Part shown: positions 1 through 64,000 of the stretch, one piece after another
Layout of the letters: every line of letters starts with the position of its first letter
Position numbering within the stretch: position 1 is the stretch's first letter
From: Kribbella turkmenica
GTDB taxonomy: Bacteria; Actinomycetota; Actinomycetes; Propionibacteriales; Kribbellaceae
Direction: 5' to 3'
Length of the DNA: 64,000 bases
NCBI RefSeq assembly: GCF_004348725.1
Contig: NZ_SMKR01000010.1
Coordinates: 1 to 64,000 of the forward strand
Made by a program: the position numbers and the translations under genes
Notes under the pieces: model-generated
What the model was told of the DNA's origin: nothing
The model's input: the letters and a program-made list of their open reading frames with translations, nothing else
Databases searched by the model: none

Positions 1-1082
1 GGGTGGAGGTCGTCGGGGAGGGGCAGCTCGGCGTTGTCGGCGGCGCCGTACAGGTCGCGGCCGTCGAGGTAGTGGAGGTCTGGGTCGTTGCGTTGGGCGA
101 CGATCCGGGCGAGCTCGTCGCGGATGGTGTTGAGGGTGAGTCTGCCGGCTGCGACGTCGGCGGGATCGCCGGTTGCCTGGAAGCGGAGCTCGCCCCGGCT
201 GAGGGCGTTCAGGTCCCACATGGTCGGGCCGGGAGTGTCCTCGTGCATCGGGCAGAGGATGGGGGAGACGACCAGCAGGGGAGTGCCGGGGTGGCCGTCG
301 CGGATGATGTCGAGGAAGCCGTGGACCGCGGGGACGAACGCCCGGCGGCGCATGACGTCGGCGTTCACCACGTTGATGCCGAGCTTCACGCTGATCAGAT
401 CGGCCGGCGTGTCGCGCATCGTCCGGGCGATGAACGGCTGGAGCAGCGCACTCCCGCCGAACCCGAGGTTGACCAGGTCCACACCGGCCAGCGACGCGGC
501 GTGGGCGACCCACGTCCCGGTCGGGCTGGTCGCGTTGGAGCCGTGGCTGATCGAGCTGCCATGGTGCAACCAGACCGGCCGGCCCGTGTCCGCGGCCAGC
601 TCGACCGGCGCATCGGTGCGGAGGGCAACGAGTTCGGTGGTCTCGGTGTGCGGCAGCCAGATCTCCACCGTCTTCGCCTCGGCCGACAGCCCGGCGACAC
701 GCACCGTCCCGGGTTCGCCGTCCAAGCGTGACGTCGTCCCGGTGGTGAGGTCGATGGTCAGGACGTTGCCGCCGGGCACCGTGGCCTGGTCGACCAGCAG
801 GCCGTCCACGAGTACGTCGTACACGCCGTCCGGGGGCTGTGGTGCGCCGAGATAGACCCGCTTGGTCGGCCTGGTGTCGAGCTCGATCGCCGTGGCCCGG
901 GTGCTGAACACCAGCCGGACGCCCGACGGCTGTGACTCGGCCATCTCCAGTTGCGGATCGTCGTACTGCCGCCGAGCCCATCCCGGCAACCGATGGGGCA
1001 GCACGCCCTCGTCGGTCGGCTCCAGCTCGGCCGCGCCCCGCAACAAGTCGGCCGTGATCGGTGTGCTGATCCAGTTCCGCAT
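1..1082 (-). CDS. SGNH/GDSL-type esterase-lipase, 3' end cut by window edge
   Basis: The reading frame is open from an ATG at 1082 to the left edge, about 360 codons. After roughly 170 residues of beta-rich N-terminal sequence there is a block-I-like motif HHGSSISHGSN with the presumed catalytic Ser. Near the edge PDDLHP matches the block-V Asp-x-x-His of SGNH hydrolases. VNLGFGGSALL (about residue 225) fits the Gly oxyanion block. The family hydrolyses esters of lipids or carbohydrates; the N-terminal jelly-roll-like region suggests a carbohydrate esterase. No signal peptide is visible. The stop codon lies outside the window, probably only a few codons away because block V sits near the C-terminus. 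Substrate unknown. Confidence 0.8.
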   Translation of the reverse strand, partial: MRNWISTPITADLLRGAAELEPTDEGVLPHRLPGWARRQYDDPQLEMAESQPSGVRLVFSTRATAIELDTRPTKRVYLGAPQPPDGVYDVLVDGLLVDQATVPGGNVLTIDLTTGTTSRLDGEPGTVRVAGLSAEAKTVEIWLPHTETTELVALRTDAPVELAADTGRPVWLHHGSSISHGSNATSPTGTWVAHAASLAGVDLVNLGFGGSALLQPFIARTMRDTPADLISVKLGINVVNADVMRRRAFVPAVHGFLDIIRDGHPGTPLLVVSPILCPMHEDTPGPTMWDLNALSRGELRFQATGDPADVAAGRLTLNTIRDELARIVAQRNDPDLHYLDGRDLYGAADNAELPLPDDLH

Positions 1083-1107
1083 GGCCCTCAGTCAACCGGA
1101 CATGGAA

Positions 1108-1144
1108 ACGGGCCCTGCACCGCGTCGTTGCGGTGAGGGCCCGT
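1108..1144 (-). terminator. Hairpin terminator after rbpA
   Basis: ACGGGCCCTGCACCGC (1108-1123) pairs with GCGGTGAGGGCCCGT (1130-1144) with one bulged base and a 6-nt loop. It lies just past the rbpA stop and before the next gene on the same strand. There is little of a T tract, as is usual for actinobacterial hairpin terminators. Confidence 0.7.
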
Positions 1145-1154
1145 CCGGCGTCTG

Positions 1155-1526
1155 TCAGGCGGTGCGCTTGGTGCGGTGCAGGTGGGCGGGGCCGATCTCG
1201 CCCTTGCGGAGCAGCTCGACCCGCTCGGCCAGGAGCTCCTCCAACTCGGAGATGCTGCGGCGCTCGCGCAGCATGTCCCAGTGCGTACGGGCGGGCTTCT
1301 CCTGCTTCGGCTCCGGCTTCTCACCGGTGGAGCGGGCGGCCTCGCTGCCGCAGTGCGGGCATTCCCAGACCGCGGGCACCTCGGCGTCGTGCGCCATGGT
1401 GACCTCGACCACGTGGCCGCGAGGGCAGTCGTACGTGATCATCTGGCGCGGCGCGAACTCCACACCGCGGTCATCCTCGAAGCTGACCCCACCCAGCCCC
1501 GAACCACGCAGTACGCGATTAGACAT
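1155..1526 (-). CDS. rbpA: RNA polymerase-binding protein RbpA
   Basis: This 123-residue protein begins MSNRVLRGSGLG and contains the family hallmark RTHWDMLRERRSISELEELL (about residues 85-105), the sigma-interaction helix. A Cys-rich core (YDCPRGH and ECPHCG, about residues 35-60) is the beta-barrel region that holds zinc in some homologues. RbpA binds RNA polymerase and the principal sigma factor and stabilises the open complex; it is confined to Actinobacteria. Length and motif order are typical. It is monocistronic with its own hairpin downstream, and its promoter must lie in the 235-bp gap before the divergent adaptor remnant. Confidence 0.96.
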   Translation of the reverse strand: MSNRVLRGSGLGGVSFEDDRGVEFAPRQMITYDCPRGHVVEVTMAHDAEVPAVWECPHCGSEAARSTGEKPEPKQEKPARTHWDMLRERRSISELEELLAERVELLRKGEIGPAHLHRTKRTA

Positions 1527-1761
1527 GTCAAACCTCCGAGATCGTCATCCGTGCCAACGGTCGGCCGGCCCGGATCATTCCCATTTTGGCATGCCCACGC
1601 CGTATGTTCGCACCTGACAGCACCGTCGTGACACGCTGTCATCGAGCGTTCACATATCACGGTGTGTCGCGAGCCGCCGGTCGTTCGACGCTCCAAGTTC
1701 ACAGCGAGTTGCCAGGATTCGGGGATCAGTTCCTCAGCAAACGTCCCTGGCGTCACCGTCC

Positions 1762-2240
1762 ATGGCTGCTACTGGGGTGCCGACCCGCCACTGGCTCCGT
1801 CGACTCAGCCTGCTCAATCTGGCCTTGGTGGCCGTCGTCCTGGCTGTCGCGGTCACGGCGTACCTGCTGTTCTTCCGGGCGGACGAACCGGCCGCGAGCG
1901 CAGCGCGCCCGGTCGTGGCCGTCGCCCACGGCGAGGTGACCGCCAGTGTCGCTTCCAGCGGGACCCTGCAGAGCTCGCGGACCGCCTCGCCGCAGTTCGA
2001 GACCTCCGGCACCGTGACGCAGATCATGGTGAGGTCGGCCAGGTGGTCGCCCAGGAAACGCCGATGGCGAAGATCGACCCGGCCGCGGCGGAGCGGCAGC
2101 TCCGGATCGCGGAGCAGAACCAGATCGCCTCGGCCAACTCGGTCGACCCCGCCGAGGAGACGCTGACCGACGCCCGGGAGGCACTCGGGGCCGCCGAGGA
2201 GGCATCGGCGTCCCCGTCCGCGACCCCCTCGACCCGCTGA
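1762..2240 (+). pseudogene. HlyD/MacA-type periplasmic adaptor, frameshifted and truncated
   Basis: From the ATG at 1762 the product has a membrane anchor (about residues 16-35) and a barrel start ending SGTVTQIMV. Homology then continues one frame over as EVGQVVAQETPMAKIDP and a short coiled-coil stretch, stopping at 2240. A single missing base at about 2030 explains the switch: restoring it gives SGTVTQIMV-EVGQVV, a normal lipoyl-like segment of membrane fusion proteins. Even when repaired it is about 160 residues, while the family runs 350-450, so the C-terminal half is gone. Such adaptors usually pair with a MacB-type ABC exporter, and none is nearby. Remnant of an efflux operon. Confidence 0.75.
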
Positions 2241-2328
2241 GGACCGCCAGGCCATCACAATGACGGCTGCGTCCCGGCCGTCAGCGCGGGCTCGCCGCCG
2301 GCCGCGCATTGTGATGGCCTGCCGGTCC
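2241..2328. repeat. 22-bp inverted repeat with 44-nt spacer
   Basis: The arm at 2241-2262 (ends AGGCCATCACAATG) and the arm at 2307-2328 (starts CATTGTGATGGCCT) are inverse complements with one mismatch in 22. The left arm begins directly after the stop of the adaptor remnant. It could be a terminator, the footprint of a mobile element, or an inverted duplication of the lost adaptor sequence. Confidence 0.8.
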
Positions 2329-2417
2329 ACCACGATCGACGCGGCCCCCGCATCCCCAGGCCGGGTGGACGGCAAATCCGTTGTGGGCGCTCGGAGCGGC
2401 TGGCATCGTGTGAGCGC

Positions 2418-3170
2418 ATGGTGGAGACCGAGCTGCAACGGGCGTTGACCGTGGACAAATACCCGCGGTCGGCGAAGTACGACCAACGATGGGTCGTCGA
2501 CAATCTGATGGGACCGCATCCGCTGTGGTCGGTCGAAGCCTTGATGCAGGTGATGTCGCTGAAGCCTGGGATGCGGATCCTGGATCTCGGCTGCGGTACG
2601 GCGCTGTCCTCGATCTTCCTAGCCCACGAGTACGACGTAGAGGTCTATGCGGCCGACCTGTGGGTGAAGCCGACCGAGAACTGGGAGCGCATTCAGGCCG
2701 CGGGCCTGGGAGGACGGGTTCACCCGATCCACGCGAACGCCCGCGACCTCCCGTTCGCCGCCGGCTTCTTCGATGCCGTCGTCAGCATCGGCGCGTACCA
2801 CTATTTCGGGACCGACGCCGCGTACCTCGCGCATTGTTCAGGGTTCGTCAAGCCGGGAGGTTCCATCGGCATCGTCGTGCCTGGCTTGGACCTGGAGCCC
2901 GGCGCAACACTTCCGTCGTACCTTGCCGACCGGTGGGTTCCCGAGCTGGGTACCTTCTTCGGTCCAACCTGGTGGCGCCACCACTGGGAGCGACCCGGAC
3001 TGGTCACCGTGCAGGTCGCCGACATGGTTCCCGGCGGTTGGGAGGACTGGTTGCGCTGGCTGGAGGCCTGCAACCTGGTCGGGCGAGGCTACGAGCCGGA
3101 CGAGACGATGCTGCGCGCCGACGGTGGGAGACTGCTCGGTTTGACCCGCGTCGTCGCCCAGGTCAGATGA
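2418..3170 (+). CDS. Class I SAM-dependent methyltransferase
   Basis: This 250-residue cytosolic protein has the SAM-binding motif I ILDLGCGTA (about residues 54-62), an acidic motif II end (VYAADLW) and a post-I segment DLPFAAGFFDAVVSIGAYHYF typical of small-molecule methyltransferases. The residues after LDLGCG differ from the usual GxG spacing only slightly. The C-terminal half is Trp-rich. It stands alone, following the inverted repeat, and its 3' end overlaps the convergent transporter gene by 8 bp. Substrate unknown; the neighbours give no hint. Confidence 0.85.
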   Translation: MVETELQRALTVDKYPRSAKYDQRWVVDNLMGPHPLWSVEALMQVMSLKPGMRILDLGCGTALSSIFLAHEYDVEVYAADLWVKPTENWERIQAAGLGGRVHPIHANARDLPFAAGFFDAVVSIGAYHYFGTDAAYLAHCSGFVKPGGSIGIVVPGLDLEPGATLPSYLADRWVPELGTFFGPTWWRHHWERPGLVTVQVADMVPGGWEDWLRWLEACNLVGRGYEPDETMLRADGGRLLGLTRVVAQVR

Positions 3171-4484
3171 GGGCGGGTTGGGTGTTGCCGGCTTCGGTGA
3201 TGCCTCGGCGCATGTCCACCCGGGAGAGCAGGACGAGGCCGATGAGAAAGAACAGGCCGAGGGCAACGATCGCCGGGCGGTAGGAGCCGGTGATCTGGTG
3301 GACCAGCCCGAAGACGAGGGTGCCGAGCCAGGAGGTGCCGCGCTCGCCGGCCTGGTAGAGCGAGAAGTACTCGGCCTCGCGGCCCTCCGGGATCAGCTGG
3401 CTGAAGGCGGACCGGGACAGCGCCTGGGTGCCGCCGAGGACGACGCCGATCGCCACCCCCATCGCGAGGAACGGCACGATCTGCCGCGCCGGCAGCAGGA
3501 AGCCGGCGACCACGATCAGCATCCAGAACACCAGCCCGCCCATGATGGTCCGCTTGGTGCCGAACCGGCGCGCGAACCGGCCGAACGCGAGCGCCCCGAA
3601 GAAGGCGATGAACTGCACCAGCAGGATGGTTGCGATCAGCACCTGGGTCTCGAACCCGAGCTGCTTCTCGCCGTACGTCGAGGAGACCGAGATGACCGTC
3701 TGGATGCCGTCGTTGAAGAACAGGTACGCCACCAGGAACAGCAGCGTCATCGGGTACGTCCGCATGTGCCGCAGCGTCGCGGCCAGCTGGCCGAAGCTCT
3801 GCCGGACGAGGCTGCCGCTGCGGACCGGGACGACGTGGGTGGGCGGGCGGTTGCGGAGCTTCACGAACGGGATGAAGGTGAACGCGCCCCACCACAACCC
3901 GGCGGACAGCAGGCTCAGGCCAGGTTGATCGTCAGCAGGATGAAGCCGCCGAGGTAGCCGAACGCCCAGGCCCGGGACGAGACGTCGTCACGGTCGTCCG
4001 GCCCGGCGATGTCGATCAGGATCGAGTCGTAGACCACCAGCGACGAACCCAGGCACAGGTTGCCGACGAAGAGCAGCAGCGCACCGAGCTCCCACCGGCC
4101 CCCGCCGACGAACACCATCGAGCAGGCCGCGAGCGCGCCGGTCCAGGCGAAGCCGCACATCAGCAGCTTCTTGCGCTCCAGCCGGTCCGCGACCGCCCCG
4201 ACGACGGGCAGGAAGAGCGCGGACACCAGCGTGGCGACGGTGACGACATAGAAGGCGAGAGAACCGGGGGAGATGCCCAGCCCCAGGACGTCCAGGTTGG
4301 TGTCACACGGCTTGTCCGCCGATCCGACGTACCCGCACGCGGCAGTCTCGGCGACCGACGTCAGGTACGGCGCGAACAGCACCGTGCCGACCGTGGTGAC
4401 GTAGCCCGAGTTCGCCCAGTCGTAGAGGCTGAACCCCCAGTACTCACGCCTGTCGACCGCCGCCGGGGCGGAGAGAAGTCCCAT
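3163..4484 (-). pseudogene. MFS transporter of the UMF1/Atg22-like family, split by a 1-base frameshift
   Basis: The N-terminal half (189 codons from the ATG at 4484) starts REYWGFSLYDWANSGY, a hallmark of the UMF1 family, and stops at 3915 after LLTINLA. The C-terminal half continues in another frame as LSLLSAGLWWGAFTF down to 3163. One missing base at about 3917-3919, in a GGCC(C)TGAGC context, accounts for the break. Repaired, the protein is about 440 residues with 12 membrane spans, the normal family size. Either a genuine inactivation or a sequence error in a C run. Family members export or recycle small solutes; substrate unknown. Confidence 0.85.
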
Positions 4485-4549
4485 GCGCGGAAGTGTGTCA
4501 GGTCGCAGGGACGAAACGACGTACCCGCGGATAACACTTCAGCCGCCGG

Positions 4550-5248
4550 TCAGTCCCACGGATAGAAGGTCCGGTTGCCCGGGCGGTAGACGCCCAGGTC
4601 GTCGCGGCCGTCGCCGTCCCAGTCGCCGATGACCGGCTTGTCCCCGGTGTTGCCGAAACGGATGCCGGTCGTCATGCCGACCCGGAAGAAGGCACTGATG
4701 CCGGGCCGGTAGACGCCGATGTCGTCGTCACCGTCACCGGTCCAGTCGCCGATGATCGGCACATCACCGGCGTTCCCGTACGCGATCGGTGTGTAGCCCA
4801 GGCGGTAGAAGGTGCTTGTGCTCGGCCGGTAGACGCCGAGGTCGTCGCGGCCATCGCCGTTCCAGTCGCCGACGATCGGCAGGTCACCGGGATTCCCGAA
4901 CGTGACGGGAGTCCTGCCCGGTCGGTAGAACGTGCGCTCGCCGGGACGGTAGACGCCGATCTCGTCGAGCTCGTTGCCGTTCCAGTCGCCGACGATCGGA
5001 GTGTCGTCGGTGTTCCCGTACGGGATCGGGTACCCGACGCCGTCCGCCCGGTAGAACGTGCTGGTGCTCGGCCGGTAGACGCCTGGCTCGTCATCGAGGT
5101 CGGCATCCCAGTCGCCGGCGATCGGAACGTCGCCCGGGTTGCCGAAGGTCAGCGGGCGGGGCAGTTCGGCGTGCGCCTGGGTGGCCTGGAGGCCGACCAC
5201 AACGCCGGCGACAATCACTGCTGCCACAGTTGTCCATCTTCTTCGCAT
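4550..5248 (-). CDS. Secreted protein of five VCBS/FG-GAP-like repeats
   Basis: This 232-residue protein has a Sec signal peptide (about residues 1-27, cleavage near AHA-EL). Five units of about 42-45 residues follow, each built on a core like PIVGDWNGDGRDDLGVYRP followed by TFYR. The DxNxDxxDD loops resemble the calcium-binding loops of FG-GAP/VCBS beta-propeller blades. Nothing else is present, so the whole mature protein is the repeat array. Repeats like these often form C-terminal modules of secreted actinobacterial hydrolases; here they stand alone, suggesting a binding or surface role. Function unknown. It follows the MFS gene's start by 65 bp but is likely a separate unit. Confidence 0.85.
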   Translation of the reverse strand: MRRRWTTVAAVIVAGVVVGLQATQAHAELPRPLTFGNPGDVPIAGDWDADLDDEPGVYRPSTSTFYRADGVGYPIPYGNTDDTPIVGDWNGNELDEIGVYRPGERTFYRPGRTPVTFGNPGDLPIVGDWNGDGRDDLGVYRPSTSTFYRLGYTPIAYGNAGDVPIIGDWTGDGDDDIGVYRPGISAFFRVGMTTGIRFGNTGDKPVIGDWDGDGRDDLGVYRPGNRTFYPWD

Positions 5249-5313
5249 ACCCGAACTCCTCGATCGGCGGTTCGTGTGCGCCCATCGAAGCCGGGTGCGC
5301 TTTCACCGCGCTT

Positions 5314-6066
5314 TCAGTGCCACTCGCCGCGTTCGATCAGCACGTCGCGGAGGATGTCGGTGCGGTCGGTGATCAGGCCGTCGACGCCGGCGTCGAGCAG
5401 GCGGTGCATGGTGGCGGGGTCGTCGATGGTCCACGGGTGGACCTGCTTGCCGGCGGCGTGCGCCCGCCTGATGAGTCCAGGGGTGAGGACGCGCAGCGGT
5501 CCGTAGCGCTCTGGGATCTGCAGGCAGCCGCCGCGGGACGGGAGCGGGAACGGGAGGAACCGGATCAGAGCCGTCTCCCAGTCGCCGTACCCGGTGCAGA
5601 GCGCGGGGCCCAGTTCGCGGCGAATCCGGCGAACCCGGGACTGCGAGAAGGACGAGACACAGACCCGGTCGATCGCGTCGGCCGCCCGCAGGACGGCGGC
5701 GGTCGGCAGCAGCCCGTTGTCGGCCTTGATGTCGAGGTTGAACTTCGTCTCCGGGAACTGCTCGAGCAACTCGTCCAGCCGGGGGATCGGCTCGTGCCCG
5801 TTGATCTTCGCCTTGCCGACCTCGGACCAGGGGAGCTCGGCGACCACGCCGGTCCGGTCGGTGACCCGGTCCAGGCGGTGGTCGTGGAAGGCGATGACGA
5901 CCCCGTCACTGGTTGCGTGCAGGTCGGTCTCGAGGTACCGGTAGCCGAGTTTCACGGCGTGCTCGAAGGCGCGCAGGGAATTCTCGTACCCGATGTTGTC
6001 CGGGTGCAGCGCGCCGCCACGGTGCGCCATCGCGATCGGCCCGACATGGTCGAGGTAGGGGTACAC
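5314..6066 (-). CDS. Glycerophosphodiester phosphodiesterase
   Basis: This 250-residue TIM-barrel enzyme carries the GDPD signature residues: MAHRGG near residue 13, ENS, ETDLHATSDG, and FHDHRLDRVT. It hydrolyses deacylated phospholipids to sn-glycerol 3-phosphate plus an alcohol. No signal peptide is seen, so it is probably cytosolic. The GTG at 6066 is the only start before the first conserved motif apart from the internal ATG at 6030. There is no Shine-Dalgarno sequence, and only about 26 bp separate it from the divergent aminotransferase start, which suggests a leaderless message. Confidence 0.92.
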   Translation of the reverse strand: MYPYLDHVGPIAMAHRGGALHPDNIGYENSLRAFEHAVKLGYRYLETDLHATSDGVVIAFHDHRLDRVTDRTGVVAELPWSEVGKAKINGHEPIPRLDELLEQFPETKFNLDIKADNGLLPTAAVLRAADAIDRVCVSSFSQSRVRRIRRELGPALCTGYGDWETALIRFLPFPLPSRGGCLQIPERYGPLRVLTPGLIRRAHAAGKQVHPWTIDDPATMHRLLDAGVDGLITDRTDILRDVLIERGEWH

Positions 6067-6092
6067 GTCGGAAAGTATGTACCGTTTGGGTG

Positions 6093-7223
6093 GTGACGGT
6101 ACTCAGCCCCCGCCCCGACCTGTGGACCCTCGACCCCGGCGTCCTGCACCTGAACCATGGTTCGTACGGCGGTGTGCCCCGCCGGACCCAGGATCTGATG
6201 GCCGCCTTGCGCGCCGAGACCGAGGCGAATCCGATGCTGTGGTTCCGCTCGGTCGCAGCCCGGCTGACCGCGAGCCGGCTCGCGTTGGCGTCGTACCTGG
6301 GGACCGACCCGGAGGGCTTCGCGCTGGTGCCGAACGCCAGCGCCGGCATCACCGCCGCGCTGGCCACGCTGCCGATCCCGGCGGGCAGCCGGATCGTGCT
6401 GACGAACCACGCGTACGGCGCCGTCCGGTACGCCGCCGAGCGGACCGCCCGGGCGCGCCAGGCCGACGTGGTCGTCGTCGACGTGCCGCTCGAGGCCGAC
6501 GACGAGACCGTGGTGTCGCTGATCTCGGCCGCGCTCGACCGGGCGTCCGTCCTGGTGGTGGACCAGATCAGCTCAGCCACCGCGATGGTGTTCCCGATCG
6601 CGGCGCTGGTCGGCGCCTGCCACGACCGCGGTGTCGCCGTCGTCGTGGACGGCGCGCACGCGCCCGGCCTGATCGATGCCCCGGCCGCCGACGGCGCCGA
6701 CTTCTGGACCGGCAACTTCCACAAGTGGCCGGCCTCTCCGCGGGCGACCGCCGGGCTCGTCGTCGCGGAGAAGTGGCGCCCGGCGACGCTGCCGCTGATC
6801 GTGTCGTGGTCGGAGTACGACGAGCGCCTGCCGGAGCGCTTCGACATGCAGGGCACCTACGACTACGTGCCCTGGATCGCCGCGCCCGAGTCCCTCCGGG
6901 TGCTGGCCGAGGTGCAGTGGCCGGTACGGCGTTCGCAGCTGAGCGACCTGGTCGACGAGGGCGCCCGGGTGGTCGCCAAGGCGCTCGGGACCGGGGTCGC
7001 CGAGATCGCCCGTCCGGCCGCCACGATGCGGCTGGTCGAGGTCCCGGCGACCGTCGACCTGACGGCCGGCGAAGCGTTGAAGGAACGGGTGTCACGCGAG
7101 TTGAAGGCGGAGATCACGCTGACCGGGTTCGACGGCCGTGGCTTCATCCGCCTGTCGGCGCACGCGTACAACAGCCTCCGGGACTACGAGTTGCTGGCCG
7201 AGCGGCTGCCGACGGTGCTCTGA
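6093..7223 (+). CDS. Class V aminotransferase (isopenicillin N epimerase-like)
   Basis: This PLP enzyme of about 376 residues opens LHLNHGSYGGVP, the substrate-phosphate region of the isopenicillin-epimerase/cysteine-desulfurase-like group. VVDGAHAPG (about residue 190) supplies the Asp that pairs with the pyridine nitrogen, and GNFHKWPASP holds the Schiff-base Lys. The reaction is unknown; close families include epimerases, lyases and desulfurases. The start is GTG at 6093 (GTG at 6090 is equally possible). The 3' end overlaps the convergent GntR gene by 40 bp. Confidence 0.85.
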   Translation: MTVLSPRPDLWTLDPGVLHLNHGSYGGVPRRTQDLMAALRAETEANPMLWFRSVAARLTASRLALASYLGTDPEGFALVPNASAGITAALATLPIPAGSRIVLTNHAYGAVRYAAERTARARQADVVVVDVPLEADDETVVSLISAALDRASVLVVDQISSATAMVFPIAALVGACHDRGVAVVVDGAHAPGLIDAPAADGADFWTGNFHKWPASPRATAGLVVAEKWRPATLPLIVSWSEYDERLPERFDMQGTYDYVPWIAAPESLRVLAEVQWPVRRSQLSDLVDEGARVVAKALGTGVAEIARPAATMRLVEVPATVDLTAGEALKERVSRELKAEITLTGFDGRGFIRLSAHAYNSLRDYELLAERLPTVL

Positions 7224-7876
7224 CGCTCGCTGAACGACCGCTCGCCGTGCACTGCCAGTTCGGCGAGGACGGCGTCCGGGTCGCCGGCCTCCACCAGATC
7301 GAGCAGCTTGCGGTGCCGCGCGACGTGTTCGTGCAGGTCTTCGTAGTAGTGCTCGCGGGCGTAGAGGTTGCGCGCCATGCACAGGAGCAGTTGCTGCTGC
7401 ACTGACGCGTAGGCCTCGATCAGCCGGCGGTGACCGGCGAGGGCGACCAGTGCGGAGTGAAAGCGGTGCCCGGCCTGGACGAGGCTGCCGCGGTCCTCGG
7501 CGTCGGCGCAGCGCTCCATCTCGGTCAGCGCCTCCTGCGCGTCCTTGAACCGGCCCTGGTCCTGGACCGGCACGCCGAGCTCGATCGCCAGCCGCTCCAG
7601 CGCGGTACGCAGGGTGAGGATCTCGAACACGTCCTGGTCCGTCAGCGTGGCCACCGTCGAACCGCGCCGCGGCCGGGTGACGATCAGGCCCTCCTGCTCC
7701 AGGATCCGCAGCGCCTCCCGCAGGGGAGGGCGGCTGATCCCGAGCTGCTCGGTCAGCCGGTCCTCGATCAGCCGCTCACCCTCGGCGAGTTCACCGGCCA
7801 GGATCATCCGCCGGATCGCGTCGACCGCGAGTTGCACCAGACTCGGCGACCGCAACTGTTCTGTCATAGCGCTCAT
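7184..7876 (-). CDS. GntR-family transcriptional regulator, FadR/FCD type
   Basis: The N-terminal winged helix (AIRRMILAGELAEGERLIEDR, then GISRPPLREALRILEQEGL, about residues 12-65) and an all-helical FCD ligand domain fit the family. The FCD metal-site residues appear as D in TLTDQDVFEI, the His in AGHRFHSAL, and HEHVARHRKLL. ATG 7876 is chosen because AGGG lies 5 nt upstream; GTG 7882 and ATG 7867 are alternatives. It is divergent from the catabolic operon at 7959, with a perfect palindrome between them, so it most likely represses that operon and responds to an organic-acid intermediate. Confidence 0.92.
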   Translation of the reverse strand: MSAMTEQLRSPSLVQLAVDAIRRMILAGELAEGERLIEDRLTEQLGISRPPLREALRILEQEGLIVTRPRRGSTVATLTDQDVFEILTLRTALERLAIELGVPVQDQGRFKDAQEALTEMERCADAEDRGSLVQAGHRFHSALVALAGHRRLIEAYASVQQQLLLCMARNLYAREHYYEDLHEHVARHRKLLDLVEAGDPDAVLAELAVHGERSFSERQSTVGSRSASNS

Positions 7877-7908
7877 TCTCACCCTGCGATCTTGTCAGCG
7901 TCGATTAT

Positions 7909-7924
7909 CTATTGTAGACAATAG
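7909..7924. promoter_or_regulatory. Probable GntR operator palindrome
   Basis: CTATTGT-AG-ACAATAG is a perfect 7-2-7 inverted repeat in an A/T-rich patch of an otherwise GC-rich gap. It sits 35 bp upstream of the dehydrogenase start and 33 bp from the regulator start. FadR/FCD-type GntR sites commonly have the form TNGT-N2-3-ACNA, which this matches. Confidence 0.75.
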
Positions 7925-7958
7925 TTCATAGACGAGAATCGGTGAACTGGAGGCGTCC

Positions 7959-8810
7959 GTGGCCGATGAGATCGATCGTTCGTCGCCGGTGGCCTTTGTC
8001 GGCCTCGGCAACCTGGGGCACCCGATGGCGCAGGCACTGGCAGGCGCCGGGTGGCGGCTCAAGGTGCATGACCGGGACCCCGGTCGCGCCCAGGGGCTGG
8101 ATGCCGAGGTGGCGACCGGTGCCGGGGACCTGGCGGACTGCCGGGTCGTCGCGCTGGCTGTGCCGGACGACGAGGCGGTGACCGCGTGGGTGGACGAGTT
8201 GGGCTCGCTGCTGACAGCGGGCTCGGTGTTCCTGGTCCACAGCACGATCCTTCCGGGTACGGCGAAACACCTTGCGCAGCAAGCGGAATCCGAGGGGCTC
8301 GCTCTCCTCGACGTGCCGGTCAGCGGAGGAGCGGAGCGGGCGCGGGCCGGTTCGCTGACCGTGGTGGCCGGCGGGCGGGCCGACGTGCTCGACCGAGTCC
8401 GGCCCGTGCTCGACACGGTCGCGGAGACCGTTCTTCACGTCGGGCCGTCCGGAGCGGGCGCCGCCGTGAAGTTGGCGAACCAGTTGATGATGTTCGCCGC
8501 ACTCGCCGGTGCCCAGGAGGCCCTGGAGTTGGCCGCGGCGTACGACGTACCCGAGCAGACCGTGCTCGAGGCCGTGTCGACCAGCACCGGCGACTCGTGG
8601 ATCACCCGCAACTGGGGCTTCTTCGACCGGGTCGCCGCGGCGTACGAGTCGGCCGGGACACCCGTGAAGGACCGGCCGTGGAGCAAGGACCTGTGGGACG
8701 TCGTCGCCGCTGCCCGCGACGCTGACGTGCAGGTCCCGGTCGCCGGTCTGCTCGCCCAGGATCTCGCAGAGAAGGTGGAAGCGCACGCCCGCAAGGGAGA
8801 CGTCTCGTGA
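7959..8810 (+). CDS. NAD(P)-dependent beta-hydroxyacid dehydrogenase (3-hydroxyisobutyrate dehydrogenase family)
   Basis: This 283-residue protein has the Rossmann start VAFVGLGNLGHPMAQAL (GxGxxG, about residues 11-26). DVPVSGGAERARAGSL is the substrate-binding block, and the catalytic Lys sits in GAAVKLANQLMM (about residue 170). The family oxidises beta-hydroxyacids such as 3-hydroxyisobutyrate, tartronate semialdehyde or D-glycerate. It is the first gene of the operon, with GTG start and GGAGG 8 nt upstream. Its stop overlaps the next gene's start by 4 bp. With the downstream CoA-transferase, crotonase-like and aldolase genes it probably oxidises a hydroxyacid intermediate. Confidence 0.9.
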   Translation: MADEIDRSSPVAFVGLGNLGHPMAQALAGAGWRLKVHDRDPGRAQGLDAEVATGAGDLADCRVVALAVPDDEAVTAWVDELGSLLTAGSVFLVHSTILPGTAKHLAQQAESEGLALLDVPVSGGAERARAGSLTVVAGGRADVLDRVRPVLDTVAETVLHVGPSGAGAAVKLANQLMMFAALAGAQEALELAAAYDVPEQTVLEAVSTSTGDSWITRNWGFFDRVAAAYESAGTPVKDRPWSKDLWDVVAAARDADVQVPVAGLLAQDLAEKVEAHARKGDVS

Positions 8811-9703
8811 AGTCCTCCCGTACCGGTCGCGAAGGCCTGACCGCCTACGTCTTCCTGAGTCCGTGGCTGATCGGGATCGTGCTGCTGACACTCGGCCCGA
8901 TGCTGTACTCGGCCTACCTCGCCTTCACCAACTACGACCTGCTCAGCCCGCCGCGCTGGATCGGTCTGGACAACTTCCGCCGGATGTTCACCGCGGACCC
9001 GCGCTACCTGTCGTCGGTCCGGGTGACGCTGGTGTACGTCGCCGTGTCCGTGCCGCTGCTCCTGATCGTGTCGATGGCGCTGGCACTGCTGCTGAACAAG
9101 GGCATCCGCTTCCTGTCCGGCTATCGCGCGCTGTTCTACCTGCCGTCGCTGATGGGCGCGAGCGTCGCCATCGCCGTGCTGTGGCGGCAAATTTTCGGCG
9201 GCAGCGGCCTGGTCAACCAGGTGCTCGGGGTGTTCGGCATCGAGCGCGGCAGCTGGGTGGGCAATCCCGGAACCGCGTTGTGGACGATCGTCACGCTGAA
9301 CCTCTGGGCCTTCGGCGCGACGATGATCATCTTCCTGGCGGGGCTGCGGCAGGTGCCGGTCGAGCTGCACGAGGCGGCCGCGGTCGACGGCGCCGGGCCC
9401 ATCCGCCGGTTCTTCAGCGTCACGCTGCCGCTGATGACCCCGCTGATCTTCTTCAACCTGCTGCTGGACACGATCCACGCCTTCCAGGCGTTCACCGGCG
9501 CGTTCGTGGTCAGCCGCGGCTCCGGAGGTCCGGCCGACTCGACGCTGTTCTACACGCTCTACCTGTACCAGCAGGGCTTCGCCGAGCTGAAGATGGGCTA
9601 CGCCTCCGCCATGGCGTGGGCCCTGGTGATCGTGCTCGCCGCCTTCACCGGCTTCCTCTTCCTGACCGCGAAACGCTGGGTCTACTACGGAGACGAACGA
9701 TGA
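8807..9703 (+). CDS. CUT1 ABC sugar-type permease, MalF-like
   Basis: This 298-residue inner-membrane protein has six predicted spans, starting AYVFLSPWLIGIVLL. The cytoplasmic EAA loop reads HEAAAVDGAGPI (about residue 188), which docks the shared ATPase. It starts with GTG overlapping the dehydrogenase stop and overlaps the next permease by 4 bp, so the two are translationally coupled. The class usually carries oligosaccharides or polyols; its location among acyl-CoA genes makes an unusual acid or sugar-acid substrate likely. Confidence 0.93.
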   Translation: MKSSRTGREGLTAYVFLSPWLIGIVLLTLGPMLYSAYLAFTNYDLLSPPRWIGLDNFRRMFTADPRYLSSVRVTLVYVAVSVPLLLIVSMALALLLNKGIRFLSGYRALFYLPSLMGASVAIAVLWRQIFGGSGLVNQVLGVFGIERGSWVGNPGTALWTIVTLNLWAFGATMIIFLAGLRQVPVELHEAAAVDGAGPIRRFFSVTLPLMTPLIFFNLLLDTIHAFQAFTGAFVVSRGSGGPADSTLFYTLYLYQQGFAELKMGYASAMAWALVIVLAAFTGFLFLTAKRWVYYGDER

Positions 9704-10581
9704 CGACCGTGTCGATCACCGCGCGCCCGCTGCTCGGCCGGCGTCGTACCCGCAACCCGCTCGTCATCGGGCTCGTCCGGCACGCCGTGCTGATCGCCGT
9801 GCTGCTGGTGATGCTGTACCCGGTGGTGTGGATGGTGGCGGCGTCGTTCCGGCCGACGGCCGAGGTGATGAACAGCCTCGGGCTCCTGAGCCGCAACTAC
9901 ACGCTCGACAACTACCGCAACGGCTGGAGCGCCGGGCAGCTCGACTTCTCCCGGTACTTCCTGAACTCGATCGCGATCACCGCGCTGTCGATCGCCGGGA
10001 ACCTGTTCGCCTGCTCGCTGACGGCGTACGCGTTCGCGCGGCTGGAGTTCCCGCTGAAGCGGGTGCTGTTCGGACTGCTGCTCGGCACCATGCTGCTGCC
10101 GTACCACGTAACGCTGGTGCCGCAGTACATCTTGTTCAACGAGCTGGCCTGGATGAACACCTACCTGCCGCTGGTGGTGCCGAAGTGGCTCGGCGCGGAG
10201 GCGTTCTTCATCTTCCTGATGGTCCAGTTCATCCGCACGCTGCCCCGGGAGCTCGACGACGCCGCCCGGATCGACGGCTGCGGACACTGGCGGACGTTCT
10301 CCCGGATCGTCATTCCGCTGTCACTGCCGGCGATCGGCACCACCGCGCTGTTCACCTTCATCAACAGCTGGAACGACTTCCTCGGCCCGCTGCTCTACCT
10401 GAATCGCCCCGAGCTGTGGACCGTCTCGCTCGGGCTGAACTCCTTCCTGGACGTGACCGGGGAGTCGGCGTACGGCTCGCTGTTCGCCATGTCCACGCTG
10501 GCGCTGGCACCGATCGTCGGCTTCTTCCTGGTCGCCCAGAAGCTGCTGATCGAGGGCGTCGCGACCACCGGCCTCAAGTAA
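9700..10581 (+). CDS. CUT1 ABC sugar-type permease, MalG-like
   Basis: This 293-residue partner permease has an N-terminal span (VLIAVLLVMLYPVVWMVAAS) and six spans in total. The EAA loop is DDAARIDGCG (about residue 190). The C-terminus IEGVATTGLK is typical of MalG-type subunits. ATG overlaps the TGA of the MalF-like gene. It should form the channel heterodimer with that subunit; the ATPase must come from elsewhere. Confidence 0.93.
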   Translation: MTTVSITARPLLGRRRTRNPLVIGLVRHAVLIAVLLVMLYPVVWMVAASFRPTAEVMNSLGLLSRNYTLDNYRNGWSAGQLDFSRYFLNSIAITALSIAGNLFACSLTAYAFARLEFPLKRVLFGLLLGTMLLPYHVTLVPQYILFNELAWMNTYLPLVVPKWLGAEAFFIFLMVQFIRTLPRELDDAARIDGCGHWRTFSRIVIPLSLPAIGTTALFTFINSWNDFLGPLLYLNRPELWTVSLGLNSFLDVTGESAYGSLFAMSTLALAPIVGFFLVAQKLLIEGVATTGLK

Positions 10582-10597
10582 CCCTGTGGAGATCCTG

Positions 10598-11932
10598 ATG
10601 AGAACACGACTTGGTACGACTGCCCTGGCCTGCGCGGCCCTCCTGGTTGCCGGGTGCAACGGCACGTCGGTCACCGACGACAGCGCCGGCGGCGGCGAGG
10701 GCCAGGACGGAAAGGGCGAGATCACCGGCAAGCTGCAGCTGACCTTCTGGGGCGGCGCGAACCGGGCCGCGAAGACGAACGCGGTCGCCGACATGTTCGT
10801 CAAGGAGCACGCCGGCGTCACCATCGACCGGCAGAACGCCGACTTCGGCAACTACTTCAACAAGCTGAACATCCAGGCCTCCAGCAAGACGCTGCCGTGC
10901 GTGATGCAGCTGCAGGGCCGCCAGCTGAACGACTACACCAAGCGCAAGGTGCTGCTGCCGCTGGACCCGATGATCGAGTCGGGCGCGATCAAGATCGACG
11001 ACATCCCGAAGGAGGTCGTCGACACCGGCCGCGGACCGGACGGCAAGCTCTACTTCCTCCCGTACGGCGCCGCGTACGACGCCGTCGGCGTGAACGAGAC
11101 GCTGGCCACGCAGGCCGGGGTCGGACTGCCGCCGGACAACTACACGTGGGCGCAGTACACGGACTGGATGACCCGTGCCTCGGCCAAGCTCCCGAAGGGG
11201 ACGTTCGCCGCCGGGTCGCGGGGCGGCCTGCCCAACTTCTTCATCGCCTACCAACTGGCCAACGGCAAGCAACTGTTCACCGAGGACGGCAAGCTCGGCT
11301 TCACCAAGGAGTCGCTGGTGGAGTACTGGACGATGTGGGAGAAGCTGCGCAAGGCCGGCACCTCGATGGGCGCCGACGCCCAGGCCGACGAGCCCGAGGG
11401 CGCCGAGCAGGGCTTCATCGCCCAGGGCAGGCTGCTGACCGACAGCATCCCGGGCAACGCCCTGACGCCCGCGTCCGGCACGCTGGCGACCAAGGGTGGC
11501 GGCCAGAAGCTGACCACGCTGCCGATGCCGTCCGGACCGTCCGGTGGCGGGAACGCGATGTTCACCTCGGGCTTCGCGATCCCGACCAACTGCGACAACG
11601 TGCCGACGGCGGCCGCCTTCATCGACTTCTTCACCAACGACCCCGAGGCCGGCGCCCTGTTCAAGTCCGACAACGGCGCCGCCACCAACCAGAAAGTGCT
11701 GCAGGCCCAGCTGGACGACCCCGAGCTGCCGGAGCTGAAGAAGCGCGAGCTGGCGCTGTACCAGCAGATCGTGGCCAAGAAGCCGCCGACGATCCTCTAC
11801 CCGCCCGGCTACCAGGCGACGTTCGAGTCCACCTTCACCCGGTCGTACGAGGAGATCGCGTTCGGGAAGAAGACGGTGGAGCAGGCGGCCGAATCGTTCT
11901 TCACCGAGGCGAATGCGGGGCTGGGCGGCTGA
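10598..11932 (+). CDS. Extracellular solute-binding lipoprotein, family 1
   Basis: The ATG at 10598 follows GGAGATCC and begins a lipoprotein signal peptide with lipobox LVAGC (Cys at about residue 22), a Gly/Ser/Asp-rich linker and then LTFWGGANR, the usual start of MalE-like folds. Mature size (about 420 residues) is normal for CUT1 receptors. A GTG 12 bp upstream is in frame but leaves no ribosome-binding site. It delivers substrate to the two permeases encoded just upstream. Its stop overlaps the next ATG (TGATG). Confidence 0.92.
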   Translation: MRTRLGTTALACAALLVAGCNGTSVTDDSAGGGEGQDGKGEITGKLQLTFWGGANRAAKTNAVADMFVKEHAGVTIDRQNADFGNYFNKLNIQASSKTLPCVMQLQGRQLNDYTKRKVLLPLDPMIESGAIKIDDIPKEVVDTGRGPDGKLYFLPYGAAYDAVGVNETLATQAGVGLPPDNYTWAQYTDWMTRASAKLPKGTFAAGSRGGLPNFFIAYQLANGKQLFTEDGKLGFTKESLVEYWTMWEKLRKAGTSMGADAQADEPEGAEQGFIAQGRLLTDSIPGNALTPASGTLATKGGGQKLTTLPMPSGPSGGGNAMFTSGFAIPTNCDNVPTAAAFIDFFTNDPEAGALFKSDNGAATNQKVLQAQLDDPELPELKKRELALYQQIVAKKPPTILYPPGYQATFESTFTRSYEEIAFGKKTVEQAAESFFTEANAGLGG

Positions 11933-13101
11933 TGGCTGTATCGACGGGGGCAACGGGGCCGGCCGGCGCCCTGCACGGACTGCGGGTGCTCGACCTCACC
12001 CAGGTGATGGCCGGGCCGTTCTGCACCATGCTGCTGGCCGACCTGGGCGCCGACGTGATCAAGATCGAGAACCCGCGCGCCGGTGACCAGACCCGGCGGT
12101 CGTGGGGGTACGCCGTCCACGGCGAGGACAGCCGGGCCTTCCTCGCCCTGAACCGGAACAAGCGCAGCGTTTGCCTCGACCTGAAGGAACCGGCCGGCCT
12201 GGCCGCGTTCCTGCGGCTGACCGAGACGGCCGACGTCGTGGTCGAGAACTTCCGGCCCGGGGTGACGAAGCGGCTGGGTGTCGACTACGAGGCGCTCGCC
12301 GCCCGCAACCCGCGGCTGATCTACGCCAGCGTCTCCGGCTTCGGCCAGACAGGTCCGTACGCCGAGCGCCCCGGGTACGACCTGATCGCGCAGGCGATGT
12401 CCGGCGTCATGAGCATCACCGGTACTCCGGACGGCACACCGGTGAAGTGTGGCCTGCCGGTCGGCGATCTCGGAGCGGGCATGTTCTGCGCCCTGGGCAT
12501 CGTCTCGGCCGTCCACGCCCGGGAACGGACAGGGGAAGGGCAGTACGTCGAGACGTCGCTGTTCGAGGCGGCGCTGGCGATGTCGGTGTGGGAGTCGACC
12601 GAGTACTGGGCGACGGGAAACGTCCCGCAGCCACTGGGCTCGGCCAACCGGATGTCGGCGCCGTACCAGGCACTGCGAACCAAGGACGGGTACCTGACCC
12701 TGGGCGCGAACAACGAGCGCCTGTGGCAACGACTGTGCGCGGCCCTGGAGCGCACCGACCTGCTCACCGATCCGCGCTTCGTCACGAACTCCGACCGGAT
12801 GGCGTACCGCGACGAACTGGCCGCCGAGCTGGAGGGGCGGCTGGCGACTGCCACCACCGACGAGTGGGTGACGTTGCTGCTCGACGCCGGTGTGCCGGCC
12901 GGACCGATCCGTGACTACCGGTACGTGCTGGACGAGGATCCGCACGTCCGTGCCCGCGGCATGGTGCAGGAGGTCGAGCACCCGGTCGAGGGCAAGGTCC
13001 GGGTGCTCGGGTCGCCGGTACGGATGAGCGGGACGCCGGCGCGGATCAGGCGGCATCCGCCCCTGCTCGGCGAACACACCGAGGAGGTCCTCGGCGAATG
13101 A
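11932..13101 (+). CDS. Family III CoA-transferase (CaiB/BaiF type)
   Basis: This 389-residue protein has the N-terminal Rossmann block GLRVLDLTQVMAGPFCTMLL and GADVIKIENP. LNRNKRSVCLDLK and VVENFRPGVTKRLG are family hallmarks. The catalytic Asp appears in PVGDLGAGMF (about residue 178). The enzyme moves CoA from a donor thioester to a carboxylic acid, with the acid bound through an aspartyl anhydride. It activates the operon's substrate or an intermediate to a CoA ester for the crotonase-like enzyme that follows with a 4-bp overlap. Acid substrate unknown. Confidence 0.93.
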   Translation: MAVSTGATGPAGALHGLRVLDLTQVMAGPFCTMLLADLGADVIKIENPRAGDQTRRSWGYAVHGEDSRAFLALNRNKRSVCLDLKEPAGLAAFLRLTETADVVVENFRPGVTKRLGVDYEALAARNPRLIYASVSGFGQTGPYAERPGYDLIAQAMSGVMSITGTPDGTPVKCGLPVGDLGAGMFCALGIVSAVHARERTGEGQYVETSLFEAALAMSVWESTEYWATGNVPQPLGSANRMSAPYQALRTKDGYLTLGANNERLWQRLCAALERTDLLTDPRFVTNSDRMAYRDELAAELEGRLATATTDEWVTLLLDAGVPAGPIRDYRYVLDEDPHVRARGMVQEVEHPVEGKVRVLGSPVRMSGTPARIRRHPPLLGEHTEEVLGE

Positions 13102-13871
13102 GTTCGCTGGAGGTCGAACGCGACGGTGCGATCCTGCGGCTGACGCTGTCCAACCCGGGGCGGCGCAACGCGATCACCTGGCCGATGTACGACTCCCTGC
13201 AGCAGGTCGAGCCGACGGTCGCGGCCGATCCTGGGATCCGGGTCGTCGTACTCCGCGGCGCGGGTGGAGAGGCGTTCGCGGCCGGGACGGACATCAGGCA
13301 GTTCACGGAATTCCGGACGGGCGAGCAGGGCGTCGAGTACGAGCACCGCGTCGGCCGGGTGATCGCCTCGCTGTTGCGGGTCAGAGTGCCGGTGATCGCG
13401 GTCGTGGAGGGACCAGCGGTCGGTGCCGGATTGACGTTGGCCGCGTGCAGTGACCTCGTGGTCGCCACGCCCGACGCGGTGTTCGGCGCACCGGTGGCGC
13501 GGACGCTGGGCAACACCTTGCCGCCTGCGGTCGTCGCGCGGCTGCACCAGCGACTCGGGGCCGGGCGGACGACGGCGATGCTGCTGACCGCTCGGTTGCT
13601 GTCAGCAACAGAGGCGGCGAGTGCGGGCCTGGTGGCGGACGTGGTCGAGCGGGACGGGCTGGACGCCCATGTCGCCGAGTTGCTCGACCGGATCTGCGCG
13701 AACGCGCCGCTCACTCTCGCCTCGCTGAAGGAGATCGAACGGCGGGTCCTGCGGGACGGGGCCGCGGCCGAGGCGGACGACGTACTGGCCGCTGTGTACG
13801 GCAGCCGCGACTTCCAGGCCGGGGTGGCGGCGTTCCTCAGCAAACAACGAGCCGAGTGGGAGGGACGATGA
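13098..13871 (+). CDS. Crotonase-fold enoyl-CoA hydratase/isomerase family protein
   Basis: This 257-residue crotonase-fold protein keeps both CoA and oxyanion-hole segments: FAAGTDIRQF (about residue 60) and VEGPAVGAGLTLAACSDL (about residues 102-119). The two glutamates used by classical hydratases appear replaced: GAGLTLA where GGGCELA is usual, and FGAPVARTLG where F(G)xPExxxG is usual. So hydration of a 2-enoyl-CoA is not assured; isomerisation, hydrolysis or retro-aldol chemistry is possible. It overlaps the CoA-transferase and amidohydrolase genes by 4 bp each, so it clearly belongs to the operon. Confidence 0.88.
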   Translation: MSSLEVERDGAILRLTLSNPGRRNAITWPMYDSLQQVEPTVAADPGIRVVVLRGAGGEAFAAGTDIRQFTEFRTGEQGVEYEHRVGRVIASLLRVRVPVIAVVEGPAVGAGLTLAACSDLVVATPDAVFGAPVARTLGNTLPPAVVARLHQRLGAGRTTAMLLTARLLSATEAASAGLVADVVERDGLDAHVAELLDRICANAPLTLASLKEIERRVLRDGAAAEADDVLAAVYGSRDFQAGVAAFLSKQRAEWEGR

Positions 13872-14704
13872 CGGTCATCGACGCGCACCACCACTTCTGG
13901 CGGGTGGCCGCACAGGAGCAGCCGTGGCGCGACGACCGGCACGACGCCATCGCCCGGGACTACACACCGGACGACCTCGCCGCCGAGCTGGCGGCCGCCG
14001 GTGTCGACCAGACGGTCTTGGTCCAGTCCGTCGACGAGCCCGCGGAGAACGACCGGCTGCTTCGGTACGCCGCCGAAGCACCCTACGTCGGCGCGGTCGT
14101 GGGCTGGCTGCCGTTGCGGGATCCCGCCGCCGCGAGAGCCGAGTGGAAGCGGATCGGCGCCGGCTGCAACGGCGTCCGGTGCCTGGTCGGACGTGATCCA
14201 CTCGAGTGGTTGAACACGCCGGACTCGGTCGAACTCTTCACCGAACTGGCGGCCGCCGGCGTGAGCTGGGACGTCGTACCGGTGACAGCTGAGCAGACCT
14301 CGGCTGTGATCCGTCTGGCCCGGGCGGTTCCGGACCTGCGGATCGTCGTCGACCATCTCGGCCGGCCACCGCTCGACACCGGAGGCTGGGAGCCGTGGGC
14401 GTCGCAGGTGGCTCAGCTCGCCGCCTCGCCGCGGGTCGCGCTGAAGGTGTCGCTCGGGATCGACCTGCTCACCGCACTGCCCGCCTGGCCGGAGCAGCTC
14501 GACCGGTACGTCGGCTGGGTGTCCGAATGCTTCGGCGCGGACCGGCTCATGCTCGCCTCGAACTGGCCGGTCGTGCTGTTGAAGGCCTCGTACCACCAGG
14601 CGTGGCACGAGCTGCGCTCGACGGTCGAGCGCTCTGTGGACGATCTCGCGGCGGTGCTCGGAGGCACCGCCGCTCACTACTACCGAACGAAGGGTCAGCC
14701 CTGA
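13868..14704 (+). CDS. Amidohydrolase family 2 (lactonase-like TIM barrel)
   Basis: This 278-residue protein opens VIDAHHHFWRV, the metal-binding HxH of the amidohydrolase-2 family. IVVDHLGRPP (about residue 162) and LMLASNWPV (about residue 233) match L-fuconolactonase, L-rhamnonolactonase and pyrone-dicarboxylate hydrolase relatives, where SNWP-type motifs carry the catalytic Asp or its substitute. It probably opens a lactone or cyclic ester formed from the imported compound. The ATG at 13868 overlaps the preceding TGA. Substrate inferred only from family. Confidence 0.88.
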   Translation: MTVIDAHHHFWRVAAQEQPWRDDRHDAIARDYTPDDLAAELAAAGVDQTVLVQSVDEPAENDRLLRYAAEAPYVGAVVGWLPLRDPAAARAEWKRIGAGCNGVRCLVGRDPLEWLNTPDSVELFTELAAAGVSWDVVPVTAEQTSAVIRLARAVPDLRIVVDHLGRPPLDTGGWEPWASQVAQLAASPRVALKVSLGIDLLTALPAWPEQLDRYVGWVSECFGADRLMLASNWPVVLLKASYHQAWHELRSTVERSVDDLAAVLGGTAAHYYRTKGQP

Positions 14705-15441
14705 TGACAGAAACTGCCAACCCGAACGACCTTTCCAGCCTGTACAAGCACCTGCGCGTGGTGGACGTCGCCGACGCGCTCGACGGCATCGGGTACTTCG
14801 ACATCGGCCTGATGTCGCCCGACGTCCGGCCGTTGTGGCTCGGGATGAAGTTCTGGGGCCGGGCGGCCACCATCCGCGCCGTCCCGTCGAACCGGCCGAT
14901 GTGGAGGCTCGACAGCACCCAGGACATCGTCGAGGCGCACCGGATCTGGTTCGAGGAGACCGGCAACGTGAAGCTGCCGGCCGGGCTGGAGCCCGGTCAC
15001 GTGGTGGTGATGGACGCCGGTGGCGGCAAGGAGGTCGGCTTCTGGGGCTCGGAGAACGGGATGGGCGCGGTCAAGGCCGGAGCGGCCGGCATCGTCACCG
15101 ACGGGTACTGCCGCGACACCGCCGAGATCGTCGCCCAGCGGACGCCGATCTGCTCTCGGTCGCGCGGCCGGACGATCATCCCGGGCCGGATCAAGGTGGT
15201 GGAGACCCAGACCACGATCTCCTGCGGCGGCACCCAGGTGAATCCCGGTGACATGGTCGGCTGCGACGACGACGGCGTGATCGTCGTACCGGCGGAGGTC
15301 GCCGACGAGGTCGCGGTGCACGCCCGGGCCATCCTGCTCGCCGACATGCGCGCACGCCGCAAGCATTACGAGGCGCTCGGCATCACGCCGGACAGCTCGG
15401 TCGACCACGAGGCGGTCGAGGCGTACTACGCGAGCGTCTGA
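14704..15441 (+). CDS. RraA-like aldolase/decarboxylase
   Basis: This 245-residue protein of the RraA/HMG-aldolase family carries AGAAGIVTDGYCRDTAEI (about residues 125-142), whose Arg-Asp pair holds the divalent metal and pyruvyl group. VVDVADALDG is the usual N-terminal block. Family enzymes cleave 4-hydroxy-4-methyl-2-oxoglutarate to pyruvate or decarboxylate oxaloacetate; some non-enzymatic members inhibit RNase E. In an operon with a lactonase-like enzyme, CoA-transferase and hydroxyacid dehydrogenase, an aldol cleavage role is most plausible. Last gene of the operon, followed by a strong hairpin. Confidence 0.88.
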   Translation: MTETANPNDLSSLYKHLRVVDVADALDGIGYFDIGLMSPDVRPLWLGMKFWGRAATIRAVPSNRPMWRLDSTQDIVEAHRIWFEETGNVKLPAGLEPGHVVVMDAGGGKEVGFWGSENGMGAVKAGAAGIVTDGYCRDTAEIVAQRTPICSRSRGRTIIPGRIKVVETQTTISCGGTQVNPGDMVGCDDDGVIVVPAEVADEVAVHARAILLADMRARRKHYEALGITPDSSVDHEAVEAYYASV

Positions 15442-15450
15442 GACGACGGT

Positions 15451-15482
15451 GCCGGCGGCGGTCGCGGTCGACCGCCGCCGGC
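15451..15482. terminator. Bidirectional hairpin terminator
   Basis: GCCGGCGGCGGTC (15451-15463) and GACCGCCGCCGGC (15470-15482) form a perfect 13-bp stem with a 6-nt loop. It fills the gap between two convergent operons ending at 15441 and 15487, so it can serve both. Confidence 0.85.
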
Positions 15483-15486
15483 CCGG

Positions 15487-16338
15487 TCAGCCCTTGATCG
15501 CGCCCGAGGTCATGCCGGCCACGATCCGGCGGTTGAAGAACAGGAACATGATCAGCGGCGGGATCGTGATCAGCAGGATGTTCATGAACAGCAGGTTGTA
15601 CTGCGTGCTGAACTGACTCTGGAAGTTGTACAGGGTCAGCTGGACGGTCGCGTTCTGGTCACCGGGCAGGAAGTACAGCGGGTTCACGAAGTCGTTGAAC
15701 ACGTTCACCGACTGGACCACCACGACGGTGATGATGACCGATCTGAGCAGCGGGAAGATCACCCGGAAGAACAGCCGCAACGGGCCGGCGCCGTCGATGA
15801 TCGCCGCTTCGTCGAGCTCGCGCGGGATGGTCGCGACGAACGCCCGGAACAGCAGGATGCAGAACGACAGCCCGAACGCGATCTCGATCAGGATCAGCCC
15901 CGGCATCGTCCGGAACAACCCGAGCTGCTGCAGCACCCAGATCGTCGGCACGACGGCCGGCGGGATGATCAGCCCGGACAGCACCAGGAAGTTGATGAAC
16001 GGGTTCCACCGGCTCTTGCGGCGTTGCAGCACGAACCCGGCCATCGCCGCCAGCACGACCATGCCGGTCACACTGGCCACGGTCAGAATCGTGCTGTTGA
16101 TGAAGGCGATCACCAGCATGTAGTCGCGGGCCTCGAGCACCTCGACGAAATTCTGCACGATCCGGAACTGGTGCGGCCAGGCGAAGTCCAGGTCCGCCGA
16201 CTGCTGCCGGTCCTTCACCGCGGTGAGCACGATGAAGACGAACGGGATGACGAACACCACGACCGACGACACGATCGCGATCGCGCTCAGCAGGTAGTTC
16301 CGGCCCGGCTTGTGGTTGACGAGCTCAGCGGTGCTCAC
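15487..16338 (-). CDS. CUT1 ABC permease, MalG-like (rhamnoside cluster)
   Basis: This 283-residue six-span permease has the EAA loop LDEAAIIDGAGPLRLF (about residue 185) and the C-terminus GMTSGAIKG. The GTG at 16338 overlaps the stop of the MalF-like gene by 4 bp; longer upstream in-frame extensions run antisense through that gene's frame and are rejected. It should transport rhamnose-containing fragments released by the rhamnosidase encoded upstream. Confidence 0.92.
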   Translation of the reverse strand: MSTAELVNHKPGRNYLLSAIAIVSSVVVFVIPFVFIVLTAVKDRQQSADLDFAWPHQFRIVQNFVEVLEARDYMLVIAFINSTILTVASVTGMVVLAAMAGFVLQRRKSRWNPFINFLVLSGLIIPPAVVPTIWVLQQLGLFRTMPGLILIEIAFGLSFCILLFRAFVATIPRELDEAAIIDGAGPLRLFFRVIFPLLRSVIITVVVVQSVNVFNDFVNPLYFLPGDQNATVQLTLYNFQSQFSTQYNLLFMNILLITIPPLIMFLFFNRRIVAGMTSGAIKG

Positions 16339-17261
16339 AGGTCCACCTCCCGGCGGTTCAGGAACCAGTTCAGCGGCAGCACGATCGCCGTGACCACCAG
16401 GAACAGGATCACGTTGCCGGCCGTGGACAGGCCGTAGAACCCGGCCTGGTACTGCTTGTAGATCACTGACGCGATCACGTCCGAGGTGAAGCCCGGACCA
16501 CCGCGGGTCGTCGCCCAGATCAGCTCGAACGACCGCAGGCCGCCGATCAGCGACAAGATGATGACGGTGACCGTGGCCGGCTTGCACAGCGGCAGCACGA
16601 TCCGGCGGAACGACTCCCACGAGCCGGCTCCGTCGACCCGGGCGGCTTCCATGTACTCCCGGGGGATCGACACGATGCCGGCGATGTAGATCAGCGTCGC
16701 CAGGCCGACACCTTTCCAGACGTCGATCAGGGCGATCGACATCAGCGCCCAGCTCGGGTCGGTCAGCCAGCCGGGACCGTCGATCCCGATCACGCCGAGC
16801 GCCCCGTTGATCAGGCCGCGTTCGGGGTTCATCAGCACCTGGAAGGTCAGGCCGACCCCGATGCTGCTGACCAGCACCGGGAAGAACACGACCGACCGCA
16901 GGTACCCGCGCCCGATGATCCGGGAGGTCAGCAGGACGGCGAGCAGCAGCCCGAGCACCACCTTCGACCCCGACGTCACCACCGCGAACACCAACGTGTT
17001 CGTGAAGCCCTTGACCAGCGCGGGCTCCTGGAAGAACATCACGAAGTTGTCCAGCCCGATGAACGTCGAGTCGAACAGCGTCCACCGGGTCAGGCTGTAG
17101 TAGAACGACGCGAACGTCGGGATCAGGAACAGCACGCTGTAGAGCAGCGCCGTCGGCAGGTAGAACCAGAACGAGTACGGCGTGTAGAACCTCTTCCCGG
17201 CCGCCTGCGCGGCCGGGGTCGAGTCTGTACGAGACTTCGGCCTGGCCGAGGTGATGGTCAT
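16335..17261 (-). CDS. CUT1 ABC permease, MalF-like (rhamnoside cluster)
   Basis: This 308-residue protein has an about 35-residue cytoplasmic N-terminus followed by LPTALLYSVLFLIPTFASF and five more spans. The EAA loop is MEAARVDGAGSWESF (about residue 208). It lies 4 bp after the binding-protein gene. It forms the channel pair with the MalG-like subunit encoded just downstream. Confidence 0.93.
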   Translation of the reverse strand: MTITSARPKSRTDSTPAAQAAGKRFYTPYSFWFYLPTALLYSVLFLIPTFASFYYSLTRWTLFDSTFIGLDNFVMFFQEPALVKGFTNTLVFAVVTSGSKVVLGLLLAVLLTSRIIGRGYLRSVVFFPVLVSSIGVGLTFQVLMNPERGLINGALGVIGIDGPGWLTDPSWALMSIALIDVWKGVGLATLIYIAGIVSIPREYMEAARVDGAGSWESFRRIVLPLCKPATVTVIILSLIGGLRSFELIWATTRGGPGFTSDVIASVIYKQYQAGFYGLSTAGNVILFLVVTAIVLPLNWFLNRREVDL

Positions 17262-17265
17262 GGAA

Positions 17266-18597
17266 TCACCAGCCTGCCAGGCCTAGTTGCTGTGCCTGCT
17301 TCTTCACATCCTCGTCGTACCGCGCCGCGCCGTCCTTGGCCTTGCGGATCCCGGAGCCGACCTCGACGGTGATCTGCTCGAGCGACGGCCCCTTCACCGG
17401 CGACAGGAACTCCAGCGCCAGGCTGGAGCCACCCTCCTTGTCCAGGTACGGCTGCATGTCCTTGATCGCCTGCGGTACGTCGGCCGGCAGCTCACACCCC
17501 TTGACCGCGTACGGCCCGGTCGGCACACCCGCGCTGGCCAGCGACTTGCACCCGTCGGGGCTGGCCACGAAGCCGAGGAACTTCTTCGCCGCCTCCAGCT
17601 TGTCGCCGGTCGTGGTGTTCGGGATGTAGATGCCGCCCGGAGTCCACACGGTCAGGCCGTTCTTGGTCGCGTCGTCACCAGGCAGCGCGAACAGGCCGAC
17701 GTCCTTGGCCGCGTTCGGATTGGTCGCGATCATGTCGTTGACCACGCCGGACAGGATCGGGTAGTGCGCGCCCTTGCCGGTGGCAAGCATCTTCAGCCCG
17801 TCCGGCAGCTTCGCCGAGGCGAAGTCCTTGTTCTGGTAGCCGAGGTCGTGGACCTGCTGGGTGTGCTCGAACCCCTTCAGGGCGGCCGGCGAGCTCGCGT
17901 ACTTCGCCTGGTTCTTGGTGTACTTGTCGGCGAAGTCCGGCTCGGCGGCGGCCACGTTGTGGAAGTCGCCGAGGACGAACAGCTGCGACGTCCAGGTCTC
18001 GCCGTACGTCTGGATCACCGGCGCGACCCCGCCCCCGGCCGCCTTGATCTTGGCGTTGTTGGCGATGAACTCCGCCCAGGTCTTCGGCACCTGCAGCCCG
18101 AGCTTGGTGTAGACGGGGATGCTGTACAGGACCGCGCCGCCCATGAACCCGCCGGACGGGACGCCGTAGACCTTGTCGCCCGACGTCACCGTCTTCCTGA
18201 AGTTCTCGTCCAGGTCCCCGATGTAGGGCTCGTCGTTGATCGAGGTGAGGTTCTTGTCCGGGGCGATCGCCTGGAACAGCGACCCGGTGTTGTAGGCGAA
18301 CACGTCGGTCATGTCGCCGGTGGACAGCCGGGTCTTGACGATGTTGTCACCCTCGCTGCCGGACGGCCGTGTCTCCAGGTTGATGGTGATGCCAGGGTTC
18401 TTGGCGGTGAAGTCCTTGCTGAGCTGCTGGGCCTCCTTGAGATCCTGCTCCTGGTTGCCGATCAGATAGGTGATCTCGATCGAGCCGCCACCGCCCGAGT
18501 CGTCACTGGAGCCGAGGCTGCCCGCGCTGCACGCGGTCAGGGCGAGCGAGCAGACCGCGAGGACGGCCGGTCCTCTCGTACCTGGGCGGAACGTCAT
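17266..18597 (-). CDS. Extracellular solute-binding lipoprotein, family 1 (rhamnoside cluster)
   Basis: This 443-residue lipoprotein has signal peptide MTFRPGTRGPAVLAVCSLAL with lipobox LTAC, a Ser/Asp/Gly linker and the receptor core. GGAGG lies 5 nt before the ATG at 18597 and only 2 nt before the ATG at 18600, so 18597 is preferred. It lies 62 bp after the rhamnosidase gene and directly before the permeases, so it likely binds the rhamnosidase's product or oligosaccharide substrate. Confidence 0.91.
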   Translation of the reverse strand: MTFRPGTRGPAVLAVCSLALTACSAGSLGSSDDSGGGGSIEITYLIGNQEQDLKEAQQLSKDFTAKNPGITINLETRPSGSEGDNIVKTRLSTGDMTDVFAYNTGSLFQAIAPDKNLTSINDEPYIGDLDENFRKTVTSGDKVYGVPSGGFMGGAVLYSIPVYTKLGLQVPKTWAEFIANNAKIKAAGGGVAPVIQTYGETWTSQLFVLGDFHNVAAAEPDFADKYTKNQAKYASSPAALKGFEHTQQVHDLGYQNKDFASAKLPDGLKMLATGKGAHYPILSGVVNDMIATNPNAAKDVGLFALPGDDATKNGLTVWTPGGIYIPNTTTGDKLEAAKKFLGFVASPDGCKSLASAGVPTGPYAVKGCELPADVPQAIKDMQPYLDKEGGSSLALEFLSPVKGPSLEQITVEVGSGIRKAKDGAARYDEDVKKQAQQLGLAGW

Positions 18598-18659
18598 CAT
18601 GACCTCCAAGGGGTGTTTCTTCAGGGCATCTGCATCGGGGCGGGGGTCGGTCGGCCGGG

Positions 18660-21482
18660 TCAGGTGCTGGTGTCGAGGACGGCGTCCAGCCTGGCCTGCA
18701 GGGCTTCGGCGCCGGGGCTGAAGCCACGCGGGCTGATCGCTTCCACGAGCTGGGCGGCCGGCTGGTCCAGGTACCGCTCGAGCTTGGCCGCGAGCTCGGC
18801 GTCGTCGGCGACGATGTCGTTGTCCTCGGCGGCGGCAACGATCGTGGCCCAGCTGGTCTCGTGGTCCATCAGTTGCCGGATGGTCGGGTCCGCGGTCAGT
18901 GCCGGCGTCGCCGCGGCCGGGTCGTCGGCGGTCCACTCGTGCGTGCCGTGGCCGGCCTCGACCGGCGCGTCCTCACCCGGTACGTCGACCCGGGCCCGCG
19001 AGCCGACCGGCACGGTGACGCTGAGCCGGACCTGGCCGTCGGCCCGTGTCCACGAGACCGCGGCCTCGCCGTACGGGGTGAGGTGCTTGGCAGAGGCGCG
19101 GGTGAGGTGCGAGGTGAACAGCGGGCGGACGACGATCGTCCGGTAGCCCGGGTCGCCGGCGGCGAGCCCCGCGACGCGGCGGTGCATCCAGTCGGCGACC
19201 GCGCCGAGGGCGTAGTGGTTGAACGACGTCATCTGGCCGGGGTTGATGCTGCCGTCGGGCAGCATGCTGTCCCAGCGTTCCCAGACCGTCGTAGCGCCCA
19301 TCGTCACTGCGTACAGCCAAGAGGGGCAGCCTGTCTCTAGCAGAAGCCGGTAGGCGAGGTCCGGATGTCCGGAATCGGCCAGCGCATCGGCCACCAGCGG
19401 CGTACCGACGAATCCCGTGCTGATCCGGAAGCCGGCCGTCCGGACCAGGTCGGCGAGGCGCCCGGCGGCGCGCTTGCGCTGGCTCTCGGTCGGCAGCAGC
19501 GCCCACTGGAGGGCGAGGGCGTAGTTTGTCGCCGCGTCGCTCAGTACGCGGCCGCCCTCGGTGGTGTACTCGGCCGCGAAGGCCTGCCGGACGCGGGCGG
19601 CCAGGTCGGCGTACTCGCGGGCCAGTTCGGCGTCGCCGACGACCTCCGCAGCCTTGCCGACGACCTCGGCCGAGCGGGCCAGGTGCGCGGTGGCCAGGAC
19701 GTCGGGGTCGGCCTTCGCGCGGAAGGGATTGTCCGGCGGCGCGGTCGGGTCGAGCCAGTCGCCGAACTGGAACCCGCCGGACCACAGCAGGCCCTCGCCG
19801 GCCAGGTCGGCCATCCGGTCCACCCAGGCCCGCATGCTCGGCAGTTGCCGGGCGAGCAGCGCGGCGTCACCGGTGCGCTCGTAGATCACCCACGGCACGA
19901 TCGTTGCCGCGTCACCCCATGCGGCCGTGGCCGGCCCGCTGTGCCGGAGAATGTCCGGCACGACGAACGGCACCGAGCCGTCCTTCTGCTGCTCGACCGC
20001 CAGATCGGCGAGCCAGTTGGTGAGGAACCCGGCGGTGTCGAACAGGAAGCTGGCCGTGGGGGAGAAGACCTGGATGTCACCGGTCCAGCCGAGCCGCTCG
20101 TCCCGCTGCGGGCAGTCGGTCGGGACGTCGACGAAGTTGCCGCGCATGCCCCACACGACGTTCTCGTGGAAGCGGTTGAGCAGCTCGTGTGACGACTCGA
20201 ACCAGCCGGTCCGGCGCAGGTCCGACCCGACCACGACGGCCTCCAGGTCAGCGAGTCGCAGGTCGTCGACTCCGGTCACCTCGGCGTAGCGGAAGCCGTG
20301 GAAGGTGAGCGGCGAGTCGAGGACAACCTCGTCCGGTCCGGCGAGCACGTAGGCGTCGGTGGCCTTGGCGGTGCGCAGCGGCCGGACGCCGAGCTCGCCG
20401 TTCTCGAGCACTTCGGCGTGCCGCAGGACGACCTCGTCGCCCTCGGCGCCGCCACGGACCGTCAACCGGACCCGCCCGACGACGTTCTGGCCGAAGTCGA
20501 CCAGGGTCTTGCCGGACGGCGACGTACTGATCTCGACCGCGGGCACGACCTCGGTGATCCGGACGGGCGGTCCGTCGGGCGCGACCAGCACGTTCAGGTC
20601 GGCGTCGAGGACGTCCACCCCGACGGCCTCACCAAGGGTGCGGCGGAGGTCGGTGCGCTGGCCGTCGTAGATGTCGTCGGCGAGGATTCCGCTCTCGCGG
20701 GCCGTCCAGGTGTCGTCGCTGCCGAACGTGTGCACCTGGCCGTCGGCGGTGGTGACCTCGAGCTGGGCGAGGACCGCGAGACGCTCGCCGTACAGGGAGT
20801 TCTTGCCGTGGAAGCCGAGCCGGCCGCGGTACCAGCCGTTGCCGACCAGGAACTCGAGCCGGTTCTCACCCGGCCGGACCAGACCGGTCACGTCGTAGGT
20901 CTGGTAGCGCAGCCGGGCCTGGTACGCCGTCCAACCGGGCGCGAGCTCCTCGTCGCCGATCCGCTCACCGTTGAGCTCAGGCAGGTAGATGCCGTAGGCC
21001 GTCGAGTAGAGGCGAGCCTTGACGACGTCGGCGGGAAGCTCGAACGCACCGGCGACCAGGGGAGCGGGCGAACCGTTGCGGTTGCCCCGAGGACTCACGA
21101 ACCGGGCGGTCCAGTCGGCCGCGCTCAGCAGACCGGCTTCGACGGTCGCTGGTCCGCTCCACTCGCTCCAGTCGTCTCCCGAGACATCACTGCCGCGAAC
21201 CCGAATGCGGACCTCGGCCGCCTGGCGCGAGGTCAGCGGGTCGCCCGGCCACGGGACCAGCACCTGATCAGGGGACTGAACCGTGTACACCTGTGCCCTG
21301 GCGGTCTCCGCTCCGCTGCCCGGAACACGGATCTCGACCTCGTACGCCGTCTGCGTGTACCCGGCGTCAGCGGCCGGGATCTGCCACGACAGCCTGGGCG
21401 TCGCGGTGCCGATGCCCAGGACGGGCCCGGCGTCGGTGCGGTGCTCGAAGCGGAGCTGAGTGGGAGCGGCGAGGTTCGACAT
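18660..21482 (-). CDS. Alpha-L-rhamnosidase, GH78
   Basis: This 940-residue enzyme has the GH78 order: N-terminal beta domains (LSWQIPAADAGYTQTAYEV; GNGWYRGRLGFHG), then the (alpha/alpha)6 barrel with DCPQRDERLGWTGDIQ (about residue 460), whose Asp/Glu residues are catalytic in the family. TTVWERWDS and TSFNHYALGAVADWMHRRV follow near residue 750. It cleaves terminal alpha-L-rhamnose from glycosides. No signal peptide is seen, so it probably acts in the cytoplasm on imported rhamnosides. About 65 extra C-terminal residues, acidic and helical, follow the last beta domain and are unusual. First gene of the operon, divergent from the AraC gene. Confidence 0.94.
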   Translation of the reverse strand: MSNLAAPTQLRFEHRTDAGPVLGIGTATPRLSWQIPAADAGYTQTAYEVEIRVPGSGAETARAQVYTVQSPDQVLVPWPGDPLTSRQAAEVRIRVRGSDVSGDDWSEWSGPATVEAGLLSAADWTARFVSPRGNRNGSPAPLVAGAFELPADVVKARLYSTAYGIYLPELNGERIGDEELAPGWTAYQARLRYQTYDVTGLVRPGENRLEFLVGNGWYRGRLGFHGKNSLYGERLAVLAQLEVTTADGQVHTFGSDDTWTARESGILADDIYDGQRTDLRRTLGEAVGVDVLDADLNVLVAPDGPPVRITEVVPAVEISTSPSGKTLVDFGQNVVGRVRLTVRGGAEGDEVVLRHAEVLENGELGVRPLRTAKATDAYVLAGPDEVVLDSPLTFHGFRYAEVTGVDDLRLADLEAVVVGSDLRRTGWFESSHELLNRFHENVVWGMRGNFVDVPTDCPQRDERLGWTGDIQVFSPTASFLFDTAGFLTNWLADLAVEQQKDGSVPFVVPDILRHSGPATAAWGDAATIVPWVIYERTGDAALLARQLPSMRAWVDRMADLAGEGLLWSGGFQFGDWLDPTAPPDNPFRAKADPDVLATAHLARSAEVVGKAAEVVGDAELAREYADLAARVRQAFAAEYTTEGGRVLSDAATNYALALQWALLPTESQRKRAAGRLADLVRTAGFRISTGFVGTPLVADALADSGHPDLAYRLLLETGCPSWLYAVTMGATTVWERWDSMLPDGSINPGQMTSFNHYALGAVADWMHRRVAGLAAGDPGYRTIVVRPLFTSHLTRASAKHLTPYGEAAVSWTRADGQVRLSVTVPVGSRARVDVPGEDAPVEAGHGTHEWTADDPAAATPALTADPTIRQLMDHETSWATIVAAAEDNDIVADDAELAAKLERYLDQPAAQLVEAISPRGFSPGAEALQARLDAVLDTST

Positions 21483-21501
21483 GTGTCTCCAAACCGGCGA
21501 G

Positions 21502-21513
21502 TGAAACGATTCA
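21502..21513. promoter_or_regulatory. LacI-type operator candidate in the rhamnosidase promoter
   Basis: TGAAACGATTCA is a 12-bp imperfect palindrome with a central CG, the form typical of LacI-family operators. It lies 20 nt upstream of the rhamnosidase start, where it would block transcription or initiation. No LacI gene adjoins it; the nearest is at 43.5 kb. Confidence 0.5.
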
Positions 21514-21618
21514 TTGGCGGCTGCGGCGAAAGGCCTCGGTCTGTTCCGGGTTGATGGCGAGGATGTTTCGCCTGTCCCCCGATCCTGAAGGTGCCGACCG
21601 CCGAGGACTAGCCCGATG

Positions 21619-21644
21619 TGCACTCGTGGTAGCACAAAATGCAC
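21619..21644. promoter_or_regulatory. Directly repeated half-sites, probable AraC activator site
   Basis: TGCAC occurs at 21619-21623 and again at 21640-21644, exactly 21 bp apart (two helical turns), with a related AGCAC between at 21631-21635. Direct repeats at this spacing are the usual target of AraC-family activators, and the site lies 20 bp upstream of the AraC gene in the divergent gap. Confidence 0.5.
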
Positions 21645-21664
21645 CTCGGCCCGTATCGTGAGGC

Positions 21665-22561
21665 ATGGCCGACGAGCCGGTGACCCATACCGGGACGCTG
21701 CTGCACTTCGTCGAGGGGACGCTGGTGCACGCGGGTCCACACCTGCACGAGAACACGCACCCCCTGCACACCCACAGCTTCTTCGAGATCGCTCTGATCA
21801 CCGGAGGCGAAGGGGTCCACCACAGTCTGGCCGGCCGCCAGCGGCTCGAGGTCGGCGACGTCATCCTGCTTCGCCCCGGCGTGTGGCACCAGTACGACGA
21901 GTGCCGTGGACTGCAGGTCTACAACTGCTGCTTCTCGGCCGACCTGGTCCAGCGCGAACTGGCCTGGACCCGTGAGGATCCCTTGCTGGGTTACCTGTTG
22001 TGGACCGGTCCGTTCTCGGCGCAGCGACGCGGAATGCTCACGACCAGACTCGATCCGGTCGCCTTCAAGGAAGCTCTCGAGCACCTGGAGGAGCTCCGGC
22101 GGTTGCGCAACCAGTCGCTCAGCCGGCATCGCGGCGACGTCATCGGCTGGCTGTCGCTGTACCTGAGCTGTCTCGCGCGGGTGGTGGTCGAGCAGGACGA
22201 TCTCGGTGAGCAGACGCATCCCGCCGTACTGGACGCGATGCGGATGATGGAGGCCGATCCGGCACGGCAGTGGATGCTGACGGATCTTGCGAACGCGTCG
22301 CACCTCGCGCCGGGGTACCTCGTCCGGTTGTTCAAGTCGGCGACCGGGCTGCCTCCGATGGCGTACCTGAACCGGCACCGGGTCGAGCTCGCGGCCGACC
22401 AGTTGCTGCACACCGACCTGCCGATCAGCCGGATCGCCGAGTCCGTCGGCTGGCCCGACCAGAACTACTTCGCCCGCCGGTTCAAGTCCCACTACGGCCT
22501 GAGCGCCTCCGTCTACCGACAACGTTTCAACGCGCGCAAGCTCAGCCCGTCACCGCGCTGA
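21665..22561 (+). CDS. AraC-family transcriptional regulator (RhaR/RhaS-like)
   Basis: This 298-residue protein has an N-terminal cupin sensor (HTHSFFEIALITGG; LEVGDVILLRPGVWH, about residues 30-80). The C-terminal double helix-turn-helix spans LTDLANASHLAPGYLVRLFK and ISRIAESVGWPDQNYFARRF (about residues 200-285). It is divergent from the rhamnosidase operon across 182 bp, so it most likely activates that operon when rhamnose or a rhamnoside binds. The sugar ligand is inferred from the neighbour. Confidence 0.92.
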   Translation: MADEPVTHTGTLLHFVEGTLVHAGPHLHENTHPLHTHSFFEIALITGGEGVHHSLAGRQRLEVGDVILLRPGVWHQYDECRGLQVYNCCFSADLVQRELAWTREDPLLGYLLWTGPFSAQRRGMLTTRLDPVAFKEALEHLEELRRLRNQSLSRHRGDVIGWLSLYLSCLARVVVEQDDLGEQTHPAVLDAMRMMEADPARQWMLTDLANASHLAPGYLVRLFKSATGLPPMAYLNRHRVELAADQLLHTDLPISRIAESVGWPDQNYFARRFKSHYGLSASVYRQRFNARKLSPSPR

Positions 22562-22592
22562 AGCGCAGCGAACGGTTGAATCCAGCAACTGC

Positions 22593-23054
22593 CTAGTCGG
22601 CCAGCAGCGGCAGTTGGTGGAGGAAGGTCTCCCAGGAGTCGGGGAACCAGCCGGGGACGCCGAGGACGGCGAGATAGAGCCAGATCGCCACCAGTACGCA
22701 GAGGAACAGGGCGAGCGTGCCGAGGGCCTTCAGCCAGGCCGGCTGCTTGCCGGTCCAGGCGGTCAGTTCCTTGACCCGGTCCTTGACCTTGTAGAGCACC
22801 CGCTGGGCCCACTCGAACTCGCTCGCCAGCACGGCGAGACCCGCGATGAACAAGGGGATGCCGCCGGGGCCGGGCAGCCACCCGGTCAACGGCGCGGCGA
22901 TGATCAGCACCCCACCCACCACACCGACGCCGATCCGATAGATCAGGTGCTTCTTCGGATCCGCCCGTATCCGCCGCCGCCACTCCCACCGGTCGTCCTC
23001 AGCGTCCAGCGTGATGTTGTGATCAGTGCGGTCGGGTCCCCTCTTCTCGGCCAC
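22593..23054 (-). CDS. Small membrane protein with PGPGG segment (TIGR02611/PGPGW-like)
   Basis: This 153-residue protein starts with about 38 charged cytoplasmic residues. The span RIGVGVVGGVLIIAAPLTGW runs into LPGPGGIPLFIAGLAVLA, the PGPGW-type hairpin of a small uncharacterised actinobacterial family. A final span ALFLCVLVAIWLYLAVLGV precedes a short tail. Function unknown. It follows lpdA on the same strand across a hairpin, so it is probably transcribed on its own. Confidence 0.8.
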   Translation of the reverse strand: MAEKRGPDRTDHNITLDAEDDRWEWRRRIRADPKKHLIYRIGVGVVGGVLIIAAPLTGWLPGPGGIPLFIAGLAVLASEFEWAQRVLYKVKDRVKELTAWTGKQPAWLKALGTLALFLCVLVAIWLYLAVLGVPGWFPDSWETFLHQLPLLAD

Positions 23055-23108
23055 GCCCCAAGCGTACGTGAGGGGTCAGCCGATCCCACGTCCCGCGCCG
23101 TAACGGAA

Positions 23109-23140
23109 CGACGGCAGACCCCCTGCAGGATCTGCCGTCG
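23109..23140 (-). terminator. Hairpin terminator after lpdA
   Basis: CGACGGCAGA (23109-23118) and TCTGCCGTCG (23131-23140) form a perfect 10-bp stem with a 12-nt loop, 15 bp past the lpdA stop. Confidence 0.75.
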
Positions 23141-23155
23141 CCCGGTGCCGCTGGG

Positions 23156-24553
23156 TCAGAAGTTGATCATGTGGCCCTCGAGCCCGTGGAAGGCCTCCTG
23201 GAGGGCTTCGCTCAGCGTCGGGTGCGCGTGCACGTTACGGGCCAGTTCCTTCGTGGTCAGGTCCCACTTCTGCGCCAGCGTGAGCTCCGGCAGCAGCTCG
23301 GTGACCTCGGGGCCGATCAGGTGGGCGCCGAGCAGCTCGCCGTACTTGGCGTCGCTGATCACCTTCACGAAGCCGGTCGGGTCGCCGAGACCGTGGGCCT
23401 TGCCGTTCGCGGTGAACGGGAACTTCGCGACCTTGACGTCGTACCCCTTCTCCCGGGCCTGCTCCTCGGTGTAGCCGAAGCTGGCCACCTGCGGCTGGCA
23501 GAAGGTGGCGCGCGGGATCATCACGTGGTCGAGCTCCATCGTCTCGACGCCGGCGATGGTCTCGGCCGCGATCACGCCCTGGGCCTCGGCGGCGTGGGCG
23601 AGCATCAGCTTCGCGTTCACGTCGCCGATGGCGAAGATGTTCGGCACGTTCGTGCGCAGGAAGCCGTCGGCCTCGATCGCGCCGCGCTCGGTCAGCTTCA
23701 CGCCGATCTTGTCCAGGCCGTAGCCGTCGACCCGCGGCTGGAATCCGATCGCCTGCATCACCTTGTCGGCCTCGAGCGTCTGCTGGTTGCCGTCCTTGCC
23801 GGTGACGGTGACCTTGACCTTCTCGCCGGAGTCGTCGATCGCGTCCACCCGGGTGGAGGTGAGCACGTCGACGCCGAGCTTCTTGTAGGCCTTGGCCAGT
23901 TCCTTGGACACCTCGGCGTCCTCGAGCGGGACCATCCGGTCGAGGAACTCGACGATGGTGACCTTGACGCCGTAGTTGGCCAGCACGTAGGCGAACTCGA
24001 CGCCGATCGCTCCGGCACCGGCGATGACGATCGAGCCCGGCAGCTCCTCGGTGAGGATCTGCTCCTCGTAGGTCAGCACCCGCTCGCTCAGCTGGGTGCC
24101 CGGCAGCAGCTTGGTGGTCGCGCCGGTGGCGATGATGCAGTTGTCGAAGGTGACGGTTTCGGACTGCCCGTCGTTGAGGCTGACGTCGAGGGTGTTCGCG
24201 TCGACGAAGCTGCCCCAGCCGTCGAACTCGGTGATGTTGTTCTTCTTCATCAGGAAGTGGACGCCCTTGACCCGGCCGTCGGCGACCTTGCGGCTGCGCC
24301 GGACGGCGGTCGGGAAGTCGAAGCTGACGTCGCCGCTGATGCCGAACGTCTTCGCGTCCGCGCGGAAGATGTGCGCCAGTTCGGCGTTCCGGAGCAGCGC
24401 CTTGGACGGGATGCAGCCCACGTTCAGGCAGACACCGCCCCAGTACTTCTTCTCGATGATGGCGGTCTTGAGCCCGAGCTGGGCGGCGCGGATCGCCGCG
24501 ACGTACCCACCCGGACCCGCGCCGAGGACAACAACGTCAAAGTGCGAGGCCAT
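23156..24553 (-). CDS. lpdA: Dihydrolipoyl dehydrogenase (E3)
   Basis: This 465-residue flavoenzyme has the FAD site [14 protein letters not shown] at the N-terminus and the redox disulfide [13 protein letters not shown] (about residues 40-52). The NAD site is [14 protein letters not shown] (about residue 177), and the active-site base His-Glu is in [11 protein letters not shown] near the C-terminus. It reoxidises dihydrolipoamide in pyruvate, 2-oxoglutarate and branched-chain 2-oxoacid dehydrogenase complexes. All catalytic residues are present and length is typical. It stands alone, as the housekeeping copy often does in actinobacteria. Confidence 0.96.
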
Positions 24554-24788
24554 GAAGTGAACTTTAATGGGTCGCGCCAGCGGATCGGAGCGGTGGGACG
24601 GCGCCGGGCCGCGAGCGTGACCGGGGTCACCGAACGGCCCGTCCCACGGTCACGATCGGGGCGTTCCGCGGCCGTCCTGGTCACGGTCCGTGTCCGGGGG
24701 TTCCGCGGGAACCGTTCGCCGCCTAGGCTGGGCAAGCGCGGTGGCCGCTACCCTCTGCGCGCGTGAGGCGATCGACGATGGGGGCCTG

Positions 24789-26912
24789 ATGGTTGTGGGG
24801 AGCCGTCGGGGGCTGCGGTTCGCGGCACTCGGCACACTGCTCGCGGTGTTCGCGCTGCCCGCGTACGCCGACGACCCGACGCCACCACCACCGGCATCCG
24901 TGACGGACGTGAACCGCTCCCTGGAGCAGCTCCAGGCCGAGGCGGCCGCCGTCCAGGCCGACTTCGCGAAGGCGACCATCGCCTACACGAACGCGCTGAA
25001 GGCGGCGCAGGCCGCCGAGGCCGCGGCGAAGAAGGCGGAGACCTCGGCGACGGCGTCGAAGGGCAAGGCGGACGAGGAGCGCCGGCGCCTCGGGTTGCTG
25101 ACCGTGCAGGCGTACCAGACCGGCATCCCGACGGTGATGGGCGCCGAGTCGATGCTCTGGTCGCTCGCCCCGATCGCGGAGAACCTGCAGGAGATCGCCG
25201 ACCGGCAGACCGCCATCCAGCAGCTCGGCAGCACGCAGGTCACGCAGTACCAGACGGCGATGGCGGCCGAGAACGAGGCAGGCCGGGCGAAGTCGGAGGC
25301 CGCGAGCATGCGAGCCGCCGCCAACGAGGCCGCGGCGAAGGCGAAGCAGCTCAGCCAGGAGGTGCAGCAGAAGGCGGCCGGCGCCTCGCTGATGATGGAG
25401 AGCCAGTACGCCGACCTCGACGGCGCCTCGGCCTTGTCGAAGCAGTTGCAGCTCGCCCGGAACCAGCAGGCGCTGGCGCGCTGGCAGGCGTACCTGACCG
25501 AGCTGGCGACGGCCAAGATCACCCCACCGGCCGCCGCCGCACTGAAGAACCCGGCCAGGCTGCCGGCGGGCCTGGTGCCGCTGACTCGCGCCGGCGTTCC
25601 GGTTCCCGGTGCGGCCGCGCTGGTCCGAGGCGGCCGAACGGTCAAGGTGCTGCCGGCCGAGACGATCCGGGCGGTGAACCAGGCGTTCAGTCTGCTCGGC
25701 AAGCCGTACGGCGTCGCCGCGACCGGCCCGGACAGCTACGGCTGTCTCGGCGCGGCCCGGGTCGCCTGGCAGCCGTACACCACGCTCCCGAACCTGGTCG
25801 GCAAGGTCTACCCGGAGTACCAGGCGGTCCCCGCGTCCCAGGTCCAGCCGGGCGACCTGCTCGTGATGGGCAACAAGTCGCTCGGCCTGGTCCACATCGG
25901 GATCGCCCTCGAGAACGGCGAGATGATCGCCGCGGACGAGGCCAAGGGCGCGGTCGTCGTGACCAGGGTCCCGGACAACCTCTACGCCGCCCTGCGGCCG
26001 ACGCTCGGCAGGCCGGTGAAGCCCCAGGCCGCCCCGGTCGCGACCTCGGAGGCGTACGCGTTCCGGTGCGGCAACACGGCGACGTCGTACAACGTCGGCA
26101 GCGGGTCCTGGACCTGGCCGCTGGCCGAGGGCACCTACGAGATCGGTACGTCGTACGGGCAGGCGGGCTCGCTCTGGGCGAGCGGCTACCACAGCGGCCA
26201 GGACTTCCCGGCCGCCGTCGGTACGCCGGTTCGTGCGGTGACCTCCGGTGTCGTCCGGGTCGAGCACCCGGCCTGGGCCGGGAACCTGGTGCGCATCGAC
26301 CACGGCAACGGGCTGGAGACGTACTACGGGCACCTGAGCACGGTCGACGTGGCCGACGGCAGTCAGGTCAGCGCTGGGCAACGGATCGGCGCGGTCGGTT
26401 CCGAGGGGAACTCCACCGGCCCGCACCTGCACTTCGAGGTCCGGCTCGGCGGCGACCCGGTCAACCCGATGCCGTTCCTCGCGACCGGGAGCGCGACGGT
26501 GGGCTGGGGCGGTTTCAGCAACGGCATGATCCCCGCGAGCAAGCTGTGCGCCCTGGGTTCCGGCCACATGCTGCGTTGTGACGCGGCGGCCGCCTACCTG
26601 CGACTGGCCCGTGCCTACCGTGCCCAGTTCGGCAGGACCCTGTGCATCACCGACTCGTACCGCTCGTACTCGTCCCAGGTCAGCCTGTACGCGCGGAAGC
26701 CGTCGCTGGCCGCGCTGCCCGGCACCTCGAACCACGGCTGGGGTGTGGCGGTCGACCTGTGTGGCGGCGTGGACCGCTTCGGCACCGCGCAGTACCAGTG
26801 GATGAAGTCGCAGGCAGCGAAGTTCGGCTGGGTCCACCCGTCCTGGGCCGACCAGGGCGGCTCCCGCGAAGAACCATGGCACTGGGAGTTCGGCAAGCCG
26901 GCCGTCTCCTGA
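24789..26912 (+). CDS. Secreted peptidoglycan hydrolase with NlpC/P60, M23 and M15 domains
   Basis: This 707-residue protein has a Sec signal (cleavage near AYA, about residue 26) and a long coiled coil (about 38-235). An NlpC/P60-like domain has Cys319 in DSYGCLGAARVAW and His369 in LVHIGIAL. An M23/LytM domain has zinc ligands His468 in YHSGQDFP and the HxH at 546-548 in GPHLHFEV. A C-terminal M15/VanY-like D,D-carboxypeptidase has His649 and Asp656 in SNHGWGVAVDL and His698 in WHWEF. All three catalytic sets look intact, so one chain may cut stem peptide, cross-bridge and terminal D-Ala. The ATG at 24789 gives a clean signal peptide. Coiled-coil N-termini often restrain such enzymes until a partner binds. 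Confidence 0.92.
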   Translation: MVVGSRRGLRFAALGTLLAVFALPAYADDPTPPPPASVTDVNRSLEQLQAEAAAVQADFAKATIAYTNALKAAQAAEAAAKKAETSATASKGKADEERRRLGLLTVQAYQTGIPTVMGAESMLWSLAPIAENLQEIADRQTAIQQLGSTQVTQYQTAMAAENEAGRAKSEAASMRAAANEAAAKAKQLSQEVQQKAAGASLMMESQYADLDGASALSKQLQLARNQQALARWQAYLTELATAKITPPAAAALKNPARLPAGLVPLTRAGVPVPGAAALVRGGRTVKVLPAETIRAVNQAFSLLGKPYGVAATGPDSYGCLGAARVAWQPYTTLPNLVGKVYPEYQAVPASQVQPGDLLVMGNKSLGLVHIGIALENGEMIAADEAKGAVVVTRVPDNLYAALRPTLGRPVKPQAAPVATSEAYAFRCGNTATSYNVGSGSWTWPLAEGTYEIGTSYGQAGSLWASGYHSGQDFPAAVGTPVRAVTSGVVRVEHPAWAGNLVRIDHGNGLETYYGHLSTVDVADGSQVSAGQRIGAVGSEGNSTGPHLHFEVRLGGDPVNPMPFLATGSATVGWGGFSNGMIPASKLCALGSGHMLRCDAAAAYLRLARAYRAQFGRTLCITDSYRSYSSQVSLYARKPSLAALPGTSNHGWGVAVDLCGGVDRFGTAQYQWMKSQAAKFGWVHPSWADQGGSREEPWHWEFGKPAVS

Positions 26913-26957
26913 CGGCAGAACGCGGAACCCCGCGCCCGGCTCGTACGTCAGCACGAC

Positions 26958-27692
26958 ATGACAGCCAGGTATGACCATGTCGCGGCCGAGTACGACGAGT
27001 GGGTGGGGGCCGGCTCGGCACTCGACGACCCGACGTTCAGCGAACTGATCGGAGACGTCACTGGTGAGCAGGTCTGTGTCGTTGCCTGCGGCCAGGGTCG
27101 TGAGGCCCGTTTCCTGGCGACGCGGGGCGCGGCCGTCACCGGTGTCGACCTGTCCGTGAAGCTGCTCGAGAAGGCCGGCGAGCACGAGCGATCCACGCGA
27201 CTCGGGATCACCTACCGGCACGGCGACGCGCACACGTTGGCGGGCTTGGCGGACGACTCGTTCGACGGCGTCGTCTGCTACATGGCGCTGATGGACATCC
27301 CGAACCTGGACGGCGCCGTGCGATCCATCGCTCGCGTGCTGAGGCCCGGCGGCTGGTACGCGGCCACGATCACACACCCCTGCTTCAAGACACCCGCGTG
27401 CGGAGACCTGGTCGACCACGTGGACCAGAGCGTTCGGCGTACTGTCGGCCAGTACTTCGCCGAGGGCTATTGGGACGGGCCAGGGGCACATCGCAACGCG
27501 CTTCCGGTCGGGGCCTATCACCGGACCCTCAGCACCTACGTCAACACCCTCACGTCCGCCGGGCTCACGATCGACCAGCTCCGGGAATCACCACAGGACA
27601 ACCCACCGGTGTGGCGCGAGGTCGCTCAACTCCTCTACATCCGCGGCTCATCGCGGCAGGAACCTCGCGGCGCCCGCGGCGGTGACGAGTAG
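26958..27692 (+). CDS. Class I SAM-dependent methyltransferase
   Basis: This 244-residue protein starts ARYDHVAAEYDEWVG. Motif I reads VCVVACGQGREARFLA, with Cys-Gly-Gln-Gly rather than the usual GCGTG, then VTGVDLS. ADDSFDGVVCYMALMDI and VLRPGGWYAATITHPCF are the post-I and motif-III regions of methyltransferase-11/25-like enzymes. Small-molecule substrate unknown. The 3' end overlaps the convergent exporter gene by 45 bp. Confidence 0.85.
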   Translation: MTARYDHVAAEYDEWVGAGSALDDPTFSELIGDVTGEQVCVVACGQGREARFLATRGAAVTGVDLSVKLLEKAGEHERSTRLGITYRHGDAHTLAGLADDSFDGVVCYMALMDIPNLDGAVRSIARVLRPGGWYAATITHPCFKTPACGDLVDHVDQSVRRTVGQYFAEGYWDGPGAHRNALPVGAYHRTLSTYVNTLTSAGLTIDQLRESPQDNPPVWREVAQLLYIRGSSRQEPRGARGGDE

Positions 27693-29072
27693 GAGTACGG
27701 CGCTGACGCCGGCCGAGACCTGGAAGCCGGTGGTGAAGGCATCCGCGCCGGCCGCCGAGCCGAGCGCCTCCCGGGTCAGTTCGGCATCGTGGCCGAACTG
27801 GTCGCGGTAGACAGCGGTGATCAGACTGCCGAGCAGCGCGATGCCCAGCGCGCCGCCGAGTTGGGGTGCGGTCGCCGAGATCGCGGCCGCACCGCCCGCG
27901 CGCTCGGCCGGGGCGGCGCCGATCATCAGGTTGGTGGCCAACGCCATCGTCGGGGCCAGGCCGGCCGAGATGACGATCGAGCCGGTCACCAGCAGGCCCA
28001 GCGGACCGACCTGCGTCAGGACGGCGAAGCCGGCCACGGCGAGGACCAGGCCGGCGGCGATCACGCCGCCCGGAGGGAAGCGGTGGGCCAGTCGAGGCGC
28101 GAGCAGGGATCCGGCGATCGTCCCGGCGGCCGACGGAGCCGTCCACAGGCCGGCGGTCAGCGGATCCAGGCCGTGCGCGAGCTGGAGGAACTGCGCGATC
28201 GCGTAGTTCACGCCCCAGAGCACGAAGATCGCCAGCGCCAGCGCGATCGCGGAGGCACTGAACACGCGGCTCGCGAACAACGCCAGGTCGACCATCGGGT
28301 CGGCCAGCCGCCGTTGCCGCCGGAGGAACACGGCCCCGAGGACCAACCCGACCGCGATCGCACCGGTCCACCGCCACGCGAACCCGTCCGCGGCGATCTG
28401 CTTCAGGCCGTAGACGACCGGCAGGATCGCGGCCATCGACAGCAGCGCGCTGACCGGGTCGAGCCGCTTGCTACCTGGTGCCCGGTACTCCGGCAGCAGC
28501 CGCGGGCCGGCGACCAGTAGAGCCGCCATCACCGGTACGCCGGCCAGGAACACCGAACCCCACCAGAAGTTGTCCAGCAACCAGCCTCCGACCAGCGGGC
28601 CGATCGCCGTACCGCCGGAGACGCTCGCGACCACGATGCCGATCGCGACGCCGCGCTGCCGGGTGTCCTTGAACATGGACGCGACCAGTGCGACCACGGA
28701 CGGCATCAGGGTCGACCCGGCGAGCCCCATCAACGCCCGGGTGCCGATCAGCATCGCGGGACTGACCGAGTACGCCGCCAGCACCGAGGCGACGCCGTAC
28801 AGCGCGGCACCGCCCAGCAGCAGCCGCCGACGGCCGATCCGGTCGCCGAGCGCGCCCATCGTGACCAGCGAGCCGGCCAGCAGGAACGCGTAGATGTCCA
28901 CGATCCACAGTAGTTCGGAGCCGCTCGGCCGCAGGTCGGCTGCGATCGACGGCAACGCCAGGTGGGTCACGGTCAGCTCGAGGGAGGCCAGCAGTGCGGG
29001 CAGCGCCAGTATCGCCAGGCCGAGCCACTCACGCCGGCCGGCCAGGGAAATCTCATCCTTTGTCGATGTCAC
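27648..29072 (-). CDS. MFS drug exporter, DHA2 (14-span) family
   Basis: This 474-residue inner-membrane protein contains the DHA2 start LPALLASLELTVTHLALPSI, motif A GALGDRIGRRRLLLGG (about residues 75-90) and motif C GSTLMPSVVALVASMF. Fourteen spans are likely. Family members exchange protons for lipophilic cations or antibiotics. The usual membrane-embedded Asp of motif D1 (LDxTVVNVALP) is Glu-Leu-Thr-Val-Thr here. Last gene of a four-gene run (PstS-like, phosphoesterase, trmO, exporter); it starts 38 bp after trmO at a GTG. Confidence 0.9.
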   Translation of the reverse strand: MTSTKDEISLAGRREWLGLAILALPALLASLELTVTHLALPSIAADLRPSGSELLWIVDIYAFLLAGSLVTMGALGDRIGRRRLLLGGAALYGVASVLAAYSVSPAMLIGTRALMGLAGSTLMPSVVALVASMFKDTRQRGVAIGIVVASVSGGTAIGPLVGGWLLDNFWWGSVFLAGVPVMAALLVAGPRLLPEYRAPGSKRLDPVSALLSMAAILPVVYGLKQIAADGFAWRWTGAIAVGLVLGAVFLRRQRRLADPMVDLALFASRVFSASAIALALAIFVLWGVNYAIAQFLQLAHGLDPLTAGLWTAPSAAGTIAGSLLAPRLAHRFPPGGVIAAGLVLAVAGFAVLTQVGPLGLLVTGSIVISAGLAPTMALATNLMIGAAPAERAGGAAAISATAPQLGGALGIALLGSLITAVYRDQFGHDAELTREALGSAAGADAFTTGFQVSAGVSAVLLLVTAAGAARFLPR

Positions 29073-29110
29073 GCGTCGCAGTGTGGAACCTCAACAAGGC
29101 TTGAGGTCAA

Positions 29111-29524
29111 CTAGCGTTCGGTGACGTCGCCCAGGACCGGTTTGACGTCGACGATCGGCGTCTCGTCCAGGGCCTCGAGGCGATCCACCTGGATCCGCGG
29201 GCCGTCGGTCGCGACGATGGTGACGCGGTGCAGGCCGAGGGGGTTCGGGCGGTCGGGGGAGCGGGTGCTGAAGACACCGGTCTCGGGCCGGTTGTGATCG
29301 TCCCGGGGATGCACCAGGAGCACCTCCCGGTCGGCGCGGTCGAACCAGGTGACGACGATGATCTCGTCTCCGGCCGCAAGGTCGCGCAGGCCCTCGCGGA
29401 CCGACTCGTCGAACACCAGCCAGGCGCTCGGCGCACCTTCGTCGGGCTGCCGCGGCGCCTCGTCCCTGCTCCTCAGCACCGACTCCACCCGGCCGATCGG
29501 CCGGACCAGGAACTGGCGTGTCAT
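29111..29524 (-). CDS. trmO: tRNA (N6-threonylcarbamoyl-A37) N6-methyltransferase TrmO
   Basis: This 137-residue single-domain protein of the TsaA/TrmO family has the start FLVRPIGRVES and the hallmark FSTRSPDRPNPLGLHRV (about residues 84-100) that binds SAM. TrmO methylates t6A37 of threonine tRNAs. ATG at 29524 overlaps the stop of the phosphoesterase gene, so the two are coupled; longer upstream frames are antisense to that gene. Length fits the short form without a C-terminal extension. Confidence 0.88.
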   Translation of the reverse strand: MTRQFLVRPIGRVESVLRSRDEAPRQPDEGAPSAWLVFDESVREGLRDLAAGDEIIVVTWFDRADREVLLVHPRDDHNRPETGVFSTRSPDRPNPLGLHRVTIVATDGPRIQVDRLEALDETPIVDVKPVLGDVTER

Positions 29525-30279
29525 CAGAGCGGGAACCGGTAGAGGGTCTGCAGCGGCTCGCCGGGAGTGTGCACGTGCAGGGCGAGGCCGGGGTACGCCG
29601 TGGGGTCGACCAGGCCGCCGTCGGGAGTCGCGGGTTCGAAGGGGAGTGGCACGGTCGAGCGGATGCCCGGAGCGCCGAGGACCGGGTGGCCGGCGAAGCT
29701 GGTGACGACGGCGTTGTGGACGTGTCCGGTCAGCAGCGCGGTGATCGCCTTCCCGGTCAGGACGGCCTCGAAGGCGTCCCGGTCCCGCAGCATCCACTGG
29801 TCCATGACCGGATGGTGCATGTCCAGCGGCGGGTGGTGGAAGGCCACGAAGACTGGTCCGTCGAACGGCTCGCGCAGTACGCCGTCCAGCCAGGTCAGGG
29901 AGCCCGTGGACAGCAGGCCGTGGTCCTCGCCCGGTACCGTGCTGTCGACCAGAACGAACCGGGCATCGCCGACCTCGCGCACCTGATGGACCGGATGCCC
30001 GTCGCCCGGGGAAGCGACGTACGACCTCAGTCCGGCCCGCAGCGGTGCGCTCACGTCGTGGTTGCCCGGCAGCATCAGCACCGGCACGTCCAGCGTCAGC
30101 TCGGCGGCCACCTCGTCGTACTCGGCCGGCAGGCCGTGGTCGGCCAGGTCGCCGGTGACCACGACGACGTCGACCGGCCGCCGGAACGAGCGCAGGTACG
30201 ACGTGACCCGCCGGAGCCGGGACCGTGCCTCCTCCGAGCCGTCCAGGTGCGGGTCACTGAGGTGCGCGATCACGTACAT
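29524..30279 (-). CDS. Calcineurin-like metallophosphoesterase (CpdA-type)
   Basis: This 251-residue protein has all metal-site motifs in order: HLSDPHLD, VVTGDLADHG, LPGNHD, FHHPPLD and TGHVHNA. Layout matches the class III cyclic-nucleotide phosphodiesterase CpdA family, although many members prefer other phosphodiesters. No signal peptide. It is coupled to trmO by an ATGA overlap and follows the PstS-like gene by 9 bp. Confidence 0.9.
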   Translation of the reverse strand: MYVIAHLSDPHLDGSEEARSRLRRVTSYLRSFRRPVDVVVVTGDLADHGLPAEYDEVAAELTLDVPVLMLPGNHDVSAPLRAGLRSYVASPGDGHPVHQVREVGDARFVLVDSTVPGEDHGLLSTGSLTWLDGVLREPFDGPVFVAFHHPPLDMHHPVMDQWMLRDRDAFEAVLTGKAITALLTGHVHNAVVTSFAGHPVLGAPGIRSTVPLPFEPATPDGGLVDPTAYPGLALHVHTPGEPLQTLYRFPL

Positions 30280-30288
30280 GCCAGCACC

Positions 30289-31791
30289 TTAGCCGCAGAA
30301 ACCGCCCGGCAGATCGTTGCAGGGAACGAGCCCGCCACGCGCCAGCACCGGCCGGACCTGGGCCGATCGCAGGTGGTCGAGGAAGGCCGCGGTGAGCGAG
30401 CCGGGCTCGGGTGCCTTGTGGGTGTACGCGTGCTCGATTTCCCAGAACCTGTACGACCCGTCCGCGACCTTCGCCGCGTCGGGTACGACGCCGTCGATCG
30501 ACGCGACCGTGACCTCCGGGAACTTCCGGGTGCTGCCGAGCTCGGCGTACCCGATCGCGCCGTCGATCTCGTTCACCCTGGTCAGCAGCTCCTCGGTGGT
30601 CCCGACCTCACACCGGTGGTGCCTGGCGACCGGGTCGTCGCGGCGGCAGTCGTCGGAGGAGATGCCGAGCTCCGGGTCGCCGGCCAGCACCTTGTCGCGG
30701 AACACCCGGCGCGAGCCGGAGTCCGGTCCGACCCGGCTGACCATCCGGATCGGCAGGTCCCGGCCGCCGAGCTGCTTCCAGTTGGTCACCCGGCCGCCGT
30801 AGATGTCGCGCAGTTGCGCGGTGGTCAGTCCGGTCACGTCCGCCGACCGGTTCACCGCGACCGCGAACACGACCACGGCCACCGGCTCGCCCCACAGGTC
30901 CGGTGCGTCCTCCGCGGTACCGTCGGACATCGCGATCAGGTTCGCGGCCGCGCCGGCGTCCCGGGCACCGGTCTCCGCGAGCATCCGGACGCCGCTGCGG
31001 CTGCCGTTCGCCGCGATGGTGATGTCGGCGTCGGTGCACTCGGCCGCGTACGCCGTCCGCACCTCGCGCATCGTCGACTCGACCGCGGTCGACCCGATGA
31101 TCCGCACCTGCCCGGAGGCACAGTTGTCCGGCGGCTGCAGGACGTCGACCAGGAACAGTGCGACCAGCGCCCCGACGAGCAGCAGCGACAGCGCCCCGAA
31201 CGTCAGCGTCCGGCGGCCGGGCCCGCGCGGCCGGGGCTCGTGGTACACGCCGCCGCCGGTCGAGCCGCCGGCCAGGTAGCCGGAGTGGCTGACCCCCCTG
31301 CCGGTGCCGGACAGCACGAGCAGGAACTTGAAGTGGTCGCCGCGGTTGATCGCGATCCGCGGCACCACCAGCTTGCTGGTGTCGACGTAGTTCGCCGGGA
31401 CCATCCGGCGCTGCAGCATCTCGCCGAGCGCCTTCGGTTGCGCCTCGGTGACCTTCAGCCCGACGATCGTCCGGTCCGGGAACGCGAACGACACCTTCTC
31501 GTGCATGTCCTGCGGGTCGATGTCCATCCCGCCGGCGTTGTCCAGCCGGAGCAGCACGATGCTCGGGTTCTCGACCACCGCGCCCTGGTGCCGGACCTCG
31601 ACGTCCACCATCCGCTGCGTCTTGTCCGCGCTCGGGTAGACCCCGATCGGGGCGTCCACCTGTACCCGGTAGACGAGCCGTTTGCGCCGCAGGACGTACC
31701 GGTCGACCAGCCAGGCGACCGCCGTGCCGATCAGGGCGACGAAGGCGATGATCGTTTCGAGATTGATGTCGCCCAGACCCGAGAAATCCAC
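30289..31791 (-). CDS. Membrane-anchored protein with a PstS-like binding domain
   Basis: This 500-residue protein has an N-terminal span (IIAFVALIGTAVAWLVDRYVL), then about 160 residues of beta-rich sequence with no family I recognise and a Gly/Pro-rich linker. A second span (LSLLLVGALVALFLVDVL, about residue 215) is followed by an extracytoplasmic type-2 periplasmic-binding domain with GSTAVESTMREV and QLRDIYGGRVTNWKQLGG, as in PstS phosphate receptors. No Pst permease is nearby, so this is a sensor or scaffold rather than an importer receptor. The GTG at 31791 has GGAGG upstream. The second span places the PBP-like domain outside the cell; ligand unknown. Confidence 0.8.
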   Translation of the reverse strand: MDFSGLGDINLETIIAFVALIGTAVAWLVDRYVLRRKRLVYRVQVDAPIGVYPSADKTQRMVDVEVRHQGAVVENPSIVLLRLDNAGGMDIDPQDMHEKVSFAFPDRTIVGLKVTEAQPKALGEMLQRRMVPANYVDTSKLVVPRIAINRGDHFKFLLVLSGTGRGVSHSGYLAGGSTGGGVYHEPRPRGPGRRTLTFGALSLLLVGALVALFLVDVLQPPDNCASGQVRIIGSTAVESTMREVRTAYAAECTDADITIAANGSRSGVRMLAETGARDAGAAANLIAMSDGTAEDAPDLWGEPVAVVVFAVAVNRSADVTGLTTAQLRDIYGGRVTNWKQLGGRDLPIRMVSRVGPDSGSRRVFRDKVLAGDPELGISSDDCRRDDPVARHHRCEVGTTEELLTRVNEIDGAIGYAELGSTRKFPEVTVASIDGVVPDAAKVADGSYRFWEIEHAYTHKAPEPGSLTAAFLDHLRSAQVRPVLARGGLVPCNDLPGGFCG

Positions 31792-31903
31792 CGTTCCCTC
31801 CCGCCGGCGACGCTAGTCAGCCCCGGTGAACGGGTGCTTACCGCGTGATGACGTACGGGGTGTGGGCTTGGCCGGGTGCGGACGGTCTGCGAGATTGGTC
31901 CGC

Positions 31904-33262
31904 ATGGCTGAACAGGTTGACGTGGTCGTGATCGGACTCGGGGTGGGCGGTGAGGAGACGGCGGGGCGGCTGGCGGAGGCCGGGCTGAACGTCGTCGGGC
32001 TGGACCCCCGGCTGGTCGGTGGGGAGTGCCCGTACTGGGGCTGTGTCCCGAGCAAGATGATGATCCGGGCCGCGAACCTGATCGCCGAGACCCGCCGGGT
32101 GGACGGCATGGCGGGCACGGCCACCGTGCGGCCGGACTGGGCGCCGGTGGCCCGGCGGATCCGCGAGGAGGCCACCGACAGCTGGAACGACCAGGTCGCG
32201 GTCGACCGGTTGGTGAAGAAGGGCGTCACCTTCCTGCGCGAGCGCGGCACCATCACCGGGCCGCGCACGGTGAAGGCCGGCGACCGGGAGTTCGAGGCGG
32301 CCCGCGGCATCGTGATCGCGACCGGTACGGTCCCGGTGATCCCGCCGATCGACGGTCTCGCCGGTACGCCGTACTGGACGAACCACGAGGCGATCGAGGC
32401 GGACACGCTGCCGGCCTCGATCCTGGTGCTCGGCGGCGGCGCGATCGGGCTCGAACTGACCCAGGTGTTCGCCCGGTTCGGGGTCGAGGTGACGGTGGTC
32501 GAGGCGGCCGGCCGGATTCTCGCGATGGAGGAACCGGAGTCCAGCGAGCTCGCCCGGGAGGCGCTCGAACGCGACGGCGTCCGGTTCCACACCGGCACGC
32601 CGGCCAAGCAGGTCGCGCACGACGGCGACACCTTCACGGTGACCCTCGACGACGGCACCACGCTGACCGCGGAGAAGTTGCTGGTGGCAACCGGTCGGCG
32701 GGTGGACGTGCGGGTGCTCGGCCTCGACCAGGTCGGCATCGACCCCGGCGTACGGCGGGTGGAGGTCGACGAGCACGTCCGCGCCGCGGACCGTGTCTGG
32801 GCGGTCGGCGACGTCACCGGGGTGGGCGCGTTCACGCACAACGCGATGTACCAGGCGAACGTCGCGGTGTTCGACATCCTCGGCAGCGAGGGCGCACCGC
32901 TGGCCAGCTACCACGCGATGCCGCGGGTGACCTTCACCGACCCGGAGATCGGCGCGGTCGGGATGACCGAGAAGCAGGCGCGGGACGCCGGCCTGGACGT
33001 GAGGACCGGACTGAGCCAGATCCCGTCCTCGGCCCGCGGCTGGATCCACAAGGCCGGCAACGAGGGTCTCATCAAACTGGTGGTCGACAACGAGCGCGGT
33101 GTGCTGGTCGGCGCGACCAGCGCCGGACCGACCGGTGGCGAGGTGCTCGGCGCGCTCGCGGTGGCGGTGCACGCGGCCGTTCCCGTGCACACGCTGCAAC
33201 AGCTCATTTACGCGTACCCGACGTTCCACCGGGCGATCGGGGACGCGCTGAAGCAGTTGTGA
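31904..33262 (+). CDS. FAD-dependent pyridine nucleotide-disulfide oxidoreductase
   Basis: This 452-residue protein has FAD motif VVVIGLGVGGEETAG, redox pair GGECPYWGCVPSK (CxxxxC, about residues 40-52) and NAD(P) motif ILVLGGGAIGLELT. It resembles dihydrolipoyl dehydrogenase and mercuric reductase. However, the C-terminal His-Glu dyad of those enzymes (HPTLSE) reads YAYPTFHRAI, so it is not a normal E3. The true disulfide or quinone substrate is unknown. The nickel/cobalt transporter operon begins 37 bp downstream on the same strand. Confidence 0.88.
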   Translation: MAEQVDVVVIGLGVGGEETAGRLAEAGLNVVGLDPRLVGGECPYWGCVPSKMMIRAANLIAETRRVDGMAGTATVRPDWAPVARRIREEATDSWNDQVAVDRLVKKGVTFLRERGTITGPRTVKAGDREFEAARGIVIATGTVPVIPPIDGLAGTPYWTNHEAIEADTLPASILVLGGGAIGLELTQVFARFGVEVTVVEAAGRILAMEEPESSELAREALERDGVRFHTGTPAKQVAHDGDTFTVTLDDGTTLTAEKLLVATGRRVDVRVLGLDQVGIDPGVRRVEVDEHVRAADRVWAVGDVTGVGAFTHNAMYQANVAVFDILGSEGAPLASYHAMPRVTFTDPEIGAVGMTEKQARDAGLDVRTGLSQIPSSARGWIHKAGNEGLIKLVVDNERGVLVGATSAGPTGGEVLGALAVAVHAAVPVHTLQQLIYAYPTFHRAIGDALKQL

Positions 33263-33268
33263 GACTCT

Positions 33269-33289
33269 TGTTGCGATCCGGTCGCAACA
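33269..33289. promoter_or_regulatory. Nur-box-like palindrome before cbiMN
   Basis: TGTTGCGA-TCCGG-TCGCAACA is a perfect 8-5-8 inverted repeat ending 10 bp before the GTG of cbiMN. Spacing and the TTGC...GCAA ends match the pattern TTGCAA-N5-TTGCAA described for the nickel-responsive Fur-family repressor Nur of streptomycetes, with C/G substituted at the inner positions. Overlap with the ribosome-binding region would allow tight repression. Confidence 0.6.
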
Positions 33290-33299
33290 GGATGAAGAT

Positions 33300-34325
33300 G
33301 TGCCCGTGCATGTTCCTGACGGCTTCTTCGACGCGTCCACCTCCGTTGCCACCGGCCTGATCGCGGCCGGGGCGGTCGGCTTCAGCCTTCAGCGGGCGAA
33401 CCGGGAGATCCGCGAGACCGGTCCGGCGCTCGCCGGGCTGACCGCGGCTTTCGTGTTCGCGGTGCAGATGGTGAACTTTCCGGTCGGCGCCGGCACCAGC
33501 GGTCACCTGCTCGGCGGCGCACTGGCCGCGGCCCTCGTCGGGCCGTGGACCGCCGTTCTGGTGATGTCGACGGTGCTGCTCGTCCAGGGACTGCTGTTCG
33601 CCGACGGCGGACTGACGGCCCTCGGGACGAACATCACGCTGATGGGTGTCGTCACCGTGCTGGTCGGCTACTTCCTGACCCGCGCGCTCCTTCAGGTCCT
33701 GCCCCGGCGGATGGGCAGCGTCGTCCCGGCGGCGACGGCCGGTGCGCTGCTGTCGGTGCCGGTCGCCGCGCTCGCGTTCACCGGGCTCTACGCGATCGGC
33801 GGCGCGGTCGACATCCCGCTCGGGAAGCTCGCGACCGCGATGGTCGGCTGGCACGTCCTGGTCGGCATCGGCGAGGCGGTCATCACCGCCGCGGTCCTGA
33901 GCGCCGTCGTCGCGAACCGACCGGACCTGGTGTACGCCGCTCGCCACCTGCAGCGGGACCTGGTCCTGGTCGATGCCGACGGCAACACCTCGACCGTGGC
34001 GCCGGACAAGCCGATCGCGGCCAAGCCGGCCGGGCGGACCCTGGGCGTAGGCGTCGCGGTCTCCCTGCTGGTGGCCGGTGGACTCAGCCTGTTCGCCAGC
34101 GCCCACCCGGACGGCCTGGAGTTCGTCGGAGCGAAGCTCGGCTTCGAGAGCGCGGCCGAGGACTCCGCGGTCGCGGGCAGCCCGCTGGCCGACTACGGCG
34201 TCAGCGGAATCGGCAACGCCGAGGTGTCCGGCGCGCTCGCCGGCATCATCGGCGTCCTGGTCACCATCGTGGTCGGGCTGGCGGTCGCCAAGCTGGCGTC
34301 GGTGCGCGCGAACCGGGCTTCATGA
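33300..34325 (+). CDS. Energy-coupling-factor nickel/cobalt permease CbiM-CbiN fusion
   Basis: This protein of about 341 residues starts PVHVPDGFFDAS; the His of (M)HxPDGF coordinates the metal in CbiM/NikM. Seven or so spans follow, then a CbiN-like C-terminal part with a span and the PDGLE signature (SAHPDGLEFVGAKLG, about residue 265). Together M and N form the substrate-specific component for Ni2+ or Co2+. GTG 33300 has AGGA about 6 nt upstream; GTG 33306 would give the canonical N-terminus and cannot be excluded. No cobalamin riboswitch precedes it, favouring nickel. Confidence 0.92.
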   Translation: MPVHVPDGFFDASTSVATGLIAAGAVGFSLQRANREIRETGPALAGLTAAFVFAVQMVNFPVGAGTSGHLLGGALAAALVGPWTAVLVMSTVLLVQGLLFADGGLTALGTNITLMGVVTVLVGYFLTRALLQVLPRRMGSVVPAATAGALLSVPVAALAFTGLYAIGGAVDIPLGKLATAMVGWHVLVGIGEAVITAAVLSAVVANRPDLVYAARHLQRDLVLVDADGNTSTVAPDKPIAAKPAGRTLGVGVAVSLLVAGGLSLFASAHPDGLEFVGAKLGFESAAEDSAVAGSPLADYGVSGIGNAEVSGALAGIIGVLVTIVVGLAVAKLASVRANRAS

Positions 34326-35080
34326 GCGGTGACGGTCTCCTCGTAACGGTCGACAGCCGGGTGCATCGCCTCCCGGCGCACGTCAAGATCGTCGCCCTGT
34401 TCGTCCTCGTGCTCGCTGTCGTGTCCACGCCCGCCGCGGCGTTCTGGGCCTTCGGTCTGTACGCCGTCATGCTGGTCGCCGCCGTGGTCACGGCCAGGCT
34501 CCCGGTTCTCCTGGTGGCGAGGCGGCTGACGGTGGAGACGCCGTTCATCGTGTTCGCGCTGCTGCTGCCGTTCGTGGCGACCGGGCCGCGGGTCGACGTT
34601 CTCGGGCTGGAGTTGTCGCAGTCCGGCGTACTGGGGGCCTGGAACGTGCTCGCCAAGGGCACGCTCGGCGTCGTCGCGGCGATCGTGTTGTCGGCGACAA
34701 CCGGTCCGCGAGATCTACTCGCCGGCCTGGAGCGGTTGCGGTTGCCGGCCACGCTGGTGGCGATCCTGTCGTTCATGATCCGGTACCTCAGCGTGGTGTC
34801 CGACGATCTGCACCGGATGCGGATCGCGCGGGAGTCGCGCGGGTACGCCGGTGGCCGGGCCGGTCACCTCAAGGCAGTCGCCGGGGGAGTGGGGGCCCTG
34901 TTCGTCCGCAGTTTCGAGCGCGGTGAGCGAGTGCACCTGGCGATGCGGTCGCGCGGCTACACCGGCCGGATGCCGCTGCTGAGCACCCGGGGCGCGACCT
35001 CGTCCCAGTGGCTGGAAGGGCTCGCGATCTCCCTGGCCGCGGTCGCCGTGGCACTCGCGGTTAGGGTGGTGGGCTTGTGA
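34322..35080 (+). CDS. cbiQ: Energy-coupling-factor transmembrane protein CbiQ (EcfT)
   Basis: This 252-residue protein has about five spans and the two Ala-Arg-Gly-type coupling motifs ARESRGYAGG (about residue 163) and AMRSRGYTGR (about residue 201) that grip the ATPases. ATG overlaps the cbiMN stop by 4 bp, and its end overlaps cbiO by 4 bp, so the M-Q-O order is fully coupled. Confidence 0.93.
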   Translation: MSGDGLLVTVDSRVHRLPAHVKIVALFVLVLAVVSTPAAAFWAFGLYAVMLVAAVVTARLPVLLVARRLTVETPFIVFALLLPFVATGPRVDVLGLELSQSGVLGAWNVLAKGTLGVVAAIVLSATTGPRDLLAGLERLRLPATLVAILSFMIRYLSVVSDDLHRMRIARESRGYAGGRAGHLKAVAGGVGALFVRSFERGERVHLAMRSRGYTGRMPLLSTRGATSSQWLEGLAISLAAVAVALAVRVVGL

Positions 35081-35853
35081 GCGGTCCCGCGATCCACGTC
35101 GAGCGGCTCGTCTTCGCCTACCCGGACGGCCGGCAGGCGCTGTACGGCGTCGACTTCACCGTCCAGCGCGGTGAACGCGTCGCACTGCTCGGCCCGAACG
35201 GCGCCGGCAAGACCACGCTCGTGCTGCACCTCAACGGCATCCTCGGCTCGGTGGCCGGCGGAACCGGCAGCGGCCGGATCCAGATCGGCGGCACAGGCCT
35301 GCACCGCGAGCACCTCCCCGAGGTACGGCGGAAGGTCGGGCTGGTGTTCCAGGACCCGGACGACCAGTTGTTCATGCCGACCGTCCGCGACGACGTGGCG
35401 TTCGGCCCGGCGAACCTCGGACTGCGCGGGTCCGAGCTGGACGACCGGGTGCACGAGGCGCTGGTGCAGGTCGGGATGCAGGACCACGCGGACCTCGCGC
35501 CGCACCACCTGTCCTTCGGTCAGCGGCGGCGGGTAGCGGTCGCGACGGTACTCGCCATGCGGCCCGAGGTGCTGGTGCTGGACGAGCCGTCGAGCAACCT
35601 CGACCCGGCCGCCCGCCGCGAGCTGTCGGACATCCTGTCCGGTCTCGACGTGACCCTGCTGATGATCACCCACGATCTGCCGTACGCGCTCCAGCTCTGC
35701 GAGCGCAGCCTGCTCATGGACGACGGCCGGATCGTCGCCGACGGCAGGACCCGGGACCTCCTCGGCGACGCCGACCTGATGGCAGCCCACCGCCTGGAGC
35801 TGCCCTACGGCTTCGACCCCCTCTCGGTCCCCGGTCCCGAACGCAAGGGGTGA
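35077..35853 (+). CDS. cbiO: Energy-coupling-factor ATPase CbiO
   Basis: This 258-residue ABC ATPase has Walker A LLGPNGAGKTTLVL (about residue 38), Q-loop VFQDPDDQLFMPT, Walker B EVLVLDEPSSNLDP and switch His in ITHDLP. The signature reads LSFGQRRRVAVA instead of LSGGQ, a variant common in CbiO proteins. It powers uptake through CbiMN and CbiQ. Only one ATPase gene is present, so it acts as a homodimer. Confidence 0.94.
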   Translation: MSGPAIHVERLVFAYPDGRQALYGVDFTVQRGERVALLGPNGAGKTTLVLHLNGILGSVAGGTGSGRIQIGGTGLHREHLPEVRRKVGLVFQDPDDQLFMPTVRDDVAFGPANLGLRGSELDDRVHEALVQVGMQDHADLAPHHLSFGQRRRVAVATVLAMRPEVLVLDEPSSNLDPAARRELSDILSGLDVTLLMITHDLPYALQLCERSLLMDDGRIVADGRTRDLLGDADLMAAHRLELPYGFDPLSVPGPERKG

Positions 35854-35855
35854 CG

Positions 35856-36902
35856 ATGAAGATCACGGATATCAGCGTCCAGGTGGTGTCGGAGTCCAAG
35901 GCACACCCCGTCCGGGACGCGATCCAGCTGCTCGACCGCAACGGGCACACCCGGGTGCGGATCGACACCGACGACGGTGTGAGCGGCGTCAGTACGACGT
36001 ACTTCGGCCGGGTGGCGAGCTCGCCGGAGATCCTGGCCCGGATCGTCACCGAGCAGCTGGCTCCCGCGATCGTCGGCGAGGACCCGACGCTGATCCGCGG
36101 GATCCGGCAGAAGCTGCGGAGCCTCACCGACTACCAGGGCACGGCCGGGCTGTCGTCGTACGGGATCTCGGCGATTGATCTGGCGTTGTGGGATCTCCTC
36201 GGCAAGTCGCTCGACGTGCCGGTCTGGAAGTTGCTCGGCGCGCAGCGCACGACCATCCCGACGTACGCGATGGTGGGCTGGCTCGAGCTGGACGTCACCG
36301 GCCTGGAGACGGTGTCGGCCAAGGCGATGGAGCAGGGCTTCCGCGGTGTGAAGATGAAGGTCGGCGGCGGCCCCCTCGGCGAGGACGTGCAGCGGATCAG
36401 GGCGGTGCGCGCGGTGATCGGCCCGGACGCGCCGCTGATGGTCGACGCCAACCAGGCCTTCGAGTACTCCGAGGCCCTGCGCCGGGGGCGTGTGTACGAG
36501 GAGCTCGACTGCCGGTGGTTCGAGGAGCCGCTACCCGCCGACGACACCGACGGTCACGTCCGGCTGGCCGAGAAGCTGGACATCCCGATCGCGACCGGTG
36601 AGAACCGGTACGGCCAGGCCGCCTTCCGGGACCTGATCGCCCGCGGCGGCGTGGGCGTCGTACAGCCGGATCTGCGGCGGGCCGGCGGGCTCACCGAGTG
36701 TCTGGAGATCGGGCTGATGGCTGAAGGTTTCGGCGTGCCGTACGCGTCGCACGGCGGCGGCGCCCACATCCACGTGCTGGCGGCCCTGCCGAACACGATC
36801 TACGTCGAGAGCGGACTGCTGCCCGCCGACGGCCGGGTCGAGCTCGTGGACGGCTGCTACCCGCTGCCCCTCGGCCCTGGGCTGTCCTCCTGGAACGACT
36901 AG
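35856..36902 (+). CDS. Enolase-superfamily enzyme, mandelate racemase/muconate lactonizing type
   Basis: This protein of about 348 residues has the catalytic KxK in RGVKMKVGGG (about residue 164). Metal ligands appear to be Asp in LMVDANQAF, Glu in WFEEPLPADD and Glu in IATGENRYG. A His in YASHGGGAHIHV is in the general-base position of the mandelate-racemase subgroup. The family abstracts the alpha-proton of a carboxylate for racemisation, dehydration or cycloisomerisation. ATG 35856 has AAGGGG 5 nt upstream. It overlaps or abuts cbiO, so it is cotranscribed with a metal importer, an unexpected pairing for a magnesium enzyme. Confidence 0.9.
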   Translation: MKITDISVQVVSESKAHPVRDAIQLLDRNGHTRVRIDTDDGVSGVSTTYFGRVASSPEILARIVTEQLAPAIVGEDPTLIRGIRQKLRSLTDYQGTAGLSSYGISAIDLALWDLLGKSLDVPVWKLLGAQRTTIPTYAMVGWLELDVTGLETVSAKAMEQGFRGVKMKVGGGPLGEDVQRIRAVRAVIGPDAPLMVDANQAFEYSEALRRGRVYEELDCRWFEEPLPADDTDGHVRLAEKLDIPIATGENRYGQAAFRDLIARGGVGVVQPDLRRAGGLTECLEIGLMAEGFGVPYASHGGGAHIHVLAALPNTIYVESGLLPADGRVELVDGCYPLPLGPGLSSWND

Positions 36903-37039
36903 CCGGAAACGTCGCCTACCGGGATCGGCAACTGGCGGTGAATTTCTTACCAGCCTCTTGTGTGTTACTCGCGAGTCGGCGAAGGTGACGGTGAGTACTT
37001 CTGTCGCCACCCCTCGCACAGGCAAAGGCGGTCCGCCCC

Positions 37040-37828
37040 ATGAAGTCCATCGCCAGTTTGCTGTCCGTCGCGGCCCTCGGCGCCGCGATGCTCATCAGTC
37101 CCGGAATCGCGCACGCGGCCGCGCCGAACTACGTGGCGCTCGGCGACTCGTACGCCTCCGGCGTCGGGACCCGGAGCTACATCTCGAGCAGCGGTTCCTG
37201 CCAACGCTCGACCAAGGCGTACCCGTACATCGACGCGACCCGGATCGGCGCCAACCTGACCTTCGTGGCGTGCTCCGGGGCCCGGGTCGCCGATGTGACC
37301 GCGAACCAGCTGGGCTCGGTGACGGCCTCGGCCACCCTGGTCTCGGTCCAGGTCGGTGGCAACGATGCCGGGTTCTCGTCGGTGATCACCGAGTGCGCGA
37401 AGCCGTCGTGGCTCGGCGACTGCACCGGCGCGATCAACAACGCGCAGGCGATCATCAACAACACGCTGCCCGGCCGGTTGAACGGCCTGTACGGGTCGAT
37501 CAGGAGCAAGGCGCCGGCGGCGCGGGTGGTCGTCGTCGGTTACCCGCGGTTGTTCAACGGCACGGACTGCAACGCCGGCACGTTCTTCAGCCCGGCCGAG
37601 ATGAGCCGGCTGAACCAGACCGCCGACCTGCTGAACGCCAAGATCGCCGCGTCGGCGGGTGCGGCCAACTTCACCTTCGTCAACCCGACGCAGCTTTTCG
37701 TCGGGCACGCCGTCTGCGGCAGCCCGGAGTGGATCAACGGCCTGTCCAACCCGGTCACCGAGTCGTACCACCCCAACGTCACCGGCCAGGCCAACTACGC
37801 GAACCTGGTCGGCGCCCAGCTCGACTGA
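37040..37828 (+). CDS. Secreted SGNH/GDSL esterase
   Basis: This 262-residue protein has a Sec signal (cleavage near AHA-AAP, about residue 27). Block I is VALGDSYASGVG with the catalytic Ser, Gly block FVACSGARVAD, and VQVGGNDAGFS carries the oxyanion Asn. Block V ESYHPNVTGQANYA carries His; the Asp of the usual DxxH is Glu/Ser here, as in the Streptomyces scabies-type esterases that use a Ser-His dyad. Six Cys suggest three disulfides. It probably cleaves acyl esters in plant polymers or lipids. Monocistronic, with a strong hairpin after it. Confidence 0.92.
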   Translation: MKSIASLLSVAALGAAMLISPGIAHAAAPNYVALGDSYASGVGTRSYISSSGSCQRSTKAYPYIDATRIGANLTFVACSGARVADVTANQLGSVTASATLVSVQVGGNDAGFSSVITECAKPSWLGDCTGAINNAQAIINNTLPGRLNGLYGSIRSKAPAARVVVVGYPRLFNGTDCNAGTFFSPAEMSRLNQTADLLNAKIAASAGAANFTFVNPTQLFVGHAVCGSPEWINGLSNPVTESYHPNVTGQANYANLVGAQLD

Positions 37829-37843
37829 GCCGGGTTCGGTCGG

Positions 37844-37880
37844 ACAACCGGTCTGCCGGACAATCCGGCAGACCGGTTGT
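37844..37880 (+). terminator. Strong hairpin terminator
   Basis: ACAACCGGTCTGCCGGA (37844-37860) pairs perfectly with TCCGGCAGACCGGTTGT (37864-37880) across a 3-nt loop. It lies 16 bp after the esterase stop and is the longest perfect stem noticed in the window. Confidence 0.9.
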
Positions 37881-37919
37881 GCTGCTTTCCGACGCGGTTT
37901 GTGGTGTCATGCTGGGGTG

Positions 37920-38954
37920 GTGCAGAGGTCGGTGGACTGGCTGCTGGCGGCTCGGTCCCAGGCCAACTGCTTGGCGCGTCCGGTGGACGAGGCCGGCCCC
38001 GGAGGGGTGGCCGACGTCGTGCGCCGGACGGGGGGACTGCAGGCGCAGACCTGGCGAGGCGCCGCGTACGCCGTGCGCGCCCGGTCCACCGCCACCACTC
38101 TCGCGGACGTGACCCGCGCGCAGGAGACCGATCGCTCGGTCGTCCGCGGCTGGTTCATGCGCGGCACGCTCCACCTCGTCGCCACCGAGCACGCCGGTCC
38201 TCTGCTCGGCCTGCTCGGCCCCAAACTGATCAAGGGCACCGAGCGCCGGTACGGCGAGCTCGGTCTCACCCCGGCGATCCGCGCGGCCGCGGCCGACCTG
38301 ATCGAGGAACATCTGCTCGCCAACGGTCCGACGGGTCGGTCGGCGCTGGCCGGCGTACTGGTAACGGCCGGACTGATCGCCGAGTCGAAGGGCCAGCAGG
38401 TGTACGCGCTCATCCGGCACACCGGCCTGCTCGGGCGGTTGTGCTACGGACCGGGCCACGACAAGGACGAGACCTGGGTCGCCGTCCGCGACTGGCTGGG
38501 CAAGCCGCTGGATCTGGAGGCGGACGTCGAGGGCGTCGCCCGGCGATACCTGGCGGCGTACGGTCCGGCGACCGCACGCGACCTCGCCACCTGGTCGGGG
38601 CTTTCGGTGCCTGCGGCGCGCACGGGGCTGCGGGCCGTCGCGACCAGGTCGTTCGACGTCGAGGGAGTCGAGTTCTCGGCGGTCGAAGACCTGCCCGGCG
38701 CCCGGGAACTGCGGCTGCTGGGGGAGTTCGACCCCTATCTCCTCGGGTACGACGATCGCCGGCACGCACTGCCCGACGAGCATCGCAGACACATCCACCC
38801 CGGCGGTGGCATGGTGCGTCCGGCGGTCGCGATCGGCGGCCGGGTGATCGGCTCCTGGAAGCACGCCGACCTGAGCTACGACCTGTTCGGCCGTACGGGC
38901 GAACCAGCCGGGTTGGCCGCGGAACTCGAGGACGTCGCCCGGTTCGCCGGTTGA
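37920..38954 (+). CDS. Winged-helix DNA-binding protein of the AlkZ-like (HTH_42) family
   Basis: This protein of about 344 residues shows the family layout: GLQAQTWRGAAYAVRAR (about residue 40), RGTLHLVATEH (about residue 83), RRYLAAYGPATARDLATWSGL and LLGEFDPYLLGYDDR (about residue 265). AlkZ relatives are bacterial DNA glycosylases, some of which unhook interstrand crosslinks and protect antibiotic producers; the QxQ motif of active AlkZ is matched here by LQAQ. The start is one of two adjacent GTGs (37917, 37920). Function beyond DNA binding is inferred. Lies 3' of the hairpin, so has its own promoter. Confidence 0.82.
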   Translation: MQRSVDWLLAARSQANCLARPVDEAGPGGVADVVRRTGGLQAQTWRGAAYAVRARSTATTLADVTRAQETDRSVVRGWFMRGTLHLVATEHAGPLLGLLGPKLIKGTERRYGELGLTPAIRAAAADLIEEHLLANGPTGRSALAGVLVTAGLIAESKGQQVYALIRHTGLLGRLCYGPGHDKDETWVAVRDWLGKPLDLEADVEGVARRYLAAYGPATARDLATWSGLSVPAARTGLRAVATRSFDVEGVEFSAVEDLPGARELRLLGEFDPYLLGYDDRRHALPDEHRRHIHPGGGMVRPAVAIGGRVIGSWKHADLSYDLFGRTGEPAGLAAELEDVARFAG

Positions 38955-38986
38955 TCGTATATGCCTCATCGGGTATATATGGGCGC

Positions 38987-39820
38987 ATGACCGAGACTCT
39001 GAGCACCGAGAACGGCCGGACCATCCTGCGGATGCGGCGCGAGCTGCGGCATCCGGTGGAAAGGGTCTGGCGGGCGATCACCGAGCCGGAGCAGCTGGCC
39101 GGGTGGTTCCCGGCCGCGGTCGAGCTGGACCTGCGGCTGGACGGCCCGATCAGGTTCACCTTCGAGGAGGACCCGGGCGCACCGGTCGACGAGGAGAGCA
39201 GCGGGGTGATCCGCGCCTGCGAGCCACCCCGGCTGCTGGAGTACACCTGGGGCACCGAGGTGCTTCGCTGGGAGCTGGTCCCGACGGCAGACGGGTGCAC
39301 CCTGCACCTGACCGCGACGCATGACGACCGGCCGGGGTCGGCGAGCTTCACCAGCGGGTGGCTGCTCTGCTTCGACGCGCTGGAGAAGGTGGTCGGCGGT
39401 TCGGCGGTGCCGGCGAAGGACTACGCCGTGCTGCACGAGCACTTCGTCAAGGTGTACGGCCTCGACGAAGGTGTCGTGCTCGCCGACGGGGCGATCCGGT
39501 TCGAGCGGCAGCTCGTCCGGCCGAAGGAGCTCGTCTGGCAGCTGCTGGCCGGTGCGGCCACCGCGACCGCGGGCGCCCTGCCGCCGGCCGGATTCGTTGC
39601 CAAGGGCATCGAGGCCGGCCCGGTGACCGACGTCGCCGAGGCGGAGCGGCTGACGTACACCTGGACAGATGGTGAGGTGTCCTGGACACTGCGGGACGGC
39701 AACGGCGGGGCCCGCGTGGTGCTCGCCCAGACCGGCCCCGCCGCCGGCTACCTCGATGCCTGGCACGATCTCGTCGAGGCACTCGCGGCCGAGCTAGTCA
39801 CCCGCGACGTACCGTCGTAG
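38987..39820 (+). CDS. Two-domain SRPBCC (AHSA1/START-like) protein
   Basis: This 277-residue protein has two START-like units. The first begins MRRELRHPVERVWRAITEPEQLAGWFP (AHSA1 hallmark); the second begins IRFERQLVRPKELVWQLLAGA (about residue 165). Such proteins bind hydrophobic ligands; standalone forms often sit beside ArsR regulators, but none is present here. The 5' gap contains two GTATAT copies. The 3' end overlaps the convergent UvrA-like gene by 27 bp. Confidence 0.85.
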   Translation: MTETLSTENGRTILRMRRELRHPVERVWRAITEPEQLAGWFPAAVELDLRLDGPIRFTFEEDPGAPVDEESSGVIRACEPPRLLEYTWGTEVLRWELVPTADGCTLHLTATHDDRPGSASFTSGWLLCFDALEKVVGGSAVPAKDYAVLHEHFVKVYGLDEGVVLADGAIRFERQLVRPKELVWQLLAGAATATAGALPPAGFVAKGIEAGPVTDVAEAERLTYTWTDGEVSWTLRDGNGGARVVLAQTGPAAGYLDAWHDLVEALAAELVTRDVPS

Positions 39821-42088
39821 GTGCTCCGCGGTCAGCGTGGGGCTGCTCTCGACGAGATCGGCTGGCGTGCCGGTGAACACGATCTGCCCACCGTCGTGGC
39901 CCGCGCCCGGGCCGACGTCGATCAGCCAGTCGGCGTGGGACATCACGGCCTGGTGGTGCTCGATGACGATGACGGTGTTGCCGTCGTCGACGAGGGTGTC
40001 GAGCATCGCCAGCAGCTGGTCCACGTCGGCCAGGTGCAGACCGGTCGTCGGCTCGTCGAGGACGTAGACCGAACCCGTCTTCCCCATGTTGATCGCCAGC
40101 TTCAGTCGCTGGCGCTCACCGCCGGACAACGTGGTGAGCGGCTGACCGAGCCCGATGTAGCCGAGGCCGACCGTCGAGAGCCGGTCGAGCACGCTCCGGG
40201 CCGGCCCACGGCTGAAGAAGTCCCGCGCCTCGGTCACCGTCATCCGCAGCACCTCACTGATGTTCTTGCCGCGCAGTTGGTAGGCGAGCACCTCGGGAGT
40301 GAAGCGAGCACCGTTGCAGTCCTCGCAGACCGACGCCACCTCGGCCATCATGGCCAGATCGGTGTAGACGAGACCGATGCCCCTGCAGGTCTTGCACGCA
40401 CCCACCGAGTTCGCGCTGAACAGTCCCGGCTTCACGCCGTTTGCCGTCGCGAACTCGGCCCGGATCGGGTCGAGCAGCCCGGTGTACGTCGCCGGGTTGC
40501 TCCGGCGTGAGCCCCGGATCGGCTCCTGCCCGGCGACGATCACCCCGTCCCGCCCGGCCAGCGACCCATGGATCAGCGAGCTCTTGCCGGAGCCCGCCAC
40601 CCCGGTGACCACGGTCAGCACACCGAGCGGGATGTCGACACTGACGTTGCGCAGGTTGTGCAAAGTCGCGTTCTCGATCGCCAGCCGGCCGGTCGGACGC
40701 CGTACGTCGTCGCGCACGGAGACCCGGTGATCGAGGTACCGGCCGGTCAGCGTGCCGGACTTCTTCAGCCCGTCCAGGTCACCGGCGAAACACAGCCGCC
40801 CGCCGGCGAGACCGGCGCCGGGGCCGAGGTCGACGATGTGGTCGGCGACCCGGATCGTCTCCGGCTTGTGCTCGACCACCAGGACGGTGTTGCCCTTGTC
40901 CCGCAACTGCAGCAGCAGGTCGTTCATCCGCTGGATGTCGTGCGGATGCAGGCCGACGGTCGGCTCGTCGAACACGTAGGTGACGTCGGCCAGGCTCGAG
41001 CCGAGATGCCGGACCAGCTTGACCCGTTGCGCCTCGCCGCCGGACAGTGTCGAGGACTCGCGGTCCAGACTGAGGTAGCCGAGCCCGATGGTGACCATCG
41101 AGTCCAGCGTCTCCCGCAGGCCGTCGACCATCGGGGCGACGCCGGGATGGTTGATGGTGGCAACGAACTTGGCGAGGTCGCTGATCTGCATCGCCGAGCA
41201 CTCGGCGATGGTCCGCCCGTCGATCGTGGCCGACAGTGCCGCCGCGTTCAGCCGGGCGCCGCCGCAGGCCGCGCAGGTGGTCTGCCGGATCGCCCGGTCG
41301 GCGAACGCGCGGGCGTGACTCTGCAGCGAGTCCCGGTCCTTGCCGAGATAGCTGCGCCGCAGCTTGGAGACCAGGCCCTCGAAGGTCACGTTGCTCTTGC
41401 CGACCTTGACCTTGGTGGGGCCGGAGTACAGGAAGCGGTCCCAGTCCTCGGCCGGGTAGTCCTTCAGCGGCAGGTCCGGGTCGAACAGCCCGGTGGTCGC
41501 CAGCAGCTGCCAGGGCCAGCTGTCGACCGCGTACCCAGGCGCCCTGATCGCGTTCTGGTTGAGACTCTTCTCCCGGTCGACCACCTCGTCGACGACGAAC
41601 TCGGTGGCCCGGCCGAGCCCTTCGCAGTCCGGGCACATCCCCTCGGCCAGGTTGAAGCTGAACGCCGACGGCGATCCGACGTACGGCGTCCCGGCCCGGC
41701 TGAACAGGACCCGGAGCATGGTGTGCGCGTCGGTCGCCGTACCGACGGTGGAGCGGGAGTTGGCGCCGATGCGTTGCTGGTCGACGATGATCGCGGCGGA
41801 CAGGTTGCGCAACGAGTCGACGTCTGGACGGCTGCGGCTGGGCAGGAAGTTCTGGACGAAGGCGGTGTAGGTCTCGTTGATCAGCCGCTGGGACTCGGCG
41901 GCGATGGTGTCGAAGACGAGGGACGACTTGCCGGAGCCGGAGACCCCGGTGAAGACGGTGAGCCGGCGCTTGGGGATGTCCACCGAGACCCCGCTGAGGT
42001 TGTTCTCCCGGGCTCCCCGCACCTGGATGACGTCGTGACTGTCGGCGGCCGTGGGACCGGCTGACCCGGTCGATTCGGTAGCAGGCAT
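39794..42088 (-). CDS. UvrA-like ABC ATPase (drug-resistance type, no UvrB-binding insert)
   Basis: This 764-residue double ABC protein has Walker A motifs [12 protein letters not shown] and [12 protein letters not shown], signatures [11 protein letters not shown] and [11 protein letters not shown], and zinc-finger Cys pairs (CPDC, CAAC, CKTC, CEDC). It is about 190 residues shorter than housekeeping UvrA (about 950), consistent with loss of the UvrB-binding region. Related UvrA-like proteins accompany DNA-damaging antibiotic clusters, such as DrrC for daunorubicin, and release bound drug from DNA. Upstream lies a MarR gene on the same strand. Confidence 0.9.
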
Positions 42089-42159
42089 CCTTCAATTGTG
42101 ACATTGAACCGACCCTATGAACTTGCCGCGAGCCTCGCGGTGATCGGCTGCGGAAAAGC

Positions 42160-42747
42160 TTATACGTCCGACGAAGGTTTGCGGGCGATCCGGCCGGCCT
42201 GGTCGAGGAGTTCCTGGAGCTGACCGGCCAGCCGGCGGCGGTTCGCCGGAGTGAGCGACGCGAGCAGTTCGGACTCCCGGGTGAGGACCTGGTCGACGGT
42301 CCGTTCGATCAGGTCGTGGCCGGCCTCGGTGAGCGAGACCAGGACAGCGCGGGTGCCGTCGCCCGCCGTCCGCCGGGTGGCGAGTCCGCTGTCCTCGGCT
42401 CGTGCGACCCGCTGCGAGATCGCACCGGCGGTGACGAGCGTCCGGCGGCTCAACTCACGGGTGCTGAGCTCGTACGGCGAACCCGCCCGGCGCAGCACGC
42501 TGAGCAGGTCGAGGGTGGCCGGATCGACCCCGAGATCGGCGAGCAGCCGGCGGCGGTCGTCGGCGAACAGTTTCGCCAGCCGCCACAGGGGAGTGACGAT
42601 CTCGATCGAGTCCGTCGGCGTACCCGGTCGCTCGCGCTGCCAGGCGCGGGCGATCTCCGCGGCCGGATAGGTGCCCGGCCCGTCGAACGGATAGCCGTCC
42701 CCCGATGGCCTCGCGGGATTGTTCGCCTCGGGTGTCATGAGGACCAT
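42160..42747 (-). CDS. MarR-family transcriptional regulator
   Basis: This protein of about 195 residues has a winged helix-turn-helix: LSTRELSRRTLVTAGAISQR (about residue 93), followed by the wing ATRRTAGDGTRAVLVSLT. Residues 1-35 are a variable Pro/Gly-rich extension. The start could be ATG 42747 or 42738; neither has a Shine-Dalgarno sequence, and both lie close to the operator. It is divergent from an SDR gene across tandem palindromes, so it most likely represses both. Confidence 0.9.
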   Translation of the reverse strand: MVLMTPEANNPARPSGDGYPFDGPGTYPAAEIARAWQRERPGTPTDSIEIVTPLWRLAKLFADDRRRLLADLGVDPATLDLLSVLRRAGSPYELSTRELSRRTLVTAGAISQRVARAEDSGLATRRTAGDGTRAVLVSLTEAGHDLIERTVDQVLTRESELLASLTPANRRRLAGQLQELLDQAGRIARKPSSDV

Positions 42748-42752
42748 GCTAT

Positions 42753-42780
42753 GTTTAGACCTAAACATTTAGACCTAAAC
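42753..42780. promoter_or_regulatory. Tandem MarR operator
   Basis: GTTTAGACCTAAAC (42753-42766) is a perfect palindrome apart from its AC centre, and ATTTAGACCTAAAC (42767-42780) repeats it immediately with one change. The pair lies 6 bp from the marR start and 14 bp from the SDR start. The A/T-rich repeats stand out in the surrounding GC-rich sequence and are positioned to control both genes. Confidence 0.85.
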
Positions 42781-42793
42781 GTAAGGGAGTACC

Positions 42794-43504
42794 GTGTCAC
42801 GGACGATCGTGGTGACCGGAGGAGCGACCGGAATCGGGCGGGCGACCGCCGAGCGGTTCCGCGCGGACGGCGACGAGGTGGTGATCACCGGCCGGCGGGA
42901 GGACGTGCTGGCGAAGACCGCCGCGGACCTCGGCGCCAGGGGAGTGGTGTGTGACGCGACCGACCCGGCGCAGGTCCAGCGCCTGGCCGCCGGGTTGCCG
43001 GAGCGCATCGACGTCCTGGTGAACAACGCCGGCGGCAACACCGACTTCGGCCGTGGCGAGGGTGGGCTCGCCCGGCTGAAGGCGAACTGGCTGGCCAACC
43101 TGGAGGCGAACCTGCTGTCCGCGGTGCTGACCACCGCTGCCCTCGGGCCTCGGCTGACGACGGCTGTGATCCACCTGGGCTCGATCGCGGGCGCCCGCGG
43201 ACCGGGCTCGTACGGTGCGGCCAAGGCCGCGCTGGCGACCTGGAACCTCGATGTCGCGGCCGACCTCGGGCCGCGCGGCGTCACCTCGAACGTGGTCGCC
43301 CCCGGCTTCACCGCCGACACCGAGTTCTTCCGGGGCGGGCTCACCGCCGAGCGCCGCGCCTGGTTGCTGGAGGCAACCATGACGAAACGCGAGGGCACCG
43401 TGGCCGACATCGCCGGCACGATCCACTTCCTCGCCTCGGACGCCGGCCGGCACGTCACCGGTCAGGTCCTGCACGTCAACGGCGGGGCGCTGACCAGCCG
43501 CTGA
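42794..43504 (+). CDS. Short-chain dehydrogenase/reductase
   Basis: This 236-residue classical SDR has TGGATGIGRAT (NADP/NAD site), LVNNAGG, the catalytic Ser in IHLGSIAGARG and YxxxK as SYGAAKAAL (about residue 150). Basic residues after the second strand (TGRRED) favour NADP. It starts with GTG after AAGGGAG. Under control of the divergent MarR, it probably reduces a reactive carbonyl or quinone. Substrate unknown. Confidence 0.92.
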   Translation: MSRTIVVTGGATGIGRATAERFRADGDEVVITGRREDVLAKTAADLGARGVVCDATDPAQVQRLAAGLPERIDVLVNNAGGNTDFGRGEGGLARLKANWLANLEANLLSAVLTTAALGPRLTTAVIHLGSIAGARGPGSYGAAKAALATWNLDVAADLGPRGVTSNVVAPGFTADTEFFRGGLTAERRAWLLEATMTKREGTVADIAGTIHFLASDAGRHVTGQVLHVNGGALTSR

Positions 43505-43539
43505 GTCGTGACAACGCGGCCAGATGTGACAATGGCCGC

Positions 43540-44595
43540 ATGCGTGCCACCGTCAAAGACGTCGCCAAGCTCGCCGGGGTGTCCCCGAAGACGGTGTCGA
43601 ACGTCATCAACGGTGTGGTCTTCGTCCGTCCCGAGACGCGCGCCCGGGTCGAGCAGGCGCTGAGCGAGCTCGACTACGTGCCGAACATGAGTGCGCGTGG
43701 CCTGCGCAACGGCCGCTCCGGGATGATCGCGCTCGCGCTGCCCGACCTGCTCCGGCCGTACTCCGCGGAGATCACCCATCTCGTGGTCGAACTGGCGCAC
43801 GAGCGTGGCTGGGGTGTGCAGATCGAGCAGACCGCGGCCGAGCCGAAACGTGAGTTCGAGCTGCTGTCGAAGGGGCGTGCGCACCTGGTCGACGGCCTGA
43901 TCCTGAACCCGGTGAACGTCGACGACAGCGCGATCATGACGGCCGGGCCGCTGCCGCCCGTCGTGCTGATCGGCGACGTCGACCAGGACGTGGTCAGCCA
44001 GGTCGCGATCGACAACTTGGCGGCGGCGCGGGACCTGACCGAACACCTGCTGGCACAGGGCTGCCGGCGGATCGCGGCGGTCGGTACGCCGGAGGTCCCG
44101 CGCGGCTCGAGCGGCGCCGGAGTCCTGGGCGGCAGTGCGGACGCGCCCGGGACGGCGGCGTCCCGCCTGCGGACGGCAGGGTATCGCCAAGCGCTCGAGG
44201 AGGCCGGCATACCGAACGATCCGGCGCTGGAGATCAACCTGGACCGCTGGCGGCCCGAAGGTGCGGCAACCGTGGTCGGGAAGTACCTGACCGAGCACGA
44301 GTTGCCGGACGCGTTCTTCTGCTTCACCGACACGTTGGCCTCCGGCGCCCTGTCGGCGTTGTGGTCGGCGGGCGTCGGCGTACCGGAGCAGACGCTGGTG
44401 GCCGGGTTCGACAACATCCTCGAGAGCCAGTTCATGATCCCGCCGCTGACCACGGTCGACTTCGACCGGCGGGCGTTCGTCCAGTCGGCTTTGGATCTGT
44501 TGGCCGAGCGGATGGCGGACAAGGGCGCGCCGCCACGGCGAGTGATCATCCCGCACCGGATCGTCGAACGCGCCAGCACCAGGACCACACGCTAA
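43540..44595 (+). CDS. LacI-family transcriptional regulator
   Basis: This 351-residue protein has an N-terminal helix-turn-helix TVKDVAKLAGVSPKTVSNVI, hinge MSARGLRNGRSGMIALALP, and a periplasmic-binding-type sugar domain. A Gly/Ser/Ala insertion of about 15 residues (RGSSGAGVLGG, about residue 190) interrupts the core and is unusual. It lies 92 bp upstream of an ABC importer on the same strand and probably regulates it in response to a sugar. Confidence 0.93.
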   Translation: MRATVKDVAKLAGVSPKTVSNVINGVVFVRPETRARVEQALSELDYVPNMSARGLRNGRSGMIALALPDLLRPYSAEITHLVVELAHERGWGVQIEQTAAEPKREFELLSKGRAHLVDGLILNPVNVDDSAIMTAGPLPPVVLIGDVDQDVVSQVAIDNLAAARDLTEHLLAQGCRRIAAVGTPEVPRGSSGAGVLGGSADAPGTAASRLRTAGYRQALEEAGIPNDPALEINLDRWRPEGAATVVGKYLTEHELPDAFFCFTDTLASGALSALWSAGVGVPEQTLVAGFDNILESQFMIPPLTTVDFDRRAFVQSALDLLAERMADKGAPPRRVIIPHRIVERASTRTTR

Positions 44596-44622
44596 CGGAC
44601 AAATTGCCTCAAAAAACTACAT

Positions 44623-44634
44623 CAAGGAACCTTG
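44623..44634. promoter_or_regulatory. Candidate operator upstream of the LacI-linked importer
   Basis: CAAGGAACCTTG is a 5-2-5 palindrome in the 92-bp gap between lacI-type gene and importer. It is flanked by the wider inverted pair TACATC (44618-44623) and GATGTA (44650-44655). Either could be the LacI site; neither has the usual central CG, so the assignment is weak. Confidence 0.4.
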
Positions 44635-44687
44635 TCGCTACGTTCTAACGATGTAATGATCGGTCCCGCCCTCCCCAAGGAGACCGA

Positions 44688-45980
44688 ATGACAGACAACA
44701 TCTCCCGGCGCAGCCTGCTCACCGGAGCCGCCGCGCTGGCCGGCGGCAGCCTGCTGCTCGGCTGCTCACCGAGTGCCTCCCGCTCGACGGACGACCTCAG
44801 TTACTGGCACCTGATGACCGGTGGTGACGGCGTCGTGATGGCGGGTCTGGTGGACGCCGTCAACGGGCTGAATCTCGGCTTCAAGGCCACTCAGACCGTG
44901 CTCGCCTGGGGCCCGCCCTACTACACCAAGCTGGCGATGGCCTCGGCCGGTGGCCGTGCGCCCGACCTCGCGATCATGCACGCGTCCCGGATCGCGGGCT
45001 ACGCCCCCGGCGGCCTGCTCGAGCCGTGGGACCTCGACCTGCTCGCCGAGGTCGGCCTCCGCGAAAGCGACTTCCCGCCGCTGGTGTGGCAGAAGGGAAT
45101 CTACGACGGGAAGCCGTACTCGCTCGCGCTCGACATCCACCCGTTCGTCCTCTACTACAACACCGAGCACGCGGCGAAGGCCGGAGTCGTGGACACCCTG
45201 CGGTCGATGAAGAGCGCGGAGGAGTTCACCGAGGTTGCGGCGAGGCTGCAGAAGGTGACCGGCAAGCACGGTCTGTCCTACGGCTACCTCGGTGACGGCT
45301 CGCAGATGTGGCGGCTCTTCTACACGCTCTACCGCCAGACCGGTGCCGACATGAGGCTGGTTCCCGGTCAGCCCGCGCAGGTGGACGAGGCCGCGGCGGT
45401 CAAGGCGCTCACCTTCGTCCGCTCCCTGCTCAACGACACGATCGCGACCCGCAGCGGCGACGGTGGCACGGCGACCAGCGAATTCCTGCACGGCGAGAGC
45501 GGGATGCTGTTCGGCGGTGTGTGGGAGTTGCCGGTGCTGAAGGACGCGAAGATGCCGCTCGAGGCGATGCCGATCCCGACACTGTTCGGCACCGACGCCG
45601 CGTACGCCGACTCGCACACGTTCGTGCTGCCCCGGCAGTCGAAGGTGTCGCCGGAGCGTCGCCGGCACGTGTACGAGATGGTCGCGGAGATCCTGAAACG
45701 CTCGGTGACGTGGGCCGGCGCCGGCCACATCCCGGCGTACCAGCCGGTCGTCCGGAGCGCGGAGTTCAAGGACCTGAAGCCGCAGTCCAACTACGCGGAC
45801 ATTCCCGGGTACGTCAACTACGACCCGGACGCGTGGTTCGGCGGCGCGGGCAGCGACTTCCACAAGTACTTCGCCGAGAACGTGCAGAACGTCTACCTGG
45901 GCAGCGGGGACCCGGCGGCCGGGTTCGACGGGTTCGTGAAGCGGCTGAACGTGCTGCTCGACCGTCCGCAGCCGGTGTGA
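44688..45980 (+). CDS. Extracellular solute-binding lipoprotein, family 1
   Basis: This 430-residue receptor has a twin-arginine signal (SRRSLLTGAAALAGG) and lipobox LLLGC (Cys at about residue 26), so it is exported folded and lipid-anchored. Core sequence begins LSYWHLMTGGDG. AAGGAG lies 7 nt upstream of ATG. Together with the two permeases downstream it forms a complete CUT1 importer minus ATPase. No catabolic enzymes are attached, so the sugar cannot be guessed. Confidence 0.93.
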   Translation: MTDNISRRSLLTGAAALAGGSLLLGCSPSASRSTDDLSYWHLMTGGDGVVMAGLVDAVNGLNLGFKATQTVLAWGPPYYTKLAMASAGGRAPDLAIMHASRIAGYAPGGLLEPWDLDLLAEVGLRESDFPPLVWQKGIYDGKPYSLALDIHPFVLYYNTEHAAKAGVVDTLRSMKSAEEFTEVAARLQKVTGKHGLSYGYLGDGSQMWRLFYTLYRQTGADMRLVPGQPAQVDEAAAVKALTFVRSLLNDTIATRSGDGGTATSEFLHGESGMLFGGVWELPVLKDAKMPLEAMPIPTLFGTDAAYADSHTFVLPRQSKVSPERRRHVYEMVAEILKRSVTWAGAGHIPAYQPVVRSAEFKDLKPQSNYADIPGYVNYDPDAWFGGAGSDFHKYFAENVQNVYLGSGDPAAGFDGFVKRLNVLLDRPQPV

Positions 45981-45994
45981 GAGGAGAGCCACTG

Positions 45995-46939
45995 ATGTCG
46001 ACCGCCATCGACAGCACCGCGACCAGTACGCCGGTCGTCGCCGAGGGCCCGGAATCCGGCCGGGCCCGGGCCAAGCGTGGGGACACGGCCACCGGATGGG
46101 CCTTCGCGGCGCCGTTCGCCGTCCTGTTCGTGCTCTTCCTCGTTGTGCCCGCCCTGTACGGCCTCTACCTGAGCTTCACCGGTGAGACGTTGACCGGCTC
46201 AGGTGGCGAGCTCCTGGGCCTCGCCAACTACACCGAGGCATTGCGCGACCCGGACATGTGGCGCTCGCTGGGCAACACCGTGTGGTTCACGGTGCTCAGC
46301 ACGATCCCGCTCGTCGCGCTGTCGCTCGCCTTCGCGCTGCTGGTGAACCTCGGCCTGCCCGGACGGTGGTTGTGGCGGCTGTCGTTCTTCCTGCCGTACC
46401 TGCTGGCCTCGACCGTCGTGGTGATGTTCTGGTCGTGGATGTACAACCCGAAGCTCGGGTTGATCAACGGCGTGCTGGCCGAGCTCGGGGTCGCGCCGGT
46501 CGCGTGGCTGCAGGATCCGAACGTGGCGATGATCTCGGTCGTGGTGACCACGCTGTGGTGGACGATCGGGTTCAACTTCCTGCTCTACCTGGCCGCGTTG
46601 CAGACCATCCCGGAGCAGCAGTTCGAGGCGGCCGCGATCGACGGTGCCGGCAAATGGCGGCAGCTGTTCTCTATCGTGATCCCGCAACTGGCGCCGACCA
46701 CCGCACTGATCGTGACGCTGCAGATCCTGGCGTCGCTGAAGGTCTTCGACCAGATCTACATGCTGACCAACGGCGGCCCGGCCGGCTCGACCCGGTCGAT
46801 CGTGCAGTACATCTACGAGTCCGGCTTCACCGGCTACCGGTTCGGCTACTCGTCGGCCATCTCCTACCTGTTCTTCGCGATCATCGTGCTGGTGTCGATC
46901 GCGCAGTACAAGCTGATCAACCGCCGGAGTGCATCATGA
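45995..46939 (+). CDS. CUT1 ABC permease, MalF-like (LacI-linked importer)
   Basis: This 314-residue protein has an about 38-residue cytoplasmic N-terminus with an Arg/Lys-rich end, then FAAPFAVLFVLFLVVPALYG and five more spans. EAA loop EAAAIDGAGKWRQLF at about residue 212. GAGGAGAG precedes the ATG at 45995, 14 bp after the receptor gene. Confidence 0.92.
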   Translation: MSTAIDSTATSTPVVAEGPESGRARAKRGDTATGWAFAAPFAVLFVLFLVVPALYGLYLSFTGETLTGSGGELLGLANYTEALRDPDMWRSLGNTVWFTVLSTIPLVALSLAFALLVNLGLPGRWLWRLSFFLPYLLASTVVVMFWSWMYNPKLGLINGVLAELGVAPVAWLQDPNVAMISVVVTTLWWTIGFNFLLYLAALQTIPEQQFEAAAIDGAGKWRQLFSIVIPQLAPTTALIVTLQILASLKVFDQIYMLTNGGPAGSTRSIVQYIYESGFTGYRFGYSSAISYLFFAIIVLVSIAQYKLINRRSAS

Positions 46940-47016
46940 AGGAGCGGAGCAAGTTCATCATCAGGCACAGTGAGTCGTATCCATCGGCGCCTGGAGCGAA
47001 GCGAGGACGTCGATGA
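46936..47016 (+). CDS. Possible 26-residue basic peptide between two permease genes
   Basis: An ATG at 46936 overlaps the MalF-like stop (ATGA) and reads 26 codons to a TGA at 47014-47016 that overlaps the MalG-like start (ATGA). It encodes a basic peptide (MKERSKFIIRHSESYPSAPG then AKRGRR). Double overlap suggests translational coupling across the gap. It may simply keep ribosomes moving; no family is recognised, and coding status is doubtful. Confidence 0.3.
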   Translation: MKERSKFIIRHSESYPSAPGAKRGRR

Positions 47017-47894
47017 GTACTTACACGTTGTCGCGTGGGATCAAACAAGGTCACAAGCCCGGCGAGAATCCGTGGAGCGTGTCCAGAATGGTCGCGCTGC
47101 TGGTACTGGCGTTTCTCGCCGCGACCTGGCTGGTGCCGTTCGGGTGGGCGGTGCTGACCTCGCTGAAGACCGAGGCGGACGCCGGTGCGTCGAAGATCAC
47201 GCTGAACCCGCCCGGCGGATTCAGCTTCGACGCCTACCGCAAGGTCCTGTCCGCAGGCGACATCCCGGCCTGGGCCTGGAACAGTCTGGTCACGTCCGTC
47301 GCCATCACGCTGATCACCGTGGCGACCTCGGCACTGGCCGGGTACGCGTTCTCGCGGATCGCGTTCCGCGGCCGGCGCTGGCTGTACGCGGCGATCATCG
47401 CGGCCATCATCATCCCGCCCCAGCTGCTGATCGTGCCGCTGTTCCGGCAGATGCTCGCGTTCGACCTGGTCGACACCTACTGGGGCATCATCCTGCCGCA
47501 GGCGTTCGCGCCCGCGATGGTGCTGATCCTCAAACGCTTCTTCGACCAGATCCCGGTCGAGCTCGAGGACGCCGCCCGGGTGGACGGCGCGAACCGGCTG
47601 CGGGTGTTCTGGTCGATCGTGCTGCCGCTGTCCCGGCCGATCCTCGCGGCGGTGGCGATCTTCGTCTTCATCGGTGCCTGGAACAACTTCCTGTGGCCGT
47701 TCATCGTCACCACCGACGCGGACCTGATGACTTTGCCGGTGGGCCTGCAGACGGTGAAGAGCGCCTACGGGTTGCAGTACGCGCAGAACATGGCGTCGGC
47801 GATCTTGGCCGCACTGCCGCTGGTGGTGGTGTTCCTCTTCTTCCAGCGCCAGATCATCAAGGGGATCGCGACCACCGGATTCGGTGGCCAGTAG
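47013..47894 (+). CDS. CUT1 ABC permease, MalG-like (LacI-linked importer)
   Basis: This 293-residue six-span permease starts with about 25 polar residues, then LLVLAFLAATWLVPFGWAVL. EAA loop LEDAARVDGANRLRVF at about residue 188; C-terminus IIKGIATTGFGGQ is typical. GAGG lies 7 nt upstream of ATG. Last gene of the importer operon. Confidence 0.92.
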   Translation: MSTYTLSRGIKQGHKPGENPWSVSRMVALLVLAFLAATWLVPFGWAVLTSLKTEADAGASKITLNPPGGFSFDAYRKVLSAGDIPAWAWNSLVTSVAITLITVATSALAGYAFSRIAFRGRRWLYAAIIAAIIIPPQLLIVPLFRQMLAFDLVDTYWGIILPQAFAPAMVLILKRFFDQIPVELEDAARVDGANRLRVFWSIVLPLSRPILAAVAIFVFIGAWNNFLWPFIVTTDADLMTLPVGLQTVKSAYGLQYAQNMASAILAALPLVVVFLFFQRQIIKGIATTGFGGQ

Positions 47895-48147
47895 GAGCAG
47901 TAGGACCACTGCTTCAAGTGGGCGCTTGCTCGCACGCTTCGACGTCGGATAAAAGCTGGACAGCGGTTCCAGTGCGCGGGATTCCTGTCACGATCCCTTG
48001 AAAACGTCGTCACTCTCAGCAAGGCTTCCCTGATCACTTCCGCGTCGTTTCCGGGTGCGGGAAGGACGGGGGAGTGTGTGACTGCTGCGCGTTTTCACAG
48101 CGGTCACGTCAACCGTCACTCGGGGAACGATGAGAGAAGGGGGAAGT
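47895..48147. other. Intergenic region without a clear gene
   Basis: No reading frame here looks coding on either strand. The stretch is less GC-rich than its surroundings and holds the promoter of the small downstream frame. A strong AAGGGGGAAG ribosome-binding sequence closes it at about 48138-48146. No tRNA or clear terminator was recognised. Confidence 0.5.
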
Positions 48148-48459
48148 GTGTCAGCGATGACAAGGCTCGCCGAGCAGTGCCGTGGTGTGAGGAGTCACGG
48201 CAACGCAGGGCTCGGACGGGCTTCGATCCAACCGGCGGTCTGCACCGGCATCCACGAGGTGAGCTCGTCGATCCCGTCGGTGGAACCGCGACGCGTGGCG
48301 GTGCTGAGGTTGAGCAACGGCCTGACCACCACGCTGCGACTCGGCGCAGGCGCCCCGGCTCCGGAGCAGGGTGCCACCGTGTTCGTCCAGGGTGGCCGGG
48401 GCATGGGTGACCAGTCCCCTTCAGGTGGGGTCATCCTCACGCCGGGTGTCCCCAGCTGA
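48148..48459 (+). CDS. Hypothetical protein
   Basis: From a GTG at 48148, just after a strong AAGGGGG, a 103-residue frame runs to 48459 and includes RRVAVLRLSNGLTTTLRLG and a Gly/Pro-rich end. An upstream ATG at 48130 is in frame but poorly placed. I recognise no family, signal peptide or span. Its beta-like alternation and good ribosome-binding site argue for coding, but it could be spurious in GC-rich DNA. Confidence 0.4.
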   Translation: MSAMTRLAEQCRGVRSHGNAGLGRASIQPAVCTGIHEVSSSIPSVEPRRVAVLRLSNGLTTTLRLGAGAPAPEQGATVFVQGGRGMGDQSPSGGVILTPGVPS

Positions 48460-48549
48460 ACCCGAGGGGCCCCGCGCAGGGCTGAGTCAGTGACTCGCCG
48501 GTCTCAGGTGTCAACGCCCAGCTGAGGCCGGCAAGTTCCTGGAGCGGAC

Positions 48550-48900
48550 CTACTCCTCCATCGGATCCGTGAACGCGCGGATCTCGATCGGCGAGAACCT
48601 CGCCTCCGGCAGGCGGGCAGCGATCTCGGTCGCCCGTTCCAGACTGCAGTCGACCAGGTAGTAGCCGGCCAGCACTTCCTTCGCCTCGGTGAACGGACCG
48701 TCGGTGACCGCCGGCACGCCGTCGTTGACCCGGACCACCCGCGCGTTCGCGGTGGTCAGCCCGAGGCCGTCCAGGTACTCGCCGTTCGCCTTCAGCTCGT
48801 CGGCGAGCCGGCGGTGCTGGTCGAGCACCTGGTCGATCCCGGCCGCGTGCAAGGCGTCCCAGGTGTCGGTGTTCCCGTAGATCAAGAGCATGTACTTCAT
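48550..48900 (-). CDS. YciI/DGPF-family protein
   Basis: This 116-residue protein starts MKYMLLIYGN and has the hallmark TDGPFTEAKEVLAGYYLVDC (about residues 66-85) of the DGPF branch of the YciI family. The fold is ferredoxin-like with a His/Asp site; biochemical role uncertain. In actinobacteria such genes often precede ECF sigma-70 factors of the SigJ/ECF41-like group, which are not present here. It starts 83 bp after the AhpD-like gene on the same strand. Confidence 0.88.
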   Translation of the reverse strand: MKYMLLIYGNTDTWDALHAAGIDQVLDQHRRLADELKANGEYLDGLGLTTANARVVRVNDGVPAVTDGPFTEAKEVLAGYYLVDCSLERATEIAARLPEARFSPIEIRAFTDPMEE

Positions 48901-48983
48901 CGCGGCCTCCGGTTTCCGGTCTACCCCGGGTACGTCGGAACGCCGATGCCGTCCTCGACATCGACGTTCCGCACGCTACTCAC

Positions 48984-49439
48984 TCACCAGGTCGCGCCGG
49001 CAGGCTCCCGTACGGTCGTGTTGATCCGGTTGAAAAGGTTGGTCAGCCCGATCATCAGGATGATCGCGGCCAGTTGGTGCTCGTCGAAGTGCTCGGCCGC
49101 GTCGGCCCAGATCTGGTCGGTCACCGCGCCCGGCCGGTCGGCGAGCCGGGTCGCCGCCTCGGTCAGCGCGAGCGCCGCCCGCTCGGCCGGGGTGAACAGG
49201 TCGCACTCACGCCAGGCGACGACCTGGTGCAGCCGCTCGTCGCTCTCGCCGTTCTTCACGGCCGACTTCACGCCGCCGAACACACAGGGTCCGCAGCCGT
49301 TGATCTGGCTGGCCCGCAGGTGCACGAGTTCGAGCGTCGTCGCCGGCACGCCGCCTTGGTGGACGGCCTTGAAGATGTTCTGCACTCCCTTGGTGGCGTC
49401 CGGCAGCAGCATCGCGGGGTTCTTCATCCGAGCAGTCAT
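48984..49439 (-). CDS. AhpD/carboxymuconolactone decarboxylase-like protein
   Basis: This protein of about 151 residues has ELVHLRASQINGCGPCVFGG (about residues 42-61), the AhpD-like core with CxxC. The His three residues after the second Cys in active AhpD (CxxCxxxH) is Gly here, so peroxidase-type proton relay would be altered. ATG 49439 is chosen because GGAG lies upstream; the longer frame to 49508 overlaps the neighbouring gene. It follows an epimerase gene by 31 bp but looks functionally separate. Confidence 0.87.
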   Translation of the reverse strand: MTARMKNPAMLLPDATKGVQNIFKAVHQGGVPATTLELVHLRASQINGCGPCVFGGVKSAVKNGESDERLHQVVAWRECDLFTPAERAALALTEAATRLADRPGAVTDQIWADAAEHFDEHQLAAIILMIGLTNLFNRINTTVREPAGATW

Positions 49440-49470
49440 GGGAGGTACTCCATCGAGTGTGGGGTCGTCT

Positions 49471-50289
49471 TCACCCCACTGACGGAACGCCGCCGGACGA
49501 TGTGACACGGGCGTCGCGGAGATCCTTCGCGATTCGTTCCTCCACCGGTACGGCGGGATCGGAGTACTGACCGGTCAGGCAGATCGGCCCGCTCCAGCCG
49601 AGTCGTCGCAACGTGGCGAAGACCGCGGACCAGTCGGACATCCCCTCGTCGCCAGGGACGAAGTGCGTCGTCCAGCCGTCGGCGGTCCGGATGTACTGCG
49701 CGTTCTTCAAGTTGACGATGCCGAGCCGGCCGGCGCCGAGCTCGAGTGTGATCGCGGGATCGTCACCGGCGAGTGCGTCGTGGGCCGCGTCCCACACCAG
49801 CTTGAACTGGTCGGGCAGACCGTCGAGCAGTTGGAGCACGCCGAGCGTCGACGGCACGAACTTCCCGTGATGCGGCTGGATACCGACCTGGACGTCGTAC
49901 TGCGCGGCCAGGATCGCCGCCTCCTCGAGCAGACCGCGAGTACGCCGGACCGAGGCGGCGTAGCCGTCCGGACCGAGCTCGGCCATGATCCGGATCATCG
50001 GCACGCCGGCTTGCGCGCAGGCGGCGAAGACACGCTCGGACAGGTCGCTCGCGACGCTGACCGGTTCGATGCCCTCGGCACGCAACTGCTCGGCGTACTT
50101 CGGTAGCTCGGCCTCGGCGTCCGCCGGGGTGACGTAGGCGGTGTCGCGGACCGCAACCTCGGCACCTCCGAAGCCCAGCTCGGCGACCAGCCGGCCGAGC
50201 TGGTCACCGGGCAGGCCGGACCAGGGTTTGGTGAAGACGGACCAGAGGTAGGTCGACCGGGGCGGTGGGGTGACGACGGACTCGGACAA
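49471..50289 (-). CDS. Sugar phosphate isomerase/epimerase (xylose isomerase-like TIM barrel)
   Basis: This 272-residue AP-endonuclease-2-type barrel has GFGGAEVAVRD near residue 40, GIQPHHGKFVPS (about residue 140) and LVWDAAHDALAG, with acidic and His residues for a divalent metal. GRLGIVNLKN replaces the common HxHxKD strand end. Family members epimerise or isomerise keto-sugars and inositols. Last gene of the LysR-linked importer operon, 3 bp after the permease. Confidence 0.88.
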   Translation of the reverse strand: MSESVVTPPPRSTYLWSVFTKPWSGLPGDQLGRLVAELGFGGAEVAVRDTAYVTPADAEAELPKYAEQLRAEGIEPVSVASDLSERVFAACAQAGVPMIRIMAELGPDGYAASVRRTRGLLEEAAILAAQYDVQVGIQPHHGKFVPSTLGVLQLLDGLPDQFKLVWDAAHDALAGDDPAITLELGAGRLGIVNLKNAQYIRTADGWTTHFVPGDEGMSDWSAVFATLRRLGWSGPICLTGQYSDPAVPVEERIAKDLRDARVTSSGGVPSVG

Positions 50290-50292
50290 GGT

Positions 50293-51144
50293 TCAGCGGC
50301 CTCCCAGCCCGCTCATGGTGATCCCGCGGACGAACCAGCGTTGGGTGAGGAAGAAGACGACGATCAGCGGGACGGTGGTGACGGTGGCGGCCATCAGGAG
50401 CAGGTTCCACTGAGTGCCGTTGGTGTCCTGGAACACCTGCAGGCCGACGGACGCCGTCCGGGTCGCGTCGCTGTTGGAGATGATCAGCGGCCACAGCAGG
50501 TTGTTCCACTGGCCGATGAACTTGAACACCGCCAGCGTCGCGATCGCCGGCACCGCCAGCGGGACGATGATCCGGAGGAACGCCTGCCAGCGGTTCGCGC
50601 CGTCGAGGCGGGCGGCCTCCTCGTAGTCGCGGGGGATGCCGAGGAAGAACTGCCGGAGCAGGAACACCCCGATCGCGGTGAACGCGTGCGGCAGGATCAT
50701 GCCCGGCCAGGTGTCGATGCCGTGCAGCTTCGCGACCAGCACGAACTGCGGGATCAGCGTCACCTGCGACGGGATCATCAAGGTGGCCAGGTAGACACCG
50801 AACAGCCAGTTGCGGCCCGGGAACCGGAGCCGGGCGAACGCGTACGCCGCCAGCGCCGCGGTGACTGTTTCGAGCACGGTCGTGCCGGCGGCGAAGTACA
50901 CGGTGTTCAGCAGGTACTTGCCGAGGGGCACCAGGTCGAACGCGCGGGTGAGGTTCTCCGGGTGCCAGCTACCCGGCCAGAACGACGGCTTTGCGGCCAT
51001 CGACTCGCCGTCGGACTGGAACGCGACCAGCACCATCATCACGACCGGGATGAGGGTGATCGCGGTGACCAGGAAACAGGCGAAGACGACGAGCTTGCGG
51101 GCGGCAACCTTGCCGGCGACCAGAGGGAGGGCGTCAGTTGTCAT
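50293..51144 (-). CDS. CUT1 ABC permease, MalG-like (LysR-linked operon)
   Basis: This 283-residue permease has six spans beginning LVVFACFLVTAITLIPVVMM. EAA loop EEAARLDGANRWQAF at about residue 183 and C-terminus RGITMSGLGGR. Overlaps the MalF-like gene by 11 bp, so translation is coupled. Confidence 0.93.
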   Translation of the reverse strand: MTTDALPLVAGKVAARKLVVFACFLVTAITLIPVVMMVLVAFQSDGESMAAKPSFWPGSWHPENLTRAFDLVPLGKYLLNTVYFAAGTTVLETVTAALAAYAFARLRFPGRNWLFGVYLATLMIPSQVTLIPQFVLVAKLHGIDTWPGMILPHAFTAIGVFLLRQFFLGIPRDYEEAARLDGANRWQAFLRIIVPLAVPAIATLAVFKFIGQWNNLLWPLIISNSDATRTASVGLQVFQDTNGTQWNLLLMAATVTTVPLIVVFFLTQRWFVRGITMSGLGGR

Positions 51145-52075
51145 AGTGCACCAGCCTCTTCTGGAAGACGAACTGCGTGGCGGTGATCAGCACGATGAAG
51201 GCGAACAGCACCAGCGACTGCGCGGCGGCGTACCCCTGGTCGTAGTTCTCGAAGCCGGTCCGGTAGATGTACATGACGAGCGTGGTCGTGCGCGTGCCCG
51301 GTCCGCCGTTCGTCATGATCAGCGCCTGGTCGAAGACCTGGAACGAGCCGATCACCGAGGTGACGACCACGAAGAAGAGGGCCGGCGACAACATCGGCAC
51401 AGTCACGTTGCGGAAGCTCTGCCAGGCCGAGCTGCCGTCCACCCGGGCCGCCTCGTAGAGCTGCTGCGGGATCGCCTGCAGGCCGGCCAGGAACACCACC
51501 ATGCCGAAGCCGAAGCTCTTCCACACGCTCATCGCGACCAGCGCCGGCATCGCCCAGGTGTCGGAGATCAACCAGGCCGGGCCGTTGATCCCGATCGCGC
51601 CGAGCACGGCGTTCACCAGGCCGTCGTGCGGGATGTAGAGCCAGATCCAGACGAACGCGACCGCCACCGTGATCGTCGCGTAGGGCAAGAGCAGGAGCGA
51701 GCGGAAGACCGCGACCCGGCGCAGCCCCTGGTTCAGCAGCAGCGCCAGCAGTAGGCTGACCAGGATCGTCAGCGGCACGCTCAGGAAGGTGAAGTACGCC
51801 GTGTTGCCCAGCGCCGACCAGAACGTCGGGTCGGGGCCCAGCCGGGCGAAGTTGCTCAACCCGGCCCAGGTCGGCGGGCTGAACAGGTTCCAGTCGAGCA
51901 GCGAGATCACGCCGGCGGCGACGACCGGCCCGGCGGTGAAGACCAGGAAGCCGATCAGACTCGGCAGCAGGAACAGCCAGGCGGTCAGGGACTCCCGGTT
52001 GCGCCAGCGCGGCGTCGGTTCCGGGGTGGGTCGTGGCGGCGCCGTGGCCGGCACGGGAAGGGTGTCGACGGACAT
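51134..52075 (-). CDS. CUT1 ABC permease, MalF-like (LysR-linked operon)
   Basis: This 313-residue permease has a Pro-rich N-terminus then LTAWLFLLPSLIGFLVFTAG and five more spans. EAA loop YEAARVDGSSAWQSF at about residue 220. ATG 52075 is preferred because GGAAAGGG sits about 9 nt upstream; the GTG at 52084 is too close to it. Lies 5 bp after the receptor gene. Confidence 0.92.
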   Translation of the reverse strand: MSVDTLPVPATAPPRPTPEPTPRWRNRESLTAWLFLLPSLIGFLVFTAGPVVAAGVISLLDWNLFSPPTWAGLSNFARLGPDPTFWSALGNTAYFTFLSVPLTILVSLLLALLLNQGLRRVAVFRSLLLLPYATITVAVAFVWIWLYIPHDGLVNAVLGAIGINGPAWLISDTWAMPALVAMSVWKSFGFGMVVFLAGLQAIPQQLYEAARVDGSSAWQSFRNVTVPMLSPALFFVVVTSVIGSFQVFDQALIMTNGGPGTRTTTLVMYIYRTGFENYDQGYAAAQSLVLFAFIVLITATQFVFQKRLVHYDN

Positions 52076-52080
52076 GATGG

Positions 52081-53391
52081 TCACCCTTTCCGGGCGGCGG
52101 CCTGGCGGATGTTGTCCTGGTGCTGCCTCATCAGTACGTCGAGGCGCGGGGTCAGCCCGGCGATCGCGTCGGCGACGGTGACCTGGCCGAGGAACGTCCG
52201 GGGCAGGTCCTGGCCGAGCAGTTGCTTGACCTGGTTCCAGTTCGTGGTGACGTCGAACGCGTGCCCGCCGGCGACCTTGCCGGCCAGGACCTGCTGGACG
52301 ATGCCGAGGTTGTCCGGCGGCGGGCGGAACGCACTGCCGGCGCTGAGCCGGGCCGGGTTGTTGCGGCCGGCCCTGGCGTAGATGTCGAGCGCACCGGTGC
52401 TGGTAAGGGTCTTCAGCAGCTTCCAGGCGAGGTCGAGATCGGCACCTTCGCGCACGCCCGAGGGGATCGCGAAGCTGGACCCGGAGACCCGGGGTGTGCT
52501 ACCGACCGCGCCGGCCGGGAACGGGATGATGTCCCAGTCGAACTCGGCCTTCCGGGCGTTGACCACCTGCCACGGGCCGTTCTGCATGAACGCGACGTTG
52601 CCTTCCATGAAGTTGGCCATCGAGCTTTCGGTGACCAGGTTCTTGATCGGCGGCGTCACCTTGTCCTTGACGAACAGGTCGATGACGAACTGCAGCGCCT
52701 CCATCGCCTCCGGCGCTCCGAGCGTGCTGCGGGTGGCCTGGTCGTCCATCACGTTGCCGCCGGCACAGTAGATCCAGGAGACGAGGTCGTCGATCGCCGG
52801 CGCGCAGGTGAAGCCGTACTGGTCCGGCGGCCGGGTGAGCTCGACGGCCAGCTCCCGGAAGGTTGCCCACGACATCGGTTCGGTCCGGGACGGCAGGTCG
52901 ATGCCGTGCTGCTGCAGCAGCGTCTTGTTGTAGTACATGACCGTCGGGGCGACGTCGAAGCCGATCGCGTACGTCTTCGCGTTGAAGCTCGAGATCCGGC
53001 GGCTCGGTTGGTAGAAGTCGTCCGGGTCGAAGTCGGGGTCGGCCGCGATCAGGTCGTCCAGCGGCCGGTGCGCGCCCCGGGCGGCGTACGTCGGGATCAG
53101 CGTGCCGTTGATGGCGGTCACCAGCCCGGCCGTGCCGCTGACCAGTTGGAGGTCGAGCTTCGTCGGGTATCCACCGGACGGGGTCAGTGTCGGAACGGAC
53201 CTGACCTTCAGCTGCTGCTCGACGTACGTGCTGAAATCCTCCCAGACCTTCTTCTCCGCGGCGCTGCTCGACCACATCGACCAGGTGGCGGCGCCGGCCG
53301 GCGGCCCGGACGAGCAGCCGGCGGCGGCCGCGGCCAATCCGGCCAGGCCGGTGAGCTCGAGAAAGCTGCGGCGGGACAGCCTCTGCTGCAT
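52081..53391 (-). CDS. Extracellular solute-binding lipoprotein, family 1 (LysR-linked operon)
   Basis: This 436-residue receptor has a twin-arginine signal (LSRRSFLELTGLAGL) and lipobox-like AAAGC (about residue 26). The core begins ATWSMWSSSAAEKKVWEDF, typical of family 1 receptors. It lies 9 bp after an enolase-superfamily gene. Because a cycloisomerase-like enzyme and a 2-hydroxyacid dehydrogenase share the transcript, the ligand may be a sugar acid rather than a neutral sugar. Confidence 0.92.
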   Translation of the reverse strand: MQQRLSRRSFLELTGLAGLAAAAAGCSSGPPAGAATWSMWSSSAAEKKVWEDFSTYVEQQLKVRSVPTLTPSGGYPTKLDLQLVSGTAGLVTAINGTLIPTYAARGAHRPLDDLIAADPDFDPDDFYQPSRRISSFNAKTYAIGFDVAPTVMYYNKTLLQQHGIDLPSRTEPMSWATFRELAVELTRPPDQYGFTCAPAIDDLVSWIYCAGGNVMDDQATRSTLGAPEAMEALQFVIDLFVKDKVTPPIKNLVTESSMANFMEGNVAFMQNGPWQVVNARKAEFDWDIIPFPAGAVGSTPRVSGSSFAIPSGVREGADLDLAWKLLKTLTSTGALDIYARAGRNNPARLSAGSAFRPPPDNLGIVQQVLAGKVAGGHAFDVTTNWNQVKQLLGQDLPRTFLGQVTVADAIAGLTPRLDVLMRQHQDNIRQAAARKG

Positions 53392-53400
53392 GGCTACTCC

Positions 53401-54543
53401 TCAGCTGTAGTCAAGGTCGATCGACTCGGCCCGGATGCGGTCCTCGTCGACCTGGACGCCCAACCCCGGGGCGGTGGGGACCGTGGCAACGGCCTTGGTG
53501 ATGGTGAGGCCCTCGACGTACAGGTCGGAGAGCAGCTCCGGCCCGTTCAGCTCGGCGGGCAGGGCCAGGTCGAGCTGGCTGAACACGTGCAGCGCGGCCG
53601 CGAACGCGACCCCGCAGTCGGTCAGGCCGCTGGCCAGGATCTCGAGACCGCCGGCCAGGGCGGTCTGGGCGGTCTTCAGGGCGTTGCGCAGGCCGCCGGA
53701 CTTGCAGACCTTGACGACGACCAGGTCGGCGGCGTCCAGCCGGATCGCGCGGGCCAGGTCCTGCGCGGAGAAGCTGCCCTCGTCGATCGCGATCGGCAGG
53801 TCGATCAGGCTGCGCAGGCGTTGCATCGCGAGCGTGTCGGTGCTCGGCACCGGCTGCTCGACACAGTGGAGGGTGCGGATGCCCGCGGTGCGGTCGAGGA
53901 GTTGCCTGAGCAGGCTCGCGCGGTAGGACTGGTTCGCGTCCAGCCAGAGCGGTTTGCCGCCGGCCACCTCGGCGACGGTCTCGATCGCGGCGGTGTCCGC
54001 GTCCAGGTCGCCGCCGATCTTCACCTTGTACGCCGCGTGGTCCGAGGACTGCAGCGCATGGTCGCGGACGGCGTCGGAGTCACCGACCCCGATCGCCGAG
54101 CACAGCGCGATCTCGTCGTGCAGCTTGCCGCCGAGCAGCGCGTGCACCGGTACGCCGGCCAGCTTGCCGGCCGCGTCGTGCATCGCGACGTCCACCGCGG
54201 CCCGGGCGAACGGGAAGCCGTTCGACACCGCGGGGCTCAGGCGCTTGGCGGCGCGCTGGTGGAACAGCTCGACGTCGAACGGCGTGAGCTCGCGCAGGAT
54301 CGGCGCCAGATGGCGTCTGATCACCACGGCCATCGTCTCGGCGGTCTCGTAGCTCCAGCTCGGCAGCGCCCGCTGCTCACCCCAGCCGACCACCCCGTCC
54401 TCGGTCGTCAGCTTCACGAACAGCACCGCCGAGGCCTGGTCCGGCCGGTCACCGGGAGAACCGACCGCGCCACTGCCGAGAACGAACCGGCGCGCGAACG
54501 GGACCGCGACCGGGAACACCTCGACCTTCGCGATTCGGGACAT
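53401..54543 (-). CDS. Enolase-superfamily enzyme, muconate cycloisomerase-like
   Basis: This 380-residue enzyme has KxK in AAYKVKIGGD (about residue 173), Asp in LWLDANQSYRA, Glu in CVEQPVP and Asp/Glu in IAIDEGSFS, plus a catalytic Lys in LVVVKVCKSGGL. This is the muconate lactonizing subgroup (Lys-Lys pair, no His base). Possible reactions are cycloisomerisation, N-acylamino acid racemisation, dipeptide epimerisation or sugar-acid dehydration. Coupled to the dehydrogenase gene 12 bp upstream. Confidence 0.9.
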   Translation of the reverse strand: MSRIAKVEVFPVAVPFARRFVLGSGAVGSPGDRPDQASAVLFVKLTTEDGVVGWGEQRALPSWSYETAETMAVVIRRHLAPILRELTPFDVELFHQRAAKRLSPAVSNGFPFARAAVDVAMHDAAGKLAGVPVHALLGGKLHDEIALCSAIGVGDSDAVRDHALQSSDHAAYKVKIGGDLDADTAAIETVAEVAGGKPLWLDANQSYRASLLRQLLDRTAGIRTLHCVEQPVPSTDTLAMQRLRSLIDLPIAIDEGSFSAQDLARAIRLDAADLVVVKVCKSGGLRNALKTAQTALAGGLEILASGLTDCGVAFAAALHVFSQLDLALPAELNGPELLSDLYVEGLTITKAVATVPTAPGLGVQVDEDRIRAESIDLDYS

Positions 54544-54555
54544 GGCTGCGTCCTC

Positions 54556-55581
54556 TCAGGCCGCGATCGACCAGGCGGCCGGATCGACGAAGCTCGGTCC
54601 GCGGGCGCCGTCGTCCAGCCATCGCAGGACGTCGGCCAGCACGTAGCCGGCGAGCGCCAGGTGGCCCTCGGCGGTGTCACCGGCGATGTGCGGGGTGACC
54701 AACAGGTTCGGTGCCCCCAGCACGCTGACGTCGAAGGACGGTGGCTCGGGGTCGTAGACGTCGAGGGCGGCGTACAGGCGACCAGTGAGGACGTGGTCGA
54801 GCAAGGCCTGCTGGTCGATCGCCGGACCGCGCGAGGAGTTGATCAGGATGGCGTCGTCGGGCAGTTGCCCGATCAGCCGCCGGCTGATCATGCCCTGCGT
54901 CTCCGGCACGTTCGGGACGTGGATGGTGACGAAGGGGCTTTGGAGCGCGTCCGCGAGGCTGGTGCGGCGGACGCCCAGCTGGTTCGCGCGCTCCGCGGTC
55001 AGGTATGGGTCGTACACCGCGAGGTCGCAGCCGAACGGCGTGAGCAGGGAGATCAGCGCCCGGGCGGTCGAGCTGGCGCCGATGATGCCGACCTTGGCAC
55101 CGGTCAGCTCGTGTCCCCGGAACCCGCTCTGCTTCCAGCCGCCGTGACGGATGGCATGGTCGAACCGGGGGAGTCGGCGGGCGAGGGTGAGCATGGCGGC
55201 CAGGCAGTACTCGCCGACCGACCAGGCGATCCGCGGTCCCGCGGAGAAGACGGCGACCCCCTGGCCGAGGATCACCGGGTCGATCAGGTTCTTCACCGAG
55301 CCGGCCGCGTGCGCGACCACCCGGGGACCGTTGCCGTCGGCCCACAGTTCCTCGCCCAGGCGCGGCGTACCCCAGCTGGTCAGCAGGACGTCGGCGCCGG
55401 CGGCCAGGCTCGGCACCGCCTGCGGGTCGAGGGCCGGAGGTCTGCCCGGGGAAGCCGCGCCGGCGGCGTGCTCGGGTCCTGCCCAGACGACCTCGAACCG
55501 GTCATCGAGCAGACGCCGGGTCTGCGGGTCGACCACGTCGGCGGCGCGCTCGGGGGTGAACAGGGCGGCGAGTCTGGGCAC
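54556..55581 (-). CDS. D-isomer-specific 2-hydroxyacid dehydrogenase
   Basis: This 341-residue protein shows catalytic Arg in INSSRGPAID (about residue 250), Glu in DVYDPEPP and His in VTPHIAGDT. The dinucleotide motif reads VGIIGASSTARAL instead of GxGxxG, with Ser replacing the third Gly-type position. It interconverts a 2-hydroxyacid and a 2-oxoacid with NAD(P). First gene of the operon, divergent from LysR, with the presumed operator between them. Confidence 0.9.
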   Translation of the reverse strand: MPRLAALFTPERAADVVDPQTRRLLDDRFEVVWAGPEHAAGAASPGRPPALDPQAVPSLAAGADVLLTSWGTPRLGEELWADGNGPRVVAHAAGSVKNLIDPVILGQGVAVFSAGPRIAWSVGEYCLAAMLTLARRLPRFDHAIRHGGWKQSGFRGHELTGAKVGIIGASSTARALISLLTPFGCDLAVYDPYLTAERANQLGVRRTSLADALQSPFVTIHVPNVPETQGMISRRLIGQLPDDAILINSSRGPAIDQQALLDHVLTGRLYAALDVYDPEPPSFDVSVLGAPNLLVTPHIAGDTAEGHLALAGYVLADVLRWLDDGARGPSFVDPAAWSIAA

Positions 55582-55655
55582 CGTGCGGACTCCTTCGGTC
55601 GGGCTGTTCCGACGACGGTAGGCGCTTTCCGCTATGCAGGTCCAAGCCCGTTTTC

Positions 55656-55669
55656 GTATTGACCGATAC
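55656..55669. promoter_or_regulatory. LysR-type operator candidate
   Basis: GTAT-N6-ATAC (55656-55669) fits the T-N11-A inverted-repeat form of LysR-family sites. It lies in the 115-bp divergent gap, 27 bp before the regulator start and 74 bp before the dehydrogenase start. Confidence 0.5.
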
Positions 55670-55696
55670 CGCGCGGGTATGGGTACGGTGCCGCGT

Positions 55697-56587
55697 ATGG
55701 ATCTGTCCTTCCCGCAACTGCGCGGATTCGTCGCCGTCTCCGAGGAGTTGCACTATGGCCGGGCGGCGCAGCGGTTGAACATGACGCAGCCGCCGCTGAC
55801 CCGCCAGATCCAGGGGCTGGAGCGGACGCTGGGCGTGCGGCTGTTCGACCGGACCGGCAGGGGAGTCCGGCTGACCGCGGCGGGGGACGTGTTCCTCGAG
55901 CACGCCCGGCGGGTGCTCGCCCTGCTGGAGGTGGCTCCCGACGCGACCCGGCGGGCGGCCGACGGGCGGACCGGAACCCTGCGGATCGCGTTCACCGCGA
56001 TCGGGGCGTACGCCGTCCTGGCCGACTTCCTCACCATGGTCGGGAAGCGGACGTCGGCGGTGACGTCGGAGCTCACCGAGCTCGTCAGCCCGGCACAATT
56101 CGAGGCGATCGCGACCATGGAGATCGACATCGGGCTGGTGCGCCCGCCGATCCCGCAAAGGTTCGAGTCGGTGCTGGTGCACTCCGAGGACCTGGTGCTG
56201 GCCGTCCCGGCCGATCATCCGCTGGCGGTCGGCGAGGGACCGGTCGCGTTGGTGGACGTGACCGACGACTACATCGGCTACAGCCCGGAAGGATCGCAGT
56301 ACCTGCACGACATCTGCGCGGCGATGATCGGCATGGACCGCTTCGCCGTCAGTCAACTGGCCTCGCAAGTGCCGACCATGCTCGCCCTGGTCCGGGCCGG
56401 GCTCGGCTGCGCGCTGATCCCGCGATCGATCGTCGCGATGCGCGTCGAAGGAGTCCGCTACCGAGAACTGGACACCGCCGACGCGCATTCGGTGACGCTG
56501 CACGCCTGCTGGAACCCGGACAGCCCGAACCCGGCGCTGCAACGGTTGGCCGAGTCGCTCCGCGCGGATCCACGCCTCGACGCTTGA
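55697..56587 (+). CDS. LysR-family transcriptional regulator
   Basis: This protein of about 296 residues has the N-terminal helix-turn-helix FVAVSEELHYGRAAQRLNMT then QPPLTRQIQGLERTLGVRLF, and a two-lobed effector domain. The ATG at 55697 gives the canonical DLSFPQLRGFVAV start; ATG 55679 would add six residues. It is divergent from the dehydrogenase-importer operon and most likely activates it when bound to an aromatic or sugar-acid inducer. Confidence 0.93.
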   Translation: MDLSFPQLRGFVAVSEELHYGRAAQRLNMTQPPLTRQIQGLERTLGVRLFDRTGRGVRLTAAGDVFLEHARRVLALLEVAPDATRRAADGRTGTLRIAFTAIGAYAVLADFLTMVGKRTSAVTSELTELVSPAQFEAIATMEIDIGLVRPPIPQRFESVLVHSEDLVLAVPADHPLAVGEGPVALVDVTDDYIGYSPEGSQYLHDICAAMIGMDRFAVSQLASQVPTMLALVRAGLGCALIPRSIVAMRVEGVRYRELDTADAHSVTLHACWNPDSPNPALQRLAESLRADPRLDA

Positions 56588-56685
56588 CCTGGAGCGGACT
56601 TCAGTTCGTAGGGTCCTGGTCATGCCGAGCTCACCGGTGTGAACGCGGTTCGGGTAGGGTGAGTGCCGACACCGTACGACGGACG

Positions 56686-56767
56686 AAGGAGGTGGGACCG
56701 ATCACCGCAAGGGCAGGTTGGTTGCTCCCGCCTCGAGAAGTCGGCGACGTTCGCTGACCGCGGGAGC
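56686..56767 (+). promoter_or_regulatory. Structured 5' leader with strong Shine-Dalgarno and an upstream frame lacking a standard start
   Basis: AAGGAGG (56686-56692) is followed at 8-nt spacing by ATC (56701), not ATG, GTG or TTG. From ATC, 18 codons (ITARAGWLLPPREVGDVR) run to TGA at 56757. An in-frame GTG at 56692 overlaps the Shine-Dalgarno and is too close to use it. GCTCCCGC (56724-56731), inside the frame, pairs with GCGGGAGC (56760-56767), 20 nt before the methyltransferase GTG. This has the look of a leader that senses translation. Confidence 0.5.
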
Positions 56768-56787
56768 CTCGTAGTCGAAGGGTTTCC

Positions 56788-57588
56788 GTGTCTGTCTCTT
56801 CTGTTCCTTCCTTTGAGGTCGCCCCGGTCGTGGACCGGTTGCGGGCGGCCGGCTGTGTGTTCGCCGAGGACGAGGCCGCGCTGATCGCGTCGACCGCCCG
56901 GGACCAGGCGGAGGCTGCCGTCATGGTCGGCCGCCGGATCGCCGGGCTTCCGCTCGAGCACGTTCTCGGCTGGGCGTCGTTCCGGGGGCTGCGGATCGCA
57001 GTCGATCCGGGGGTATTCATCCCGCGTCGTCGTACCGAGCTCCTGGTGGCCGAGGCGCTGCGGGTGACCGCGCCGGGGGCCGTCGTTGTCGACCTGGGGT
57101 GCGGGTCCGGTGCGCTCGGTGCGGCGGTCGCGGCCGAACGGCCGGTCGAGTTGCACGCCGCGGACATCGAATTGGCCGCGGTCCGCTGTGCGCGACGCAA
57201 CCTCGAGCCTCGGCTGGGTCATGTCTACCAGGGCGACCTGTTCACGGCGCTACCTGCCGAGCTGCGTGGCCGGATCGACGTTCTGCTGGCCAACGTCCCC
57301 TACGTTCCGACGAACGAGATCCGTCTGTTGCCTCCGGAGGCGCGCCTCTACGAGCCGCACGTGACCCTGGACGGCGGTCCGGACGGCCTCGCGACCCTGC
57401 GCCGGGTCGCCGCCGGGGCGACCGGCTGGCTGGCGCCCGGCGGTCACGTGTTCGTCGAGATGAGCGAGCACCAGGCACCGCTCGCCCGGGCCGTACTTGC
57501 CGACCACGGCCTGACCGCGCGGATCACCACCGACGACCAGCTCGGCGCGAACGTTGTCAGCGGCACCAAACCTCAGGCGACCGCGTAG
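56788..57588 (+). CDS. PrmC/HemK-like protein (putative N5-glutamine methyltransferase)
   Basis: This 266-residue protein has GLPLEHVLGWASFRGLRIAV then VDPGVFIPRRRTELLV, as in PrmC, then SAM motif VVVDLGCGSGALG (about residues 93-105). The catalytic NPPY motif reads LLANVPYVPT (about residue 167), the variant of a PrmC-related actinobacterial subfamily. PrmC methylates the GGQ glutamine of release factors; the partner of this subfamily is unknown. GTG start with AAGGG 5 nt upstream. It overlaps the convergent TetR remnant by 16 bp. Confidence 0.85.
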   Translation: MSVSSVPSFEVAPVVDRLRAAGCVFAEDEAALIASTARDQAEAAVMVGRRIAGLPLEHVLGWASFRGLRIAVDPGVFIPRRRTELLVAEALRVTAPGAVVVDLGCGSGALGAAVAAERPVELHAADIELAAVRCARRNLEPRLGHVYQGDLFTALPAELRGRIDVLLANVPYVPTNEIRLLPPEARLYEPHVTLDGGPDGLATLRRVAAGATGWLAPGGHVFVEMSEHQAPLARAVLADHGLTARITTDDQLGANVVSGTKPQATA

Positions 57589-57899
57589 TCGCCCAGGGCC
57601 GGCTCCAGGAGGTTGAAGGCCTGGGCGGCCTCGGCGCCGACCGTGCGGGCGATGAGGTCGTTGGACTGCCCGGCAAGGGTCAGCGACTGGATCCGCTGGA
57701 AGAGCGTGCGATGTACGGCGCCCATCAGTGCGGCGGCAGTGGTGACGGTGATGTCCTCGGGGCGCCCGCCGGTGGTCTCGGCGAGCACCCCGGCCAGGGC
57801 CTGCTCGCGCTGGTCGTGCAGGCCGCGGAGGCAGATGGTCAGGGTGGGACTCTCGGCGATCATCCGGGTGAACGCCGAGCTGACGCACCGAGCCGCGCC
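57573..57899 (-). pseudogene. TetR-family regulator, C-terminal remnant
   Basis: About 108 codons (ending EPALGDYAVA) match the helical ligand domain of TetR regulators (AFTRMIAESPTLTICLRGLH; then VTTAAALMGAVHRTLFQ). There is no N-terminal helix-turn-helix: upstream the same frame runs antisense-like into the next gene with no homology. The DNA-binding domain has been lost. It sits directly downstream of the Tet-like GTPase on the same strand. Confidence 0.7.
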
Positions 57900-57928
57900 G
57901 GCCGAATGACGCCGGCGCAACTTCGCGG

Positions 57929-59911
57929 TCAGACCCGCCGCTGGACGCGCAGGAGGTACTCGCGGCGGTGCAGCGGGTCGTGGTCTGTCCGTGGGCGCTC
58001 CGGAATCGGGCCCGTCACCGGCTGGTAGCGCTCGAACGCCGATTCCAGCACGCCCTCGCCCCGGGTCAGGGCAGGAAGCTGCTGTTCGAGCTGGTAGACG
58101 GCCGCCGCGGGGATCTCTCCTTCGAGGCTCGAGGTCTGGGCCGCCGGCGCCGGGACCTGTGGGATCGCCCGGAGCCGGGCCAGCGCGGCCAGTACGGCGC
58201 GCGTCGTGTCGGTCGGGATCTCCAGCCGGAACCGGTGCATCGGCTCGTGCACCGTCGTACCGGCCCGCCGGAGCGCGGTCATCAGCACGAGTGGGGTGAG
58301 GAGACGGAAGTCGCCGGCCGTGCTCGACATGCTCTTGTCGAACACGGCATGCGCGTGACTCTGCCGCGCCGAGTAGCCCGAGTGCGTCATCACCACCCGC
58401 GCGTCCGGTATCTGCCAGCCGTGGATGCCCTGCCCGAGCGTCGCCCGGACGGTCTCCTCGACCGCCTTGATGAACGCGTACGGCATCGACCCGAGCTCGA
58501 CCTCGAGCTCGAACGTCACCCCGGCGTTCACCGGCGCCGGCTCGACCCGCAGGCCGACCGTGGCCAGGAACGGGTTCGGGTCCTTCTTGTTGAACTCGAC
58601 GGCCTGCCCGGGGCCGTCGATCCGCTCGACGCAGATCGTGGTCGTCTCCCGGAAGTCGACGCCGATCCCGAACTCGGTCGCCAGCGTCGTCTGGATGACC
58701 TCCTTCTGCACCTCGCCGTACAGCGACACGTAGGTCTCCTGCCGCAGGTCGTCCTGGCGCAGGTTGATCAGCGGGTCCTGCTCGGCCAACTGGATGAGGG
58801 CGACCCGCAGGTTGCCCTTGTCGGACGGCCGGACCGGCGAGATCACCGTCTCCAGCGTCGGCGGTGCGAAGAATCCACCGGTTCTCGTGCTCGGCTCCTC
58901 CTCGGTCGAGCTGATCCGGTCGCCGATCTGCACGTCGGCCAGACCCCACAGCTTGCCGATCTGACCGGCCCGGACGGCGTCGGTGGTGCGCGGCGCACCG
59001 AAGACCTCCAGCGCGGTCAGCTTCGCCTCACCGCCGTCGCCGAACCGCAGCCGGTCGCGGACGTGCGCCGTACCGGAGAACATCCGGACGTACGCGACCT
59101 TCTCGCCCGCCGCACCCCGCTCGACCTTGAAGACCGAGCCGTCCACCGGGCCGTCGACGTCGGTCGGTGCCGACGGGAGGAACTCCCGGATGCCTTCGGT
59201 CAGAGCATCCGTGCCTGCGCCCGTGATCGCGGAACCGAAGTACACCGGGTGCACGAGGGCCTGCTTCGTCTGTACGGCGAGCCGGCGTCGCAGGCCGTCG
59301 TACTCCAGCGCGTGCTCGTTCTCCACGAAGGTGGCCAGCAGTTGCTCGTCGTTCTCCGCCAGCACTTCGAGCAGGTCGCCGTACGGATCGTCCGGGCCGT
59401 ACGGCGTGAAGGTCGCCGACCGTGTCCCGAGACCGCCGGCCGAGCCCATCGGCACGATCGCGGCCGAAAGCTTGTCCGCGATCGACTTCAGCAGCGGCTC
59501 GTACTGCGCGCCGGGCCGGTCGGTCTTGTTGACGAAGATCAGCGCCGGGATGCGCAGTCGCCGCAGCGTCCGCATCAGCACGCGGGTCTGCGCCTGCACG
59601 CCCTCGACCGCCGAGATCACCAGTACGGCGCCGTCGAGCACGCTGAGCGCCCGCTCCACCTCGGCGATGAAATCCGGGTGACCGGGAGTGTCGATCAGGT
59701 TGACCGTGACGTCGCCGATCGGGAACGAGACGACCGCCGACTTGATGGTGATCCCGCGCTGGCGTTCGAGCGCGAGGGAGTCGGTCTGGGTGCTGCCGTC
59801 GTCGACGCTGCCGATCTCGTCGATCACCCCGGCGGCGTAGAGCAGCCGCTCGGTCAGGCTCGTCTTACCGGCGTCGACGTGGGCCAGGATCCCCAGGTTC
59901 AGTAATTTCAC
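57929..59911 (-). CDS. Tet(M)/OtrA-like ribosomal-protection GTPase
   Basis: This 660-residue translational GTPase starts KLLNLGILAHVDAGKTSLTE (P-loop), with DTPGH (G3, about residue 75), NKTD (G4, about residue 129) and EF-G-like domains II-V. Length and full-length resemblance fit Tet(M)/Tet(O)/OtrA proteins, which expel tetracycline from the ribosome. The tip loop of domain IV reads DKSMSSTAGDF where Tet(M) has SPVSTPADF, so the proline important in Tet(M) is absent. It may confer resistance to a related inhibitor or be a ribosome-rescue factor. GTG 59911 is set by homology; its initiation region is buried in a structured leader. Confidence 0.92.
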   Translation of the reverse strand: MKLLNLGILAHVDAGKTSLTERLLYAAGVIDEIGSVDDGSTQTDSLALERQRGITIKSAVVSFPIGDVTVNLIDTPGHPDFIAEVERALSVLDGAVLVISAVEGVQAQTRVLMRTLRRLRIPALIFVNKTDRPGAQYEPLLKSIADKLSAAIVPMGSAGGLGTRSATFTPYGPDDPYGDLLEVLAENDEQLLATFVENEHALEYDGLRRRLAVQTKQALVHPVYFGSAITGAGTDALTEGIREFLPSAPTDVDGPVDGSVFKVERGAAGEKVAYVRMFSGTAHVRDRLRFGDGGEAKLTALEVFGAPRTTDAVRAGQIGKLWGLADVQIGDRISSTEEEPSTRTGGFFAPPTLETVISPVRPSDKGNLRVALIQLAEQDPLINLRQDDLRQETYVSLYGEVQKEVIQTTLATEFGIGVDFRETTTICVERIDGPGQAVEFNKKDPNPFLATVGLRVEPAPVNAGVTFELEVELGSMPYAFIKAVEETVRATLGQGIHGWQIPDARVVMTHSGYSARQSHAHAVFDKSMSSTAGDFRLLTPLVLMTALRRAGTTVHEPMHRFRLEIPTDTTRAVLAALARLRAIPQVPAPAAQTSSLEGEIPAAAVYQLEQQLPALTRGEGVLESAFERYQPVTGPIPERPRTDHDPLHRREYLLRVQRRV

Positions 59912-59975
59912 AGAGCTTCATGTCCCTTGAACAGGTGTCAGTGGTGGCTTCGACAGACATGAAGCGAGCTCGCAT
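59865..59975 (-). CDS. Upstream frame overlapping the Tet-like gene start (leader peptide candidate)
   Basis: ATG at 59975 has AAAGGGG 7 nt upstream and begins MRARFMSVEATTDTCSRDMK. The frame ends at TAA 59865, 45 nt inside the GTPase gene in another frame (36 residues). Codons 4-7 cover one arm of a hairpin that masks the GTPase start. Ribosome pausing here would free that start. Not similar to a protein family I know. Confidence 0.45.
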   Translation of the reverse strand: MRARFMSVEATTDTCSRDMKLCEITEPGDPGPRRRR

Positions 59976-60005
59976 CGCCGCGCCCCTTTCACTCGACACC
60001 TGTTC
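59915..60005 (-). promoter_or_regulatory. Probable translational attenuator with interleaved inverted repeats
   Basis: In mRNA order the arms are A GAACAGGTGTC (60005-59995), C GCTTCATGTC (59965-59956), B GACACCTGTTC (59939-59929) and D GACATGAAGC (59924-59915). A pairs perfectly with B (11 bp) and C with D (10 bp). The pairs interleave, so they are alternative folds or a pseudoknot. D overlaps the end of the AAGGGA Shine-Dalgarno (59928-59923) and the spacer before GTG 59911. C lies in codons 3-7 of the upstream frame. Confidence 0.7.
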
Positions 60006-60068
60006 GGACGTCCCCGAGTACACCAGAACCCACCTGACCGCTCAACCCGTTTTCCCTGCCCTGACGGA

Positions 60069-60675
60069 ATGCCGCCCGACACCCGGACACCCCTGACCGA
60101 AGCCGACGCCGTCACGTACGCCACGGCCGCCGTCGGCCCGATCGCCCACGTCGAGCCTGTGCAGGGCTTCGCCGGCAACCGAACCTTCCGCCTGCACACC
60201 GCCGCCGGCCCGGTCGTCTACCTGAAAGCAGGCGCCTCCGTCGAGGACGAAGCGCGTACCTGCGAGCTCGCCCGCGCGGCCGACGTACCGGCGCCGAGAA
60301 TCCTGCACGTCGAGCCGGCGTACCTGCTTGCCGCGGAGGTGCCTGGCGGCCCCTCGGCCTCTGCGGCCGTCCTCACCCAGGCCGACCTGCACCCGCGGCA
60401 GTCGTACGCCGTCGGCGACGACCTGACGGGCATCATCGACTGGGGCGACGCCAGGTACGGCGATCCGCCGTTCGACATCGCCTGGTTCACGATGTCGGGC
60501 TCGGCGGCAACCGGGGCGCTGCTGGCCGGCTACGTCGTCGAGCTCACCGGGCTGGACCGGACCATCTCGATGTACCGGGCTCTCTCGGCACTGATGGCGA
60601 TCCACGCGAAGCACGCCACCGGAGGAGAATGGATCGTCCCGCACATCACGACAATCGAAGCCGGGTTGGCGGGTC
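60069..60675 (+). pseudogene. Aminoglycoside-phosphotransferase-like gene with internal deletion
   Basis: The N-terminal lobe (FAGNRTFRLHTAAGPVVYLK, about residue 35, holding the ATP-contact Lys) is followed directly by the catalytic segment ADLHPRQSYAVGDDLTGIID then WGDARYGDPPFD. In this family HGDLHP and the IDWGD motif normally lie after another 70 or so residues; the linker and helical region are missing. The Gly before Asp in HGDLHP reads QADLHP. The frame lacks its natural stop and runs on to 60962 antisense to pyrH. Likely inactive. Confidence 0.7.
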
Positions 60676-61381
60676 AGTTGATCAGAGTGCCGAGCTGGGC
60701 GCCGGTCGCGATGGTGGAGGCGGCTGACGGGCGGTCGATGTCGAAGACGTGCAGGGGGAGCTGGTGGTCGCGGGCGAGGATGAACGCCGACTGGTCCATG
60801 ACCTCGAGATGGCGCGCGATCACCTCGGCGTACGTGAGGTGGTCGAAGCGGATGGCCGCCGGGTTCTTGTTCGGGTCGGCGTCGTACACGCCGTCGGTGC
60901 CGTTCTTGGCGACCAGGAGGGCGTCGGCGCCGAGCTCGACCGCACGCTGGACGGCCGGGTAGTCGGTGGTCGTGAACGGCTGGCCGTTGCCGCAGGCAAG
61001 CAGGACGATCGACCCCTTCTCCAGGTGCCGGAGTGCTCGCAGCCGGATGTACGGCTCGGCGAGGCTGTCGATCGGGATCGCGGTCATCAGACGTACGTCG
61101 TCCGCGCCCAGGGCCACGAGCCGTCCGCGCAGCAGCACCGCGTTGATCACGGTGCCGAGCATGCCGATGTTGTCCGCCTCGACCCGGTCGATACCCCAGT
61201 CGGCGGCGCGGTTCCCGCGGAACACGTTGCCGCCGCCGACGACGACCGCGACCTGCACCCCGGTCGCCCGCAGCGCAATCACCTCGGTGGCCAGGTGGGT
61301 GAGCCGGTCGCTGTCGAAGCCGAAGTCGTTCGGGCCGGCGATCGCCTGACCCGACAGCTTGAGCACGAGCCTGCGGTACAT
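60674..61381 (-). CDS. UMP kinase (PyrH-type)
   Basis: This 235-residue amino-acid-kinase-fold protein starts RRLVLKLSGQAIAG, has VAVVVGGGNVFRG (about residues 44-56), GTVINAVLLRGRL, the uridylate-binding CGNGQPFTTTDYPAV (about residue 130) and LVAKNGTDGVYDADPNKNP. It phosphorylates UMP to UDP. The essential pyrH normally lies between tsf and frr; none is here, so this is probably an additional copy. Internal residue QA at the P-loop-like start (LSGQAI versus LSGEAL) differs from the usual. GGAGAGGGG precedes ATG. Confidence 0.92.
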   Translation of the reverse strand: MYRRLVLKLSGQAIAGPNDFGFDSDRLTHLATEVIALRATGVQVAVVVGGGNVFRGNRAADWGIDRVEADNIGMLGTVINAVLLRGRLVALGADDVRLMTAIPIDSLAEPYIRLRALRHLEKGSIVLLACGNGQPFTTTDYPAVQRAVELGADALLVAKNGTDGVYDADPNKNPAAIRFDHLTYAEVIARHLEVMDQSAFILARDHQLPLHVFDIDRPSAASTIATGAQLGTLIN

Positions 61382-61407
61382 GGTGCCCCTCTCCCCGTGA
61401 CGGTGCC

Positions 61408-61699
61408 GGCAGCAGGTCTACCACAGTCTGGACGGCGGCCCGGGCGCGACGATCCGCGGCGCGCTGCTGCACGACGTGTCGCTCGACGGCGACCTCCGCA
61501 ACCTCACGGCCCCGGAAGCTGCCGGCGGCCACGCCGCACGACGAGGTGGGAACCCGGCTACCCGGCGGCCGACTGCTTCAGCTGGATCCTGGGCGAGGAG
61601 TGGGAGCACCGCCTGTACGCCGAGCGCGACCTCGCCGTCCTGGATCCGGAAATTCCAGAATCGAAGTGTCGAGTTCGCTCCGGACGGTTCGACGCGTAG
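61408..61699 (+). pseudogene. Pentapeptide/DinB-like protein, heavily deleted remnant
   Basis: A pentapeptide-repeat-like stretch (SLDGGPGATIRGALLHDVSL) occupies about 61430-61510 in one frame. In another frame FSWILGEEWEHRLYAERDLA follows at about 61580-61640 and stops at 61699. In actinobacterial DinB-like proteins these two blocks lie roughly 150 residues apart, so the centre is deleted and the frame is broken. No function expected. Confidence 0.65.
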
Positions 61700-61733
61700 G
61701 CGAGAACGCACCTACGAACCACAGGAGACAGCC

Positions 61734-62393
61734 ATGGAACTCAGCGTCAACACCTTCGTCAGCCTCGACGGCGTGATGCAGGGACCGGGCGGGCCCGACG
61801 AGGACCGCAGCAACGGGTTCGAGCACGGCGGCTGGCTGGTACCGCACGCGGGCGAGGGCCAGCTGGACCCGGTCGACGGTTGGTTCCGCGAGGCGGACGC
61901 GATCCTGCTCGGGCGGTCGACGTTCGAGATGATGCGGACCTTCTGGTCGCAGGTCTCGGTCGAGCCGGACAACATCGTGTCGACCGCGCTGAACACGTGG
62001 AAGAAGTACGTCGTCAGCAACACCCTGTCGGACGAGGGCGCGGCCTGGGGTGACACGACCGTGCTGCGTGGCGACGACATCGTCGACCAGGTACGGCGGT
62101 TGAAGGAGCAGCCGGGGCGGGAGTTGCAGGTCCACGGCAGTTGGCAGCTTGCGCGGACCCTGCACGACGCCGGCCTGGTGGACATCTACCGGCTGATCCA
62201 GTTCCCGGTGATCGTCGGTACGGGGAAGCGGTTGTTCGAGGACGGCGCCGTACCGTCGACGTACAAGATCGCCTCGGGTGAGGTGCTCAGCGGTGGGGCC
62301 GGTGTGGTGTCGCTGACGCTGCGGCAGGAGGGCTTCGGCTCGCTCGGCACCGGGGACATCGTGGTCGAGGACGGCAAGGAAGTGCTCGCCTGA
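61734..62393 (+). CDS. Dihydrofolate reductase-like (RibD C-terminal family) protein
   Basis: This 219-residue protein starts LSVNTFVSLDGVMQGPGGPD and has ADAILLGRSTFEMM (about residues 57-70), KYVVSNTL, LQVHGSWQLARTL and FPVIVGTGKRLFEDG (about residue 160), the usual layout of RibD_C-type reductases. NADPH-dependent reduction of a small heterocycle is likely; substrate unknown. ACAGGAGACA supplies a ribosome-binding site. It directly follows the DinB-like remnant. Confidence 0.92.
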   Translation: MELSVNTFVSLDGVMQGPGGPDEDRSNGFEHGGWLVPHAGEGQLDPVDGWFREADAILLGRSTFEMMRTFWSQVSVEPDNIVSTALNTWKKYVVSNTLSDEGAAWGDTTVLRGDDIVDQVRRLKEQPGRELQVHGSWQLARTLHDAGLVDIYRLIQFPVIVGTGKRLFEDGAVPSTYKIASGEVLSGGAGVVSLTLRQEGFGSLGTGDIVVEDGKEVLA

Positions 62394-62449
62394 CGTTGTC
62401 GGTGCGGTGCCCTAGTCTCGAAGTCTCGAAGCGATTGTGGGGAAGAAAC

Positions 62450-63112
62450 ATGGATGCTGTGATGACGGAGGCGATCCTGGACGCCGGTCTGGACGACTGG
62501 CGCAAGCTGGCCCAGGGCCTGCACGGTCGCTTCCTGACCGGGTCGTTCGCCGACGGTCTTCGCTTCGTGGAGGCCGTCGGCGAGGGTTGCGCGGAGATGC
62601 GGCTCACCGGCGCGTTCGTCGAGGTGAAGCTGGTCAGCGACGACGCGGTCTACCGCGACGACGACGGCGACGAACACGTGCTGTCGTGGGTCACCCAGCG
62701 GGACCTGGACCTGGCCCGGCGGATCAGCTCGATCGCGGCGTCGATGGGGTTCACCGCTGATCCGACGGCGGTGCGGCAGCTCGAGCTAGCGCTGGACACC
62801 GTCGATGCCGCGGTGATCGGTCCGTTCTGGGCCGCTGTGCTGACCGGCAGCACGACGTACGACGGCGGCGACGTCGTCGATCCGACCGGGCGGGTGCCGA
62901 ATCTGTGGTTCCAGGGAACCGAGTCGCACGAGACCCCGCGACAGCGGTTCCATCTCGACCTGTGGGTGCCCCACGACGTCGCCGACGACCGCATCGCCGC
63001 CGGCGTCGCCGCAGGCGGCCGCATCACCTACGACCAGGAAGCCCCCGCCTTCACCGTCCTGGCCGATCCCGACGGCAACAAGGTCTGCATCTGCACCTGC
63101 CTCGACCGCTGA
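62450..63112 (+). CDS. Pterin-carbinolamine dehydratase/glyoxalase-like fusion
   Basis: This 220-residue protein contains a 4a-hydroxytetrahydropterin dehydratase-like domain (about residues 10-103; the family loop appears as EVKLVSDDAVY and VTQRDLDLARRI). A VOC/glyoxalase-6 domain follows (about residues 110-220; PFWAAVLTG and VLADPDGNKVCIC). The fusion is common in actinobacteria but uncharacterised. ATG 62450 has GGGGAAG 6 nt upstream; the longer frame from 62396 lacks a ribosome-binding site. Confidence 0.88.
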   Translation: MDAVMTEAILDAGLDDWRKLAQGLHGRFLTGSFADGLRFVEAVGEGCAEMRLTGAFVEVKLVSDDAVYRDDDGDEHVLSWVTQRDLDLARRISSIAASMGFTADPTAVRQLELALDTVDAAVIGPFWAAVLTGSTTYDGGDVVDPTGRVPNLWFQGTESHETPRQRFHLDLWVPHDVADDRIAAGVAAGGRITYDQEAPAFTVLADPDGNKVCICTCLDR

Positions 63113-63412
63113 GGACCCCGCACACCGGACCGCCTTCGCGGCGACAGTTCATTCACCGCCTTCGGCAGGTGCCCGGCTGCGGTCCTGTCCGTGGTGGTTG
63201 GCGGGTGGGTAATTCGCGAGCGGGTAGCGGGGTGACGTGGTTAGAGTTCGGGGATTGAGTGGGTGAGGAGGTTGGTCATGGTTTGCATGGATGGTCGGTT
63301 CCGTGCTGACCCCTCCCTGTCTGGTTTCTGACTAAGACCTTCCGGACCGGTCGGTGCGGCGCGGCGTCGGCCGCGAGTTCTGTGTGTTCGTACCGACCGA
63401 ACCGGAGTCTTC
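63113..63412. other. Intergenic region before the Rsm22-like gene
   Basis: No coding frame is convincing in these 300 bp. The middle part (about 63240-63335) is less GC-rich and probably carries the promoter of the downstream gene. No tRNA, clear hairpin or repeat was recognised. Confidence 0.5.
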
Positions 63413-64000
63413 ATGTCCTCACTGGACACACAACTGCATGCTGCCCTCAGCCAGGCCCTCGGCGGGGTGAAGTACGACGGCTTGCGCGCTCGCGCGGCCG
63501 CGATGTCGGCTCGTTTTCGTGCTGAGCGGGTGGATGACACCACGCTCGGCATGGCCGATCGGCTCGACTGTCTCGCGTACGCCGTGTTTCGCATGCCGGC
63601 GACGTTCCACGCGATTCGTGCTGCTCTCAGGGCGGCGGATGCGCATGTCGGTGCCTTCGGCACCCAGCTCGATCTGGGCGGTGGCACCGGGGCCGCCGCC
63701 TGGGCGGCCGCCGATGTCTGGCCCGGCATCTCCATCGAAATCGTCGAACGGCAACCACCCGCAATCGAGCTAGGGCGGAGACTGCTTGCCACTAGCAATG
63801 AACCGCACAACCCGGCCGGCGCGGACGGTCACCGTGACCGGCCCAGGGGCGCTCGATCGCACCCCTCCGGCGGGCTCCAACGCTGGACGGCCGCCGATCT
63901 CCGGAGCTGGACGCCGGACCGTCACGTCGACCTGATCACCATCGCGTACGTCCTCAACGAGCTCTCCGAGGCGACGCGCCGCCGGCTGATCACCTTGGCG
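63413..64000 (+). CDS. Rsm22-type methyltransferase-like protein, 3' end cut by window edge
   Basis: The first 196 codons start SSLDTQLHAALSQALGGVKY. LAYAVFRMPATFHAIRAALR is typical of the small-subunit Rsm22 family, followed by the SAM motif LDLGGGTGAAAWAAADVWP (about residues 89-107) and ITIAYVLNELSE near the edge. Yeast Rsm22 is linked to the mitochondrial small ribosomal subunit; bacterial homologues are putative rRNA methyltransferases. The usual C-terminal Cys cluster would lie beyond the window. Confidence 0.85.
   Translation, partial: MSSLDTQLHAALSQALGGVKYDGLRARAAAMSARFRAERVDDTTLGMADRLDCLAYAVFRMPATFHAIRAALRAADAHVGAFGTQLDLGGGTGAAAWAAADVWPGISIEIVERQPPAIELGRRLLATSNEPHNPAGADGHRDRPRGARSHPSGGLQRWTAADLRSWTPDRHVDLITIAYVLNELSEATRRRLITLA

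Follow-up and report, generated by a model that had tools for sequence, protein, structure and literature searches.

Translation of a ribosomal-protection-type GTPase gene of Kribbella turkmenica appears to be governed by a short leader frame that overlaps the gene and by a hairpin whose two arms, C and D, mask its ribosome-binding site (RBS). The C:D pairing is kept by compensatory change across actinomycete lineages, as expected of a functional helix. In our view the probable explanation, at roughly 70%, is translational attenuation through a single hairpin: the leader overlaps its target, and ribosomes that stall on its first codons would open the structure. As in translational attenuators generally, the leader open reading frame (ORF) has its own RBS and the RBS-sequestering helix is conserved by compensation. 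A sequence-only reading of this DNA had proposed a translational attenuator of the erm type, with four arms; the overlapping leader and the masking of RBS arm D by arm C, backed by covariation, stand, but the four-arm scheme is not supported as stated.

Positions given here refer to the window, the whole 64,000-nucleotide stretch analysed, and all elements of the leader lie on its minus strand. The arms follow the order A-C-B-D on the message, 5′ to 3′, and the two helices are interleaved. Arm A (GAACAGGTGTC, 60005-59995) forms an 11-bp perfect inverted repeat with arm B (GACACCTGTTC, 59939-59929), and arm C (GCTTCATGTC, 59965-59956), which spans leader codons 4-7, forms a 10-bp perfect repeat with arm D (GACATGAAGC, 59924-59915). 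Arm D sequesters the end of the GTPase Shine-Dalgarno (SD) sequence (AAGGGA, 59928-59923) and the spacer before the GTG start at 59911; the gene itself, recognised by homology, occupies 57929..59911 and encodes 660 aa. The leader ORF of 36 aa (MRARFMSVEATTDTCSRDMKLCEITEPGDPGPRRRR*) runs from an ATG at 59975, behind its own SD (AAAGGGG, 59989-59983), to a stop at 59865 that lies 47 nt inside the GTPase gene in the window copy, and its position and phase are matched in orthologues. The leader ATG and the GTPase start are 64 nt apart. The sequence-only reading had described both perfect repeats, the coverage of the SD end and spacer by the last arm, and a short frame with its own RBS that crosses C and ends within the GTPase gene, and we confirmed each of these. 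Among dinucleotide-preserving shuffles of the same 151 nt, a repeat of at least 10 bp occurs in 1% and one of at least 11 bp in 0.1%, and the interleaved 10+11 pair occurs in 0 of 2000. Folding stability is an uninformative measure for this leader (z of −1.14 for the whole 151 nt, which is not unusual, and −1.54 for the hairpin), and an Rfam scan matched no family. A 52-aa ORF from a GTG at 60023 was set aside as the leader; its start lies above the predicted transcription start, and the ATG at 59975 is preferred.

When compared with solved structures, the 660-aa protein matches TetM at 2.7e-105 over residues 1-652 and the best EF-G at 1.8e-60, which places it nearer over the full length to the Tet(M)/Tet(O) type than to elongation factor EF-G. 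In NCBIfam, Otr(A) is the best-scoring model, but its score of 722.5 is below the cut-off of 900, and the tet_protect score of 677.5 is likewise below the curated cut-off of 775. Given these scores, we leave the drug open and call the protein a ribosomal-protection-type GTPase. Its nearest relatives among the named loci are from Kribbella species. The window genome also carries a second GTPase paralogue (L066; G000:C66:59462-60062), 57% identical and cut by a contig end, with a leader frame beginning MRR, an offset of 91 nt and C:D pairing not clearly above shuffles. Around the GTPase gene we observed a short APH-type phosphotransferase ORF (60069-60962, plus strand; Pfam APH matches only profile positions 165-228), which is divergent from the GTPase gene and whose final ∼95 codons lie antisense to a gene for UMP kinase (PyrH; 60674-61381, minus strand). 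A gene for a PrmC-related N5-glutamine methyltransferase (56788-57588, plus strand; TIGR03704 above cut-off) is convergent to the GTPase gene.

The leader is preceded by a predicted promoter of the WblC/WhiB7 type. Such promoters have a GAAAWY box 3 nt before the −35 element, a spacer of 16-19 nt, and a transcription start 7-8 nt after the −10 element (PMC7157823). The window sequence GAAAAC GGG TTGAGC N17 TGTACT (60054-60017) has all of these sequence features: GAAAAC (60049..60054) matches the box and lies exactly 3 nt before TTGAGC (60040..60045), taken as the −35 element from the consensus, and a 17-bp spacer separates this from the predicted −10 element TGTACT (60017..60022). By the same rule (PMC7157823), transcription is predicted to start at 60009..60010. 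The earlier proposal depended on a start no further downstream than 59975, and the predicted start lies upstream of both A and C. A strict version of the promoter pattern occurs upstream of 45 of 76 non-redundant leaders and in none of the control stretches. The location of a WblC-type promoter just upstream of the leader is consistent with the report that WblC directly targets tetM (SCO0783) in Streptomyces coelicolor (PMC7157823). WblC/WhiB7 would probably increase GTPase transcription alongside the opening of the RBS by stalled ribosomes.

The leader frame and its geometry are widely conserved. All 30 same-genus loci examined have the frame, with exactly 54 nt and no indel between the leader ATG and the ATG of arm D, and in these the leader ends 32-47 nt inside the GTPase gene. 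In a further sample of 60 loci from other families and of paralogues, most orthologues are preceded by a leader frame, and in most the leader SD is of the AAGGAG type. An offset of 94 nt from the leader ATG to the HxDAGKT codon of the GTPase is common to 69 fetched loci and is found in 66 of 79 named loci, including those from Streptomyces, Nonomuraea, Amycolatopsis, and Jiangella. Distant paralogues have offsets of 88, 91, 100, 106, 112, and 115 nt, all 1 mod 3, such that the phase is kept. The C:D helix, together with the 64-nt distance from leader ATG to GTPase start, recurs in Kribbella, Streptomyces, Nonomuraea, Amycolatopsis, and others. In eight named loci no leader was called at first pass: upstream sequence is missing for L196, codon 2 is Cys in four and Leu in L164, and L204 and L186 do carry the element, with a changed frame or a longer gene start. 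A DNA pattern with exact spacing matched only the window among 395 genomes of the class and was too strict; a covariance model of the leader, used in its place, matched 38 of the 395 once each, in most cases at the GTPase gene, and found matches in 41 of 151 genomes of the G386 family. Copies of the GTPase and leader also appear in bins assigned to distant taxa, namely two Rubrobacter MAGs (L162, L181), a Phenylobacterium MAG (L190), and a Chloroflexia MAG (L205), and reflect either mis-binning or horizontal transfer.

Compensatory change in the C:D helix is apparent from several lines of evidence. Among 46 leaders that share less than 90% identity and align without gaps, 83.6% of the C:D cells hold standard pairs; sliding the partner lowers this to 31-49%. 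Six pairs are changed on both sides, and a register with a one-base bulge is paired in 82.8%. A column-by-column covariation ranking was dropped because G-U noise dominated it. Instead, we swapped D arms among sequences, a test chosen because the C:D register shifts between clades. Native C:D pairs have a mean of −21.4 kcal/mol versus −19.5 kcal/mol for swapped partners, and 0 of 20000 permutations were as good, although the sequences are phylogenetically related and permutation counts of this kind overstate significance. The non-genus set alone gave the same outcome; within the genus alone, the near-invariance of the arms left the test without significance (6796 of 20000). Separate compensations can also be seen by eye: GGG/TCG in the L040-L050 group, CACG/CGTG in L064, A-U for G-C in L019, a shifted AGC/GCT in L027, ACTC/GAGT in L033, and G-C for A-U in L228. 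Arm covariation in orthologues, whose absence the sequence-only reading had named as refuting it, is present for C:D across clades. The helix is not recognisable in the distant paralogues L063, L065, L082, and L091, and in L067 the C:D test failed in the stretches covered, which left out a pairing noticed by eye. We limit the hairpin claim to orthologues above ∼60% identity plus L064 and L080.

The leader is also found in front of a different kind of gene. In five loci of another family (L212, L213, L228, L239, and L242), it precedes ABC exporters (PF00664 and PF00005); C:D is intact in these copies, the promoter is similar, and the start codon lies about 61-64 nt away. That geometry and overlap are kept over unrelated coding sequence argues for functional importance, and the presence of the leader before ABC exporters in five genomes indicates that it behaves as a module. 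Chance repeats next to an ordinary conserved RBS would fit the near-invariance of the arms within the genus, where pairing is little tested, but this explanation is hardly credible in view of the shuffles, the covariation across clades, and the recurrence of the element before these unrelated genes.

Predicted opening energies suggest how the helix could act on translation. These replaced a measure of unpaired probability that proved weak and suffered from confounding by A:B. In native sequences the mean predicted cost of opening the GTPase RBS is 15.5 kcal/mol, and with arm C scrambled it is 8.6 kcal/mol, the native cost being the higher in all 46 of 46 sequences, and with a ribosome footprint on leader codons 1-9 the predicted cost is 7-8 kcal/mol. 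We propose that without drug the leader would be translated quickly, C:D would re-form behind the ribosomes, and the GTPase would be poorly translated. A ribosome-targeting drug, most simply a tetracycline, would arrest a ribosome at the start of the leader or within its first codons. Tetracycline stalls Escherichia coli ribosomes at start codons with their 3′ edge at +16 to +18 (PMC12121999). Arm C lies at +10 to +19, as expected of a leader of the toiL type (see below); most of it would be hidden beneath the downstream edge of the stalled ribosome, leaving D free. A second ribosome could then load at the GTPase start, 64 nt downstream, a distance that leaves room for both.

Two other modes of control bear on the same features. 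In simple translational coupling, leader translation would itself unwind C:D, leaving the GTPase constitutively on with no drug sensing. The leader frame indeed extends across both the RBS and the start codon of the GTPase and is kept, and the amino acid sequence of the loop peptide is not conserved. Coupling nevertheless seems unlikely to us: leaders terminate 32-47 nt into the gene, beyond the reach of ordinary re-initiation, a ribosome positioned over the RBS blocks it, and coupling has no need for the Arg at leader codon 2, which is kept through both CGN and AGG codons. The second mode is transcription attenuation, the mechanism that regulates WhiB7/WblC genes, wblC itself included, and Enterococcus tet(M) (PMC7157823, PMC5418344). 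We consider it very improbable here, where the hairpin covers the RBS and where no terminator-like site, including the stem with a T run of the Tet(M) type, was found in the leader; control is more likely to be translational for the latter reason.

The A:B repeat raises the possibility of an attenuator that switches between A:B and C:D, with stalling of a ribosome allowing the former helix to form and releasing D, as in the four-arm erm logic of the sequence-only reading. The A:B repeat occurs in 22 of the 34 same-genus loci, with some compensatory differences; swapped partners were as good in 24 of 20000 permutations over all 34 loci and in 632 of 20000 within the 22. In nested folding from the transcription start, A:B wins over C:D in A-bearing loci and RBS opening costs 5.7 kcal/mol, whereas in loci without A the RBS is closed (17.8 kcal/mol) and a ribosome opens it (11). 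Such folds exclude pseudoknots, and as interleaved helices A:B and C:D could coexist as one, without necessarily excluding each other. The comparison of alternative folds that the earlier reading had suggested yields the A:B alternative with an open RBS, but not the closed C:D state: folded from its predicted 5′ end, the window copy forms A:B rather than C:D and its RBS is open with or without a leader ribosome. Moreover, a translating ribosome would free B before D, and A:B should re-form first. Arm A is absent from 12 of the 34 same-genus loci and no equivalent of it was seen in the other genera examined, whereas C:D is retained throughout. Because A:B is confined to 22 of 34 same-genus loci and is not part of the conserved design, the four-arm logic as originally stated is not the core of the system; C:D alone is the conserved element, and we regard the alternating scheme as doubtful. 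A:B is a lineage-specific addition that competes or coexists with C:D, and in the window's subclade it most likely stabilises the open state. An exclusive switch is a possibility for this A-bearing subclade only.

The leader peptide offers a further view of what is sensed. Codon 2 is Arg (CGC, CGA, CGT, or CGG) in all 76 non-redundant leaders of a set selected for a CG start, and three ABC leaders encode Arg2 by AGG. Replacements of Arg2 were seen by Cys (L143, L149, L157, and L209), Leu (L164), or Ser (L239). Leaders from the window and many Kribbella begin MR[PSA]RF, and the +X+ motif of MRxRF is one that we take to resemble the ErmDL macrolide arrest peptide, such that stalling could depend on the nascent peptide, for example through a macrolide. 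Across the 76 leaders, position 4 is Arg in just 11 and Ala in 34, which departs from an ErmDL-like conservation of R-x-R, and a +X+ reading of MRARF as a family feature was rejected. Codons 8-15 show no excess of third-position variation in the same set, which argues against selection for a longer peptide; a long conserved leader peptide was likewise rejected. Peptide-specific arrest is thus quite improbable, and the data fit ribosome sensing at the start and first codons better. In Streptomyces-type leaders (e.g., L034, L037, and L042), codons 9-11 place a stretch of purines resembling an SD, CAGGAAGGA, within the hairpin loop, and amino acids Q9 and G11 follow from it; the stretch is common in several genera.

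Taken more broadly, we lean towards the view that start-stalled ribosomes are sensed by an undescribed, ancient actinomycete attenuator module, with an overlapping Met-Arg leader and a fixed 64-nt distance. Beneath WblC, this module would add a second layer of control, at translation, to intrinsic resistance genes: those for ribosomal-protection GTPases and, in certain lineages, those for ABC exporters. If so, WblC-controlled intrinsic resistance genes of Streptomyces and its relatives would carry a second drug-sensing layer in their mRNA, which would help to explain gene-specific responses from one regulon driven by many drugs. The leader element is compact, of fixed geometry, and apparently portable between GTPase and ABC targets. 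We found no prior report of it in the openly licensed papers searched; older subscription papers on otrA could hold one. Control of ribosomal-protection genes by leaders, as in tetQ and tet(M) (PMC5418344), is already known, as are upstream ORFs (uORFs) that sense ribosomes at start codons.

The closest parallels fall into several types. The tetQ attenuator of Bacteroides belongs to a different phylum and has no WblC promoter, unlike the leader described here. We know of no overlap between the tetQ leader and its target. Like our system, it is described as leader control over the translation of a ribosomal-protection GTPase, responsive to tetracycline (Wang et al. 2005, as cited in PMC5418344), but its leader has about four codons (as cited in PMC12121999). 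Enterococcus tet(M) likewise has a tetracycline-responsive leader region before a ribosomal-protection gene, but works by transcription attenuation (Su et al. 1992, as cited in PMC5418344), whereas no terminator was found here. In ermC-type attenuators, too, a stalled leader ribosome exposes a hidden RBS (PMC5418344); these use alternative structures and peptide-specific arrest, in contrast to the one conserved helix and target-overlapping leader seen here. In the toiL uORF of E. coli topAI, as here, the start of the uORF pairs with a downstream SD, and a ribosome that tetracycline stalls at the uORF start codon frees that SD (PMC12121999). The toiL uORF is unrelated in sequence to our leader, controls a toxin-antitoxin operon of E. 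coli with Rho coupling (PMC12121999), and is not known to overlap its target. Short uORFs at whose start ribosomes stall also regulate ABCF genes, both in S. coelicolor and in clostridia (PMC12421871, PMC10201436). The cplR uORF, MR[I/M], and S. coelicolor are5sc/tiaA resemble our system in stalling at the start region and in controlling resistance genes, cplR also shares Arg at codon 2, and an anti-SD helix is a further common feature; these leaders differ in having three to nine codons, ABCF targets, and partly transcriptional control (PMC10201436, PMC12421871). S. coelicolor tetM (SCO0783) is a probable orthologue of the window GTPase with the same promoter type, for which the available part of the source reports only transcriptional control and mentions no leader frame (PMC7157823). 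The suggestion that overlap of leader and target makes this a new design is supported in that the overlap is conserved, but the working principle itself has precedents in toiL, tetQ, and cplR.
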